Positions 1 to 50,271 of a DNA stretch of 50,271 bases are shown here, piece after piece. The notes under the pieces were generated by a model that saw only the letters and a list, made by a program, of their open reading frames with translations, was not told where the DNA came from and did not search any database. This stretch comes from Nitrospira sp. GTDB taxonomy: Bacteria; Nitrospirota; Nitrospiria; Nitrospirales; Nitrospiraceae. Every line of letters starts with the position of its first letter. Positions within the stretch are counted from its first letter, which is position 1. Both the position numbers and the translations under genes were made by a program. Location: the NCBI GenBank assembly GCA_020853775.1, contig JADYYH010000077.1:1-50271 (forward strand), written 5' to 3'.

Positions 1-77
1 AGCCGGCTGTTGATGAGGTGATGATGTCGGGTGGCGATGCTCAACGTTCTCAGTTCCTTCGTCGTGATCAATCGCAT
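1..77 (-). CDS. 5' end of an unidentified protein, cut by the window edge
   Basis: An ATG at 77 (minus strand) is preceded by a strong Shine-Dalgarno GGGAGG about five bases upstream and opens a frame that runs off the window after about 25 codons (MRLITTKELRTLSIATR...). I do not recognise the product. It lies just downstream of the truncated IS21 transposase, so it could be a neighbouring host gene or another transposon piece. The good ribosome binding site is the main support; only the N-terminus is visible. Confidence 0.35.
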   Translation of the reverse strand, partial: MRLITTKELRTLSIATRHHHLINSR

Positions 78-130
78 GGGATCCTCCCTTGTCATGGCCT
101 GTGACTGTATTCCATGCAGGGGGCCCACTC

Positions 131-406
131 TCAACAAGATATTTCACCCCGATACCCTTTGGCCTGTAGTTCCCGAACGATCACCACCGCGTTCCAGACG
201 CCCTCAGCCAGCAGCTGGTCGATGTCGACCCGATAGGGATCCAGCCGACTGCCCCGTCGGCTGGGCCGCGGGGCTGGCGCCCCACCACGAGCGAGCGCCC
301 GGCGGACTGTCCGGGGATGCCCCCCCACCTCTTTGGCGATGTCGCAGCAATAGAGCCCCCGTTGTGCCAAGGCGTGAATCACCCTGTAGTCCTCCCTTCG
401 CAGCAT
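131..406 (-). pseudogene. istA: IS21-family IstA transposase, N-terminal fragment
   Basis: From the ATG at 406, behind the strong Shine-Dalgarno GGAGGAGGG, the frame gives MLRREDYRVIHALAQRG, a helix-turn-helix segment (DIAKEVGGHPRTVRRAL) and the start of the region leading to the DDE domain (ELQAKGYRGEIS). Similarity ends there and a stop follows two codons later. A complete IstA has roughly 350-500 residues, so only the DNA-binding N-terminus is left and no catalytic residue remains. No istB is visible downstream. The other end of the fragment joins the IS30 remnant that begins near 509. Confidence 0.8.
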
Positions 407-508
407 CCGTCCCTCCTCCGATTGGATAATCGGTGAAGGGACATTCTGGTCGTTGTTGAGGGGACGTTCGAATTCGGTGATGTGAGGACGTATATCATCG
501 GTGCTGAC

Positions 509-1150
509 AATCGCAGCTTGTTCATTCAAGCCCGAGGGGTCCTGAAGAAAGAATTGCTGGGGCATCTCCGATCCCGGCGCAGAATGCGGCGGTCAAAACA
601 CGCGAGCACCGAGGGCCAGCCGCGCGGGCAGATCATTGATGGCGTCTCCATCCGCGACCGGCCTGCGGACGTGCACGATCGGGCGATTCCCGGTCATTGG
701 GAAGGGGATTTGATAGCCGGCTCGCAGAATTCACACATCGCCACCTTGGTGGAACGGCGGTCACGGTTCACGATGCTGGTGAAGGTGCCGGGGAAAGACA
801 CGGCGAGTGTGGTGACGGCACTGAGCCAGCACGTGCGCACTCTGCCCGCGGCCCTGCGCCGATCCTTGACGTGGGATCGCGGCATGGAGTTGGCCCAACA
901 CAAACAATTGACGATCGCGACCAAGGTACAGGTCTATTTTTGCGGCCCGCAAAGCCCCTGGCAGCGGGGCACAAACGAAAATACGAACCGGTTACTGCGT
1001 CAGTACTTCCCGAAGGGCACGGACCTGTCGCGCTATTCGCAAGAAGAGTTAAACGCGATTGTGTTACGACTGAACCAACGCCCACGGAAGACGTTGGGGT
1101 TTCAGGCGCCAGCGGATATACTCGCGGAAGGTGTTGCGCTCACCCATTGA
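509..1150 (+). pseudogene. IS30-family transposase, C-terminal part
   Basis: The frame carries the IS30 catalytic core: HWEGDLIAG with the first Asp, LTWDRGMELAQHK with the second Asp, and SPWQRGTNENTNRLLRQYFPKG with the Glu. It ends with the family tail QRPRKTLGFQAPADIL and a TGA at 1150. IS30 transposases are about 320-380 residues. Here homology starts at RSLFIQARGVLKKEL, so the N-terminal helix-turn-helix region of 100 or more residues is missing. The 5' break adjoins the IS21 fragment on the opposite strand, which suggests one insertion or deletion removed both 5' ends. The catalytic triad survives, but the protein is unlikely to bind DNA properly. Confidence 0.85.
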
Positions 1151-1238
1151 ACCCACCAGTTCGAAGCATAATGGGTAACTATGCGTTTGAGAGCAGGCTG
1201 GCCAAAAGTCGGCTCGCCGCTCAACGCGAGAAAGCGTC

Positions 1239-1546
1239 ATGAGCAACGTCTCCGCTGTTCGCCTCACAAAACCTGATCTGGAAATTGCAGTCAGGCTCGC
1301 TGGAGACTTCCTGGGCGAGGCTTCCGTCAACTCCGAACGACTGATTGAGCTTCTGGACGACGAGCGAAGCATTGTCTTGGCCGCATTCGATGACGGTGTT
1401 CCCATCGCCTATCTCGTAGCCTATTGCTACCCGAGCCTCAGCGGTAAGCGGTGCCTACTCTGCTGACGTTCGCTTCAGCCTGTACCCGGAATACCGACCG
1501 AATTCCTCACCCGATTGGTGAATCACCTCAAGCGTTTCACCGTGAC
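1239..1546 (+). pseudogene. Decayed GNAT acetyltransferase (AAC(3)-I-like)
   Basis: The ATG at 1239 starts a 75-codon frame (VRLTKPDLEIAVRLAGDFL, then SIVLAAFDDGVPIAYLVAY) that resembles the first half of AAC(3)-I-type GNAT acetyltransferases. It stops at 1466, just before the acetyl-CoA loop. Further pieces are readable in the other two forward frames: YPEYR near 1481 and TRLVNHLKR near 1515-1546. At least two frameshifts are therefore needed to restore the family pattern. The product would lack the acetyl-CoA binding site. The resistance-type assignment rests on the N-terminal resemblance only; it could be another GNAT. Confidence 0.5.
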
Positions 1547-1688
1547 CAAAGCCCAGACCCATTACGACAGCCTCGTTGCTGTTCTTCTCACGCATGGTGG
1601 CGTATCCTTTCCCCTCGGCTCCCACCGAGGCGTTGGTTGATTGCTCAACCGAAAGGCTACGCCGCCTTTATCCTATTTCCACACCTAA

Positions 1689-2864
1689 GGAATCCCTGAT
1701 TTATTCTCTCCGTCCGATGTGCTACGGGTAGCGCAGTACGGATGAGGAGGCGCCCCCATGCCGCAACAGACGTTTGCAGACGTGTCGTTTGAGCGGTATC
1801 GGAAGCCCACCCGCCGCGAGCGGTTTCTTGGCGAGATGAATCGCGTCGTGCCGTGGGCAGACCTGGTGGCCGCGATTGAACCGGCCTACCCCAAGGCCGA
1901 GGGCCCCGGACGTCCGCCCGTGGGCGTCGAGCGCATGCTGCGCCTCCATTGTCTGCAACAGGGGTTCAGTCTGTCGGACCCGGCGGTGGAGGAGGCCCTG
2001 TACGACTCGCGCGCCATGCGGCAGTTTGTCGGGATTGATCTGGGCCGCGAACCGGTGCCTGATGAACCCACGATCTGTAAATGTCGGCATCTCTTGGAGG
2101 CCCACCAGTGGGGCAAACAGCTCTTTGCGCAGATCGGGACCTATCTGGCTGCGCAGGGGGTGACGGTCAGCCGGGGGACCATTGTCGATGCCACCCTCAT
2201 CAGTGCCCCCAGTTCGACGAAGAATCGCACCAAGGCGCGGGATCCGGAGATGCATCAGACGAAGAAGGGGAACCAGTGGTACTTCGGCATGAAGGCCCAT
2301 ATTGGCGTAGACAGCCGGACGAAGCTGGTGCACTCCGTGGCGGCCACGGCGGCCAATGTGCATGACAGCCAGGTGTTGCCGGAGCTGTTGCACGGTCAGG
2401 AGACGCGAGTCTGGGGCGATGCCGCCGACAGCGGACAACGCGACGTGATTCAGCAACACGCCCCCGAGGCCAAGAGCTTCATCCAGGCGAAAGCCCATCG
2501 CCATCGGCCCCTGAGCGAGGCGGAGCGCGCCCGCAACCGCACCAAGTCGAAAGTCCGTGCGAAAGTCGAGCATGTCTTCTTGGTGATCAAGCAGATCTTT
2601 GGGTGGGCCACAGTCCGCTACCGCGGGCTGGCGAAGAATACCAACTGGCTGTTCGTCACCTGCGGCTTGACGAATCTGTACCTGGCTCGACGGCGTCTGT
2701 TGGCGGGGACGTAGACGGCGTGGGCGCAGGGCGGAAGTGGGCCGTCGGACGGCGGGCGAACCCCGACGAATATGCTGCCGGACCAGCGGATGCCCACCAG
2801 ATTCCCCTGGTGCCCGGCCGAGAAACAGATTGCTCAGCGGAAACGCGAATTAATCAGACCTTCC
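1689..2864 (+). mobile_element. IS5-family insertion sequence, apparently intact
   Basis: A 1176-bp element is bounded by imperfect inverted repeats. The left end reads GGAATCCCTGATTTATTC from 1689; the reverse complement of the right end, finishing at 2864, reads GGAAGGTCTGATTAATTC. It encloses one full-length transposase gene. The flanking tetramers are CTAA (1685-1688) and TTAA (2865-2868). Both fit the YTAR target preference of IS5, but they are not identical, so there is no clean target duplication. The right end directly abuts the IS701-family element. Confidence 0.8.
1758..2714 (+). CDS. IS5-family transposase
   Basis: A 318-residue DDE transposase. The N-terminus has the IS5-type PPVGVERMLRLHCLQQGFSLSD and the DEPTICKCRHLLE segment. 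Catalytic motifs are IVDATLISAPSSTKN (first Asp), WGDAADSG (second Asp) and VRAKVEHVFLVIKQIFG (Glu in the Y/R-containing signature region), followed by the typical tail RYRGLAKNTNWLFVTCGLTNLYLARRRLL. Length and motif order match a complete member. The gene lies inside inverted repeats at 1689 and 2864, so this may be the one transposase in the window that could still be active. Confidence 0.92.
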   Translation: MPQQTFADVSFERYRKPTRRERFLGEMNRVVPWADLVAAIEPAYPKAEGPGRPPVGVERMLRLHCLQQGFSLSDPAVEEALYDSRAMRQFVGIDLGREPVPDEPTICKCRHLLEAHQWGKQLFAQIGTYLAAQGVTVSRGTIVDATLISAPSSTKNRTKARDPEMHQTKKGNQWYFGMKAHIGVDSRTKLVHSVAATAANVHDSQVLPELLHGQETRVWGDAADSGQRDVIQQHAPEAKSFIQAKAHRHRPLSEAERARNRTKSKVRAKVEHVFLVIKQIFGWATVRYRGLAKNTNWLFVTCGLTNLYLARRRLLAGT

Positions 2865-2868
2865 TTAA

Positions 2869-4341
2869 TCTTACTGTGTCACAAGTGGCGTCTTACGTTT
2901 TGCCTGCCGCAGCACGGACATTGCCCGAGGCGTGTGATCAACTGAACACTGAGCTGGTAACGAATCGTGGCGATCGAGTGTGGCACATGTCGCTGTGCGC
3001 GTTGGGCTGCCGCGAGGGAGGTAATCCGCGGGGAGGGCAGGCATTTGGCGTGCGGCGAAGTTTTGTTTGGTGCCGGTGGCTTTGCCAGCGGCGAGGCGTT
3101 CCGTCACCAGAAATCCGTAAGCCGCTATGCTCCGCGTCGCGTGATGGTGGAAACCGCGCCAGCCTCGTCCTTCGTAATGGCCGAGCCCCAGTTCCTGTTG
3201 AAGCGCCTGGTCGTCGCGTTCAATGCGCCAACGCCTATGAGCCTGGGTGACCAGTTCATTGAGCGCCGTGTCTTCGGGGAGAGTCGACAGATAATATTTG
3301 AGTGGCTCGACATCGTTCGCCGGCCACTCGATCAGCAACCATTGCGCCGGGTGCAGACGCGCTTTGCCGATGTTGCTGCCGGCCTGACGCACCCGCACTG
3401 CGGCAAAGCGCCCACTGAGGGTGTCGTTCGTTCCCTCGCGCCAACTGATCTTCTGGAAAGCACTCGCCGGAAGCCCATGCGCCAAGTCCTTGACGGAGAC
3501 CGGCTGACGCTGGTCCGTCCGGCGCGGCATCACGGGAGGGCGCCCCCTCCCGGAATAACGCTTCGGCGGCAACGGTTCAAGGCCTGGGGGCCAGACTACG
3601 ACGGCCGACGTGATCCCGACGACGTAGGGCAAACCCAGTTCGGTCAGGCGCTGCCGAAACGATTGATTGACGCCATAGCCGGCATCGGCCAGTACGCAAC
3701 ACGTTGGGGCACCCTCCGCCAGCAACGCCTCCAACTGCTGCAGGGCCATCTCTGGCTTGGTGGCAAATTTCACCTCGTCGGGGACGCCTGCTTTCTTGCG
3801 CCGTGCCGGATCTTCTGCCCACTCCTTGGGCAGATACAGTCGGTACGCCACCGGCACGCTGGCCTGCTCCGTTGCCAACGAGACACTGACCGCGACTTGG
3901 CAGTTGTCCTGCTTGCCCAGTACGCCGCAGTACTGTCGCGCGACCCCCCCCGAGTGCGTTCCCTTCTTCGGAAAGCCCGTGTCGTCAATGATCCAGAAGC
4001 CGCCACCAGACCGATCCATCTTGGGCACGACCCAGTGACTGACCCGTCGCAGCAGTTCTTCGTCCGACCACTCGGCCTTGGCCACGAAGTGATGCAGCGA
4101 CTGATGCCGCGCACTGGCGTGCAGCGGATCGACCCGTGCCGCCATCGGTTCGACGCTCTTGCGCGCCAGCGGCAACATCAGTCCCGGGCAGTAGCCCTTC
4201 AGCCCCGCACGCCGATCCCTATGCCCGAGTCCCTCAGCCAAATGCTCCATGTATTGCCCAAATCGCTGACTTGCACTCATTGCTCCTCCGAAGCAGGACG
4301 AAGAAGCTCGTACAATACATTGTTTTTAATGACACAGTAAG
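2869..4341 (-). mobile_element. IS701-family insertion sequence, transposase frameshifted
   Basis: The ends match perfectly as inverted repeats. TAATCTTACTGTGTCA at 2866-2881 is the reverse complement of TGACACAGTAAGATTA at 4330-4345; the 13 bp inside the YTAR-like tetramers are the likely true termini. The flanking tetramers are TTAA on the left, shared with the IS5 element, and TTAG on the right, so the target duplication is not conserved. The element interrupts a small exported-protein gene at its right end. Confidence 0.8.
2879..4280 (-). pseudogene. IS701-family transposase with a C-terminal frameshift
   Basis: The ATG at 4280 opens a DDE_5-type transposase frame with WIIDDTGFPKKGTHSGGVARQYCG (first Asp region), CCVLADAGYG (second Asp) and RWRIERDDQALQQELGLGHYEGRGW (Glu region). 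After LPADYLPRGSP the reading shifts near 2990-3005. The family C-terminus (HVPHSIATIRYQLSVQLI, then a CPCC cluster) is readable in another frame and ends with TGA at 2879-2881. The open frame itself runs on with unrelated residues to 2871. One lost base explains both. The catalytic core is intact, so loss of function is probable but not proven. Confidence 0.82.
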
Positions 4342-4563
4342 ATTAGGCGTGGATGAATTATCGCGCGCCAATATCCAGACCCCTCGTTCTGACTGATGTA
4401 TCTTGCTTGAATCTTGGCCTGCATTCAGGCTTTCGTTCATCAAGCTATCCATGTCAAAAACGTCTTCTTGAACCTGTTTTTGTTGCTTAGGTTGCCCCGC
4501 GTATGCGATGCCTCCTAACGTGAGTAGCGTACATGACCATATCAAGAGTGTTTTGTATTTCAT
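4342..4563 (-). pseudogene. Small exported protein gene interrupted by IS701
   Basis: The ATG at 4563 follows an excellent Shine-Dalgarno (CCTAGGAGGGAAAAC). It encodes a signal peptide (MKYKTLLIWSCTLLTLGGIAYA, cleavage after AYA) and then a polar stretch rich in Q, D and S. After about 73 codons (ending STPN) the frame enters the IS701 inverted repeat and continues into IS sequence to a stop at 4234. Upstream, the IS1182 end begins within about 8 bases of the Shine-Dalgarno, so the native promoter has also been separated from the gene. I do not recognise the family. Confidence 0.6.
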
Positions 4564-4577
4564 GTTTTCCCTCCTAG

Positions 4578-4902
4578 GAGCCTGTCCGAGTAATCCCGCA
4601 CTTTTGACTGGACAGGTCAATGGCCAGGTGGTTTCTACGGCTCATGAGCAAACTATTCAAATCGTGGCCTGTCGATCAGATGATGCTGTTGCCGCCCTCG
4701 GTTCAAGACTTGGTGCCGGAAGGACATCTGGCTCATTTCGTGCGGGACCTGGTCCGAGACTCGCTGGACCTGTCGGCCATCCTGAAGACCTACACGGAAG
4801 ACCGCGGGTTTCCCCCATACAACCCTGTCATGATGACGGCGCTGTTGCTGTATGCCTACTGCCAGGGGCACTACGCCTCGCGGCGGATCGCCCGAGACCG
4901 GA
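4578..4902 (+). pseudogene. IS1182-family transposase, N-terminal fragment with left end
   Basis: The reading frame starts at 4620 or, more likely, 4644 (MSKLFKSWPVDQ). It gives MMLLPPSVQDLVPEGHLAHF, the start of a typical IS1182/IS5-like transposase, and runs to MMTALLLYAYCQGHYASRRI before similarity ends near 4900 at the REP-like repeat. About 80 of an expected 450 or so residues remain and all catalytic residues are gone. Sequence from about 4578 (GAGCCTGTCCGAGTAATCCC) probably includes the left terminal repeat. The element sits immediately upstream of the small exported-protein gene on the other strand. Confidence 0.75.
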
Positions 4903-4970
4903 TTTAAGGGGTCACCGGATTTAAGGGGTCAGACCCCTTAAATCCTTCCAGACCCCTTAAATCCTTCCTG
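4897..4970. repeat. REP-like palindrome with nested tandem duplications (copy A)
   Basis: The order is: ACCGGATTTAAGGGGTC at 4897-4913, the same 17 bases at 4914-4930, AGACCCCTTAAATCCTTCC at 4931-4949, and the same 19 bases at 4950-4968. The left and right units are near-complementary, so the block is a long palindrome in which each half has been duplicated. A simple version of the same palindrome precedes the second methyltransferase fragment at 8201-8237. Palindromes built on AAGGGGTC resemble REP sequences associated with RAYT transposases, but no RAYT gene is in the window. Confidence 0.8.
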
Positions 4971-4971
4971 C

Positions 4972-5418
4972 CACGAGGGGTCCATTGCAGAGGCACGCGT
5001 CGCGGCACAGAAGGCGGGCGTCGCAGATCGGGTGCGCTTTGAGGTCGCAAAGGCAAAAAAGTATGCCGGCAAGGACTACGACTTCGTGGCCATGTTCGAC
5101 TGCCTCCACGATATGGGCGATCCGGTCGGCGCCGCGACCCATGTGCGCCGATCACTTAAAGAGGACGGCCACTGGATGATCGTCGAACCCTTCGCGAATG
5201 ACGCACTGGCTGATAATCTGAATCCTGTGGGAAGGATTTACTACGCAGCCTCGACATTGTTGTGTACGCCCTGCTCACGAGCCCAGGAAGTGGGCTTGTG
5301 CCTTGGCGCCCAAGCCGGGGAAGCGCGTCTGCGAACTGTGGTGACGTCGGGAGGGTTCACACGATTTCGGCGCGCAACGGAGACTCCCTTTAATCTTGTG
5401 TTCGAGGCGCGGCCTTGA
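4972..5418 (+). pseudogene. SAM-dependent methyltransferase, C-terminal fragment (copy A)
   Basis: 149 codons read in frame from HEGSIAEAR to the TGA at 5416-5418. Visible pieces of the class I methyltransferase fold are the post-motif-II segment FVAMFDCLHDMGDP and WMIVEPFANDALADNLNP. The C-terminus, with RIYYAASTLLCTPCSRAQEV and TPFNLVFEARP, matches large SAM methyltransferases with an N-terminal winged helix. The usual first 180-200 residues, including the glycine-rich SAM loop, are absent. The break is exactly at the REP-like repeat, and a second copy at 8239-8685 breaks at the same codon. It cannot bind SAM in the normal way. Confidence 0.82.
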
Positions 5419-5606
5419 CCAGCAGTGCCTTCTTCTGGAACCGCCGAGCAATAGCCATCATCGGCTATTGAACTCGTACACGCCGAAGGGTACACGCATT
5501 CGTCATCGCCGAACCGAGACCGATGGCAATTGCAGAAATGAGAAATGCCCCGACATAAAGTACCGACGGGGCAAGCCAGTGGCGTCGCATACGGAGATAT
5601 CACCGC

Positions 5607-6086
5607 ATGGCTGACCAGAAGGATGCAGCAGCCGTACGAGTATTCCCGCCAGCAGTGCCGTTGCTTACCGTTGTGTTAGGTGTCGGCATGAATTGGGTTT
5701 GGCCCGTTCATCTTGGATTCGAGGCTGGACCGTACACCCGATACTGGGTCGGCGGACTCGTTATCGCTGCCGCGGTCTTGGGTTTTGGACTCTGGGCCGT
5801 TCTGCTCGTCCGAGGTAGCGGGCAAAGCGAAAATCCGTGGAAGCCGACGCTGTCGATCGTGGAGCGCGGACCGTTTTTGGTCTCCCGCAACCCCATGTAT
5901 CTGCAGATGGTCCTTGTCTGCATCGGATTGGCGATCATGCTCTGGAATGTGTGGGTACTCGTGTTGACGCCGCTTTGCGCCTGGTTACTCCAGCGCTACG
6001 CCATTCTGCCGGAAGAGGCATACCTCGAGCCAAAATTTGGTGACGTCTACCTCGCCTACACACGTCGTGTCCGTCGCTGGCTTTAG
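5607..6086 (+). CDS. Isoprenylcysteine carboxyl methyltransferase-like membrane protein
   Basis: A 159-residue integral membrane protein with four or five hydrophobic segments. It carries the ICMT/PEMT-type signature: GPFLVSRNPMYLQMVLVCIG, then EEAYLEPKFGDVYLAYTRRVRRWL at the C-terminus. In this family the R/H-NP-Y motif and the C-terminal E...F...Y..Y...VRR residues bind SAM and lipid at the membrane face. The Shine-Dalgarno GGAGA is spaced eight bases before the ATG at 5607. Bacterial members methylate varied substrates, so the substrate is unknown. A 23-base exact piece of this gene recurs at 7314-7336. Confidence 0.85.
   Translation: MADQKDAAAVRVFPPAVPLLTVVLGVGMNWVWPVHLGFEAGPYTRYWVGGLVIAAAVLGFGLWAVLLVRGSGQSENPWKPTLSIVERGPFLVSRNPMYLQMVLVCIGLAIMLWNVWVLVLTPLCAWLLQRYAILPEEAYLEPKFGDVYLAYTRRVRRWL
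6003..6025 (+). repeat. 23-bp repeat, copy inside the ICMT-like gene
   Basis: Positions 6003-6025, coding ILPEEAYL, are identical to 7314-7336, which lies 1.3 kb downstream in non-coding sequence. Flanking bases on both sides differ. A perfect 23-base match is not expected by chance in this window. It looks like the remnant of a second copy of the ICMT gene. Confidence 0.8.
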
Positions 6087-6202
6087 AGCGAAGCAGTCGG
6101 GTACGTCACCGCGGGCTCCGCTCGGCCTCCATGGATTTCTGGCACGCAAGGGTTGATGTGTTGTCTGACAAGCGGTTTAATAGCGTAAGGGGGAGCCGCG
6201 CG

Positions 6203-7183
6203 ATGTCTGACATGCTGACCGTTGATCGTCTTGAAGTCCTCGTCATAGTCGACAACGTCACCGATAGCCTCTCGAGCAGTTCGAACGTGGCCGTCTGAGA
6301 GTGGTCGGGGCTGTTGACGGCTGGGCGTCTGCGATGGCTCTCTGGCCAGTCCACCTGCTGCGCGCACCATGGTCTTTCGCTGCTGATCAATGCGTATGTC
6401 GGGAGCGTGAAACGCACGGTGTTGTTCGACACGGGGCCGGAGGCGGCGACCTTTCTACGCAATGCCGATATCCTCGGCATTGACTTCGCGGCCGTCGAGG
6501 CGGTGGTGCTCTCTCACGGCCACTGGGACCACGGCGGCGGTCTTGTAGCCGCGATTGAGGCGATTGCGAAGGCTCGCCATCAACCACGAATAGACTGCCT
6601 CATGCATCCCGACATGTTTGCCGAGCGCGCGCTACAGCGGCCGAACGGAGAGTTGCTGACATTCGAATCGATACCGAGTCCGAGGATACTTACCAATGCC
6701 GGTGCCAATGTCATCACCACTCGCGATCCACAGTTCATCGCGGATGGTGCGTTCTACGTCAGCGGCGAAATTCCTCGGGTCACTCCATATGAGGCCGGAT
6801 TCCCAGGCCACGTTCGCCGGAGTGCGGATGGCCAGTCCTGGGAGCCGGATCCTCTCATCATGGATGAGCGCTTTGTAGCGGTGCACGTCAAAGACAAAGG
6901 GCAGTTTGTCTTTTCAGCGTGCTCACATGCCGGAGTCGTGAATGTGCTCACCCATGCCCGTTCTTTCTTCCCGTCCGTTCCACTGTACGGCGTCATGGGT
7001 GGGTTGCACCTCGCAGGCGCGACTGAAACCGTCATCCCCGAGACCATCGCGGACCTCAAGCAGTTTGGTCTCAAGTTGTTGGCTCCTGGTCATTGCACTG
7101 GATGGCGGGCCATCAGCGCCATGGCTGAAATCTTTGGTGATGAACTCGTCCTATCGGCAGTCGGGAAACGATACACCGCTTGA
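6203..7183 (+). pseudogene. MBL-fold metallo-hydrolase with an in-frame TGA
   Basis: The ATG at 6203, with GGGAG about eight bases upstream, starts MSDMLTVDRLEVLVIVDNVT and reads 31 codons to a TGA at 6296-6298. The same frame then continues as EWSGLLTAGRLRWLSG and holds the whole hydrolase: SHGHWDHGGG (HxHxDH metal site), CSHAGVVN and APGHCTGWRA. The family resembles MptE-like / ribofuranosylaminobenzene-phosphate-type MBL proteins. A serine codon TCA mutated to TGA at a Ser-Glu-Trp motif explains the break. A re-start at TTG 6314 would give 289 residues lacking the first strands. It is probably a pseudogene, possibly translated in part. Confidence 0.7.
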
Positions 7184-7287
7184 GTTCTTCGCAGCTGTAC
7201 GGCGCTATGCTAAATGCGGCTGTGGAAGAAGTGGTCTGCCCTGGAGTATTGCTACATGCGTTGGAAGGAACGATTGGGGCCACCTCA

Positions 7288-7336
7288 ACCGGACCCCAAA
7301 CTTTGACCCCCTGATTCTGCCGGAAGAGGCATACCT
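7288..7336 (+). repeat. Repeat junction: ACCGGA / TGACCCCCTG plus ICMT fragment
   Basis: ACCGGACCCCAAACTTTGAC begins at 7288. TGACCCCCTG occupies 7304-7313, and the 23-base ICMT duplicate follows directly at 7314-7336. TGACCCCCTG recurs in direct orientation at 8190-8199, again preceded by ACCGGA (8184-8189). The two copies bracket the membrane-protein gene between them. ACCGGA is also the first part of the REP-like unit at 4897 and 8201. Confidence 0.6.
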
Positions 7337-8129
7337 AGGAGGTGATCGCGTGCAGTGGTCCGCTCACCCCGGTGTCGGGTACCGTTTGGAACCAGCGCGA
7401 TCCCGGTGGGATGAACAGTAACACGAGAGCTGTGACTTCAACCAGCAACTTAGCGTCCATAAGGAGGGACTGTGGCGTCACGCTTAAGAACATAGCCCCT
7501 GCGTACCAAATTATTGTGCCCCATCCCCAGAGGGCCAATCCAACCAAGCACCATCGTGCCCAATGACTTCCTGTCCAGACGGCATAAACCAGTGCCGCCT
7601 CGGCAATCACAGAAAGCTGCGGCAGCAAATGCAGCAACCAGTCTTCATCGTCGAAACTGATTTGTTGGATCCCGCGGAGCATGGCTGGGAAGCGAACCAG
7701 GAGCGCTAACCCCAAGAGCCCGATCGCATAGAGTACGACACGCGGTCGCTCATTCAGTAGTCGCCGTCTAGGGCCGGTTCCCTGTTGTAACCACTCTGAT
7801 AGGGCATAGGCCCATACACAGTGAAAGGGAATAGCGGTTGTCAGTGTCAGAACCGGAATCTCGCTTAGCCAGGCGAATAACCATAGTGATCCACCGAGGA
7901 GGGTGGCGCCCCATCCGCGTAAGGAACGATACGCAACATCCTCAACGAAGAGAGCACGAAAAAGTAGGACGATGCCAATCCAACCGGGCAACTGGCCTAC
8001 TCCCCAAACCTGAGGCCATCCCATCACCAGAAGGAGTCCGACCTGACCCATGCCGTGACCGGCCGCAACCATGACGAAGCCATAGAGGAACAGTAACCCG
8101 ATGACGGATAGCAATCGGTTCCGATGCAT
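7335..8129 (-). CDS. Multi-pass membrane protein of unknown function
   Basis: A 264-residue, strongly hydrophobic protein with about seven or eight transmembrane segments; the first is LLSVIGLLFLYGFVMVAAG. There is an RRRLLNERPR basic loop in the middle and an acidic loop FDDEDW near residue 170. I recognise no family. The start at 8129 (MHRNRLL) has no clear Shine-Dalgarno. The gene's 3' end overlaps the ICMT-fragment repeat by two bases, and repeats flank it on both sides. It may therefore have arrived as a unit together with the adjoining methyltransferase fragment. Confidence 0.6.
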   Translation of the reverse strand: MHRNRLLSVIGLLFLYGFVMVAAGHGMGQVGLLLVMGWPQVWGVGQLPGWIGIVLLFRALFVEDVAYRSLRGWGATLLGGSLWLFAWLSEIPVLTLTTAIPFHCVWAYALSEWLQQGTGPRRRLLNERPRVVLYAIGLLGLALLVRFPAMLRGIQQISFDDEDWLLHLLPQLSVIAEAALVYAVWTGSHWARWCLVGLALWGWGTIIWYAGAMFLSVTPQSLLMDAKLLVEVTALVLLFIPPGSRWFQTVPDTGVSGPLHAITS

Positions 8130-8200
8130 GAACGAATACTTGCATTGCGGGGCCGGCTAAGCAAGAAAAGGAAGAAATCTCTCACCGGATGACCCCCTGG

Positions 8201-8237
8201 ACCGGATTAAGGGGTCAGACCCCTTAAATCCTTCCTG
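8201..8237. repeat. REP-like palindrome (copy B)
   Basis: ACCGGATTAAGGGGTC (8201-8216) is followed by AGACCCCTTAAATCCTTCC (8217-8235). This is the single-unit version of the duplicated palindrome at 4897-4970, with one T fewer in the left arm. Directly downstream begins the second copy of the methyltransferase fragment, at the same codon as in copy A. Confidence 0.8.
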
Positions 8238-8238
8238 C

Positions 8239-8685
8239 CACGAGGGGTCCATTGCCACGGCACGCGCCACTGCGCAGAAGGCGGGCGTCGCAGATCGCGT
8301 ACGCTTTGAGGTTGCAAAGGCAAAAGAGTATGCCGGCACGAACTTCGACTTCGTGGCCATGTTCGACTGCCTTCACGATATGGGCGATCCAGTTGGCGCC
8401 GCGACCCATGTACGCCGATCACTGAAACGCGATGGCCACTGGATGATCGTCGAACCTTTTGCGAATGACGCGCTGGCTGATAATCTGAATCCTGTTGGAA
8501 GGATTTACTACGCAGCTTCGACGCCGCTGTGCACACCGTGCTCCCGAGCCCAGGAAGTGGGCTTGTGCCTTGGCGCCCAAGCCGGGGAGGCGCGTCTGCG
8601 CACCGTGGTGACGTCGGGAGGATTCACACGATTCCGACGGGCGACGGAAACTCCCTTTAATCTCGTATTTGAGGCGCGGCCTTGA
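8239..8685 (+). pseudogene. SAM-dependent methyltransferase, C-terminal fragment (copy B)
   Basis: 149 codons from HEGSIATAR to the TGA at 8685, the same length and breakpoint as copy A at 4972-5418. Differences are mostly synonymous or mild (for example KEYAGTNFDF against KKYAGKDYDF), so the two copies have diverged while keeping an open frame. It also lacks the SAM-binding N-terminal half. The preserved reading frame could mean recent duplication or residual selection. No ribosome binding site or start codon is evident at the break. Confidence 0.82.
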
Positions 8686-8864
8686 TCCGTATAAGAAGTC
8701 TCCTGAGAGAGACAGTGGTGATGTTGGCTCCCGAATAAAATGGTGAGTACTTCCGAAGTGTTGCCGCTATGCACCCAATCTGGTAAGGCCATCAAAGCGA
8801 AACCTGTTCCGTTGTACCGAAGCGTTCTCTCCTGTACTCTGATCCAGCGGATTGGAGAAACAGC

Positions 8865-9644
8865 ATGACCAGTGCAGTTCCGGAATTGCATTCCAAATTC
8901 CTCGAACGAATTCATGAAGCCGTAGTGGGGGACGCACGGTTCAATGCATTGCTTGCAGGCGGATCATTCATTCACAACGGTTTGGACGAGCATTCCGACC
9001 TTGATCTTGTGTTGATCGCCGAAGACGCCAGCTATACCGAGGTCATGTCAACTCGCATGGCGTTCGCCAAAGCCCTCGGGGGTTTGGTATGTGCTTTCTC
9101 CGGCGAACATGTGGGAGAGCCGCGAGTGTTGATCTGCCTCTACGGACCACCGCTTCTGCACGTCGACCTGAAGTTCGTGATAGCGACAGACCTGGACCAT
9201 CGAATTGAGCGGCCAATTGTACTATTCGCGCGCGATTCCGTCAGCGTGCTGACTAGACTGGATCGTGCGCACATTGCATGGCCTAATGTGACGCCCGATT
9301 GGTTCGAAGCTCGCGCGTGGATCTGGTTGCATTACGCTGCGACGAAGTTGGCGCGGGGTGAACTTTATGAAGCACTAGGCATGCTCTCATTCTTTCGTGA
9401 GCAAGTGCTTGGCCCGCTGCTTCACCGCCGCGCGGGCCTCCCGCAACGTGAGGTCCGTCACGTAGAAATGCAGGGTCTGGACTGGATGGGGTTGCTGACT
9501 TCAACTGTTGCAACTCACGATTCGGCTTCAATTAAGGCAGCGCTGCTTGGGGCAATCAACGCCTATATGAACTTGCGCGCCGACTGTCCCCCGTCCGTGC
9601 CCGCCGACGCCATGCCGGAGGCTCTGCTGGCAGTCATTGATTAG
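8865..9644 (+). CDS. Nucleotidyltransferase-domain protein
   Basis: A 259-residue protein with the polymerase-beta-type nucleotidyltransferase motif GGSFIHNGLDEHSDLDLVLI near residues 32-51 (GGS followed by DxD). HVDLKFV near residue 103 probably supplies the third Asp. The C-terminal half is helical. This architecture occurs in antibiotic-adenylyltransferase-like and uncharacterised families. I see no feature that assigns a particular antibiotic. The start ATG 8865 follows GGAGAAACAGC, a good Shine-Dalgarno. It stands alone between accessory fragments, with no operon partner. Confidence 0.75.
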   Translation: MTSAVPELHSKFLERIHEAVVGDARFNALLAGGSFIHNGLDEHSDLDLVLIAEDASYTEVMSTRMAFAKALGGLVCAFSGEHVGEPRVLICLYGPPLLHVDLKFVIATDLDHRIERPIVLFARDSVSVLTRLDRAHIAWPNVTPDWFEARAWIWLHYAATKLARGELYEALGMLSFFREQVLGPLLHRRAGLPQREVRHVEMQGLDWMGLLTSTVATHDSASIKAALLGAINAYMNLRADCPPSVPADAMPEALLAVID

Positions 9645-9936
9645 GAGGCATTGTTGCCTGACAACTGTTAGCGGGCGATGACGCTCAGTGAATTGACGCA
9701 CAATATGTCTGCAGTCCGCTCGGTGGGATGCGAGTTCGGTCAGGAAAGCGTGTTCCGCCAACCTCTATAGGAACCCACGATGCCTGGACGAGAGGGCTCG
9801 ACTCATTCGGAGCCAGTGGCGTCGGTAAAAAAGAAAGGCGTCGAGAGTCTTTGTGACGCGAGCCTGGACAAGGTTCGGGCAACAGCGTGTCGCTCGTAAT
9901 TGTTTACAGTATGGACCTGTCCGATACAAAAGGGCG
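9645..9936. other. Intergenic stretch with no supported gene
   Basis: About 290 bases between the nucleotidyltransferase and the small coiled-coil gene. A 39-codon frame from ATG 9780 has no convincing Shine-Dalgarno and no recognisable features. TTTACA near 9902 and TACAAA about 16 bases later could be a weak promoter reading rightwards, but no gene follows on that strand. I see nothing else here. Confidence 0.3.
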
Positions 9937-10143
9937 TTAGCGAGGTGAGGTGGGTAGGCGCCGGGAGCGTTGCGTGTGGAGGGCGAATTCCAGCGCGGCT
10001 TCGAGGCGGATGACGCGGGCGTTCAGATCTTCAATGTGAGATTGTTGCTTGGCGACCGTGGTGTTGAGTTGCTCCACTTTGTCGTTCAGCTTGATGGTGT
10101 TGGCGAAGGCATCCCACACACGCTCGGTGAGCCCCATCGTCAC
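9937..10143 (-). CDS. Small coiled-coil protein, second gene of a two-gene operon
   Basis: 68 residues: a helical start (GLTERVWDAFANTIKLNDKV), then a heptad-rich segment from EQLNTTVAKQQSHIEDLNA to about residue 55 that should form a coiled coil, and a basic tail. The start GTG (10143-10141) overlaps the TGA of the upstream gene by four bases (GTGA), a translational-coupling arrangement. It is therefore probably made together with the ribbon-helix-helix-like protein. The family is unknown to me; an adaptor or toxin-antitoxin-like partner is possible but unproven. Confidence 0.6.
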   Translation of the reverse strand: MTMGLTERVWDAFANTIKLNDKVEQLNTTVAKQQSHIEDLNARVIRLEAALEFALHTQRSRRLPTSPR

Positions 10144-10421
10144 CCTTTCTTGCGGGTCTTGGCGAGCGCCAGCATGCGCGCTTCCGACTCCGCCACCAGG
10201 GCGAGAGTTTTGTCGATGGCGCGAATGGTTTTCTTCGTTTCCCGGATGACTTGTTTGGCCATGTGATCCAAGAGCGTTGGATCATCGGCCGGAACGTACC
10301 GCTCGCCCCCTTCGCGAAGCAATTCTGCCATGGTGAGATTGGCGGCTTTCGCCTTTTGCGCCAGCCGGCGTTTCTGGCCGGGGCTCATGAGGATGGGGAC
10401 TTGGACCATCGTGGATGGCAT
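10140..10421 (-). CDS. Ribbon-helix-helix-like small protein
   Basis: From ATG 10421, with GGGAGG about five bases upstream, 93 residues begin MPSTMVQVPILMSPGQKRRL. A short beta strand is followed by two helices (RLAQKAKAANLTMAELLREGGERYV), the pattern of CopG/Arc-type DNA-binding antitoxins and repressors. The rest is helical and charged and ends RKKG. An in-frame start further upstream at 10493 would read through the palindrome and lacks a ribosome site. The perfect AT-rich palindrome at 10441-10461, 20-40 bases before the start, is a plausible autoregulatory operator. Confidence 0.65.
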   Translation of the reverse strand: MPSTMVQVPILMSPGQKRRLAQKAKAANLTMAELLREGGERYVPADDPTLLDHMAKQVIRETKKTIRAIDKTLALVAESEARMLALAKTRKKG

Positions 10422-10440
10422 GGTGGCCTCCCTCAGCGTA

Positions 10441-10461
10441 GATATATAGACCATATATATC
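10441..10461. promoter_or_regulatory. AT-rich palindrome, candidate operator
   Basis: GATATATA (10441-10448), a 5-base centre GACCA, and TATATATC (10454-10461) form perfect 8-bp arms. The site lies just upstream of the ribbon-helix-helix-like gene that reads leftwards from 10421, where its promoter should be. It stands out in otherwise GC-rich DNA. Confidence 0.6.
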
Positions 10462-10660
10462 ATAGGGTCGGATTGGCTGTCGATGCGGCCCATTTTCCCC
10501 GCGAGTGCGTGAACAGATGCCGGATGGCGTCATCTTGCCCAATGGCTCCCGGATGACGTATACGTACGGTTGATTGTCCAAGACTGACTCCACAGAAACA
10601 GCCGGGTGGCTCTGGCATGCGAGAACGTCGCTGGAGTGGTGAACAAGAAAGGATCGTACT

Positions 10661-11122
10661 GTGTCGATTGATGAGAAACTGACCAGCCTCGGTCTTACCC
10701 TTCCAGTTGCACCAAAACCGGTCGCGAGTTATGTCCCGGCGGTGCTGGCGGGTGACCTGTTGTATCTGAGCGGCATCTTGCCGTTTCGGGACGGCCAGGT
10801 GGCGATCACAGGCAAGCTGGGGCAGGAGGTGACGGTTGAACGGGGAGCCGAAGCGGCGCGATTGGCGCTCTTGAATGCACTGGCGGTTGTGAAGCAGGAA
10901 CTCGGTTCGTTGGATCGTGTGCGCCGGATCGTGCGAGTCGTCGGTCATGTCGCGTCGGCCACGGGATTCGTGCAGCAGCCGGCTGTGATCAATGGCGCGT
11001 CCGATTTGCTGGTGCAGATTTTCGGTGAAGCCGGACGCCATGCACGTGTGGCGCTTGGCGCTGCGGAACTCCCGCTGCATGCCGCCATCGAACTCGAATT
11101 ACTGGTGCAGGTCAGAGTCTGA
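10661..11122 (+). CDS. RidA-family protein
   Basis: A 153-residue member of the larger, about 150-residue RidA/YjgF subgroup. It has SYVPAVLAGDLLYLSGILPF, a central LALLNALAVVKQELGSLDRV helix and the C-terminal VALGAAELPLHAAIELELLV strand. Canonical RidA proteins hydrolyse reactive enamine/imine intermediates and need an Arg near the C-terminus. Here the equivalent stretch reads RHARVALGAAELP, so an Arg is present nearby, but its exact alignment cannot be settled by eye. The start GTG 10661 follows GAAAGGA. Convergent and divergent neighbours are unrelated. Confidence 0.8.
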   Translation: MSIDEKLTSLGLTLPVAPKPVASYVPAVLAGDLLYLSGILPFRDGQVAITGKLGQEVTVERGAEAARLALLNALAVVKQELGSLDRVRRIVRVVGHVASATGFVQQPAVINGASDLLVQIFGEAGRHARVALGAAELPLHAAIELELLVQVRV

Positions 11123-11164
11123 CGAATCCATTGCTCCCATCTCTTCCGGCCGTCGCCGCTTGCC

Positions 11165-11194
11165 TTGACATCAAAAAAAACCGCTTGTTATAGT
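11165..11194 (+). promoter_or_regulatory. Sigma-70-type promoter for the IPT/YCF48 operon
   Basis: TTGACA at 11165-11170 and TATAGT at 11189-11194 are separated by 18 bases containing an A8 tract. It is a near-consensus promoter reading towards the IPT/TIG gene at 11364, leaving a 5' leader of about 160 bases. Confidence 0.7.
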
Positions 11195-11363
11195 CCGGAA
11201 GTCTTCTGATTTGATACCACACCCCCATCCGGCTTTGTTGCCTCAGTGGCGTGGGGTTTTGTGCCACGTGCGGGGCGTTCATCTGGCGTACCATCATTCA
11301 TTTCATCCTCACCCGGCCTGCTCGTCAGGCTCACTCGAAGGGTATCGGTAGGGAGTGAATCCC

Positions 11364-13040
11364 ATGAAATACATCTCTTGTGCCATCCTGGGCGTTGCCT
11401 TAGTGGCGAATTCCGTTGATTCCATGGCAGCCCCGGCTGAACCTCCGGCTCTGCATCCCAATGCGGCCGTGCCTGGTGCCACGCTGTCGATCACGGGGAA
11501 AGGCTTCGGTCCGTTCAAATCAACTCGCTTCAATCAGGTGACGTTCCAGGGCGTCCCCGCGCTGATTCAGCGGTGGGATCCGGATCTCATCGAGGTGCGG
11601 GTGCCGTCACAAGCCGCCAATGGTCCGGTCGACATCATCATGGGCAAGAAGCACGTGAAGGCGGGAGCGTTCACGCGGTTGCAACCTCTGATTCAATCGG
11701 TGTCGCCGGCTGAAGCGGAGCCCGGCTCGATTTTGGAAATCACCGGAGAACATTTCGGCAACACCGCCGGCCCGCGCGATCCGAACACGATTTTCGGGGT
11801 GAATAGCGTGGCTATCGGCGACGTGACGGTGCGTGTCCGCAAGTGGCGTGACGACAAGATCGAAGTGGAGCTGCCGGGCAACGTGCAGTCGGGCGATGTG
11901 GTGATTCGCATGGCCTCGTCTGATCCCTTGCCGGATGGATCCTGCTGTGCGCCGGTCAAGCAAGTCGTGAGCAATTCGATGCCGATGAAGGTGCTGGCTT
12001 CGGTGCGGGTCGATCCCACCAGCGGACCGGTCGGCACAAAGGTCGTGCTGTTCGGCAAAGGGTTTGGGACGAGCAGGAATCCTGAGGATGGCGTGCTGTT
12101 TGGCGGGCATCTGGCCACGGTATCGCAGTGGACGGATACGACGATCGTGGTGCACGTGCCCCTCGACGCCCAAACCGGTCCGGTCGTGATGAAGCGCAAC
12201 GGGCAGGAACGTGCCATCGGAACCTATACCGTGCAGACGCCCAAGGCCACGGCCTTGACGCCGACCGAGGCGCCCATCGGCACGCTATTGAAAATTACGG
12301 GAGAGAATTTCGGGTTTTATTCGGAGGCCGGGTCTACGCCGTTTAACTACATCGATTTTTCGCTGAGCGAAAACACCGTCGAGATCGGCGGGGTGCAGGC
12401 GATCGTGTATCGATGGGGGCATGACCGCATCGATGTCTGGGTGCCCTTCAGCGCGAAGAGTGGTCCAGTGGTGGTGAAACGCGCCGCCAACATGCCGAAG
12501 TCGGACGGTACCTGCTGCGCCGAGAAGAAGGTGTTGGAGACGGAGGTTGGCAACTTCACACTCGTGATGCCGAAGATCGATTCGTATAGCCCAAATACCG
12601 GGGGACTCGATGAAGTGGTGACCATCAAGGGAAGCGGGTTCGGTAAGTTTTTGAAGACGGCCGAGCCAAGCAAGGTCATCACGGACAGTGTCTATGCCCG
12701 GATGTCCCCCGAGTTGGGAGAGAATGTCTCGCGGACCGAAGTCTTGTTTAACGGCGTGGGGGCGATCGTTCAATCCTGGGCGGATACGGAGATCAAGGTC
12801 AAGATTCCTCATCGTCATTCGTATGGAGTCGGCAAACTCGGCGAATTCAATCCGGACCTGACGTCCGGGCCACTGGTCGTGCGGCGCGGGTCATGGGATT
12901 TGCTGCCGGATGGGTCCTGCTGCACGCCCAAAAAATGGGTCACGCTGGAAGCCGGCCCCTTTACGATTCAACCGTCCGGCCTGCCGGATGCGAGCTACTG
13001 GCGGAATACCAATCCCGACAACACTCACCACCAACAATGA
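11364..13040 (+). CDS. Exported protein with five IPT/TIG domains and DG(S/T)CC motifs
   Basis: The ATG at 11364 (GGGAG eight bases upstream) is preferred over the GTG at 11355. A signal peptide (MKYISCAILGVALVANS..., cleavage near SMA) precedes five immunoglobulin-like IPT/TIG repeats. Each carries the G..L.I.G..FG strand and the ...W.D..I.V.VP.....GPV.V pattern. Three repeats contain an extra loop with adjacent cysteines: PDGSCCAPVK (Cys194-195), SDGTCCAEKK (384-385) and PDGSCCTPKK (519-520). The protein is 558 residues, periplasmic or outer-surface. Its stop overlaps the start of the YCF48 gene (ATGA), so the two are co-translated and probably work together. Ligand unknown. Confidence 0.8.
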   Translation: MKYISCAILGVALVANSVDSMAAPAEPPALHPNAAVPGATLSITGKGFGPFKSTRFNQVTFQGVPALIQRWDPDLIEVRVPSQAANGPVDIIMGKKHVKAGAFTRLQPLIQSVSPAEAEPGSILEITGEHFGNTAGPRDPNTIFGVNSVAIGDVTVRVRKWRDDKIEVELPGNVQSGDVVIRMASSDPLPDGSCCAPVKQVVSNSMPMKVLASVRVDPTSGPVGTKVVLFGKGFGTSRNPEDGVLFGGHLATVSQWTDTTIVVHVPLDAQTGPVVMKRNGQERAIGTYTVQTPKATALTPTEAPIGTLLKITGENFGFYSEAGSTPFNYIDFSLSENTVEIGGVQAIVYRWGHDRIDVWVPFSAKSGPVVVKRAANMPKSDGTCCAEKKVLETEVGNFTLVMPKIDSYSPNTGGLDEVVTIKGSGFGKFLKTAEPSKVITDSVYARMSPELGENVSRTEVLFNGVGAIVQSWADTEIKVKIPHRHSYGVGKLGEFNPDLTSGPLVVRRGSWDLLPDGSCCTPKKWVTLEAGPFTIQPSGLPDASYWRNTNPDNTHHQQ

Positions 13041-14020
13041 GGCGTCGAATCTTGCACATGATGGCGGTTGCATCCTGTTTGATTATGAGCCTGCTAGGCC
13101 TTGGCACGGTTGAGGCCGCTGCTCCTGACGCGCGGGTCACTGTGGCCATGCAGAAAAGTGGTTCCGAAGCGACGCTGCTGGGCATGTTTTTTCGCGACCA
13201 TCAGCTCGGGTGGGCCGTTGGGTCAGGTGGGACGATTCTCAAGACCACCGATGGTGGCCGTAAGTGGAAGAAAGTTTCCAGCGGTACGTCGTCGCTTCTG
13301 ACCGCCGTCTACTTCCGCGATGCGCAGCGCGGGTGGGTTGTGGGGGCGAACGGTACGGTCAGAACGAGCAAGGATGGTGGCGAGACCTGGAGCGTGGTCG
13401 TCGTACCTGCCCAGGCACCTCTGTATGGGATTGCCTTTGCCTCTCCGGCGAAGGGCTGGATGGTGGGAGGGAACGGCACTATTTTGCAGACCACTGACGG
13501 CGGGGAGAATTGGACCGATCAGGCTAGCGGCACAAGTGCGGCATTGTATGCCATTGCCTTGACCAGCGAACTGCAGGGCACCGCCGTGGGGGCACTGGGC
13601 ACGATTCTGACGACGGCGGACGGCGGGAAGAACTGGACCGCACAGGCCAGCCAAAGCTCGGCCACCTTTTTTGATGTCGCCTTTGCGGATGAGACCAACG
13701 GATGGGCGGTCGGGAATGCCGGTGCCTTATTCCAAACGACCGACGGCGGAACGCACTGGGTCGATCGCACCTTGCCTTGTGGCAGGACCTGCAACAAACT
13801 CACGGATCTCATTCGTGTGCGCTTCACAGACGCGCAGCAGGGGTGGATTGTGGGGGAACGTGGTCAGATCCTCCGAACCAGCGACGCCGGGTTTAACTGG
13901 GTGGAAGAAACCAGCCCTGTGAAACGTTCGTTGATGGCGCTCAGCTTCCCGCGTGCGACCGCCGGCTGGGCAGCCGGTGAGGGAGGGACCATCATTTCCA
14001 TCAGTGCTGGAAAGAAGTAA
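13037..14020 (+). CDS. Exported YCF48-type beta-propeller protein
   Basis: The start ATG 13037 overlaps the preceding stop by ATGA. A 327-residue protein: a signal peptide (ILHMMAVASCLIMSLLGLG..., cleavage near VEA) and then seven repeats of the YCF48/BNR kind, e.g. GWAVGSGGTILKTTDGGRKW, GWVVGANGTVRTSKDGGETW and GWIVGERGQILRTSDAGFNW; the last stops after GWAAGEGGTIIS. YCF48-like proteins form seven-bladed propellers; the plant and cyanobacterial form assists photosystem II assembly. In non-phototrophs the role is unknown, commonly inferred as assembly or polymer binding outside the cytoplasm. Confidence 0.85.
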   Translation: MRRRILHMMAVASCLIMSLLGLGTVEAAAPDARVTVAMQKSGSEATLLGMFFRDHQLGWAVGSGGTILKTTDGGRKWKKVSSGTSSLLTAVYFRDAQRGWVVGANGTVRTSKDGGETWSVVVVPAQAPLYGIAFASPAKGWMVGGNGTILQTTDGGENWTDQASGTSAALYAIALTSELQGTAVGALGTILTTADGGKNWTAQASQSSATFFDVAFADETNGWAVGNAGALFQTTDGGTHWVDRTLPCGRTCNKLTDLIRVRFTDAQQGWIVGERGQILRTSDAGFNWVEETSPVKRSLMALSFPRATAGWAAGEGGTIISISAGKK

Positions 14021-14042
14021 CTACTCGCCTGTCGCGACTCGG

Positions 14043-14780
14043 TTAGCCCAATCGTCCTAATCGACTCTGCACGATGCTCAGCGCCGTGACCGCGGCCGTA
14101 TCCGCTCGAAGGATGTGCGCACCGAGACTCACGGTCCGGCAACCTCCCTCCATGGCCTGGGACAGTTCTTCTTCCGCCCATCCCCCTTCAGGTCCGATAA
14201 TCAATGTGACACTGTCAGTTGGAAGAGCCGGCAGCGGAACATTGACCAATCCCAAGGCGTCCTGACGCTCGGCTAACAAGAGTGCGGTGGTTGCTCCATG
14301 GCTCGAGAAGAACCGGCGGACCTCCATCGGTCCTAACACCTGTGGAGGCTGCCATTGTTCCGACTGTTGCGCGGCCTCGGTGGCAATCCGTTGCCAACGA
14401 GCCACTTGGGCAGCCACTCTGTCCGGTTGCGGTCGTACGATGCCATGGCGTGAGATCAATGGAAGAACAGCTTGCACACCCAGCTCGCTCGCCTTCTGTA
14501 CGACCCAATCCATGTGATCGCCTTTGAGTATGACTTGGGCGAGGATCATATGTGGCGCCGTATCGATCGGACCGGGCCGAGATTCGAGAATCTCGGCCGT
14601 CAACGCCTGCGGAGCCACAGTGCTCACGCGCACCTCATACCGCCGACGCTGCTCATCCGTCAGCCGCAGAATTTCACCGGGCTTGACGCGCAAGCTGGCA
14701 CGCAGATGATGGCAGAGTTCGCCGGTGAGGGTGAGTTCGGTTCCGCGGATTTCGGCTGAGGAGATAAAAAATGCCGGCAT
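14043..14780 (-). CDS. rsmE: 16S rRNA (uracil-1498-N3)-methyltransferase
   Basis: 245 residues with an N-terminal PUA-like domain (HHLRASLRVKPGEILRLTD) and a C-terminal SPOUT fold. SPOUT features are QVILKGDHMDWVVQKASELG, ATEAAQQSEQWQPP, LIIGPEGGWAEEEL and VSLGAHILRADTAAVTAL, which form the trefoil-knot SAM site. RsmE methylates U1498 at the decoding centre. Adjacency to dnaJ is common, because rsmE often trails heat-shock operons. The gap to dnaJ is 36 bases on the same strand, so it is likely co-transcribed. It converges with the YCF48 gene without an obvious terminator. Confidence 0.95.
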   Translation of the reverse strand: MPAFFISSAEIRGTELTLTGELCHHLRASLRVKPGEILRLTDEQRRRYEVRVSTVAPQALTAEILESRPGPIDTAPHMILAQVILKGDHMDWVVQKASELGVQAVLPLISRHGIVRPQPDRVAAQVARWQRIATEAAQQSEQWQPPQVLGPMEVRRFFSSHGATTALLLAERQDALGLVNVPLPALPTDSVTLIIGPEGGWAEEELSQAMEGGCRTVSLGAHILRADTAAVTALSIVQSRLGRLG

Positions 14781-14816
14781 GACGGTCGGCGGATCGGGAG
14801 GGTACAGAGGCTCGGT

Positions 14817-15929
14817 CTATTCGAAAAACGTCTTCATCTTGTCTAGGAATCCTTCGCCCTCGCTGTCCTTTGTGTAACCGCTTTCCTGGGCGAATTCTTC
14901 GAGCAGTTCTTTTTGTCTCGAGCTGAGCTTTGTGGGGATCTCCACTTTCACATTGAATAACTGGTCCCCGGTATGGCCACCCTTGAGGTTCGGGAATCCG
15001 AGGCCCTTCAGCCGCAATATTTTATCGGGCTGCGTGCCTGCGGGAACTTTCATGAAGGTATTGCCCTTGAGCGTGGGCACTTCGACGCGGCCGCCTAGAA
15101 TCGCCGTCACGAGATTGATGGGAAGGTCACAAGTGATATCCTGCCCTTCCCGGCGGAAGTGGGGATGGGGTTTGACCGATACGGCGACATAGAGATCGCC
15201 CTGCGGGCCACCTTGCACACCATGCTCCCCCTCGTTGGCGAGACGGAGGCGCATGCCGGTTTCGATGCCGCCTGGGATATTGACCGACAGCATGCGTTCC
15301 TTGCGGATACGTTGGCGCCCCCCGCAGGCCTGGCAGGGTTCGGTGATGATTTGTCCGACGCCTTCGCATTGACCACAGGGTCGGCTGACGCTGAAGAAAC
15401 CTTGCTGGAAACGAAGCTGCCCCTGTCCTTTACAGGCAGGACACATCTTGATGGCGGTCGCAGATTTTGCGCCGGTTCCCTTACAGTCCGCGCAGGTTTC
15501 CCAGCGAGGAATTTTGAGTTTGGCTTCCTTCCCGAACACCGACTCTTCAAAGCTAATCTCGAGATTGTATTGGAGATCATTCCCGCGTTCGGCCCGAGCA
15601 CGGCCACGAGGCTGGCCGAAGAAGTCTTCGAAAATGTCGTTGAAGATATCGCCGAATCCGCCCTGTCCTCCGAAATCGAATCCCTCGGTGCCCTGGGGGC
15701 CACCTGCATGGCCGAACGTATCGTACCGACGACGTTTGTCCGCGTCGCTGATGACTTCGTAGGCTTCGTTCAGTTCTTTGAATTTCTCTTCAGCCGACTT
15801 TTTCTGTTCGGGAGAGGTATGAAGGTCCGGGTGATGTTGGCGAGCGAGTTTTCGGAAAGCCTTTTTGACTTCGTCGTCGGTCGCGTTCCGTTCGATGCCC
15901 AGCGTTTCGTAATAATCGCGTTTAGCCAC
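14817..15929 (-). CDS. dnaJ: Chaperone protein DnaJ
   Basis: 370 residues from a GTG start at 15929 (VAKRDYYETLGIERN). It has a J domain with the HPD motif (QHHPDLHTS), a G/F-rich linker (FGGQGGFGDIFNDIFEDFFG), and a zinc region CADCKGTG, CPACKGQG, CGQCEGVG, CQACGGRQ. The fourth element departs from CxxCxGxG at its last residues. The C-terminal substrate-binding domains follow. It stimulates DnaK ATPase and delivers substrates. The start lacks a good Shine-Dalgarno. A strong hairpin (15961-15993) separates it from dnaK and may set their ratio. Confidence 0.96.
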   Translation of the reverse strand: MAKRDYYETLGIERNATDDEVKKAFRKLARQHHPDLHTSPEQKKSAEEKFKELNEAYEVISDADKRRRYDTFGHAGGPQGTEGFDFGGQGGFGDIFNDIFEDFFGQPRGRARAERGNDLQYNLEISFEESVFGKEAKLKIPRWETCADCKGTGAKSATAIKMCPACKGQGQLRFQQGFFSVSRPCGQCEGVGQIITEPCQACGGRQRIRKERMLSVNIPGGIETGMRLRLANEGEHGVQGGPQGDLYVAVSVKPHPHFRREGQDITCDLPINLVTAILGGRVEVPTLKGNTFMKVPAGTQPDKILRLKGLGFPNLKGGHTGDQLFNVKVEIPTKLSSRQKELLEEFAQESGYTKDSEGEGFLDKMKTFFE

Positions 15930-15960
15930 AGGAGAGGGGTATCCGTTGTAAGGTGCAACG

Positions 15961-15993
15961 GGATCAGGCCTCACTGTCCGTGAGGCCTGATCC
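15961..15993 (-). promoter_or_regulatory. Strong hairpin between dnaK and dnaJ
   Basis: GGATCAGGCCTCAC (15961-15974) and GTGAGGCCTGATCC (15980-15993) pair perfectly over 14 bp around the 5-base loop TGTCC. It lies in the 81-base gap between the dnaK stop and the dnaJ start. No run of T follows on either strand, so it is not a classical intrinsic terminator. An RNA-stability element or processing/attenuation site is more likely. Confidence 0.75.
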
Positions 15994-16010
15994 TGCATGC
16001 AGTGAGGAGC

Positions 16011-17933
16011 TTACTTCTTATCCTTGTCGACCTCTTCGAATTCCGCGTCCACGACCTTCTCATCGGTCTTGGCCTGCGCCCCGCCATCTCCGGCTGAGGC
16101 ACCGGCGTCGGCAGGACCAGCGGAAGCTGAAGCCTTTTTGTACATTTCCTCAGCCAGTTTATGAGAAGCCGTGGTCAATGTTTGCGTCGCTGTTTCGATG
16201 GCGGCGGGATCGTCGCCGTCCATCGCCTTGCGAAGGCCGGCGATGGCCTCGGTGATCTTGGTCTTGTCATCCTCGCCGATCTTATCGCCATGCTCGGACA
16301 GGTTCTTCTCGGTGCTATAGAGCAGAGAGTCAGCCTGGTTACGGGCTTCTGCAACACGGCGGCGCTTCTTGTCTTCTTCCGTATGAGACTGCGCATCCTT
16401 GACCAGCTTGTCCACTTCCTCTTTGCTGAGTCCACTCGACGCCGTGATCTTGATGGACTGTTCCTTCTGTGTCGCCAGGTCTTTGGCGGCGACGTGGACG
16501 ATACCGTTGGCATCGATGTCGAAGGACACTTCCACCTGAGGCATGCCGCGCGGGGCGGGAGGAATGCCGACGAGATCAAACTGCCCCAGCAGCTTGTTGT
16601 CATTGGCCATTTCACGTTCGCCCTGGAAGACCCGGATGGTCACGGCGGTTTGATTGTCGGCCGCCGTCGAGAACACCTGGCTCTTCTTCGTCGGGATCGT
16701 GGTGTTGCGTTCGATCAGTTTCGTGAACACGCCACCGAGAGTTTCAATGCCGAGGGACAACGGCGTCACGTCGAGCAGCAGCACATCCTTGACTTCGCCT
16801 TTGAGCACGCCGCCTTGGACACCGGCGCCGATGGCGACGACTTCGTCAGGGTTCACACCGCGATGAGGCTCTTTCCCGAAGAAGTCCTTCACGACCTGGA
16901 TCACTTTCGGCATACGGGTCATACCGCCTACGAGGACGACTTCCTGAATATCCTTGGCGCTCACCCCCGCATCGGCCAGCGCCTTGCGGCAGGGTTCGAT
17001 GGTCTTCTTAATGAGATCATCAACCAGCTGTTCCAATTTCGCGCGGGTCAGCTTGGTGACCATGTGCTTCGGGCCGCTCGCGTCTGCCGTGATGAACGGC
17101 AGGTTGATCTCGCTTTCCTGAGAGGAGGACAGTTCAATCTTCGCCCGCTCGGCCGCTTCCTTCAACCGTTGGAGCGCCATGCGGTCCTTGCGGAGGTCGA
17201 TGCCCTGATCTTTCTTGAATTCCTCGACGAGCCAATCCATCACGCGTTCATCGAAGTCGTCGCCACCAAGGTAGGTGTCGCCGTTCGTGGATTTCACTTC
17301 AAACACGCCGTCGCCGATCTCAAGAACGGAGACGTCGAAGGTTCCGCCGCCCAGGTCGTACACGGCGATACGTTCATCTTTTTTCTTGTCGAGACCGTAG
17401 GCGAGGGAAGCTGCCGTCGGTTCGTTGATGATGCGAAGGACATTCAATCCGGCGATCTGTCCGGCGTCTTTCGTGGCTTGGCGTTGGCTGTCATCGAAAT
17501 AGGCCGGAACCGTGACGACGGCTTCCGTGACCTTTTCGCCCAGATAGTCTTCGGCCGTCTGCCGCATTTTCTGCAGGATCATGGCGGAGACTTCCGGCGG
17601 GCTATACCGTTTGCCGCGCAGCTCCACGTGCGCGTCGCCATTGTCCGCCTCCACGACCTTGTAGGGGAGGCGCTTCATGGCTTCCTGAACCTCTTTGCTC
17701 TTGAATTTGCGGCCCATCAACCGCTTGACAGAGAAGATGGTGTTTTCAGGATTGGTGATGGCTTGCCGCTTGGCGATTTGACCCACCAGGCGTTCACTCT
17801 TATCCGTGATACCCACCACGGATGGAGTGGTGCGACTTCCTTCCGCATTGGCGATGACAACCGGGTCTCCACCGCTCATGATGGCGACGCAGGAGTTCGT
17901 CGTGCCGAGGTCGATTCCAATAACTTTGCCCAT
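16011..17933 (-). CDS. dnaK: Chaperone protein DnaK (Hsp70)
   Basis: 640 residues. The start ATG 17933 ([19 protein letters not shown]) has AGGAG about eight bases upstream. The nucleotide-binding domain shows [11 protein letters not shown] and [17 protein letters not shown]. The linker region [12 protein letters not shown], the substrate-binding domain and a helical lid follow, ending [10 protein letters not shown], the EEVD-like bacterial tail. ATP-driven binding and release of unfolded proteins. It stands between grpE and dnaJ in the standard order. No CIRCE element (TTAGCACTC-N9-GAGTGCTAA) is visible upstream and hrcA is absent here. Confidence 0.98.
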
Positions 17934-18020
17934 GGGTTGGCTCCTTCGCAAAAAATATCAATACGTGAACGATCGTGTCAGCTGTGCTTGTGAAACGGGT
18001 TTGTGTGCCTACGTACCATT

Positions 18021-18575
18021 TTAATTCGCCGCTCCGGTCGATACGGTGACCATGGCGGCCCGGAGGATGCGGTCCTGGAGGAGATATCCTTTTTGATACT
18101 CTTCCACAACGTGATTTTCAGGGATCGTGTCCGACGGCACCTGGGCGACTGCCTGCTGCGTGGCCGGATCGAATACCTGACCAACACTCTCTACCGCTTT
18201 GACGCCGAACTTGCTGAGCGCCCCTACGAGTTGCTTGAGCGTCAACTCGACGCCTTCCGTCAGCGCATCCACGGAGCCGGCTCCTTTGGCGGACTTGATG
18301 GCTCGCTCTAAGTTGTCGACGACGGGCAGGAGCTCTTTGAGAATCTGTTCGTTGCCAAACTTGATTTGCTCGCGCTGGTCGCGTTGAGCCAGCCGCTTAT
18401 AATTGTCGAATTCGGCTGCGAGTCGCAGATACTTTTCATGAGCGGCTTTGCATTCATCGGCCTTTGCATCCAGCGCCTGCTGCCATTCGCCTCCACCGTC
18501 AATCGTGGCGGAGGAGGGCTCGTCTGAGCCTTCTAAGTTGTCGATACTGTGAACGTTCTTCTCGTCTTCAGACAT
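18021..18575 (-). CDS. grpE: Nucleotide exchange factor GrpE
   Basis: 184 residues from ATG 18575 (MSEDEKNVHSIDNLEG, AAAAGGTG upstream). There is an acidic disordered N-terminus, then a long coiled-coil helix (DECKAAHEKYLRLAAEFDNYKRLAQRDQ) and the C-terminal beta domain with VGQVFDPATQQAVAQVPSDT and VVEEYQKGYLLQDRILRAAMV. It releases ADP from DnaK. First gene of the grpE-dnaK-dnaJ block; the 138-base gap behind coaX probably holds the promoter. I could not find a convincing heat-shock sigma or CIRCE signal in it. Confidence 0.95.
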   Translation of the reverse strand: MSEDEKNVHSIDNLEGSDEPSSATIDGGGEWQQALDAKADECKAAHEKYLRLAAEFDNYKRLAQRDQREQIKFGNEQILKELLPVVDNLERAIKSAKGAGSVDALTEGVELTLKQLVGALSKFGVKAVESVGQVFDPATQQAVAQVPSDTIPENHVVEEYQKGYLLQDRILRAAMVTVSTGAAN

Positions 18576-18713
18576 TGATTGCACCTTTTCTGGGGAGTGA
18601 GATAGCCACCGGAGGATGGAAGTCAACGGGGAATGAAAAGAAATAGTCGTTTTTTCAGGTCTCTCAGCGTGTACAGGGCGGAATGTCGTGACCGTCCCCG
18701 TCGAAAGGCCGGC

Positions 18714-19484
18714 CTAGGCAAGGCGATTGCGGTGGTACAGCAATGCCAAGCCTTCGAGGGTCAGGAAGGGAAGCACGTCCTGGATGGTTTCCGTCTCCTG
18801 CGCAATGACGGTGGCCAGGCCGCCGGTGGCGACCACGATGGAGGTGCGGCCAAGTTCCCGTTCCATACGCCGCACAATGCCATCGACCAGCCCCACATAG
18901 CCAAACAGGAGACCGCTCTGAATGCCTCCGATCGTGTCTTTGCCGATGACGGTTTTGGGCCTGATAATTTCGACTTTGGGCAACTTCGCGGTACGGGCAA
19001 ACAGCGCATCGGCGGAAATGCCCAGGCCCGGTGCAATGACGCCGCCAAGGTACTCCGCCGATTTCGTCACGGCGCAAAAGGTGGTGGCGGTGCCGAAGTC
19101 GACGATGATCAGGTCGGAGCGATATCGCGCATAGGCAGCGGCGGCATTGACGATGCGGTCGCTCCCGATTTCCTTGGGATTGGCATAACGCAGCGTCAAG
19201 CCGGAGTCGGTCTCGGGCCCGACGATGACGGCGGTGCGATGAAAATATGTTTGCACCACGGAGTCGAAGGTAGCCGTCAGCGCCGGAACGACACTGGACA
19301 GGATGCAGCCGGTGATCTGATCCGGCGTAAACCCCGCATTCTGAAGCAAATTCAGCAGCAGGATGCCATATTCGTTGTCGGTTCGTCGGGATTCGGTGGC
19401 CATGCGCCAATGCCCGCGCAGGGTCCAACCCTCGAAAAGGCCGCAGACCACGTTGGTGTTTCCGATGTCGATTGCCAACAGCAT
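18714..19484 (-). CDS. coaX: Type III pantothenate kinase
   Basis: 256 residues. MLLAIDIGNTNVVCGLFEG is the ATP-binding phosphate motif. GSDRIVNAAAAYARY, LIIVDFGTATTFCAV and YLGGVIAPGLGIS supply the catalytic Asp and pantothenate site, and VVATGGLATVIA the second phosphate loop. It phosphorylates pantothenate as the first step of CoA synthesis; CoaX enzymes need a monovalent cation and are not feedback-inhibited by CoA. It follows birA by 35 bases on the same strand, the common birA-coaX pairing of cofactor genes. Confidence 0.95.
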   Translation of the reverse strand: MLLAIDIGNTNVVCGLFEGWTLRGHWRMATESRRTDNEYGILLLNLLQNAGFTPDQITGCILSSVVPALTATFDSVVQTYFHRTAVIVGPETDSGLTLRYANPKEIGSDRIVNAAAAYARYRSDLIIVDFGTATTFCAVTKSAEYLGGVIAPGLGISADALFARTAKLPKVEIIRPKTVIGKDTIGGIQSGLLFGYVGLVDGIVRRMERELGRTSIVVATGGLATVIAQETETIQDVLPFLTLEGLALLYHRNRLA

Positions 19485-19519
19485 TGTGCCTCCACTCTAC
19501 CCCAAGCAAGAGCAGAATT

Positions 19520-20392
19520 TCACCCCCGCAGGTGGACGACCTCGGCGCTCCTGACCTCTAATAGCGCCGAGGGAAGAGGCGGGGACTTGCTCGATGTCAC
19601 TCGCAGGCGGAGGCATCCATCAGGGCCGATGGACTCGGCAATGCCTTGGACCACCCCTTTTTCTTCGAGGGTGACCCGGACAGTTTTGCCGACGGTGGAA
19701 CAACGTTGCGTGAATTCCTCGATCATCCCGGCGGGACCATCAAGGAAAAGACGATCCAGTCGTTGTTCCAGTTGCAGCAGCAGGTCAGCCAGAATTGCCA
19801 CGCGATCGAACGGTCGGCCGGCTTCTGCGGCGAGGGTGGTGGCACCTTGTCGAAGATCTTCGGGAAAGTCGTTGAGCGCTGCATTGATGTTCAGGCCGAT
19901 GCCGATGACGATGGCCATCGTTCTCTCCGCGGTAGTGGTTTGCTCGCAGAGGATGCCGCCGATCTTTTTGTCGTTGATCAACAGATCATTCGGCCATTTC
20001 ACGGAAACTGAAAGCCCTGTCTGGAGAGAGAGGCAATCTGCTCCCGCGAGGGCGGACAGCAGCGGTACCCATGTCAGCCAGGGAGTGATGCGAGTGGCGC
20101 CTGGTTCAGGCACCACGATGACCGAGACATACAGATTTCCCTGCGGCGGTGAATGCCAGGTTCGACCCCGTCGTCCCCGTCCGGCCGTTTGGCTATCAGC
20201 CAGGATCACCAATCCATGAGGGGCGGATGTGGTCGCCGGTTGTTGCAGACACGTGAGCGCGTCCGCGTTGGTGGAGGCGGTAGAGGCTGAATAACGCAAC
20301 GTTCTGCCGAAGGCGTGGGTGTGCAGGGAGTCATGGAACCGATCAAGGTCGAAAGGAGGGGAGAGCGGCGAATCGCTACCGGGACCGCCCAC
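19520..20392 (-). CDS. birA: Biotin--protein ligase
   Basis: 290 residues from a GTG at 20392 that overlaps the nadC 3' end by 17 bases. The catalytic domain shows ADSQTAGRGRRGRTWHSPPQ (biotinyl-AMP loop), LSVSVKWPNDLLINDKKIGGIL and VIGIGLNIN, with the small C-terminal domain TVRVTLEEKGVVQGIAESIGPDG. It attaches biotin to carboxylase carrier proteins. There is no N-terminal helix-turn-helix, so it is a ligase only and not a biotin-operon repressor. Translationally coupled to nadC. Confidence 0.93.
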   Translation of the reverse strand: MGGPGSDSPLSPPFDLDRFHDSLHTHAFGRTLRYSASTASTNADALTCLQQPATTSAPHGLVILADSQTAGRGRRGRTWHSPPQGNLYVSVIVVPEPGATRITPWLTWVPLLSALAGADCLSLQTGLSVSVKWPNDLLINDKKIGGILCEQTTTAERTMAIVIGIGLNINAALNDFPEDLRQGATTLAAEAGRPFDRVAILADLLLQLEQRLDRLFLDGPAGMIEEFTQRCSTVGKTVRVTLEEKGVVQGIAESIGPDGCLRLRVTSSKSPPLPSALLEVRSAEVVHLRG

Positions 20393-21254
20393 GGCGTCCT
20401 CGTTGTGCTGAGAGATCCATGCTGAGGTTGGCTGCGGGCGCGGAGTGAGTCAGGGCACCGACCGAAATGAAATCCGCACCGGCCTGAGCCATGGCAGCGA
20501 CGGTCTGCAGGGTCATTCCACCAGACACTTCGATCAAGGCGCGCTGTTTGATGAGCGCCACGGCCTGTCGGACCATTGCAGGCGACATATTGTCGAGCAG
20601 AATAATGTCGGCCTTGCCGGCCAGTGCCTCATTCACTTCCTGCAAGGTTTTGGCTTCCACTTCGATGCGGAGGCCATGCGGAGCGCCGGCACGCGCCAGA
20701 CGGCAGGCTCCGGCCACATCAACGCCGGTTGATCGCAAAACGGCAAGGTGGTTGTCCTTGATGAGGACACCGTCGCCCAGCGAAAACCGATGATTCTTGC
20801 CGCCTCCGAGCGCGACCGCCCATTTTTCCAGGGCGCGTAGACCCGGGGTGGTTTTGCGTGTATCGAGGATCCTGGTCGGGTAGTCACGAACCGCGGCGCA
20901 AAACTGCGCCGTGAGCGTTGCGATGCCGGAGAGTTGCTGGAGAAAATTGACGGCCACCCGTTCGGCCATCAGCAACGAGCGCACATCACCGTGAACTACC
21001 AGCACCGGGGTGTCCGGTTTCACGCTCTGTCCGTCTTTCACGGCTGTGGTGATGCGCACCGAGGGATCCACCGCCAGAAACACTTCGCGGGCGACGGCCA
21101 CGCCTGCCACGGTGATCGGCTGATGGGCGACAATGCTCGCGGTGGCCTGAAGGGCGGTTGGAAACAACGCGCTGGTCGTGACGTCGCCATGGGAGAGATC
21201 TTCGGCGAGCGCCTGTTGCACGGCGTGAAGAATGGTGTGGGGGCTAGGAGCGCT
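20376..21254 (-). CDS. nadC: Nicotinate-nucleotide pyrophosphorylase (carboxylating)
   Basis: Quinolinate phosphoribosyltransferase motifs are clear: EDLSHGDVTTSALF, NFLQQLSGIATLT, RILDTRKTTPGLRALEKWAV, GGGKNHRFSLGDGVLIKDNHL, IEVEAKTLQEVNEAL, IILLDNMSP, VSGGMTLQTV and FISVGALTHSAP. It converts quinolinate and PRPP to NaMN in NAD synthesis. The frame is open to 21317. I take the TTG at 21254 (LSAPSPHTI), since family proteins begin close to this point; it overlaps the valS stop by 11 bases. The start is uncertain; the function is not. Confidence 0.9.
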   Translation of the reverse strand, partial: SAPSPHTILHAVQQALAEDLSHGDVTTSALFPTALQATASIVAHQPITVAGVAVAREVFLAVDPSVRITTAVKDGQSVKPDTPVLVVHGDVRSLLMAERVAVNFLQQLSGIATLTAQFCAAVRDYPTRILDTRKTTPGLRALEKWAVALGGGKNHRFSLGDGVLIKDNHLAVLRSTGVDVAGACRLARAGAPHGLRIEVEAKTLQEVNEALAGKADIILLDNMSPAMVRQAVALIKQRALIEVSGGMTLQTVAAMAQAGADFISVGALTHSAPAANLSMDLSAQRGRRGRSR

Positions 21255-24021
21255 CAATACGTGTTCGTTCCAAGGTATACAGCTTGATCTGGTCCAACGC
21301 CTGCTGGAGAAGTTCAATCATCTGAGATTCGCGTTGGAGACGCTCGCGGTGGTCGCTCAACACTTCCGGCGGCGCCTTAGCCACGAAATCGGGATTGCCC
21401 AGTTTTTGCTGCGTGCGACCGACTTCTTTTTGAAGCAGCTGGATTTGCTTCTGGACATTTTCTTCGGCTTTCCCAAGATCCGCGTCTTCCATCGACGTTC
21501 GCACTTGGATGGAGCCGCTCGTCAAAATCAAAAGCCCCCCTGGGTTACTAACGTCGAATGTCTTGGCCACCCGGAGATTGTCCACGTTCTCCATGTACTC
21601 GATGAGTGCTTGGTGTTTCTCAAGGATGGACGCAATGGCGTCGGTTTTCCCATGCACCTTGAAATGAAGACGTTTGCCCGCGGGATAGCCGAGAATCGCG
21701 CGCTCCTGGTTCATCAGGGCTCGACATTCTTCCAGCCACGCGAACTCCTGCTCGACTTCCTGTGACTCCCAATCGGCCCTGGTGGTGGGGAAGGGCTTGC
21801 GGACAATGCTGGTGCCTTCGTGCGGCAGGGTTTGCCAGATTTCCTCCGAAATAAACGGCATGAAGGGATGCAGTAGCCGCATCATGGTCTCATAGGTCTC
21901 AGCGAGGGTTTGCCGCGTGGTCTTCGCCTGTTCGGAGGCCTGATCCTTGAGCGCGGGCTTGATCATCTCAATGTACTTGTCGCAGTACTCATGCCAGATG
22001 AATTGATAAATCGCACTGGAGGCGCGGTCAAATCGATACTGCTCCAATTCCTGGGTGACGGTGCTGATGGTGGCATTCAGGCGGCTAAGAATCCAGCGGT
22101 CAGGGAACGACCGTTGCGCAGGAGCCACCTCAATGCGTTCGCCGTCCAGGTGCATGAGCAGGAACCGGGCGGCATTCCAGATTTTGTTCGTAAAGTTGCG
22201 ATAGCCCTCGATGCGTTCTTCGGCCAGTTTCACGTCGCGCCCGGGGGAGGCCATCGCGGCCAGGGTGAACCGCAGGGCGTCCGTGCCGTATTGCTCCATC
22301 ACATGCAGCGGATCGATGACGTTGCCCTTCGACTTGCTCATCTTCTGGCCTTCTGCATCGCGAACCAGCGCGTGGATGTACACCTCGCGGAATGGCACAT
22401 CGCCCATGAACTTCAAGCCCATCATAATCATGCGCGCGACCCAGAAGAAGAGAATGTCGAGGCCGGTCACGAGGGTAGAGGTGGGATAGAAGGCCTTCAA
22501 CTCCGGTGTCTGCTTGGGCCATCCCAGTGTAGAGAAGGGCCAGAGGGCGGATGAGAACCAGGTATCGAGCACATCGGGATCTTGGACGAGCGCATCACGG
22601 TGGCCCTGCGGACAGGCGTCCGGCTTGGTCTTCGCCACGATCGCCACGGCGTTCGACGGGATGAGCGGCGCGCCATCTGAACTTCGCCGTAAAAACGGGG
22701 TGCCCGAACAGGCTTCGCAGTACCAGGCGGGAATCTGGTGTCCCCACCAAATCTGCCGCGAGACACACCAGTCTTTGATGTCCCGCATCCAGCCCAGATA
22801 GTTGTTTTTCCAAGCCTCCGGGATGATCCTGACGCGACCGTCTTCGACGACTTGGATCGCCGGTTCGGCGAGCGGCTTGATCTTCACAAACCACTGATCG
22901 GACAAGAATGGTTCGACTACTGTCTTGCAGCGATAACACTTGCCGAGCGCCATCTTGTGGGGCTCGGATTTGTCCAGGAATCCCTGATCGGTGAGGAATT
23001 GTTCGACCTTGATCCTGGCCTTCTGCACTGGCAGACCACCCAAAACCGCAGCCACCTCAGGATCGGCTTTCGTTGCCAGGCGGAACTGATCTTCTGGCAC
23101 GATGTGCGCGTGCAGGTCGAGAATCTTGATCCGGCTTAGTACATGTCGCTCACCGGCTGCAAAGTCATTAAAGTCGTGGGCCGGTGTAATCTTCACGGCG
23201 CCGGCGCCGAATTCGCGATCGACGAGGATCGAATCGCCGACGACCTGAAGCGCGCGGCTCGTCAAGGGTAATCGGACGTGTTTTCCAATCAAATGACTGA
23301 AACGCTCGTCCTCCGGGTGCACGGCCACCGCCGTGTCACCGAACAGGGTTTCCGGACGTGTGGTCGCCACCAGGAGAAACTGCGTCGGATCGTCCACCAG
23401 GTGATAGCGGATCGTGTAGAGCTTGCCTGTCGCCTCTTCGTGTTCGACTTCGATGTCGGATAGGGCCGTCAGGCAGCGCGGGCACCAGTTGATTAACCGC
23501 TCACCGCGATAGAGGAGTCCGTCGTGATGGAGGCGAACAAAGACCTCGCGGACCGCTTCGGACAGACCTGGGTCCATCGTAAACCGTTCCCGCTCCCAAT
23601 CGCAGGAGGCTCCGAGCTTCTTGAGCTGGCCGATGATCGTCCCGCCGGACTTTTCCTTCCAGCTCCAGACCCGTTTCAGAAATTCTTCGCGTCCGAGCGC
23701 TTCCCGCGACGTGCTTTCGGCCTGCAGTTGCCGCTCCACGACATTTTGCGTCGCAATTCCGGCATGGTCGGTGCCGGGCATCCAGAGCACATTCCGCCCT
23801 TGCATCCTGCGCCAGCGGACCAGGATGTCTTGCAGAGTGTTGTTCAGGGCATGGCCCACATGCAGCGATCCCGTGACATTCGGCGGAGGGATCACCATGG
23901 AATAGGGCTGCCCGGTATGGGCCGGATCGGCGTGAAACAGGCCGGCGTCGATCCAGCGCTGGTACCAGCGGTTTTCGACGTCGTGGGGATTGTAGGTTTT
24001 CTCGAGTTGTGGGGTGGACAT
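21244..24021 (-). CDS. valS: Valyl-tRNA synthetase
   Basis: 925 residues, full length for bacterial ValRS. The HIGH motif is in PPNVTGSLHVGHALN, the editing domain follows (TTRPETLFGDTAVAVHPED), KMSKS is in KMSKSKGNVIDP, then the anticodon-binding domain and a C-terminal coiled coil (ENVQKQIQLLQKEVGRTQ) that grips the tRNA. It charges tRNA-Val and edits threonine. Start ATG 24021 (MSTPQLEKTYNPHDVENRWY). Its stop overlaps the start of nadC, so valS-nadC-birA-coaX read as one transcription unit. Confidence 0.98.
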   Translation of the reverse strand: MSTPQLEKTYNPHDVENRWYQRWIDAGLFHADPAHTGQPYSMVIPPPNVTGSLHVGHALNNTLQDILVRWRRMQGRNVLWMPGTDHAGIATQNVVERQLQAESTSREALGREEFLKRVWSWKEKSGGTIIGQLKKLGASCDWERERFTMDPGLSEAVREVFVRLHHDGLLYRGERLINWCPRCLTALSDIEVEHEEATGKLYTIRYHLVDDPTQFLLVATTRPETLFGDTAVAVHPEDERFSHLIGKHVRLPLTSRALQVVGDSILVDREFGAGAVKITPAHDFNDFAAGERHVLSRIKILDLHAHIVPEDQFRLATKADPEVAAVLGGLPVQKARIKVEQFLTDQGFLDKSEPHKMALGKCYRCKTVVEPFLSDQWFVKIKPLAEPAIQVVEDGRVRIIPEAWKNNYLGWMRDIKDWCVSRQIWWGHQIPAWYCEACSGTPFLRRSSDGAPLIPSNAVAIVAKTKPDACPQGHRDALVQDPDVLDTWFSSALWPFSTLGWPKQTPELKAFYPTSTLVTGLDILFFWVARMIMMGLKFMGDVPFREVYIHALVRDAEGQKMSKSKGNVIDPLHVMEQYGTDALRFTLAAMASPGRDVKLAEERIEGYRNFTNKIWNAARFLLMHLDGERIEVAPAQRSFPDRWILSRLNATISTVTQELEQYRFDRASSAIYQFIWHEYCDKYIEMIKPALKDQASEQAKTTRQTLAETYETMMRLLHPFMPFISEEIWQTLPHEGTSIVRKPFPTTRADWESQEVEQEFAWLEECRALMNQERAILGYPAGKRLHFKVHGKTDAIASILEKHQALIEYMENVDNLRVAKTFDVSNPGGLLILTSGSIQVRTSMEDADLGKAEENVQKQIQLLQKEVGRTQQKLGNPDFVAKAPPEVLSDHRERLQRESQMIELLQQALDQIKLYTLERTRIERS

Positions 24022-24210
24022 AAGGGGCGCCGGCTGTGACGCGGGCGCATCTTACCATGTGCCGCCGGTGCTCTCAAGGCAACGACGCCGCATCAGTGAA
24101 GGCGCAAAAGGTTGTAGCGGAGTGAAGGGCTGTGATATACATCCGGCGGTTCAGTCGATGTCGAGTGAGCGCGCCGGCCAGCATGCCGATTTACCGTTGA
24201 AGGAGAGACT

Positions 24211-24330
24211 ATGCCGAGGGGACGTGAGAAGGATCGGAAGGTTCGGAAGAAGCACCGGAAGAATGTGGCGCGCGTGAAGGCGCTGGCAAAGACCCGCCGC
24301 GCAGCGGCCAAGAAGGTGAAGCGAGGGTAA
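24211..24330 (+). CDS. 39-residue highly basic protein
   Basis: The ATG at 24211 with AAGGAGAG seven to eight bases upstream encodes MPRGREKDRKVRKKHRKNVA and 19 further residues ending KKVKRG. About half of all residues are Lys or Arg, there is no hydrophobic core, and the whole chain is probably helical when bound. This composition is typical of small ribosome-associated or nucleic-acid-binding proteins (compare bL34 or the AURKAIP1/COX24-type mini-proteins), though I cannot place it in either. The strong ribosome site and lone position between valS and the response regulator support it being real. Confidence 0.6.
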   Translation: MPRGREKDRKVRKKHRKNVARVKALAKTRRAAAKKVKRG

Positions 24331-24342
24331 CGCCGCGAGGCG

Positions 24343-25509
24343 TTAGTCGGGTGAGCTCAATCGTGTGATCTCGGCCCGGATCTGAGTTTCCGCCACGTCA
24401 GGAACGATCCGCTGCACTGCCTGTAGGATCGGATCTTTCGCCATTTCGCGCACAATGTCCTCGGCCGCCTGTCGCGCACAGTTCGCGGCCACGTGCTCGA
24501 CTTCCTTTTTGACCAACTGGGTGATCATGTCCAGGTGAGCCTGTAAGGCTTGCGGCAGATGTTCTTGGACGCCGCTGTCCGTGAGGTCGCCGAGTCGTGT
24601 GTCCGCAGCTTGCTCCACGAGCGCGGGCGCCAGATCTGTGACGGTCTGGCGGATCATCGTATTCATGCCAGCAAGTTGCGCCTCGGTCTGACGCTTCAAC
24701 TCTTCTTGAATGATGGTGCGCAGACCCGTCTGCATCCGTTCCGGGGCGAGCGCCTCCGCAACCTGTTTGCTCACCTCGGCCTGCACGGCCTTGCCGAGCG
24801 CGGCCCCTAATTGTCCCGCGACTTCCTTGGCGACGGCTGGAGGCAGCAGACCGGCGATGGTCTTGTCGGCGTGAACCGTGGTGGATTGCAATAAGTGATC
24901 AACCAGGCCCTTCATCAGCTCGTCCCCGTGAGAGCGGCTTACGGACTGGGCGGCGGTGGAGGCCGAGACCGGCTGGGTCGGTGATGGAGGCATGGTGGCC
25001 TGTTCCTTCTCCCTTTCATGGCGAGGGGACTCATCGGCGGCGGTGTTTTGCGGCGACTCCTGCTCGTTCTCGTCGTCGGTTCCCGTGGAAACCGGAGGCC
25101 ATGTACGCGCCTTCGTTGGTTTGGCGCTGGGAGGTCCCGCTGTGCCGGCCAGGATGGTTTTGATCGTGTCGAGCAGCTGTTCGCGCTGAAACGGTTTTTT
25201 CAGGAAGGCGCGGACGCCAAGCGCTCGCAGCTTGCTTTCATCGAGACGATCCGAACTGTCGACGATGGAGACGATGAGCGTTTCGGCCAGATTGTCCTGC
25301 CGTCCGATTTCTTTGCAGAATCCCGAGAAGGTCATGTGCTCGAGATGGTAGTCGGCAATGATCAGGGCAGGGCTTTGTGATCGTGCGGCTTCAAGGGCGG
25401 TGGGGCCGTCCTGAAAGGCCAATACCCGATGTCCATCGGGGGCGGAGAGTTGCTCCACCATGCGTTGCACGGCCGGACTGTTGTCGATGACGAAGATCGT
25501 GGAACCCAT
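24343..25509 (-). CDS. Response regulator with a long helical C-terminal region
   Basis: From ATG 25509 (GAGG eight bases upstream), 388 residues. The receiver domain (residues 4-125) has FVIDNS, a phospho-acceptor Asp near 53 in IIADYHLEH, and FLKKPF with the conserved Lys. A Pro/Ser/Thr-rich linker (about 130-195) follows. The rest is a long amphipathic helical region with repeated LPPAVAKEVAGQLG and VAEALAPERMQTGLRTIIQEEL-type segments. There is no DNA-binding, GGDEF or HD domain. It resembles gliding/pole-organising regulators with PilH/FrzZ-like receivers, but that is a guess. It has no histidine kinase neighbour. Confidence 0.75.
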   Translation of the reverse strand: MGSTIFVIDNSPAVQRMVEQLSAPDGHRVLAFQDGPTALEAARSQSPALIIADYHLEHMTFSGFCKEIGRQDNLAETLIVSIVDSSDRLDESKLRALGVRAFLKKPFQREQLLDTIKTILAGTAGPPSAKPTKARTWPPVSTGTDDENEQESPQNTAADESPRHEREKEQATMPPSPTQPVSASTAAQSVSRSHGDELMKGLVDHLLQSTTVHADKTIAGLLPPAVAKEVAGQLGAALGKAVQAEVSKQVAEALAPERMQTGLRTIIQEELKRQTEAQLAGMNTMIRQTVTDLAPALVEQAADTRLGDLTDSGVQEHLPQALQAHLDMITQLVKKEVEHVAANCARQAAEDIVREMAKDPILQAVQRIVPDVAETQIRAEITRLSSPD

Positions 25510-25722
25510 TGGAAGCACCTCGCTCTACCCACTCACGCGAAGCTAACAAAGGGTCTGACAACTGTCAAAGGAATCGCCGAATCTGACTGGTTGCGACAAT
25601 GCGGGGGGCTTCTCGGTGCGGACAGCGCTGGCGGAGATTTTGCGCATCCTGATACAATCCGCCACCTTGCTGATTGCCGGGTGATGGCGTAGAGGGTCGA
25701 AGATGAGGAGTACATCCGCACG

Positions 25723-26448
25723 ATGAGCCAGAGTCGAATCCAGGTCGTTTTTTTCGATGCTGCCGATACCCTCTTTCACATCCAGGGATCCGTGGCGGAG
25801 ATTTATCTCCAACATGCCGAGCGCCACGGCTTTCGCACAACGCCGGACTCGTTAGCGGCGATCAAAGCGGCCTTTGCCCGATCGTTCCGCGATGCGCCGC
25901 CGCCGGTGTTTGCCGCAACGGAGCCCGCCGCGATCAAGCAATCGGAGCGCTTGTGGTGGTTCGATATCGTCCACAATGTCTTTTACCGCGTCGGCATGTT
26001 CGAGAAGTTTGATGAGTTTTTTGAAGAGGTGTTTGCGCGGTTTGCGCAGGCGGAATCCTGGCGGCTGTTTCCGGAAACGCTGGACGTGTTGAAGGCGCTC
26101 AAAAACCAGGGCTACGAGCTGGGGATCATTTCCAATTTCGACTCGCGGCTGTTTCCCGTGCTGCGTGGACTCGGCATCGCGGACTTCTTCGATACGATTA
26201 CGATTTCCAGCCTGGCCCATGCCGCCAAACCGTCCGCCCGCATATTCGAGCAGGCGCTGGACAAACATGCGGTCGATCCGGAAGACGCGCTGCATGTGGG
26301 TGACAGCGAACGTGATGATGTGAAGGGTGCAGTCGCAGTCGGATTGACGGGTGTGCTGCTGGCCAGGGACACGCCGCGCGGAGCATCGAGCGGAACCACG
26401 ATCGCGACGCTGAACGAACTCCTGCCGTTGCTGTCACGCCTCCAGTAA
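25723..26448 (+). CDS. HAD-superfamily hydrolase (HDHD3/REG-2-like)
   Basis: 241 residues. Motif I is VVFFDAADTLF with the nucleophile Asp. The position two residues on is Ala instead of the usual general-acid Asp, as in the REG-2/HDHD3 subfamily (DAAGTL type). Motif II is GIISNFDSR (Ser/Asn), motif III Lys in AAKPSARIF, and motif IV HVGDSERDDVKGAVAVGLTG. A helical cap sits between motifs I and II. A phosphatase on a small phospho-substrate is likely; the substrate is unknown. It is divergent from the response regulator and convergent with the sirtuin (15-base overlap of 3' ends). Confidence 0.85.
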   Translation: MSQSRIQVVFFDAADTLFHIQGSVAEIYLQHAERHGFRTTPDSLAAIKAAFARSFRDAPPPVFAATEPAAIKQSERLWWFDIVHNVFYRVGMFEKFDEFFEEVFARFAQAESWRLFPETLDVLKALKNQGYELGIISNFDSRLFPVLRGLGIADFFDTITISSLAHAAKPSARIFEQALDKHAVDPEDALHVGDSERDDVKGAVAVGLTGVLLARDTPRGASSGTTIATLNELLPLLSRLQ

Positions 26449-27165
26449 CAACGGGACCAGGTCGCGCGCGCGTCCTTGCAGGCTAACATCGCCCAGGCTC
26501 GACTGTGGTGTCGAGTCGAGATTGATCTCCACGATAAACGCACCGGCCTGTTTGGCGATGGCGCCGAATCCCGCCGCCGGGTAGACCAGACCGGATGTGC
26601 CGACGATCAGGCAGATCTCGCTGCTCTGCAGCGCGGCCGCACTCCTGTCCAGATCCTCATCCGCCAGTGATTCTCCGAACCAGACAATGTGTGGACGAAG
26701 CAGCCCGCCGCAGGACTGGCAGAGGGGCAGCATGGCGATCGGGACGTCCCGATTTTCAACAATGCCGTGACAGCCGGTACAGCGGACCTTCCAGATATTG
26801 CCGTGGATTTCGGAGAGTTGCCGGGATCCGGCGTCGCGATGCAGCCCGTCCACGTTCTGTGTGATGAGCCAGAACTGCTCGAACCGTTGTTCCATCGAGG
26901 CCACGGCTTCGTGGGCCGGATTGGGCCGTTTAGTGGCGATGAGTTCCCGCCGCCAGTTGTACCATTCCCAGACCAGGCGCGGATCGCGCTCGAAGGCTTC
27001 CGGTGTGGCGAGATCCTCTGCACGGTATTGCTTCCACAGTCCGTCGGCCCCGCGAAACGTCGGCACGCCGCTGTCGGCAGAAATTCCTGCTCCGGTCAGC
27101 ACGGTGACGGACCGCGCCGTGGAGAGTTTGTGTCGAACAAGGCCCAGCGTGGATCCCGTTCCCAT
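26434..27165 (-). CDS. cobB: NAD-dependent protein deacylase, sirtuin class III
   Basis: 243 residues. The NAD site is VLTGAGISADSGVPTFRGADGLW, the catalytic His is in ITQNVDGLHRDAGS and EIHGN, and the zinc knuckle is CTGC ... CQSC. Other motifs are LRPHIVWFGE and VGTSGLVYPAAG. QYRAEDLATPEAF carries the Tyr-x-x-Arg-type pair (here YR followed by AEDL) that in SIRT5/CobB-like enzymes reads succinyl and malonyl groups; exact alignment of Tyr and Arg should be checked. It removes acyl groups from lysines and links metabolism to enzyme activity. Confidence 0.92.
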   Translation of the reverse strand: MGTGSTLGLVRHKLSTARSVTVLTGAGISADSGVPTFRGADGLWKQYRAEDLATPEAFERDPRLVWEWYNWRRELIATKRPNPAHEAVASMEQRFEQFWLITQNVDGLHRDAGSRQLSEIHGNIWKVRCTGCHGIVENRDVPIAMLPLCQSCGGLLRPHIVWFGESLADEDLDRSAAALQSSEICLIVGTSGLVYPAAGFGAIAKQAGAFIVEINLDSTPQSSLGDVSLQGRARDLVPLLLEA

Positions 27166-27255
27166 GGAGGTCGGTTGCCCGTTGTGGTCACTGTTTCAGG
27201 TGCGCGGCTGCATGCTATAGTACGCGTCTTTTGAACGCAACGAGTGAGGCATCTC

Positions 27256-28623
27256 ATGAAGCAGATCATGGTGGTCGGTGCTGGTTCGGTCGGTGGGTTC
27301 TTTGGGGCGCATCTCGCCAAGAACAATCCCCACGTGTCATTTCTTCTTCGGCCTCGCACGTTGGAAGCTGTGAAGCGGAACGGCCTCACGATTAGGAGCG
27401 CCAAGGGACATTTCACCGTCCATCCACCGGCCGCATCCGATCCCCGGCAACTGGCTGCCCCCGATCTCATCATCCTGGCCGTGAAGGCCTACGACCTCGA
27501 CGAGGTCATGACGCAGTTGGAACCGGTGCTGACGGATCGCACGGTCATTCTCACGCTGCAGAATGGCATCGATACCGAGGACCGCATTATTGCCCGCCTG
27601 CACCGCGACTGCGTGGTCGGCGGGGTGGCGTTCATCTATTCGAAGATCGTCGAGCCGGGTGTCATCGAGCATTACAAACGCGGCGGGGTCGCGATCGGGG
27701 AACTGATGGGACACAAGAGCGAACGACTCTCCCAGATTGCCGAGATTTTCAAGCAGGCGGGGATTTCCTGCCAATTGAGCGAGGACATCCGAAAAAGCAA
27801 ATGGGAGAAGATGTGCTGGAATTGTGTCTTCAATCCACTCACGGTAGTGATCGACGACAAGGTGGCGAAGGCGCTCGATCATCCCGAAATGGCCGGCGTG
27901 ATCCGGCAGATTGTCGGGGAAGTGGCAGCGGTGTCCGCGGCCGTGAAGGTCCCGCTGGCGCTGGACATGGCCGAGAAGGTGGTGAAGTGGACGCAAGAGC
28001 TGCGCGATATCCACACCTCGATGTATGACGATTGGAAAGCCAAACGCCCGACGGAGATCGACTATCTGAACGGCTACATCGTGCGGGTCGGGCGCGAATT
28101 GGGCATTCCTACACCGGTGAATGAAGCCCTGACGGCGATGGTGAAGACCATTACCGAAAAGGAACTGTCGGGACCTGGCATAGTCCGTATCGATGGCGCC
28201 GTCGTGCAGCCGATTTCATTGACCAGAACCGCGCTGGGACAATTGCCGCAGGAGCAACGGGTGGACGATATCAGTGAGGTGATGCCGTCCATGCGGGGCC
28301 GCGCCATCCGTGTGAAGGGCCTGTTGGAGATCCCGGCCCTCGCGGTGGATGCCGACCATGTGACCTTTCACTCCGTCGACGGCAAATATGCTGCGACCCT
28401 CACCTTGCAGCAGGCGCGGGACTTCGGGCTGCTTCTGTATGAACTTGACGGGCAACCTCTTCCGGACGGCAAGGGCGGGCCCTATCGCTTGGTCACGCCG
28501 GGCCTGGGCGACCTTTGCGCGAATGTGAAAGCGGTGGGACGCATCGAAGTGCGGGCCGGATCGGGAAAAGATACAAGGCCGGCCGTCCGACCGCCGGAAT
28601 GTGCGGTCGACGTGCAGGGGTGA
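27256..28623 (+). CDS. Ketopantoate reductase fused to a SUOX-fold molybdopterin-type domain
   Basis: From ATG 27256, 455 residues. Residues 1-305 are a PanE/ApbA reductase: MVVGAGSVGGFFGAHLA (NADP loop), catalytic Lys in RKSKWEKMCWNCVFNPLTVV, and Glu in PTEIDYLNGYIVRVGRELGI. Residues about 315-450 match the Oxidored_molyb (sulfite-oxidase) fold: RAIRVKGLLEI, HVTFHSVDGKYAATLTL, YELDGQPLPDGKGGPYRLVT and CANVKAVGRIEVR. The usual molybdenum-ligating Cys segment of the full-length enzyme is not present, so the domain may bind without oxidising. PanE makes pantoate for CoA; coaX lies 8 kb away. I know of no described fusion like this. Confidence 0.8.
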   Translation: MKQIMVVGAGSVGGFFGAHLAKNNPHVSFLLRPRTLEAVKRNGLTIRSAKGHFTVHPPAASDPRQLAAPDLIILAVKAYDLDEVMTQLEPVLTDRTVILTLQNGIDTEDRIIARLHRDCVVGGVAFIYSKIVEPGVIEHYKRGGVAIGELMGHKSERLSQIAEIFKQAGISCQLSEDIRKSKWEKMCWNCVFNPLTVVIDDKVAKALDHPEMAGVIRQIVGEVAAVSAAVKVPLALDMAEKVVKWTQELRDIHTSMYDDWKAKRPTEIDYLNGYIVRVGRELGIPTPVNEALTAMVKTITEKELSGPGIVRIDGAVVQPISLTRTALGQLPQEQRVDDISEVMPSMRGRAIRVKGLLEIPALAVDADHVTFHSVDGKYAATLTLQQARDFGLLLYELDGQPLPDGKGGPYRLVTPGLGDLCANVKAVGRIEVRAGSGKDTRPAVRPPECAVDVQG

Positions 28624-28628
28624 GTTCC

Positions 28629-29966
28629 TCAGGTGGGAGATGAACGGAGCACCTGGATGCTTCTCCACCGTTCAGAGCGATACCGCCAGAGCATCAGCGC
28701 CATGCGCAACGTCCAGTCGGCGATCATCGCCAGCCACACGTAGAGCAGGCCCAGGTTCAACCAATAGCCGACCAGCGCGGCGATGGGGATCCGCACGCCC
28801 CACATGCCGATCATCGTAGCGACCATGATGAAACGGGTATCACCCGCTCCGCGTAGGGAGCCGGCCACCACCATGGTGAGCGCGAGCGGAATCTGGAGCA
28901 GGGCCACGATTTTCAAAAACAGCGTGCCGAGCTCGATGACAGCCTCATCGCTGGTGAAGGCGCGGAGCAAGGCGTAGGGGAAAAAGAAGAAGATCACCCC
29001 CATGGCCGACATCATAGAGGCCGCCAACCGGTTCGCTTCCCAGTTCTCGAGTTTTGCCCGCGTATATTTGCCCGCGCCAATGCTTTGGCCCACCATGGTG
29101 GCTGCGGCGATTGCGAAGCCATAACCAGGAAGAAACGAGAGCGACTCGATCGATAACCCGACCTGATGGGCCGCGTAGGCGACGGTGCCGTACATCAAGA
29201 CGATCTTCGTGTAGAGCAGGATGCCGGCTTGCTGCACAATGCGTTCACCTGAGACCGGCGCCCCCACGCGCCAAATGGTACGAATCAAATCGAAGCGCAG
29301 TCGGTGGAACGGGTGGAGCATCGCCCGGCAACGGAGCAGCAGGTAGACGCAGCCGGTCGCCTCAGCGATCCCCACCGCAATGGCCGCGCCGTTGACGCCC
29401 AGTTCCGGCATCCCCCAGCGACCGTAGATGAGAGGGACGGCGATCACGATGTGGAGCAGATTCACCACGATCATCGCATACATCGGCGTCTTGGTATCGC
29501 CCGTGCCTTGGAGGATCGAAGAAAGCACTTGCAGCAGGATCGTAAACGGAATGAGCAGGAAGATCAGGTTCGAATAGGAAAGCGCGAGGCGGATCACGTC
29601 TGCCTGCGCCCCGAGTAATTCCATCGCGAGCCCATTCACCAGAAGCCCGAACGTCAACAGACCGAGAGATATCAGGATGGAGAGTCCGAGGAAATGGCGC
29701 GCGGCTTGGCCTGCATCGTCGTAGCGCCGGGCCCCCCACAATTGAGCCATCACGACATTGGATCCGACTGAAAGGCCGGACACCAGGGTTGTGGCGATAA
29801 AGGCTAACAGCTGGCCGAGGCCGACGGCCGCAATCGGGACGGCCCCCAGTCCTCCAACCAGGAAGACGGCGACGATGCCTTCAGCCCGTTGCAGCAGGCT
29901 GCTGACGGTGACGGGGAGCGCGAGTGTGAGGACGGAGCGTCTGATCTGGGCGATGCCGTTTGCCAT
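28629..29966 (-). CDS. MATE-family efflux transporter
   Basis: 445 residues, about twelve transmembrane helices in two similar halves. The N-terminus is SVLTLALPVTVSSLLQRAEGIVAVFLVGGLGAVPIAAVGLGQ. The second half has GFAIAAATMVGQSIGAGKYTRA and LRGAGDTRFIMVATMIGMWG, typical of the MATE/NorM-DinF superfamily. It exports organic cations or drugs using a Na+ or H+ gradient. Its 3' end converges with the reductase fusion, six bases apart. Divergent from the nuclease gene. The substrate cannot be told from sequence. Confidence 0.92.
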   Translation of the reverse strand: MANGIAQIRRSVLTLALPVTVSSLLQRAEGIVAVFLVGGLGAVPIAAVGLGQLLAFIATTLVSGLSVGSNVVMAQLWGARRYDDAGQAARHFLGLSILISLGLLTFGLLVNGLAMELLGAQADVIRLALSYSNLIFLLIPFTILLQVLSSILQGTGDTKTPMYAMIVVNLLHIVIAVPLIYGRWGMPELGVNGAAIAVGIAEATGCVYLLLRCRAMLHPFHRLRFDLIRTIWRVGAPVSGERIVQQAGILLYTKIVLMYGTVAYAAHQVGLSIESLSFLPGYGFAIAAATMVGQSIGAGKYTRAKLENWEANRLAASMMSAMGVIFFFFPYALLRAFTSDEAVIELGTLFLKIVALLQIPLALTMVVAGSLRGAGDTRFIMVATMIGMWGVRIPIAALVGYWLNLGLLYVWLAMIADWTLRMALMLWRYRSERWRSIQVLRSSPT

Positions 29967-30067
29967 GCGGCGTCATCCTAACAGAACCGAGTCCGCTTCG
30001 TGGAACATCTCGCTCGCCGGACAGGACTGGACAACTCACGTCATGCTTCGGTAGCCTGCAGAAGCCT

Positions 30068-31573
30068 ATGTTGATCTCACCCGAGCCTGCCGCGCGCGCG
30101 TCCTATCGGTTGTCCAAATCGCGATACCTTTCGGGGCTCCAATGTCACAAGCGTCTCTACCTCGAGGTGCATGCTCCGGGGCTGGCGATCAAACCGGATG
30201 CCGCTACACAGGCCATTCTGGATATGGGCACGGACCTCGGCGAGCTGGCCCGTCAGCGTTTCCCCGGCGGCCGTCTCGTCACGGCCGGATATCGGCAGTC
30301 GCAAGAGGCTCTGGCGCAAACGGCCGAGCTCCTTACGGATCCTACCGTACCGGCGATCTTCGAAGGGGCGTTTCAATTCAACCAGGTCTTGATTCGCGTC
30401 GACGTGTTGGAACGGGCCGGGGTGAATGACGCGGGGCAACCGACCTGGCGACTCGTCGAGGTCAAGTCGTCCACCAAGGTGAAGGCGACCCATGTGGACG
30501 ATCTGACGATCCAAAGCTATGTCCTGGAGGGACTCGGACATGTGCTGGTGGATATCTGTCTGATGCATGTAAACACCCAGTACGTATTCGACGGGCGGCA
30601 TCTCGATCTCGACCAGCTCTTCGGCGTTCGCTCACTGGCGGAGACCGTGCGGCCGCGATTACCGGAGGTGGAGGGACGGCTTGGGGCGATGCAGGCGATG
30701 CTGGAGGCCATGTCAGCCCCTGCGATCACTCCCGATGAACATTGCCAGAGCCCCTATGAATGTCCCTTCTGGGACCACTGCACCCAGGAGAAGCCGGCCC
30801 GCTGGATTTACCATCTGCCGGGGAGCAGTAAGACGGTCATCCAGCTGCGTGAGTTGGGCGTCGAGACGATCGATGACATTCCCGATCAGGTCGCTCTGAC
30901 GCCGGTGCAGCGTCGGGTGAAAGCCAATGTCGAGTGGATCGGGGAAGGCCTGCGGTCGGCGTTGGAGACGATCGTCTATCCCGTCCACCATCTGGACTTT
31001 GAGACCTTCATGCCGGCGGTCCCCAAATTCGTGGATACAAGACCCTACCAGGTCATTCCCACTCAATGGTCCAATCACATTGAGCAGCCTGACGGTTCGC
31101 TTGCGCATGCCGAATTCCTGTGCCGGGACGAACGGGATCCGAGGGAAGAGCTGGCCGTGACGTTATTGGAGTCGCTCGGGCAGACCGGCAGCATCTGCGT
31201 CTATTCGAGTTATGAACGGTTGGTGCTCGAACGGCTGGCGGAGGATTTCCCGTCGCTACGCAAGGATCTGAAGCGGGTGGTGGCGAGGTTATGGGATCTT
31301 CATGTGATTATCCGGGACCACTACTATCATCCCGCCTTCGAGGGCAGCTACTCGATTAAGACCGTCTTGCCGGCCGTGGTGCCGTCGCTGAGTTATGCCG
31401 ACTTGGTGATCCGGGATGGGGGTGTCGCGGCTTGTGAATACAGCCGCATGATTTTTACCGTCACCGATTGGATCGAGAAGGCTCAGATTCAGGAGGCACT
31501 GCTGCGATACTGTGAACGCGATACCCTGGCCATGGTCGAGTTACGGAGAGCATTGAGAACGCGAGCCGGTTAG
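30068..31573 (+). CDS. DUF2779 / TM0106-type RecB-like nuclease
   Basis: From ATG 30068, 501 residues. The N-terminal half is Cas4/RecB-like: SGLQCHKRLYLEVH (first Cys), a bound-metal core RLVEVKSSTKVKATHVDDL, and ECPFWDHC with CQSPYEC (three more Cys; Fe-S cluster type). The C-terminal DUF2779 part has VYPVHHLDFETFMPAVPKFVD, an RNase-H/DEDD-like exonuclease start, and later Asp residues near WDLHVIIRDHYY and YCERDTLAMVELRRAL. It is predicted to degrade or process nucleic acid. No CRISPR array or cas gene is nearby. No clear Shine-Dalgarno; the start is tentative. Confidence 0.75.
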   Translation: MLISPEPAARASYRLSKSRYLSGLQCHKRLYLEVHAPGLAIKPDAATQAILDMGTDLGELARQRFPGGRLVTAGYRQSQEALAQTAELLTDPTVPAIFEGAFQFNQVLIRVDVLERAGVNDAGQPTWRLVEVKSSTKVKATHVDDLTIQSYVLEGLGHVLVDICLMHVNTQYVFDGRHLDLDQLFGVRSLAETVRPRLPEVEGRLGAMQAMLEAMSAPAITPDEHCQSPYECPFWDHCTQEKPARWIYHLPGSSKTVIQLRELGVETIDDIPDQVALTPVQRRVKANVEWIGEGLRSALETIVYPVHHLDFETFMPAVPKFVDTRPYQVIPTQWSNHIEQPDGSLAHAEFLCRDERDPREELAVTLLESLGQTGSICVYSSYERLVLERLAEDFPSLRKDLKRVVARLWDLHVIIRDHYYHPAFEGSYSIKTVLPAVVPSLSYADLVIRDGGVAACEYSRMIFTVTDWIEKAQIQEALLRYCERDTLAMVELRRALRTRAG

Positions 31574-31704
31574 TGCCTGCCCCTCGTGCGAATCCATTTC
31601 ACCATGTGCAGACAGGTTGATCCCAGTTTTTCATCCGCCATCAGCGCGATCCCGCCTAAAGCCAACAGCGTCATCACCAGCGCGGAGTCGGTTTGTTCAA
31701 ACAT
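31570..31704 (-). CDS. 44-residue membrane mini-protein
   Basis: The ATG at 31704 has a perfect AGGAGG six bases upstream. It encodes MFEQTDSALVMTLLALGGIA followed by LMADEKLGS..., one hydrophobic helix (residues 8-23), and a basic tail ending RTRGRH. A single-pass or surface-associated peptide is likely. The stop overlaps the stop of the DUF2779 nuclease on the other strand. No family recognised. Support is the ribosome site and the clean amphipathic layout. Confidence 0.5.
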   Translation of the reverse strand: MFEQTDSALVMTLLALGGIALMADEKLGSTCLHMVKWIRTRGRH

Positions 31705-31930
31705 GCGGCCCTCCTGTGTGGACCAGAGACTACCCTGGCCTGGCGGAGGCGAATAGACCACCAGAGGTGGGGGGAGGCCTCCTGGCCTTGCTGCATGTCG
31801 AATCATGCGACGGGATGGAAACCGAAGCCCATGAGATTTCGGTGGAACGATCCGGGAGACGGGGCGGCTCTTGCTGGAAGGGCTGGTGAAGACCGGCGCC
31901 ACCAAAGCAGGCCGTCCGGGCGACTCTGCA

Positions 31931-32038
31931 TGGCGGAGAGGGTGGGCATTCGAAGTCGCGCATACGCGCTCCCACTGAGGGGGCCTGCCCCCTCGTGTCT
32001 CCCCACGCAGGGGAGTACCTCCCCCGCGATCCCTCTCG
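31931..32038 (-). ncRNA. tRNA-Ser-like relic or unusual tRNA-like RNA
   Basis: The minus strand reads an acceptor-like arm CGAGAGG (5', 32038-32032) that pairs 6 of 7 with CCTCTCC, followed by GCCA at 31931-31934. Between lie CTCCC-CTGCGTG-GGGAG (a 7-base loop with T at the position of U33; the next three bases are GCG), a long variable-arm-like hairpin GAGGGGG-CAGG-CCCCCTC, and a T-arm GTGGG ... TTCGAAT G CCCAC with 16 extra bases that contain GCGCGTATGCGC. The D-arm is not recognisable. The 3' 16 bases are identical to the 3' end of the tRNA-Ser gene at 32114. Probably a decayed copy; a functional role is open. Confidence 0.5.
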
Positions 32039-32054
32039 TTCGAATCCCACCGCC
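32039..32054 (+). repeat. tRNA T-loop-like fragment in inverted orientation
   Basis: TTCGAATCCCACCGCC is the T-loop and following 3' strand of a tRNA read on the plus strand. It touches the 5' end of the tRNA-like relic. With the relic's own T-loop it makes an inverted pair around 31932-32054. Confidence 0.5.
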
Positions 32055-32113
32055 TTAGCTAGCAATGGCAATTCGACTCGTACGCCTTCTCAAATCTTAC
32101 AGGGCACTTTCGG

Positions 32114-32201
<88 letters not shown>

Positions 32202-32349
32202 GCGCAAGGTCAGGCAAAGACGTGTAGCTTACCGTGGAGCGTTACGAGATTCAAATGAAATCATGAGGTTGAGTGGAATTTCTTTCACCACTACGGGAAA
32301 CCGTGGAGTCGGGGGGAAAGGTGATTCCATTTGGTGATGTCCCCATAAG

Positions 32350-32437
32350 GCCGTAGACTCACCTCGTACAGGACAGCCGGACGGAAACCGTCGTCAGACT
32401 TTGGATTTTCGAGAGGAAATCCGAATAAGTCTACGGC
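32350..32437 (+). ncRNA. Predicted structured leader RNA upstream of the NRPS
   Basis: GCCGTAGACT (32350-32359) and AGTCTACGGC (32428-32437) form a perfect 10-bp closing stem. Inside are two hairpins: GACGG-AAA-CCGTC (32380-32392) and GGATTT-TCGAGAGG-AAATCC (32403-32422), giving a three-way junction. The AGTCT strand could also pair with AGACT at 32396-32400, an alternative fold. It ends 45 bases before the NRPS start codon. It matches no riboswitch class that I can recall. It may be a cis-regulatory element of the cluster. Confidence 0.55.
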
Positions 32438-32482
32438 AGGGTCCCGGGTACGCCTCCTGAGCCTACTGGGGTTGAGCATTCT

Positions 32483-35400
32483 GTGGTCAGACATCCACCG
32501 GTCACTATTCCAGCCGGCGACACCATCCTTGATGTGCTGCGTTGGCGGGCTGAGCAGCAACCTGACCAGACAGCCTACACCTTTCTTCGGGAAGGGCTGA
32601 ACGCCGATGCCGTCCTGACGTATGGAGAGTTGGCGGCCCGCGCTCGTTCGATCGCCGTCTATTTGCACACCCGGTTTGCGCCGGGAGCGCGCCTCCTGCT
32701 GGTGTATCCGCCGGGGCTTGAGTTCGTGCAAGCCTTTTGGGGAACGCTCTACGCCGGCCTCATCGCCGTGCCGGCTCCGCATCCGGACGCATTCCGCATG
32801 AAAGCCGGCGTCATGCGTGTCCAACGCCTCGCCGAAGATTCGGGTGCCGCCGGCGCCTTGACCACATCCCAGTTGCTGGAAACGCTCCGGTCGCAGGAAA
32901 TCTCTCCCCCGTTAGGCCAGTGGGTCTCGACCGACCAGGCGCTTGCAGCCGATCCTTCGTGTTGGACCGACCGGCATCCGCAGTCTTTACACCTCGCGTA
33001 TCTGCAATATACCTCCGGCTCAACATCGGCCCCGAAAGGGGTGATGGTCAATCATGGGAACATGACTGCTCAGAGCCGGTGTATTACCGAGGCGGGTGGG
33101 TACGACGCCGGGTCGGTCACCCTGTCGTGGATGCCGCATTTTCATGACTATGGACTCGTGAAGGGCATCATTCAGCCTGCGTGGATCGGCCGTCCCTCCT
33201 ATCTCATGTCGCCGCTCACGTTCCTCAAACGTCCCTTACGCTGGCTCGAAGCCATTCAACGCTACGCGGTCACGCATAGCGGCGCGCCAAACTTTGCCTA
33301 TCGTCGATGTGTGGACGCGACGACGGCTGAGGAACGGGCAGGATTGGATCTTTCCGGTTGGCAGGTGGCGAGCTGTGGAGCAGAGCCTATCGCGCCGGAC
33401 ACCATCGAACGGTTTGCCGACGCGTTCGCGCCATCCGGTTTTCGGCGCGACGCCTTCTTTCCCGCCTATGGAATGGCGGAATACACGCTCCTGATTTCGT
33501 TAAAACGAGTCGGGGTGGCGCCGACCGTGACCACGCTGGATGCTGCAGCATTGGAGCAGGGCGCGGTGATCGACGCGCGCGCCGACGGAGGGCCGGTTCG
33601 GCGGGTGGTCGGATGCGGCATGCCCGTCGGCGATACGCGTGTGGTCATTGCGCATCCTGAGACGCGTTGCCGTTGCGCGCCGCAACAGGTCGGTGAAATC
33701 TGGTTGTCCGGCGCCAGCACGACGCAAGGCTATTGGAACAATCCCGACGAAACCGCGCGAACATTCGGCGCCAGACTCGCGGATACCGGAGACGGGCCGT
33801 TCTTACGAACCGGCGACCTCGGGTTTGTGAAGGACGGCGAAATCTTCGTGACGGGTCGGTTCAAAGATCTGCTGATCGTTCGAGGTCGAAACCATTATCC
33901 CCAGGATCTCGAGCGAACGGTCGAATCCTGTCATAGCCTGCTCAGATCAGGAGGCGCGGCCGCGTTCACGGTTGAGGAGGGCGGCGAAGAAGCCGTGGTG
34001 CTGGTCCAGGAACTGGAGCGTCAGGCAACGCCGTTCCCCACTGAGGACGTCGCCGCGGTCATACGTGCGGCCTTGTCGGAACAGCATGACCTCCATGTGT
34101 CGACCATCGTCTTCATTAAGGCCGGGAGCCTTCCCAAGACGTCGAGTGGGAAGGTGCAGCGGCGCGCCTGTCGAGAGCAGTATCTGGCAGACCGGTTATC
34201 GATCATCGGAACAAGCGTGGCGCCGCTTCCCGTTGGGCTGCCCTCTTCCACGGTCATTCAGGCGGACGCGTTGCAGGGACTTTCGGGGGAGGCACGCAGA
34301 CGGGCCATTCAGGAGACCGTGCAGAAGCTGTTGGCTGATCGTCTCGGTCGCATGCCCGACACCATCGCCGGTGATCAGCCGATCCATCTTCTGGGACTCG
34401 ACTCCTTGATGGCGGCAGACGTGCTGCATCGCCTGGAAGAATCGTTTCACCTGCCGCTGTCGCTCTCTTCGCTTCTGGGCGGCGCGACACCGGCTGATCT
34501 GACGACGACGATTGAATGCGGGCTGGCCGGCGACCCGCTCTGCGAGCCCGAGGCTAATTTTTCGGATGCCGCTGCGAGGACGGTATTCCCGTTGTCCGAA
34601 AACCAGGCAGCCCTATGGTTTTTAAGTCAGTTGGATCCCGCCAGCGCCGCGGCCAATGTGTCCCTGTTGTTGCCTCTGCCGTCCGACGTGACAGCGGACC
34701 GGTTGCGAGCCGCGCTGGAAGAAATCGGCGAACAGCAGGCCATGCTGCGCACCACCTTCGAGACGCAGCAGGATGTACCGGTTCAACGAATCCATCAGCG
34801 GATGCCAATGAGTTGGAGCGAGATCGACAGCTCCGCGTGGGACTGGCGCCGGTTACGGCAGGAGACCGTGAAGGCTGCGGCGGTCCCGTTCACCCTGACG
34901 CAGGGCCCTTTATGGCGAGCGGTTCTGTTTCATGGCGGACCGAAGAACTGGTTGCTGTTGATCGCCCACCATATCGTCGTGGACGGCTGGTCGATGATGC
35001 AGGTGGTCGATGATCTGAAGCGGCGCTGTGGATCTGCTGGCGCGAGTCGTTCAGAGCCTTCCTCTCGGCCTCAGGACCTTTCCGCAACCTACAGTGAATT
35101 CGTCGAGTGGCATCGGGCCATCCTGGATGGGGAGGAGGGCCGTCGACAGGCGCAGTACTGGAAGGCGAAGCTGGCCGGTGAGTTGCCGAATTACGACATG
35201 CTGTACGACCGGCCTGAGACCACGGTTGAGCCAGGGCACTATGCCTGGCATACATTCCAGATTGAGGGCGACCTGACTCGCCGCCTGCAAGCATTTGCCC
35301 AGACCGAGGGCGCGACGTTGTATGCCGTCTGCCTGACCGCCCTCCAAGTCTTGCTCACTCGCTACACGGCTCAAGAGGATACGGCAGTCGTCACGCCGGT

Positions 35401-38400
35401 CTTCGGCCGTAGCCGGGCTCGATTCGCCCACACGGTTGGTGACTTTGTAAACATGCTCGTCCTGCGGGAGAGCCTGCAGCCGGAGTCCACCGTTCATGAG
35501 CTGTTGGCACAGACGAAGCAGACGCTATTAGACGCGCTGGCCCATCAAGAGTATCCCTATGCGCGGTTGGTGGCAGACAGACGATCGGCTCGTCAAGGCC
35601 CGCGAGCGCCCTTGGCGCAAGTGCTGTTCGTGTTGCAGCCGTTCAAGCTGTTGGCGGAACTCGACTTGCGGATGAATGCATCCCCGGCTGCTGCGCCAGA
35701 CGGTCGATTGCCCGCGTGGGACGCCTATGTCATTCCACAACAGAGCGGCCAATTCGATCTCTGTATCGAGCTCGCTGAATCGGACCAGGGGTTGAGCGGG
35801 TATGTCGAATATAAGGATGCCCTCTTTGACGCGGAGCGGATCGAGCGCATGCAGGAGCATTACGTGCGTCTGCTGGAGGAGCTGGTCAGCCATCCATCCG
35901 CCGGCATCGGCAGCCTGCCGCTCATGTCCGAAGCGGAAATGCAGCAGACCGTGCTGGCATGGGGACAATCCTCCGCCACGGCGGAGCCTGAGCTGTGCCT
36001 CCATCGCATGATCGAAGCGCAGGCCCGACTGACTCCCGAGGCCATTGCGGTCGAACAGGAGGGGCAGTCGCTGACCTATCGGGAATTGGATGCGCGTTCA
36101 AATCAAGTCGCCCATTACCTCCGCCGTCGTGGCGTCGAACCGGGTGTCGTCGTCGGGCTCTGTCTTGAGCGTTCGCTCAATTTGATCGTGGGCATGCTCG
36201 GCATTCTGAAGTCGGGCGGGGCCTATCTGCCGTTGGATGCCGATTATCCGACCGAACGGTTGGAGTACATGCTGCGGGACAGCCAGGTGCGCGTGCTGGT
36301 CACTCAGCAGGATCAGCTCGTGCGGCTGCCCGCCACGAATGCCCATACGATCTGCCTCGATTCGGAATGGGCACAGATTGCGAAGTGTCCCGAGAGCGCC
36401 ATCGCGGGCACTGATGCCTTGGACAATCTGGCCTATGTCATCTACACGTCAGGGTCCACAGGGCATCCGAAGGGGGTGATGATCGAGCATCGATCGATCG
36501 TCAACTATGTGCGAGCCTTCACAGAAATCGTCGACCTGACGGGGCGAGATCGGGTCCTGCAATTTGCCTCGTTGAGTTTTGACACGGCTGCTGAAGAAAT
36601 CTTTCCCTGTCTATCTGCCGGGGCGACATTGGTGCTGCGCACGGCGACGATGGTGGATTCGGTTTCCGGTTTTCTGGATCGCTGCCGTGATGTGACCGTG
36701 ACGGTCCTGGATCTCCCCACGGCCTACTGGCATGAGCTGGTGACCCGGATGGCATTGGAGCAGATCCCGTTTCCTTCGTCCGTCAGAATCGTAATCATCG
36801 GTGGCGAGCGAGTGCTTCCGCAGATCGTGCAGTGCTGGACCAACCTGATCGGGACGGCCGTTCGATTGACTAATACCTATGGGCCGACAGAAACGACCGT
36901 CGCAGCGACCTGGTCGGAGTTGACCGGTCTGGGGGCGGACAATGACATCGTCGGCGACTTACCGATCGGGCGCCCCATTGCTCATGCCTCCGCTTATGTG
37001 TTGGATCGGAATCAACGGCCGGTTCCCGTGGGCGTGGCGGGAGAGCTCTATATCGGTGGCCTTGGAGTCGCGCGCGGCTATCGGGGGAGGCCGGAGCTTA
37101 CCGCGGCCAAATTCATCCCCGATTCTTTTTCCACTCTCCCGGGAGCGCGGCTGTATCGCACCGGTGACCTCGTGCGATGGCGACCGGACGGGCAATTGGA
37201 TTATCGAGGCCGTGCCGATCGCCAGGTCAAGATTCGCGGGTATCGGATCGAGTTGGAAGAAATCGAGGCCGTCCTGAACCGGCATCCGGATCTGGAACGG
37301 GCCGTGGTCGAAGTACGGGAAGATCAGCCGGGGGATAAGCGGATTGTGGCGTTCATGGTGCCACGTCCGAATAACCGTCTCGGATTGGGGCAATTGCGCG
37401 AGCAGCTTCGCAGCCAGTTGCCGGCGCATATGATTCCGTCGACCTTCATCGAGTTGGAAACGCTGCCGCTGACCGTCAACGGCAAAGTGGATCGAAAAGC
37501 GCTGCACGTCGCGGCGGACAGTCGCGCCAGCAAGGTCGAATTGACCTCCGAGTTCCTTGCTCCCCGGACGCCCACGGAACAGGTGCTCGCCGATATCTGG
37601 GGAGAAATCCTCCAGATCAAGGATGTCGGCGTGCATGATCACTTCTTTGAACTGGGGGGACATAGTCTGCTCGCCACACAACTCGTGTCGAGGGTCCAAT
37701 CCTTGTTCCGGATCACACTGCCGCTGCGGCAGATCTTCGAGCGTCCGACCATTGCCACCTTGGCCGAAGTGATCACCCAGGCCCAGGCCGGCGAAAAGCC
37801 GCTTCAAGAGCAGTGCGGCTATGTAATCATACGCGCCAACAGGGGAACGCCGCTGCCACTGTCATTTGCGCAGGAGCGGATGTGGTTCCTCTATCAACTT
37901 TCACCCGAAGCCGCCGCCTACAATATTCCGGCCAGCGTCCGTTTGCATGGCCCGCTCAACAAACCAGCGCTGCGATGGGCAGTCGGCGAACTGGTTCGGC
38001 GCCATGACGCGCTCCGGACGACCTTTGCTCACGTGGATGGTCAGCCGCGTCAGATCATTCACGATGTCTTGGACCCGATCTGGACGGACGAAGACTTGCG
38101 TGGAGTGCCGGCCGAACTCCGTGAGGCGCGAGCGCTGGAGCTCGCGACGGCGGAGGCGCGCCGACCGTTCAACTTGGAGCAGGGGCCGCTCCTGCGCGTC
38201 TTCTTGATTCAGCTGGGGGATGAAGATCACGTCGTGATCTTGAACACGCATCACATCATTTCCGATCAATGGTCCTATGGGATCGTCGCGCGCGAACTCG
38301 TCACGTCCTACAATGCGTTTTGTGCAGGGAGGCCGTTTGCCGTTCAACCCGATCTCGCCATTCAGTATGCGGACTTCGCGCAGTGGCAGCGGGGATGGCT

Positions 38401-41400
38401 CACCGGTCCTATGCTGGACGCACAACTCGCGCATTGGACGTCGAAACTCACCGACTTACCCGTCGTGACCTTGCCGACCGACCGCCCGCGTCTGCCGGTC
38501 CATTCCTTCAAGGGCGATCATGTCTCGGTGGACCTGTCCTGGTCGCTGGTCAATCGTCTCAAGCAACTGAGCGTGCGCGAAGGGGTCACGCTCTACATGG
38601 TGTTCCTGGCTGGATTCTTCGGGCTGCTCCATCGTCTTACGCAACAGAAAGACCTGGTCATCGGCACACCGATCGCCAACCGTAACCGGCTCGAGATCGA
38701 GGAACTGATCGGGACCTTCGTCAATACGCTGGTGTTGCGAACGGACGTTACGAGCGAGCTGACGTTCCGGGACTTGTTGCGCAAGGTGCGGGATCTGTCG
38801 CTCGACGCCTATGCGCACCAGGACATCCCATTTGAGAAGCTCGTGGAAGAATTGCGGCCGGATCGCAGTCAGGGTGGCTTGCCGCTGGTGCAGGTGCTGT
38901 TCAACTTCGCCAATACGCCCTTTGCCCGCACCGAGTTTCACCAGCTCTCCTGGACTCCCTATGAAGTGAGCCGCGGCGCAGCCCAACTCGATCTGGGTCT
39001 CTCCATCGATCCGTACGCGTCGCGAAAAGCCTACTTGGAATTTAATACGGACCTGTTCGATCGTGTCTCCGCCGAGCGTTGGATTGCTCAGTATCGGCAG
39101 CTGATGGAAGCGGTGGCCGAACATCCCGAAGGAGCACTCGGGCGCGTGTCGATTCTCAGCGGGCAAGAACAACATCGTATGTTGCTCGAATGGAATGCGA
39201 CCGACCGACTGGTCGATGACGGGATGTGCTTTTACCAATTGTTCGAGGCGCAGGTCAGTCGGACGCCGGATGCTGTCGCCGTGCTGTTTGAAGGGCGCGA
39301 ATGGTCGTATGCGGAGTTGAATCGTCGCGCCAACCGGTTAGCGCATCGCCTGCGTGAGTGCGGTGTCGGGCCGGATGCCGTGGTGCCGGTCTTTTTGGAG
39401 CGCTCGCCGGATCTGCTGATCAGCCTCCTGGCAGTCATGAAAGCAGGTGGTGCCTATTTGCCGCTGGTGCCGGGATTGCCGATACGAAGGCTGGCAGCGA
39501 TGATCGAGGCGAGTCATGCCGCGGTGGTGATCACCGATTCCGCCCTGCTGGGCGGCCTGCCTCAGCATCAGCTCCCTGTTCTGTGCGTGGATCAGGAGGC
39601 GGCGGCTTTGGCGCGTCAGCCGGAGGAGAATCCCGCACCGCTGTCCGGGCCGGAGCATCTGGTGTACGTACTGTTCACCTCCGGGTCGACCGGCCATCCC
39701 AAGGGGGTCGAGATCGAGCATCGTGCGCTGCTGAACTTTCTCCGCTCCATGCAGCAAGAGCCGGGCATCACGGCTCGCGATGTCCTCGTGGCCATCACCC
39801 CGCTCTCCTTCGATATCGCAGGGCTGGAACTCTATCTTCCCCTTCTGGCTGGCGCCACCATCGTCCTGGCGAACCGGCAGCAGGCGATGGACGGAGCCTG
39901 GCTGCAACGTGAACTCGATCACGGTGCCGTGACGATGCTGCAAGCGACTCCCGCTACCTGGCGCATGATTCTACAGTTTGGCTGGAACGGTGGACGCGGG
40001 GTCAAAGTCTTGTGTGGAGGGGAATCCCTGCCGCGCGAATTGGCGCAGGAGCTGCTGACACGAGCCGGATCCGTTTGGAACGTCTATGGGCCGACCGAAA
40101 CCACGATATGGTCGACCCTGGAACGGGTACGGAGCGCTGAACGGACCATTTCTCTGGGGCGTCCGATCGCCAACACACAGGTCTACGTCCTGGATGCCAA
40201 CCTCGAGCCGGTCCCGGTCGGGATACCGGGCGAATTGTATATCGGTGGGATGGGGTTGGCCAGGGGCTACAGGGGGCAGCCTCAGTTGACGGCGGAGCGC
40301 TTCATCTCCAATCCATTCCGGACTGGTGAACGACTCTATCGCACTGGCGACCAGGTGAAATGGTTGCCTGACGGGCGGCTGGACTACGTCGGCCGAATCG
40401 ACCACCAGGTCAAATTGCGCGGGTTCCGGATCGAGCTGGGCGAAATTGAATCGGTGTTGGGCAATGAGCCGACTGTGAAACAGGCCGTCGTGATTGTGCG
40501 GGAAGATGCGCCGGGCGACAAACGTCTGGTGGCCTATGTGGCGGCGCGGGAGGGGAGTGCTTGTGATCCATCCAGCCTTCGCCGGATGCTGCGAGAGGTG
40601 CTTCCGGATTACATGGTGCCGGCTGCCATCGTTCCGCTCACGGAGTTTCCGCTTACGCCCAACGGGAAAGTGGATCGCGCGTCCCTGCCGGCACCGAACG
40701 CCGAGCCGGTGCACGACGGGGCTCAGGCCATCGAACCTCGAAATCGGGTGGAGCTGCAGCTGGTAGCGATTTGGGAACAGGTGTTAGGCATGACGCCGAT
40801 TGGTGTGCGCGATAACTTCTTTGCGCTCGGCGGGTATTCACTACTGGCGCTGCGCATGTTCAGCGCGATCGAACAGACCTTCGGCACACGACTGCCCATG
40901 GCAGTGTTGTTCCAGGCGCCGACCATCGAGCAATTGGCGGATGTCCTGACCGATGAAGGATGTACGGTACGATGGCGTTCCCTGGTGGCGATTCAGCCTG
41001 AGGGGAAACGACCGCCGTTGTTTGCCGTGCCCGGGGTCGGGGGCAATGTGCTCGTGTTTGCACGTCTCGCCAAATTGCTGGGCGACAACCAACCCTTCTA
41101 TGGATTGCAGGCCCGCGGGCTCGATGGCAAGGAAAAGCCGTTCATGCGGGTGGAAGAGATGGCGGCGCATTACATCGAAGAGATTCGGTCGGTGCAGCCG
41201 CATGGTCCCTATTTCATCGGAGGCACCTGCACGGGCGGGCTGGCCGCCTATGAGATCGCGCAGCAACTCACGGCGCAAGGGGAAGACGTTATTCTAGCCG
41301 TCATGGAATCCTGGCATCCACGATCCTACCTGAATCACTGGAGCCGCCCGCCCTATTTGTTGTGGCCGTTGCTCTTTGTGTGGATGAAAGTGACGACCTA

Positions 41401-41842
41401 CCTTCGGCTCATGCGCCGGTTGCCCGCGCGTGACTGGGCGGCGTTCTGGAAGGGAAAGTTGAAACGCATGTGGAATCTCATGCACCATACCGAAGCCGCC
41501 GAACATCAGGACGAATTCTTGTATAAAGACCAGGTCACCTATGCGACCTTCCATGCCGTGGCACGGTACGATCTGAAACCCTTCCGTGGACAGGTGTTGA
41601 ACGTGATTGCATCCAAACATCCGCTCACGAATTCCAGCGATGACACGCGGCTGGTCTTCGGTGAGTGGGCGATGGGCATGAGCCGGACGATCTATCTTCC
41701 GGCGGAGGATTCGGGACGCTTGTTCGTGGCGCCACATGTCCAAGAATTGGCTCGTCACCTCAAGGCGTTTTGGCATGAGGCGGAAACCATGCGCAAACGG
41801 CCTGATGGCCAGGGTGACGGATCCAGCACGAAGGCTGCGTAG
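32483..41842 (+). CDS. Hybrid FAAL-NRPS: FAAL-ACP-C-A-T-C-A-T-TE
   Basis: 3119 residues. Domains: fatty acyl-AMP ligase 10-575 (YTSGSTSAPKG; GRFKDLLIVRGRNHYPQDLE); ACP 605-680 (LGLDSL, Ser641); C1 700-1150 (HHIVVDG, His830, Asp834); A1 1170-1670; T1 1690-1765 (LGGHSL, Ser1728); C2 1790-2240 (HHIISDQ); A2 2250-2745; T2 2750-2830 (LGGYSL, Ser2786); thioesterase 2840-3100 (GGTCTGG, Cys2916). A1 reads DTEDIGTVAK at the ten specificity positions, A2 DILQLGVIWK, close to the classic glycine code. It should activate a fatty acid without CoA, add two residues and release an acyl-X-Gly product. No epimerase. The GTG start has only a weak ribosome site. Confidence 0.95.
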   Translation: MVRHPPVTIPAGDTILDVLRWRAEQQPDQTAYTFLREGLNADAVLTYGELAARARSIAVYLHTRFAPGARLLLVYPPGLEFVQAFWGTLYAGLIAVPAPHPDAFRMKAGVMRVQRLAEDSGAAGALTTSQLLETLRSQEISPPLGQWVSTDQALAADPSCWTDRHPQSLHLAYLQYTSGSTSAPKGVMVNHGNMTAQSRCITEAGGYDAGSVTLSWMPHFHDYGLVKGIIQPAWIGRPSYLMSPLTFLKRPLRWLEAIQRYAVTHSGAPNFAYRRCVDATTAEERAGLDLSGWQVASCGAEPIAPDTIERFADAFAPSGFRRDAFFPAYGMAEYTLLISLKRVGVAPTVTTLDAAALEQGAVIDARADGGPVRRVVGCGMPVGDTRVVIAHPETRCRCAPQQVGEIWLSGASTTQGYWNNPDETARTFGARLADTGDGPFLRTGDLGFVKDGEIFVTGRFKDLLIVRGRNHYPQDLERTVESCHSLLRSGGAAAFTVEEGGEEAVVLVQELERQATPFPTEDVAAVIRAALSEQHDLHVSTIVFIKAGSLPKTSSGKVQRRACREQYLADRLSIIGTSVAPLPVGLPSSTVIQADALQGLSGEARRRAIQETVQKLLADRLGRMPDTIAGDQPIHLLGLDSLMAADVLHRLEESFHLPLSLSSLLGGATPADLTTTIECGLAGDPLCEPEANFSDAAARTVFPLSENQAALWFLSQLDPASAAANVSLLLPLPSDVTADRLRAALEEIGEQQAMLRTTFETQQDVPVQRIHQRMPMSWSEIDSSAWDWRRLRQETVKAAAVPFTLTQGPLWRAVLFHGGPKNWLLLIAHHIVVDGWSMMQVVDDLKRRCGSAGASRSEPSSRPQDLSATYSEFVEWHRAILDGEEGRRQAQYWKAKLAGELPNYDMLYDRPETTVEPGHYAWHTFQIEGDLTRRLQAFAQTEGATLYAVCLTALQVLLTRYTAQEDTAVVTPVFGRSRARFAHTVGDFVNMLVLRESLQPESTVHELLAQTKQTLLDALAHQEYPYARLVADRRSARQGPRAPLAQVLFVLQPFKLLAELDLRMNASPAAAPDGRLPAWDAYVIPQQSGQFDLCIELAESDQGLSGYVEYKDALFDAERIERMQEHYVRLLEELVSHPSAGIGSLPLMSEAEMQQTVLAWGQSSATAEPELCLHRMIEAQARLTPEAIAVEQEGQSLTYRELDARSNQVAHYLRRRGVEPGVVVGLCLERSLNLIVGMLGILKSGGAYLPLDADYPTERLEYMLRDSQVRVLVTQQDQLVRLPATNAHTICLDSEWAQIAKCPESAIAGTDALDNLAYVIYTSGSTGHPKGVMIEHRSIVNYVRAFTEIVDLTGRDRVLQFASLSFDTAAEEIFPCLSAGATLVLRTATMVDSVSGFLDRCRDVTVTVLDLPTAYWHELVTRMALEQIPFPSSVRIVIIGGERVLPQIVQCWTNLIGTAVRLTNTYGPTETTVAATWSELTGLGADNDIVGDLPIGRPIAHASAYVLDRNQRPVPVGVAGELYIGGLGVARGYRGRPELTAAKFIPDSFSTLPGARLYRTGDLVRWRPDGQLDYRGRADRQVKIRGYRIELEEIEAVLNRHPDLERAVVEVREDQPGDKRIVAFMVPRPNNRLGLGQLREQLRSQLPAHMIPSTFIELETLPLTVNGKVDRKALHVAADSRASKVELTSEFLAPRTPTEQVLADIWGEILQIKDVGVHDHFFELGGHSLLATQLVSRVQSLFRITLPLRQIFERPTIATLAEVITQAQAGEKPLQEQCGYVIIRANRGTPLPLSFAQERMWFLYQLSPEAAAYNIPASVRLHGPLNKPALRWAVGELVRRHDALRTTFAHVDGQPRQIIHDVLDPIWTDEDLRGVPAELREARALELATAEARRPFNLEQGPLLRVFLIQLGDEDHVVILNTHHIISDQWSYGIVARELVTSYNAFCAGRPFAVQPDLAIQYADFAQWQRGWLTGPMLDAQLAHWTSKLTDLPVVTLPTDRPRLPVHSFKGDHVSVDLSWSLVNRLKQLSVREGVTLYMVFLAGFFGLLHRLTQQKDLVIGTPIANRNRLEIEELIGTFVNTLVLRTDVTSELTFRDLLRKVRDLSLDAYAHQDIPFEKLVEELRPDRSQGGLPLVQVLFNFANTPFARTEFHQLSWTPYEVSRGAAQLDLGLSIDPYASRKAYLEFNTDLFDRVSAERWIAQYRQLMEAVAEHPEGALGRVSILSGQEQHRMLLEWNATDRLVDDGMCFYQLFEAQVSRTPDAVAVLFEGREWSYAELNRRANRLAHRLRECGVGPDAVVPVFLERSPDLLISLLAVMKAGGAYLPLVPGLPIRRLAAMIEASHAAVVITDSALLGGLPQHQLPVLCVDQEAAALARQPEENPAPLSGPEHLVYVLFTSGSTGHPKGVEIEHRALLNFLRSMQQEPGITARDVLVAITPLSFDIAGLELYLPLLAGATIVLANRQQAMDGAWLQRELDHGAVTMLQATPATWRMILQFGWNGGRGVKVLCGGESLPRELAQELLTRAGSVWNVYGPTETTIWSTLERVRSAERTISLGRPIANTQVYVLDANLEPVPVGIPGELYIGGMGLARGYRGQPQLTAERFISNPFRTGERLYRTGDQVKWLPDGRLDYVGRIDHQVKLRGFRIELGEIESVLGNEPTVKQAVVIVREDAPGDKRLVAYVAAREGSACDPSSLRRMLREVLPDYMVPAAIVPLTEFPLTPNGKVDRASLPAPNAEPVHDGAQAIEPRNRVELQLVAIWEQVLGMTPIGVRDNFFALGGYSLLALRMFSAIEQTFGTRLPMAVLFQAPTIEQLADVLTDEGCTVRWRSLVAIQPEGKRPPLFAVPGVGGNVLVFARLAKLLGDNQPFYGLQARGLDGKEKPFMRVEEMAAHYIEEIRSVQPHGPYFIGGTCTGGLAAYEIAQQLTAQGEDVILAVMESWHPRSYLNHWSRPPYLLWPLLFVWMKVTTYLRLMRRLPARDWAAFWKGKLKRMWNLMHHTEAAEHQDEFLYKDQVTYATFHAVARYDLKPFRGQVLNVIASKHPLTNSSDDTRLVFGEWAMGMSRTIYLPAEDSGRLFVAPHVQELARHLKAFWHEAETMRKRPDGQGDGSSTKAA

Positions 41843-41894
41843 CGCCTCCCGCGATTCCAGCCCATGAGTTTCCGCACCCGAAAGCGACGACACG

Positions 41895-43592
41895 ATGATA
41901 AAAATGTACCGGTTCCTCCTCTTCCTGCTGCGCGACGCCAGAACCATGATGGTCCTCATGGTCCTGACCGGGCTGTTGGCCGGCCTCTCCAGTGTGGGCT
42001 TGCTGGCGGTGATCAACAAGCTTATCAACGGAGCCGGAACCACCTCGGAATTGTTTGCAGCGGCATTTATCGGGTTGGCCGTACTCAAAGTCGGATCAAA
42101 TTATCTCTCCCAGCTCTTGCTGGTCACCTTCGCGCAAAAGACCATCCTCAAATTGGGCATGGATCTGTGCTGGAAAGTCGTGCGGGCGCCCTATCGCACC
42201 CTGGAGCGCCGCGGGCCGCATGAAATTCTTGCGACGCTGACGGACGACACGAACGCCCTGGCCTGGGCGGTGAACGGCTTGCCCGGCTTGGCCATCAATG
42301 TCGCGATCCTGACGGGCTGCTCCCTCTACCTCGCCTGGTTGTCCTGGCAAGCGTTTCTGGGAGTCGTCGTGCTCGCCGTGTTGGGGCTGCTGGGTTATCG
42401 TCAGCTCTACAACCGGGTGCTGCAGTCGTCATTGGCCGTACGCGATTCAAAGGGCATCCTCTTCGAACATTTCCGGAGTCTGACGGAAGGCATGAAGGAA
42501 CTCATGCTGCATCGAGGACGCCGGGAGACGTTCGTCGAAGAGGATATCCGGCAGGCGGCCGACGCATTGCGACGTCATAACCTGACCACGACCAAACAAT
42601 ACCTCGTGACGGATTCCTGGACGCAGGTGCTGTTCTATGGCCTGATCGGCGTCATCCTGCTGCTCTTTCCACGATTTCTTGCGTTGTCAGGTGAATCGCT
42701 GACCGGGTATGCGTTTGCCATGCTCTATATGATCGGTCCGATGTGGGGCTTGCTGGGCATGGTGCCGACGCTGAGCCGTGGGCAGGTGGCGTTGGAAAAG
42801 ATTGAATCGCTGGGGCTCGCACTGGATGAGGGTGGTCGGGAAGACGGTGCGGAGCGACCCGTGGCGCAGGGGAGCCACTGCGTGGAATTTTCCCGGGCGT
42901 TGTTTGCCTATGAGTCAAAAGGCGAGGACGAACGCTCGTTCAGCTTAGGGCCGTTGGATCTGTCGATTCGCCCGGGTGAACTCGTCTTCATTATCGGAGG
43001 GAACGGCAGCGGCAAGTCGACGTTTGTGAAAGTGCTCACGGGCCTCTATCTGCCGCAACAGGGACAGGTGGCATTGAACGGTGAGGTGATCACGCCGGCG
43101 ACTCAGGATTGGTACCGGCAGCATTTTGCCGCGGTCTTCTCGGATTTTTATCTGTTCAAAAAACTGCTGGGTCTCGACCCTTCGCTCGTCGCCAGTCAGG
43201 CAGAGGGCTGGTTGAAGACGCTCCGGATTGATCACAAAGTCAGCATTGAACAGGGTGAATATTCCACGGTCAATCTGTCGCAAGGGCAACGAAAGCGCCT
43301 GGCCCTCGTGACCGCGATGCTGGAAGACCGGCCGTTTTATGTCTTCGATGAATGGGCTGCCGATCAGGACCCTCAATATAAGGACGTGTTTTACGGCGAG
43401 TTGTTGCCGAATCTCAGGGCCCGCGGGAAAGGGGTCATTGTGGTGACGCACGATGACCGGTATTTTCATGTGGGTGACCGCGTGTTAAAACTGGATGACG
43501 GACGAATCGTCGAGGCCTCAACCGGCGCCGCCTTCAGCGCCACGCACCGTCCTGCGCCCCTCTTGAAACCGGTGGCCCGGTCATCGGCGTAA
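41895..43592 (+). CDS. SyrD/PvdE-type peptide-export ABC transporter
   Basis: 565 residues: a six-helix permease half fused to an ATPase. The N-terminal membrane domain (from MYRFLLFLLRDARTMMVLMVLTG) contains FEHFRSLTEGMKELMLHRGRR, typical of the cyclic-peptide export group (SyrD, PvdE). The ATPase has Walker A GGNGSGKST, signature LSQGQRKRLAL, Walker B FYVFDEWAADQDP and the switch His in VVTHDDRYFHVGD. It is likely to move the NRPS product across the inner membrane as a homodimer. It starts 52 bases after the NRPS stop and reads in the same operon. Confidence 0.92.
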   Translation: MIKMYRFLLFLLRDARTMMVLMVLTGLLAGLSSVGLLAVINKLINGAGTTSELFAAAFIGLAVLKVGSNYLSQLLLVTFAQKTILKLGMDLCWKVVRAPYRTLERRGPHEILATLTDDTNALAWAVNGLPGLAINVAILTGCSLYLAWLSWQAFLGVVVLAVLGLLGYRQLYNRVLQSSLAVRDSKGILFEHFRSLTEGMKELMLHRGRRETFVEEDIRQAADALRRHNLTTTKQYLVTDSWTQVLFYGLIGVILLLFPRFLALSGESLTGYAFAMLYMIGPMWGLLGMVPTLSRGQVALEKIESLGLALDEGGREDGAERPVAQGSHCVEFSRALFAYESKGEDERSFSLGPLDLSIRPGELVFIIGGNGSGKSTFVKVLTGLYLPQQGQVALNGEVITPATQDWYRQHFAAVFSDFYLFKKLLGLDPSLVASQAEGWLKTLRIDHKVSIEQGEYSTVNLSQGQRKRLALVTAMLEDRPFYVFDEWAADQDPQYKDVFYGELLPNLRARGKGVIVVTHDDRYFHVGDRVLKLDDGRIVEASTGAAFSATHRPAPLLKPVARSSA

Positions 43593-43620
43593 TCGAGTTG
43601 CTGCCTTTCATCTCAGGCCA

Positions 43621-44388
43621 ATGATGTCGCGTGTGCCCGATCCCATGGTCCCATCCCCCTCGTTTCCCGTTCTTGATCCACAAGCAGTCCATGTCTGGTT
43701 CTGCGAACTGTCGCGCCATGTCGAGTGCCAGACTGCCTTTGTCGCAGAGCTTTCTGACGAGGAGCGGGCCCGCGCGGCCCGATTTGCGTTTGAGCGCGAT
43801 CGTCAACGCTTCATCCTCTCGCATGGATTGCTGCGACGGGTGCTGTCCCGGTACATGCCCATCACAGCGCAAGCCATTCAATTTGGCACAGGGGAGCATG
43901 GAAAACCGACCCTCAGTGGTCCGGCAGGCCCTTCTGACGACCTCCGGTTCAGCCTCTCCCATTCTGCAGAATATGCGCTGATAGCCGTGGCGCGTGGACG
44001 GGAGGTCGGAGTCGATGTCGAAGTGCGCAAGGCGAACCTGGACTGTCTCAAACTGGCCGAACGATTCTTTGCGCCGGCGGAAGCGCAGGCGATGGCCACG
44101 CTTCACGGGGACGCGCAGCAGCGCCTGTTTTACCGCTTGTGGACGGCGAAAGAGGCCTACCTCAAAGGGCGCGGTGTGGGGCTGTCATTCGGCTTGGAGC
44201 GATTCGAAATCATGTTCGAGGGGGAATCATCTGCTGCGCGCGTGCGGCTGAGAGGCTCGGGAACCGTCGATCAGACGTGGAAGATCCGGTCGTTGCCGCT
44301 GCCGGATCACCTGGCGGGTGCGGTGGCCGTGGCAGGTGGTGACGGGGATGTACATCGCTACGACGCGGCGGCCTTCTTTCTCGCTTAA
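43621..44388 (+). CDS. Sfp-type 4'-phosphopantetheinyl transferase
   Basis: 255 residues with GKPTLSGPAGPSDDLRFSLSH, GVDVEVRKANLD (Mg-binding Asp/Glu) and RLWTAKEAYLKGRGVGLSF (W-x-x-KEA-x-x-K signature). It transfers phosphopantetheine from CoA to the Ser of the ACP and T domains, so it would prime Ser641, Ser1728 and Ser2786 of the NRPS. Third gene of the cluster, 28 bases after the exporter. Its stop overlaps that of tadA on the opposite strand. Confidence 0.94.
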   Translation: MMSRVPDPMVPSPSFPVLDPQAVHVWFCELSRHVECQTAFVAELSDEERARAARFAFERDRQRFILSHGLLRRVLSRYMPITAQAIQFGTGEHGKPTLSGPAGPSDDLRFSLSHSAEYALIAVARGREVGVDVEVRKANLDCLKLAERFFAPAEAQAMATLHGDAQQRLFYRLWTAKEAYLKGRGVGLSFGLERFEIMFEGESSAARVRLRGSGTVDQTWKIRSLPLPDHLAGAVAVAGGDGDVHRYDAAAFFLA

Positions 44389-44873
44389 CCCGACTTCTTC
44401 TGTGCCGCCTCTTTCCTCAGTCCTCGAAAAAAATCCTGCAACAGGGCCTGGCTCTCTTCCGCGCAGAGACCTCCGACGACGTCGACGCGATGATTCAGCC
44501 TCGGCTCCGGAGGAATATCCATGATGGATCCGCATGCCCCGGCTTTCGGATCGAGGGCTCCGAACACCAGACGGGGAATGCGGGCCAAGACGATCGCCCC
44601 GATGCACATCGTGCATGGTTCCAACGTGACATAGAGCGTGCTTTCGGTGAGGCGCCAGCTGTTCGTCTGCCTGGCTGCTTCTCGAATGACGAGGAGCTCC
44701 GCGTGGGCGGTGGGATCCTGATCGGTTTCCCGTAGATTGTGGGCTCGGGCGATGACAACCCCATCGCGGACCAGCAGGGCGGCGATGGGCACTTCGCCGA
44801 TCAGTGTGGCCTTTCGCGCAAGGCTGAGGGCTTCTTGCATGAACTGTCTATCGAGCTCGTCGGGCAACGGCAT
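44385..44873 (-). CDS. tadA: tRNA-specific adenosine deaminase
   Basis: 162 residues from ATG 44873 (MPLPDELDRQFMQEALSLAR); an in-frame start at 44930 would add 19 residues without a better ribosome site. The deaminase zinc site is HAEL ... PCTMC, with VPIAALLVRDG, TLYVTLEPCTMC, GALDPKAGACG and NHRVDVVGGLCAEE. It converts A34 to inosine in tRNA-Arg(ACG), an essential activity in most bacteria. The 3' end overlaps the PPTase gene. Confidence 0.95.
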   Translation of the reverse strand: MPLPDELDRQFMQEALSLARKATLIGEVPIAALLVRDGVVIARAHNLRETDQDPTAHAELLVIREAARQTNSWRLTESTLYVTLEPCTMCIGAIVLARIPRLVFGALDPKAGACGSIMDIPPEPRLNHRVDVVGGLCAEESQALLQDFFRGLRKEAAQKKSG

Positions 44874-44983
44874 GGTGTCGTGACGGATTCCTGCCAGCGT
44901 GGGAGCGCTTCGTCCCGTATCGACAGGCATGCTAGCATGTTTGGGCCGGGAACCGCAGGAGAGGGGCGTCGAGGGATTGAAGG

Positions 44984-46000
44984 CTAGATCTGACCGATCA
45001 GATAGATGGCGCCTGTCGGTTCAGGGCGTCCGCCGTCCGGCTCCACGGTCACGGCGAATTTCTTCATGCGGGGAAACTCACCCATATTTTTAATAAGCAT
45101 GCGGGCCTTCTGGCCTGCGTCCAGGCCAAACACACCAGCGCTGACCGGTTTCTCATCGATTGCCCAGAGTTGATACACCTTCCCGCTCGGAAGGGCCGGC
45201 AGGTTGAAGGCATAGAGCCAGGCCTTCTTGGTTGCCGGATCAAAGAGCAGGAAGGCGCCCGCCGATTTTGCCATGTCGGAGCCGGACAGGGAGACGACTT
45301 TCGACGCAGGATTTTTGAATAGCGCGGCAAATTCTTCACTCTGCCGGGCGAGCCGTTGCAATGAGCTTTCATGCTGGGTCAGTTGCGTATGGGCATCGTC
45401 CAGCTCGGCTTCCCGTTGCAGCAATTGATCCCGGAGTTCGGCCACTTCGGTCGTGCGTTGGTCCAGGTCAGATTTCAACCCGTCCAGGGTCTGCTCGCGT
45501 TGGCGGAGTTCCGATTGCAGGCTTGCGACGCGCGACGTCTCCTGTTGGACCGCGGCTTGCAGCTGCTGGATTTCGCCGGAGCGTTGAGCCGTCCGGGTGT
45601 AATTCATCCAGGCAAGATATCCGCCTCCGAACAGAATCACGACGGCCGCGAATCCCATGGCAAAACGGAACGGCAGAGAACGGGCCGGCGTGATGGGAGG
45701 AAACAGATGATTCATCCATTCGCCCGGTTCCAGGCTCGATCGGGGACCCGGCTGTTCCGGTTCCGCATGGCTCGCGGTGGAAGCCGGCGCCATCAGGATC
45801 TTGGCTTTCAACGTATTGGGAGGCGTGGCGGGCGTGAGACCGAACGGCAGCAGCGAGGCCACGGTTTGGTAGTCCTTCAAGGCGGCATGACAGGCCGCGC
45901 AGCCGGACAGGAGATGCGCTTCGATCGCCTGCCGCTCGGAGCGTTCGAGGGCGCCGATCGCATAGAGGGGAACCGCTTCTTCCAGTTCCTCGTGTGTCAT
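44984..46000 (-). CDS. RskA-type anti-sigma factor with a periplasmic coiled coil
   Basis: 338 residues. The N-terminal zinc-associated anti-sigma region has EAHLLSGCAACHAALKDYQ (HxxxCxxC). One transmembrane helix (about 112-133, FAMGFAAVVILFGGGYLAW) follows. A periplasmic coiled coil (about 145-225, SGEIQQLQAAVQQETSRVAS onward) precedes the C-terminal RskA domain (LYAFNLPALPSGKVYQLWAI, FAVTVEPDGGRPEPTGAIYL). It holds the ECF sigma factor at the membrane until an envelope signal releases it. The start overlaps the sigma gene stop by ATGA. The coiled coil is much longer than in mycobacterial RskA. Confidence 0.9.
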   Translation of the reverse strand: MTHEELEEAVPLYAIGALERSERQAIEAHLLSGCAACHAALKDYQTVASLLPFGLTPATPPNTLKAKILMAPASTASHAEPEQPGPRSSLEPGEWMNHLFPPITPARSLPFRFAMGFAAVVILFGGGYLAWMNYTRTAQRSGEIQQLQAAVQQETSRVASLQSELRQREQTLDGLKSDLDQRTTEVAELRDQLLQREAELDDAHTQLTQHESSLQRLARQSEEFAALFKNPASKVVSLSGSDMAKSAGAFLLFDPATKKAWLYAFNLPALPSGKVYQLWAIDEKPVSAGVFGLDAGQKARMLIKNMGEFPRMKKFAVTVEPDGGRPEPTGAIYLIGQI

Positions 46001-46602
46001 AGCTGATGACCCTGCGGCAGCGTCTCGTGCAACGAGGCGCGGAGTTTCGACATGGCAAGCTTGATTCTTGTCTTCACAGTGCCCAACGGCTGATTCAATT
46101 TCGCGGCGATCTCCGTATGCGTCAGCCCTTGATAAAAGGCCATTTCAATCGCCTGTTGCTGCGGAAGGGGCAGATCCAGAATGGCCTTGGCCATCAACTG
46201 GCGCATTTCCGTATCTTCCCTGGCCTCATACGGATTCGGACTGACATCGGGCGTGACCGACACCAGCGGGTGCTCGAACGAGTCGGCGACGACATGCTGG
46301 CCGCGCGAGGCACGGGAGCGCAGCCGGTCGATCGCGCGACTACGGGTGAGGGTGACCAGCCAGGCGATGGGGCTTCCGCGACCGACATCGTATTTGGCGA
46401 TTTTCCGCCAGACTTCGAGGTAGACGTCCTGAAGCAGTTCCGCCGCTTCGTCGCGATCGTTGAGGATACGGTAGGCCAGGGTAAAGAGCAGGGTGGATGA
46501 TTGATCGTAGAGCTGGCCGAATGCCTGTTGATCACCCTTCGCCACGCGGGCCAGGAGTTTGGGCTCAATCGCGGATGCAGCTTGTCGGGGAGCGGATTCC
46601 AT
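45997..46602 (-). CDS. ECF sigma factor (SigK-like group)
   Basis: 201 residues. Region 2 is FGQLYDQSSTLLFTLAYRIL with DRDEAAELLQDVYLEVWRKI and SPIAWLVTLTRSRAIDRLRS. Region 4 is LPLPQQQAIEMAFYQGLTHTEIAAKLNQPLGTVKTRIKLAMSKL. The pair with an RskA-type anti-sigma factor places it in the SigK-like group (ECF19). A TATAGT on the minus strand (46656-46651) about 50 bases upstream could be a basal promoter; I see no clear -35. Targets are unknown; such pairs usually regulate themselves. Confidence 0.92.
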   Translation of the reverse strand: MESAPRQAASAIEPKLLARVAKGDQQAFGQLYDQSSTLLFTLAYRILNDRDEAAELLQDVYLEVWRKIAKYDVGRGSPIAWLVTLTRSRAIDRLRSRASRGQHVVADSFEHPLVSVTPDVSPNPYEAREDTEMRQLMAKAILDLPLPQQQAIEMAFYQGLTHTEIAAKLNQPLGTVKTRIKLAMSKLRASLHETLPQGHQL

Positions 46603-46728
46603 GCAGTCGGCCTAGGCGCGGGCGGCAGTCCTCGGGATCAGAATTGGCCCACTATAACACTGTCTGAGAAAAACGACTAATCAGATGTCGGTTTGTGCGT
46701 CGCGCGTCGTAGGAATCAGGGCGTGGGT

Positions 46729-47808
46729 CTAGAAATACGTATGCAGGATGCTCGCGGCATCCCGAGCGCCGGAGAGCGGCGGCGGCGGTGTCACCGGTGA
46801 TTCGGCGAGGGCGTGCCGGATGGCCGGCTCCCATTGTCCGCGGGAAAAGTCGTCGAGCGAGAGTTCGGCGCTTCGACCGTGTCGCTTAAGGTAGTCCACG
46901 AGCGATTGTTCGTCCGCGAAATTATAGCGGCGTACGTAGACGACGGGAATGCCGAGCGCGACAGATTCCACGGTAGTGCCATATCCGGGCTTGGTCAGCA
47001 CCAGGTCGACCGAGGCCAGGATGTGCTTGAAGGGCAGTCCCACGGCGGAGAGCGACGAAACCCGGGAAAGTCCATTGGGCGCAGGGCCGTCAAAAAGAAA
47101 TCGAAAGCCGTGCATCGTTTCCATGTGATCGAACGGCGGGGATGTCAGCGCAATCCCGCCGAACCCCACTAAAACAACCTTCTCCGATGCCTGTGCTCCA
47201 ACGGCGCGACGGAGAGTGGCCGTTTGTGATTCGGTTGGTTCGGCGATGGGCCCCACGTCGCGCACCTGTCGAAATGCGGTCACCGCCAGGCCTGGAGCCA
47301 CGCGCAGGAAACAGTCGGCTTTTGCATAGGATTCGCGGATCTGGCTCAGGATGGCGGCATGGGTCGGCTCGGCAGGATCGACGAATGGTTCCAGGACCAG
47401 GTCCCAGGAAAGCGAGCTCAGCCCGATGGTCGGGAGCCCGGCGACGGATCCGGCAGCGATGCCCAGGTGCGACACATCGGACAGCACCAGGGACGGACCG
47501 GTCTGGCGGATGAGGGCAGCTTCTGCTTCGATCTTCATGTCCCAATCGGCATGCAGGGCACGATGGGCAGACCAGGTCCCGGCGACATCGATGCTCAGCG
47601 GTCCGTTCTGAATACAGCCGATATCCTGTTGGGCTGGGCTCAGTTCCCAGGGAATGGTCAGGCGAGGTTCAAAAAATGCGGCGGGAACCGAGGTCCGGAG
47701 GAGTGCCTTGAGATCAGGGACCAGCCGCGCCAGCGCATTGAGCACCGGCACGACTTGCGCAGCGTGGCCGTAGCCATGGCCGGATATGGAGCACCAGATC
47801 AACGGCAT
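46729..47808 (-). CDS. GT-B glycosyltransferase-like protein
   Basis: 359 residues. SGHGYGHAAQVVPVLNAL at the N-terminus is a glycine-rich loop like MurG and the sugar-binding half of arabinokinase-type proteins. The C-terminal half has VLVGFGGIAL, FKHILASVDLVLTKPGYGTTVESVALGIPVVYV, the nucleotide-sugar binding site of GT-B enzymes, and RRYNFADEQSLVDYL. Acceptor and donor cannot be told. No polysaccharide genes adjoin it. Confidence 0.75.
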   Translation of the reverse strand: MPLIWCSISGHGYGHAAQVVPVLNALARLVPDLKALLRTSVPAAFFEPRLTIPWELSPAQQDIGCIQNGPLSIDVAGTWSAHRALHADWDMKIEAEAALIRQTGPSLVLSDVSHLGIAAGSVAGLPTIGLSSLSWDLVLEPFVDPAEPTHAAILSQIRESYAKADCFLRVAPGLAVTAFRQVRDVGPIAEPTESQTATLRRAVGAQASEKVVLVGFGGIALTSPPFDHMETMHGFRFLFDGPAPNGLSRVSSLSAVGLPFKHILASVDLVLTKPGYGTTVESVALGIPVVYVRRYNFADEQSLVDYLKRHGRSAELSLDDFSRGQWEPAIRHALAESPVTPPPPLSGARDAASILHTYF

Positions 47809-47966
47809 GGCAGGCTGCTGAAACAGACTCCCAATGTCGTGCTCGACTCCCCACCCTCCGTAACGTCCCTTCGAACGTAGGTCTCCGCGGCTTTCTTATC
47901 TGCCGCCTCGTTGGGTGGCCATTGCGAGCTCCCTCCCATGGCTGTGCGGCGCAATTCCATCGTGCG

Positions 47967-48167
47967 TCAGCTGTTCGAGTAGTCGGATTCCATCGGGGCG
48001 ATGTTGTACATGAGCTCCAGATCGAACTCATCGATCAGTTCGTTCACGGCCTCACGGCCCATGTCGGAGCGGACTTCGTTGATGACCAGTTCAATCGCCA
48101 TGGCCGCATGGTGCCCGTATTGGGTGATCGCGGATTCAATCCGCTGTCTAGCTGCGTCGAGATTCAT
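47967..48167 (-). CDS. Small acidic protein of unknown function
   Basis: 66 residues, MNLDAARQRIESAITQYGHH..., all helical, acidic, with GREAVNELIDEFDLELMYNI. No signal peptide or membrane segment. The start at 48167 follows GGAGG (minus strand, from CCTCC at 48172-48176). It is 17 bases behind the TPR protein at 48185, so probably co-transcribed with it. Family not recognised. Confidence 0.65.
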   Translation of the reverse strand: MNLDAARQRIESAITQYGHHAAMAIELVINEVRSDMGREAVNELIDEFDLELMYNIAPMESDYSNS

Positions 48168-48184
48168 ACGTCCTCCAGCCGGCG

Positions 48185-48502
48185 TTAGCCGAGTGTGCGC
48201 AGCAACTGCTGCAGTTCCGGCACCAAATCCACTCCCCCGTTGGATCGCCCCGATACGGCCGCGTCGATGCCGGCTTTCAACACGGGTTTGGCTTCTTCCT
48301 TCTTCCCCAGCTTGACGAGCGCGCGCCCGAGGGCGAGGTGAGAGGCGACATGAGTGGGATCCAATTGCGTGGCGACCGTCAGGTGCTCCGCGGCTTCCTC
48401 CAGGCTCCCGCCTTCCTGCAAAATCTTATTGCCCAGGCCGTACCGGCCGAGAAATCCCTTGGGGTTTTTCTCCACCATTTGGCGGAATGCGCTGATATCC
48501 AT
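48185..48502 (-). CDS. Short TPR protein
   Basis: 105 residues with about two tetratricopeptide repeats (FLGRYGLGNKILQEGGSLEEAAEHLTVATQLDPTHV; ASHLALGRALVKLGKKEEAKPVLKAGIDAAV) and a helical end. TPR repeats mediate protein-protein contacts. Cytoplasmic, with no signal peptide. Same strand as the neighbouring 255-residue TPR protein and the small acidic protein; the three look like one unit. Confidence 0.75.
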   Translation of the reverse strand: MDISAFRQMVEKNPKGFLGRYGLGNKILQEGGSLEEAAEHLTVATQLDPTHVASHLALGRALVKLGKKEEAKPVLKAGIDAAVSGRSNGGVDLVPELQQLLRTLG

Positions 48503-48567
48503 GCAACTCCTTGTGACGCGTCGTGGGTTGATCGAGACGAGCGGATCTTACCATCACGCCCGTCCGT

Positions 48568-49335
48568 TCAGCTATGGGCGGCACGCAGCCGTGCGAGGCG
48601 ATCACGGTCCTCGGCCGAGGGAGCGCGTCCGGTGCCGAGGGCCAGGTGATGAAGCCGTTCCACGCAACGGATGGCGGCGATGGTGTCCCGCCGTCGCTCG
48701 TAGAGGTCGGCGAGTTCCCGGAGCACCGCCGCTTCTCCGGACGGGTTCCCGAGCTTGATGAAATGCTCGGTGGCATTGTTGAAACAGCGTTCCGCCTCCA
48801 CGGAGCGCCCGCTGTCCAGGAACATTTTTCCCATCTGGCTGTAGGTCCCGGCCAACCCCTCTTCGTTGCCCACCACGCGATGCGAGTCCAACGCCTGGGT
48901 GAAGAGTCGCACGGATTCCTCCCACTGCTGCAGCCGGGCTTCTTCCAGCGCGAGGTTGTGGTAGAGAATGCCCAGTGCGCGATGGTCGTTGAGCGGTTTC
49001 AGCAGGTCCAGCGCTTCGAGGTAGTAGGGACGGGCCTTCTCCGGCTTATCGGCGCCGATGTACAGGTTGCCCAGATTCACGAGCGTATGCGCAATGGCGT
49101 GCGGGTCCCGCTCGTCGCGTTGAATGGCGAGGACTTCTTTGTAACAGGCGTCGGCTTCCTCGAAGGCGCCGGTCAGGGCCAACGTGTTGCCCAGATTGCC
49201 GAGACTATTGGACAGTTCGCGAGGGGTGCCCATGCGGCGGTCATCTTTGACCGCGGCTTCCCAGGCGGCCCGCGCTTGGGCGAGATCACCCCGGTGAAGG
49301 AAGATGCGCGCGCGATGTTTATCGTTTTCAGCCAT
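48568..49335 (-). CDS. TPR-repeat protein
   Basis: 255 residues made of about six TPR units of the longer TPR_12/kinesin-light-chain-like type: ELSNSLGNLGNTLALTGAFEEA, AHTLVNLGNLYIGADKPEKA, LGILYHNLALEEARLQQWEES, LAGTYSQMGKMFLDSGRSVEA and so on. No signal peptide; cytoplasmic scaffold. Followed 65 bases later by a smaller TPR protein. Function unknown. Confidence 0.85.
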   Translation of the reverse strand: MAENDKHRARIFLHRGDLAQARAAWEAAVKDDRRMGTPRELSNSLGNLGNTLALTGAFEEADACYKEVLAIQRDERDPHAIAHTLVNLGNLYIGADKPEKARPYYLEALDLLKPLNDHRALGILYHNLALEEARLQQWEESVRLFTQALDSHRVVGNEEGLAGTYSQMGKMFLDSGRSVEAERCFNNATEHFIKLGNPSGEAAVLRELADLYERRRDTIAAIRCVERLHHLALGTGRAPSAEDRDRLARLRAAHS

Positions 49336-49404
49336 GGTGTACGTGAAACGTGTTCCGTGAAAGGTGAAACGTAAGGTATGTAACGAGAGACGACATCGCC
49401 ACTA

Positions 49405-49827
49405 TCAGTCGCCCCCTTTGGGTGTGTCCTTGCGGAACTCCACCACGATGTCCTCCTCTTCGTCCAGTCCCAATCCCCCGCGAAATGACTCGAGCAATTC
49501 GGCCACATGGGCAAGATGCTTTGGATCTTTGCCTTCCGGCGAGGCCAGGTAGGCCTCCGCCAGCGTCATACCGGTGTGAAAGTGACGGGCGATTGTTTCC
49601 TCGGTCACTTGTTGCCAGGTGATGTAAATGCAGAAGGCCTGAAACCGGTGGGCGTTAGCGTGGCGGGCGGCCAGCGCGAGAAGTTGCTCATAAGCCTCTC
49701 TGGCTGTAGCGCCGGCATTGGAGGAAAACGTCGCTTCGAGTTCAGTGGCCTCATCCCAGTCGGCACCCAGTTCGGATTCCGCTTCCTGTAAGGTGTCCTG
49801 CGCGGCCAATGCAGCGTCGAATTGCAT
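49405..49827 (-). CDS. Conserved-looking acidic protein of unknown function
   Basis: From ATG 49827 (GGAG eight bases upstream), 140 residues: acidic and helical (MQFDAALAAQDTLQEAESEL, GADWDEATELEATF), then ARHANAHRFQAFCIYITWQQVTEETIARHFHTG and an acidic tail (GLGLDEEEDIVVEFRKD). No cofactor motif is visible. It is the first gene of the minus-strand TPR group. The family is not recognised. Confidence 0.65.
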   Translation of the reverse strand: MQFDAALAAQDTLQEAESELGADWDEATELEATFSSNAGATAREAYEQLLALAARHANAHRFQAFCIYITWQQVTEETIARHFHTGMTLAEAYLASPEGKDPKHLAHVAELLESFRGGLGLDEEEDIVVEFRKDTPKGGD

Positions 49828-50271
49828 GCAGTCGTCTCCGGTTGTGACTATGAGGCGTCGGAATTCAAGGCAGAATACCGGGAGAATGGAAGGGAGGTCA
49901 ATGCTGCCGGTCCCTGAAAAGAGGCCGTCCAATTAGGGCAGAACAGTAAGTGGAAGCCCTGCCAGGTTCCGTTTTTCGCCAGGAGCCCTGATCAAACCGT
50001 ACGGCTCTTCGAACGCATAAGTAATTCATCTCACATATGAATCTCCGTGTCGACTCCTGCCCTTCTCTCTCCGAACCCTCAAGTTCCGTTTCAATCTAAC
50101 CGACAGGAAAGCGTGAAGGGGAGTGTCTCATGGTGAGGCCCTCTCTAGCCCGCATTATTCACGAGAGTTCGTGACGAAACCGCCAAGACGCCACGCGAGA
50201 CGGGCGCGCGGAGCTCCGAGAGGTCGAGGCATACTTGAAACAGTATGTTGAGGCCGCGAGGAGCGATCCCG
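49828..50271. other. Terminal stretch without a supported gene
   Basis: No open frame here has both a start and a ribosome site. A perfect palindrome TCACGA-GAGT-TCGTGA lies at 50159-50174 and could be an operator or short hairpin. A plus-strand frame open from about 50172 to the window end reads like helical protein (REVEAYLKQYVEAARSDP), but shows no convincing start codon; it may be the beginning of a gene in the next window. Confidence 0.3.

Follow-up and report, generated by a model that had tools for sequence, protein, structure and literature searches.

The core lipopeptide NRPS operon of Nitrospira is preceded by a real, conserved and uncatalogued leader. Here, this leader is described from a 50,271-nt stretch of Nitrospira DNA (the window) and from related genomes, and the best single reading, held tentatively at a probability of about 0.38, is that it is a genus-restricted cis-regulatory leader in which translation initiation would be controlled by strand exchange. 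The preliminary description of this DNA had proposed a leader RNA folded as a three-way junction just upstream of the NRPS gene. That a conserved leader fills the stretch from a promoter-like block to the NRPS start was borne out by its occurrence in 28 of 29 genomes and by the identity of its blocks; the three-way junction was not.

The NRPS gene is present in 29/29 Nitrospira genomes searched, and its ORF comprises an N-terminal fatty-acyl-AMP ligase-like domain, two condensation-adenylation-carrier modules and a thioesterase. Its named relatives (71-95% identity over the first 574 residues) are from Nitrospira, including N. defluvii. The GTG at 32483 is supported as the likely start by an ATG at the same position in two relatives (L070 and L074/L199). 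Upstream alternative start codons were considered and rejected, as 20 of the 28 leaders contain no in-frame start upstream of the GTG. Another FAAL-NRPS gene, whose frame spans ~1920 aa, lies at G007:C1:888576-890255, and about ten other Nitrospira genomes likewise have such a second gene. Beside the tRNA-Ser gene of the window there are partial copies of the tRNA-Ser(CGA) 3' end, direct and inverted (31931-31946 and 32038-32051), which could be attachment-site remnants; these copies probably explain the tmRNA that ARAGORN called at 31712-32206.

Table 1. Positions of the leader elements and surrounding genes in the window
Feature	Coordinates	Strand	Basis or remark
tRNA-Ser(CGA)	32114..32201	-	Upstream of and divergent from NRPS
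Putative promoter block GGTGATTCCATTTGGTGAT (AAAAGGTGATTCYGTTTTGTAAT in relatives)	32320..32338	+	28-congener alignment
Putative transcription start	32345..32346	+	Alignment only; about 7 nt after -10
Conserved 5' block GCCGTAGACTCACCTCG, shared candidate switching strand	32350..32366	+	Identity 0.89; kept in L049/L051, L129, L180
P1 5' arm (closing stem of the preliminary description)	32350..32359	+	Perfect repeat, fold
Inner hairpin 2 (GACGG-AAA-CCGTC)	32380..32392	+	Predicted fold; poorly conserved
Competing strand B CCGTCGTCAGACTT	32388..32401	+	Predicted full-leader fold; partner of P1 3' arm if 5' block engaged elsewhere
Inner hairpin 3	32400..32425	+	Predicted fold; poorly conserved
P1 3' arm AGTCTACGGC	32428..32437	+	Perfect repeat, fold; conserved complementarity
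Putative Shine-Dalgarno GGGGTTGAG	32468..32476	+	Position and similarity to AGGAGGTGA
TCTGTGGTC around GTG start, 3' arm of PL helix 1	32480..32488	+	
NRPS, FAAL-ACP-(C-A-T)2-TE	32483..41842	+	3119 aa, GTG start
ABC exporter (TM + ATPase)	41895..43592	+	Probably same operon as NRPS
4'-phosphopantetheinyl transferase	43621..44388	+	Probably same operon as NRPS

Alignment of the leaders of 28 congeners resolved three conserved blocks: the promoter-like block, a 5' block (CCGUAGACUCACC) and a start block that extends between about -29 and codon 4 or 5. In pairwise comparisons the 5' block (alignment columns 8-24) averages 0.89 identity; within the start block, the mean is 0.86 upstream and 0.96 from the start codon. 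The leader middle averages 0.57 and the stretch immediately preceding the start block 0.48, compared with 0.47 at four-fold sites. Conservation of the start block reaches codon 4 with third positions included, and its identity of 0.95 over 29 nt lies above all coding windows of equal size. The putative -10 aligns to 32333-32338; the window has a degenerate -35, which reads TTGAGC/TTGAAG in relatives, and no match to a consensus promoter was found in the window. The 24-nt promoter motif is exclusive to the NRPS locus and is found in 20/29 genomes at ≤3 mismatches.

A covariance model of the leader matched 28/29 congeners with one strong locus each, and a neighbouring genus contributed two further genomes with forms of the leader (E 1e-34 and 1e-18). 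The model found no leader at NRPS genes of other genera that are 46-50% identical, where the upstream sequences differ. Several loci of another genus (L181, L184, L187, L190, L193 and others) carry a conserved block of their own upstream of the orthologous NRPS, AGAAATTCTTTGAATTT...CACTACTCTAGTCATCGGTGAA, which suggests a different conserved leader or promoter. Natural variants of the Nitrospira leader also occur. L049 and L051 lack the whole leader middle and keep the 5' block; L129 (G004) conserves the promoter and 5' block next to an unrelated start block; and L180, from another genus, keeps the promoter, spacing and 5' block with a changed start block. L074/L199 (Nitrospira RSF6, G133) retains the distal arm and start block alone: in place of the leader's first half it has the 5' end of a different FAAL gene, matching the start of orthologues such as L183.

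The local architecture first reported for this DNA was confirmed. The 10-nt arms GCCGTAGACT (32350-32359) and AGTCTACGGC (32428-32437) are perfect reverse complements, 45 nt separate the 3' arm from the GTG, and RNA folding of the 88-nt stretch that they bound recovered both inner hairpins (32380-32392 and 32400-32425), with a free energy of -35.3 kcal/mol (z = -4.45) that 0/200 shuffles equalled. By itself the 10-bp perfect repeat is only mildly unusual, as one occurs in 23/3000 dinucleotide shuffles of the 143-nt leader (about 0.8%) and ~10 occur across the 50-kb window; it stands above chance because it is conserved in relatives. Over 29 sequences, 81.6% of cells in the closing stem (P1) pair, compared with at most 40% in slid controls. 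Column permutation tests of P1 complementarity, chosen after the predicted folds had been viewed so that all p-values given here for P1, P0 and PL are optimistic, returned p < 0.001 for the clade of the window (A); a second clade gave 0.001, two further clades gave 0.05 and 0.11, and all non-A sequences, pooled, gave 0.002. On these comparisons P1 complementarity is genuine, and part of the genus conserves it. Covariation, proposed earlier as a check on orthologous leaders, did not appear in the closing stem: 1/266 cells is doubly changed, no more than in shuffles. Among the seven closest species, 91% of closing-stem pairs are kept, compared with 86% and 79% in the inner hairpins, and the inner hairpins thus decay in close relatives; together with the loss of the middle in L049/L051, this identifies the three-way junction as a local, lineage-specific form and not as a conserved unit.

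The 5' block has two further potential partners. Outside the window's clade it is predicted to pair with its own 3' flank as P0 (UCCRCCG-UAGA-CUCAC-loop-GUGAG-AC-CGGY(Y)GGA). In clades B-D and L070, this helix shows compensatory changes: one pair exchanges G-C and A-U (five distinct sequences), and L070 has A-U in place of a C-G pair. For P0, the covariation score was matched by 1/500 shuffles and was the highest among slid controls, and the permutation p was 0.01-0.05 in clades C and D. P0 is absent from the window's own clade, and in L070 the 5' segment, folded in isolation, does not outperform its shuffles. In the second potential arrangement, PL, CCGUAGA pairs with UCUGUGG and CUCACC with GGGGUUGAG, that is, with the Shine-Dalgarno-like sequence and the GUG start; GGGGTTGAG is the 3' arm of PL helix 2, and also that of a local hairpin in relatives. 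Over 29 sequences, 91.6% of PL cells are paired, compared with at most 52% in slid controls. Changes in PL helix 1 are mostly G-U/A-U or G-C/G-U exchanges, the 5' strand common to P1 and PL hardly varies, and double (compensatory) changes were absent for PL and did not exceed chance for P1. With permutation p-values of 0.011 in the window's clade and 0.046 for all sequences, PL complementarity appears only weakly above chance, and it is weak in L033, L049, L051 and L070.

The suggestion that an alternative pairing would break the closing stem is plausible. The alternative AGACTT (32396-32401) / AAGTCT (32427-32432) is present, and folding of the complete leader predicts that it forms, but the start site emerges as the more telling competitor of the stem. 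When the window sequence was folded as a growing transcript, P1 scored 0.99 at 32442, 0.15 at 32454 and 0.87 at 32472; at 32490, PL reached 0.94 and strand B:C 0.85, with the Shine-Dalgarno region predicted to be 11% and the start region 2% unpaired. This folding covers one sequence and was run without kinetics. The P1 and PL states would be mutually exclusive in the window because strand B takes the P1 3' arm. The energy balance between them is not conserved across species, favouring P1 in L029, L030, L037 and L047 and PL in L025, L027, L031, L045 and others.

In the proposed model, the NRPS operon would be transcribed with a 5' leader of ~138 nt, and the 5' block at the very start of the mRNA would act as a switching strand. 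Paired with the downstream AGUCUACGGC (the P1 state), or, in other clades, with the sequence flanking it on the 3' side (the P0 state), it would leave the ribosome-binding site free. Paired with GGGGUUGAG and UCUGUGG (the PL state), it would cover the Shine-Dalgarno sequence and GUG and switch translation off. In the window, P1 would give way to PL once the start codon had been transcribed. The trigger of the exchange might be a protein, a metabolite, an RNA, temperature or the speed of transcription. Sequence, conservation and predicted folds are the established parts of this model; the promoter, the transcription start, folding in cells and the translational response are its putative parts, and since strand exchange was computed for one sequence and the P1/PL balance varies, it is held at the probability given above, with serious rivals. 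The bolder version, that these leaders form a new RNA class restricted to the genus, with a 5'-end block that chooses among three partners to gate or time lipopeptide NRPS translation, possibly through a new ligand or protein, is improbable.

The strongest rival, doubtful but to be taken seriously, is that the 5' block works as DNA, either as an operator or as a promoter element in the initially transcribed region, read together with the -10 by a transcription factor. RNA folding would then be incidental, and the P1 3' arm would carry, as GTCTACG, a second, inverted operator copy. The block begins a fixed 12 nt after the -10-like hexamer, gap-free in the alignment and with the same spacing in L129, L070 and L180, and GGTGATTC and GACTCACC form an imperfect inverted repeat on either side of the -10. 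The block also persists in L129, which has lost the start block, and in the two species without the middle (L049, L051), and in L129 it must have a role that does not depend on PL. However, the promoter motif has no other copies in the genus and so gives no sign of a regulon, and both the compensatory changes in P0 and the separate conservation of the start block as far as codon 4, third positions included, call for some further cause, at the RNA level or elsewhere.

It is unlikely, though by no means negligibly so, that a hairpin at the mRNA 5' end, P0 or, in the clade of the window, P1, merely stabilises a long mRNA in front of a good ribosome-binding site, with no switching. The P0 stem lies a few nucleotides from the putative 5' end, the sole covariation is in P0 (clades B-D and L070, none in the window's clade), and conserved start regions are common. 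Nevertheless, the 5' block, including the predicted loop bases UAGA, is conserved beyond the need of a protective stem, L049/L051 keep the block without either stem, and the 29-nt start block exceeds every coding window of its size.

A small-molecule riboswitch that senses the product or a precursor is very improbable. A biosynthetic operon and mutually exclusive folds that include a state sequestering the start site would suit one, and such helices, as in a riboswitch-type expression platform, are predicted in the window, but their balance is not conserved and PL p is 0.011-0.046. Moreover, no conserved aptamer core with covariation was found: the middle has no conserved junction or pocket-like core, it varies and can be lost entirely, and the inner hairpins decay. 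The leader also has no Rfam relative and serves one gene in essentially one genus. The preliminary description could match it to no known class, and Rfam searches gave the same outcome: at gathering score, 4227 Rfam 15 families gave tRNA-Ser as the sole match in the window and 11 related loci, relaxed Rfam thresholds gave no leader match in the window or relatives, and plasmid and viral collections gave no match. A transcription attenuator was rejected, as no intrinsic terminator or attenuator was found in the leader in the window region or L039, and middle indels that are not multiples of three argue against a leader-peptide attenuator. Least likely of all is that the repeat is a chance feature of a conserved promoter and ribosome-binding region or, like the MITE or other mobile inverted-repeat element already rejected, a mobile-element remnant: its frequency in shuffled leaders and in the window would allow for chance, but searches of its own and related genomes gave a single locus per genome, vertically conserved at the same place, P1 complementarity is conserved across clades, and indel boundaries in relatives do not track the repeat ends.

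Nitrospira are key nitrifiers of sewage plants and soil. NRPS clusters in Nitrospira have been listed (PMC9765116), and a literature search found nothing on this leader and no description of the product and role of the lipopeptide operon. If the strand-exchange reading is right, the leader would be the first testable control point for an operon carried by all Nitrospira genomes searched, and the natural variants with a lost middle, a replaced start block or a replaced 5' half could separate RNA from DNA function.

Guanidine riboswitches reported in comammox Nitrospira (PMC11410670; PMC12342949) are likewise leader RNAs of this genus, but their Rfam models do not match here and the gene type differs. 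Translational riboswitches and protein-controlled anti-Shine-Dalgarno leaders resemble the proposed model in having mutually exclusive helices, one of which would cover the Shine-Dalgarno sequence and start; unlike them, the Nitrospira leader has no Rfam match, and its conserved core, instead of occupying a junction, lies at the very 5' end. Bacterial mRNAs also carry 5'-terminal stabilising stem-loops of the ompA type, which the P0 stem resembles in beginning a few nucleotides from the putative 5' end, whereas the Nitrospira leader differs from them in its conserved loop and block sequence and in its complementarity to the start site.

Follow-up and report, generated by a model that had tools for sequence, protein, structure and literature searches.

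The closest described relatives of the pathway reported here are FAAL-initiated lipopeptide NRPSs, such as that for puwainaphycin, and olefin-synthase-type FAAL-ACP loading systems. They share the same fused FAAL-ACP loading unit followed by NRPS extension, and the review that treats them contains no Nitrospira example (PMC11837247). Products consisting of a fatty acid and two residues likewise have precedents in barnesin A and salamandamide; these differ in their origin, which is an NRPS-PKS with vinylogous Arg in one case and shunting from a long assembly line in the other (PMC13096860, PMC12038845). Thioesterase (TE) domains with a Cys nucleophile are found in AB3403 of Acinetobacter (PDB 4zxh), which ends in C-A-T-TE, and in ObiF and SulM, which shift the TE acid yet retain the catalytic His (PMC6668435, PMC11298585). 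Nitrospira are major nitrite oxidizers in water treatment and soils, and their small molecules are little known. In the activated-sludge MAGs of one study, no nitrifier genus other than Nitrospira carried NRPS clusters, and the authors described the biosynthetic potential of the genus as uninvestigated (PMC9765116). Such clusters have been counted before; in the literature searched, we found neither a product of a Nitrospira NRPS cluster nor a characterized cluster with the domain order and codes described below. A lipodipeptide that is near-core, and whose masses form a predictable family, would offer a metabolite that can be tested for throughout the group.

We analyzed a 50,271-nt stretch of DNA (hereafter, the window) from a Nitrospira genome of 4.25 Mb in 121 contigs, which is most closely related to Nitrospira MAGs from the N. 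defluvii group; the chromosome of N. defluvii itself (FP929003; L018) is among these relatives. A sequence-only reading had proposed that positions 32483–44388 hold a self-contained three-gene lipodipeptide cluster composed of a synthetase, a peptide-type exporter, and the cluster's own 4'-phosphopantetheinyl transferase (PPTase). The locus comprises the following features:

32114..32201, minus strand: tRNA-Ser(CGA), the left-hand landmark
32321..32363, plus strand: candidate promoter, a conserved upstream stretch, GTGATTCC...CCGTAGACTCACC (alignment of nine orthologues)
32483..41842, plus strand: NRPS synthetase, FAAL-ACP-C-A-T-C-A-T-TE, 3119 aa, GTG start (Pfam, NCBIfam)
41895..43592, plus strand: ABC exporter, 565 aa, TIGR01194 (PvdE/SyrD-type; NCBIfam)
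43621..44388, plus strand: Sfp/HetI-type PPTase, 255 aa (Pfam, NCBIfam)
44385..44930, minus strand: deaminase, right landmark of the locus (synteny)

Much of the earlier proposal held, although it overlooked the missing His of the Cys TE, the invariance of the glycine module, the exchange of module 1, and how close to core the genes are in the genus. The three ORFs lie on the plus strand, are separated by gaps of 52 and 28 bp, and contain neither stops nor frameshifts; Pfam, NCBIfam, and matches to solved FAALs agree on the proposed 3119-residue domain string; and two C-A-T modules with no tailoring gene inside the unit are what an N-acylated two-residue product would call for. The GTG start of the synthetase sits inside a block conserved at the nucleotide level among orthologues. 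Further upstream, the strongly conserved stretch at 32321–32363 looks like a promoter of an unfamiliar type: its GTGATTCC half occurs once in the window against 0.01 expected, while its CCGTAGACTCACC half, taken alone, is at chance level there. The motif is not repeated before the neighboring ECF sigma gene, and promoter and terminator scans yielded nothing useful. An ARAGORN tmRNA call at 31712–32206 was rejected; it overlaps the tRNA-Ser, the only one of the pair to reach the Rfam gathering score.

The synthetase contains three AMP-binding, two condensation, three PP-binding, and one thioesterase domain (Pfam, NCBIfam), and its condensation domains are the only two in the genome. Its domains are arranged as follows, all on the plus strand:

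32510..34228, plus strand: fatty acyl-AMP ligase (FAAL) loading domain (best matches the solved FAALs 7r7f, 3kxw, and FadD23)
34316..34510, plus strand: ACP (PF00550)
34580..35947, plus strand: C1 condensation domain, HHIVVDG intact (PF00668, motif)
35996..37525, plus strand: A1 adenylation domain, pocket code DTEDIGTVA, with a basic, Lys/Arg-like substrate predicted (1AMU numbering)
37580..37774, plus strand: T1 carrier (PF00550)
37853..39181, plus strand: C2 condensation domain, HHIISDQWS with Gln replacing Gly (PF00668, motif)
39221..40675, plus strand: A2 adenylation domain, code DILQLGVIW (glycine; pocket code)
40757..40948, plus strand: T2 carrier (PF00550)
40991..41839, plus strand: thioesterase-fold domain (alignments, AlphaFold2 model)

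Among NCBIfam models, the first adenylating domain matches those of FAALs best (PRK05850, PRK09192, FadD32) and an ACP follows it, as expected of a FAAL rather than an acyl-CoA ligase. The remainder reads as a FAAL-initiated NRPS: both C-A-T modules are complete, each condensation domain keeps both His residues, the adenylation codes are readable, and the carriers are present. The Gln for Gly in C2 recurs in all relatives as HHxx(S/G)DQWS, including a Gammaproteobacteria relative (L021), with Tyr at this position in L106. Relative to the described FAAL-initiated synthetases, this one is distinguished by having only two modules in one protein, no tailoring, a fixed Gly end, and a Cys TE that lacks the canonical His.

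We read the adenylation pockets by PheA numbering, using a procedure verified on 1AMU. A2 has the code DILQLG(V/M/L)(I/V)W in each complete synthetase that was read, whichever of the sampled genera it came from, and published Gly codes include DILQLGMIWK (PMC12283262); by this measure, module 2 carries an invariant glycine code. The A1 code, DTEDIGTVA, is found in 15 of 16 complete g1 synthetases, the window's included (L110 has DTEDVGTVA), and in the fragment L007. It has D235, E239, D278, G301, and V330 in common with published Lys and Arg codes. The best single-A-domain PDB relative of A1 is ApnA A1 (531 bits); only linear gramicidin synthase chains with two A domains, whose bits are summed over two stretches, rank above it. 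Since the module-1 code is printed in no paper of the literature searched, and no exact match to it was found there, a basic, Lys/Arg-like A1 substrate is a prediction. In other genera, module 1 reads DGTV(I/V)AEVW, DALFIGAVA, or a proline-like DVQFIAHVA, and in G059 (L106) it is missing altogether, while the Gly module, TE, exporter, and PPTase are all kept; the product of this FAAL-C-A(Gly)-T-TE protein should be plain N-acylglycine. With A2 fixed on Gly and module 1 varied, the conserved logic appears to be acyl-X-Gly, with X exchanged.

The exporter passes the TIGR01194 'cyclic peptide export' model at 461.3 bits (cut-off 286.2), in keeping with the peptide-type assignment, and belongs to the same family, above cut-off, as PvdE, SyrD, and YojI (PRK10522), the last being its nearest equivalog model. 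When we searched 175 family genomes with it, close copies appeared in 27 of the 28 other same-genus genomes, and the single genome without a match is 66% complete and in 600 contigs. A diverged FAAL-two-module-TE protein with exporter and PPTase also occurs at loci from other genera. With the TE as bait, 91 of the 175 genomes match, although the match in G046 belongs to a different synthetase; the 91 include 29 of the 61 genomes that are AMO-positive (comammox). Matches outside the family, in a wider sample of the phylum, are few and weak. The dN/dS of the synthetase domains ranges from 0.02 to 0.43 and is lowest in T2 and the TE. Orthologues of the same layout in dozens of genomes, under purifying selection, exclude chance, bear out the conserved synteny anticipated from the window, and make the two-gene unit of synthetase and exporter near-core in the N. 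defluvii group. Export is not universal: at 15 loci read from one clade (placed by tree), the PPTase adjoins the synthetase with no exporter next to them. At another locus (G029:C52), the exporter frame contains one in-frame TGA, which may reflect a pseudogene or a sequencing error.

The PPTase is of the predicted Sfp-type family, having the Sfp size, two halves, and the ACPS domain (PF01648 and PF22624). The claim that it is the cluster's own was not supported. The source genome encodes no other PF01648 protein, and AcpS (TIGR00516) has no match there at E values up to 10 (control genomes were positive). Exactly one PF01648 PPTase is encoded by almost every one of the 164 positive genomes of the family, single-contig ones included. 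As the genome encodes stand-alone carrier proteins besides the synthetase's three, this sole PPTase must prime those as well, the fatty-acid ACP among them. HetI-type enzymes are known as the sole PPTase of the cell in cyanobacteria, and HetI is the best NCBIfam equivalog match here (179 bits, below the cut-off of 370); the Nitrospira enzyme is likewise a sole PPTase, but one that adjoins an NRPS gene.

Relatives that lack the cluster show the site without it. The order DUF2779 gene, tRNA-Ser(CGA), PPTase, deaminase, RskA is found in G121, G157, G139, G158, and G008 (where one flank gene was not detected), and, without RskA, on a short contig of G007. The window keeps this order, interrupted only by the synthetase and exporter. 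The PPTase therefore stays in place where the other two genes are absent, and the pathway proper consists of two genes that adjoin a housekeeping gene, rather than a self-contained set of three. A recent mobile island at the tRNA is unsupported, given the flat composition and the use of the same site in several genera. In some g15 genomes (L100, L105, L107, L117), the synthetase and the sole PPTase have relocated together, so their linkage may be useful to the cell. With one PPTase common to a specialized pathway and an essential function, deletions in the operon may be lethal through polarity.

The TE warranted separate attention. Pfam's Thioesterase match covers its first half only, but an AlphaFold2 model (21 sequences; mean pLDDT 71) adopts the alpha/beta hydrolase TE fold by structural comparison, with VIA Z scores of 22 (7crn), 21 (NocB), and 20 (AB3403). 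Alignments placed its key residues:

41228..41230, plus strand: codon of the Cys nucleophile
41306..41308, plus strand: codon of the acid, Glu
41315..41317, plus strand: codon of the WHP His
41711..41713, plus strand: codon of Ser at the canonical His position

The nucleophile motif is GTCTGG, with Cys in all 36 aligned members. The acid after strand 6 is Glu or Asp; in the one clade whose loci lack an adjacent exporter, it has become Asn, as though release might be tied to the exporter. The His that follows the last strand of canonical type I NRPS TEs (GDH/GNH/PGxH) is absent; all members of the family have Ser, Ala, or Thr in its column, as do a Rokubacteria relative, a Gammaproteobacteria relative, and two sister-family loci. 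Comparison TEs in the same alignment (L023, L024, L025, L041, L043, L130–L132) have His there, within PGDH, PGTH, PGNH, or PGVH. As aligned, the TE thus keeps its Cys nucleophile and has lost the canonical catalytic His. Even so, few domains are as tightly constrained as this one (dN/dS 0.03–0.10, mostly 0.03–0.05), raising the question of how a domain without the textbook base frees its product. We considered the WHP His, which lies beside the acid and at first looks invariant, as a replacement base, but three loci carry Leu or Gln in its place, so it is not a sure substitute.

Described Cys TEs differ on this point. AB3403 has the same module order and GxCxGG motif and a closely matching TE fold, but it belongs to a system of separate proteins and is described as having its TE Asp in the usual position (PMC6668435), whereas the Nitrospira His column holds Ser, Ala, or Thr. 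ObiF and SulM have in common with the Nitrospira TE a Cys nucleophile, a small product, and a rearranged triad. In these enzymes, the acid follows beta-7 and the His follows beta-8; in Nitrospira, an acid-like Glu, Asp, or Asn follows beta-6 and the His is gone, which makes the release step here unusual and simple hydrolytic release not assured. A phrase search of the literature, a weak test, found no other NRPS TE lacking this His. Tentatively, and with low confidence, we raise the possibility that the domain is a release domain of a new kind, a Cys-only acyl-transfer station that would hand N-acyl-X-Gly to a separate acceptor or partner—a small amine, a thiol, a lipid, or the exporter.

Taken together, we consider it likely that this two-gene unit, beside the cell's sole PPTase, makes an exported cationic N-acyl-(Lys/Arg)-Gly lipodipeptide; in more general terms, its probable output is an exported fatty acid that bears two amino acids, the second of which is glycine. 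In the proposed pathway, the general PPTase would prime the synthetase's carriers, the FAAL would adenylate a free fatty acid and load the ACP, C1 would couple the acyl group to the basic amino acid selected by A1, and C2 would append glycine supplied by A2. From T2, the chain would then move onto the terminal domain's Cys and be released, and the TIGR01194 protein would carry the lipodipeptide across the inner membrane. The exported product may serve as a surface lipid, surfactant, or signal.

Other readings of the product and its role must be weighed against this one. One is that the product serves the outer envelope as a structural, cationic lipid, with a role like that of ornithine lipids and the ABC protein acting as a flippase rather than exporting a diffusible metabolite. 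This strikes us as somewhat unlikely, though several features favor it: near-core status in the genus, strong constraint on the genome's only NRPS, a single fatty chain with a small charged head group, and an exporter that also scores on MsbA (145 bits, below that model's cut-off). The exporter's family is nonetheless one of peptide exporters, it is missing beside the synthetase in one clade, and the specificity of module 1 varies by genus (basic, Pro-like, or other), more as in a specialized metabolite. That the unit is present throughout the genus points to a steady role, and that module 1 differs from one genus to another points to a specialized one; a diffusible cationic lipodipeptide and a surface lipid both fit the evidence. 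No neighboring gene indicates a role. We think it unlikely that the TE instead releases a small cyclic lipopeptide, closing the ring on, for instance, the side chain of Lys or a hydroxyl of the fatty acid. The ring-closing ObiF and SulM also use Cys, and the nearest fold match, 7crn, is a cyclizing TE; yet those two enzymes retain the His lost here, and the Nitrospira TE persists both where module 1 is Pro-like, offering no side-chain amine, and in G059, where module 1 is missing.

The remaining alternatives concern the boundaries of the unit and iron. A dedicated three-gene cluster acquired as a unit with its own PPTase to make a secondary metabolite would account for three co-directional genes with short gaps, and for the PPTase still adjoining the synthetase at the relocated g15 loci. 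With one PPTase per genome nearly throughout, no AcpS in the window's genome, and the deaminase adjoining the PPTase in cluster-free genera too, we regard it as improbable. PvdE-type exporters serve siderophore pathways, and a siderophore fragment was among the products initially suggested; because acyl-(basic)-Gly lacks a strong iron ligand set, and the neighboring genes that were read provide no hydroxylase, no catechol or hydroxamate chemistry, and no receptor, we give a siderophore, or a fragment of one, very little credence. The cationic N-acyl-(Lys/Arg)-Gly lipodipeptide remains our preferred product.

Several further observations concern the relatives and surroundings of the locus. In other Nitrospira (L062, L064, L075, L108, L109, L111), there is also a FAAL-C-A-T cluster unrelated to this one, in which a large partner protein and a separate TIGR01194-like exporter (41–45% identical) are encoded, the module code being mostly DVENIGSIT; this type is absent from the window's genome. 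In synthetases with a DGTV-type module 1 (L096–L101, L103–L105, L107), the C1 motif reads HRxxxDGW, the second, normally catalytic His being replaced by Arg. An ECF sigma factor and an RskA-like anti-sigma factor (45997–46602 and 44984–46000, minus strand) adjoin the locus across genera, even where there is no synthetase. On the other side, a single plus-strand ORF (27244–28620) joins a ketopantoate reductase (PanE/ApbA) to a C-terminal molybdopterin oxidoreductase-type domain (PF00174), and this neighbor is conserved in other genera.
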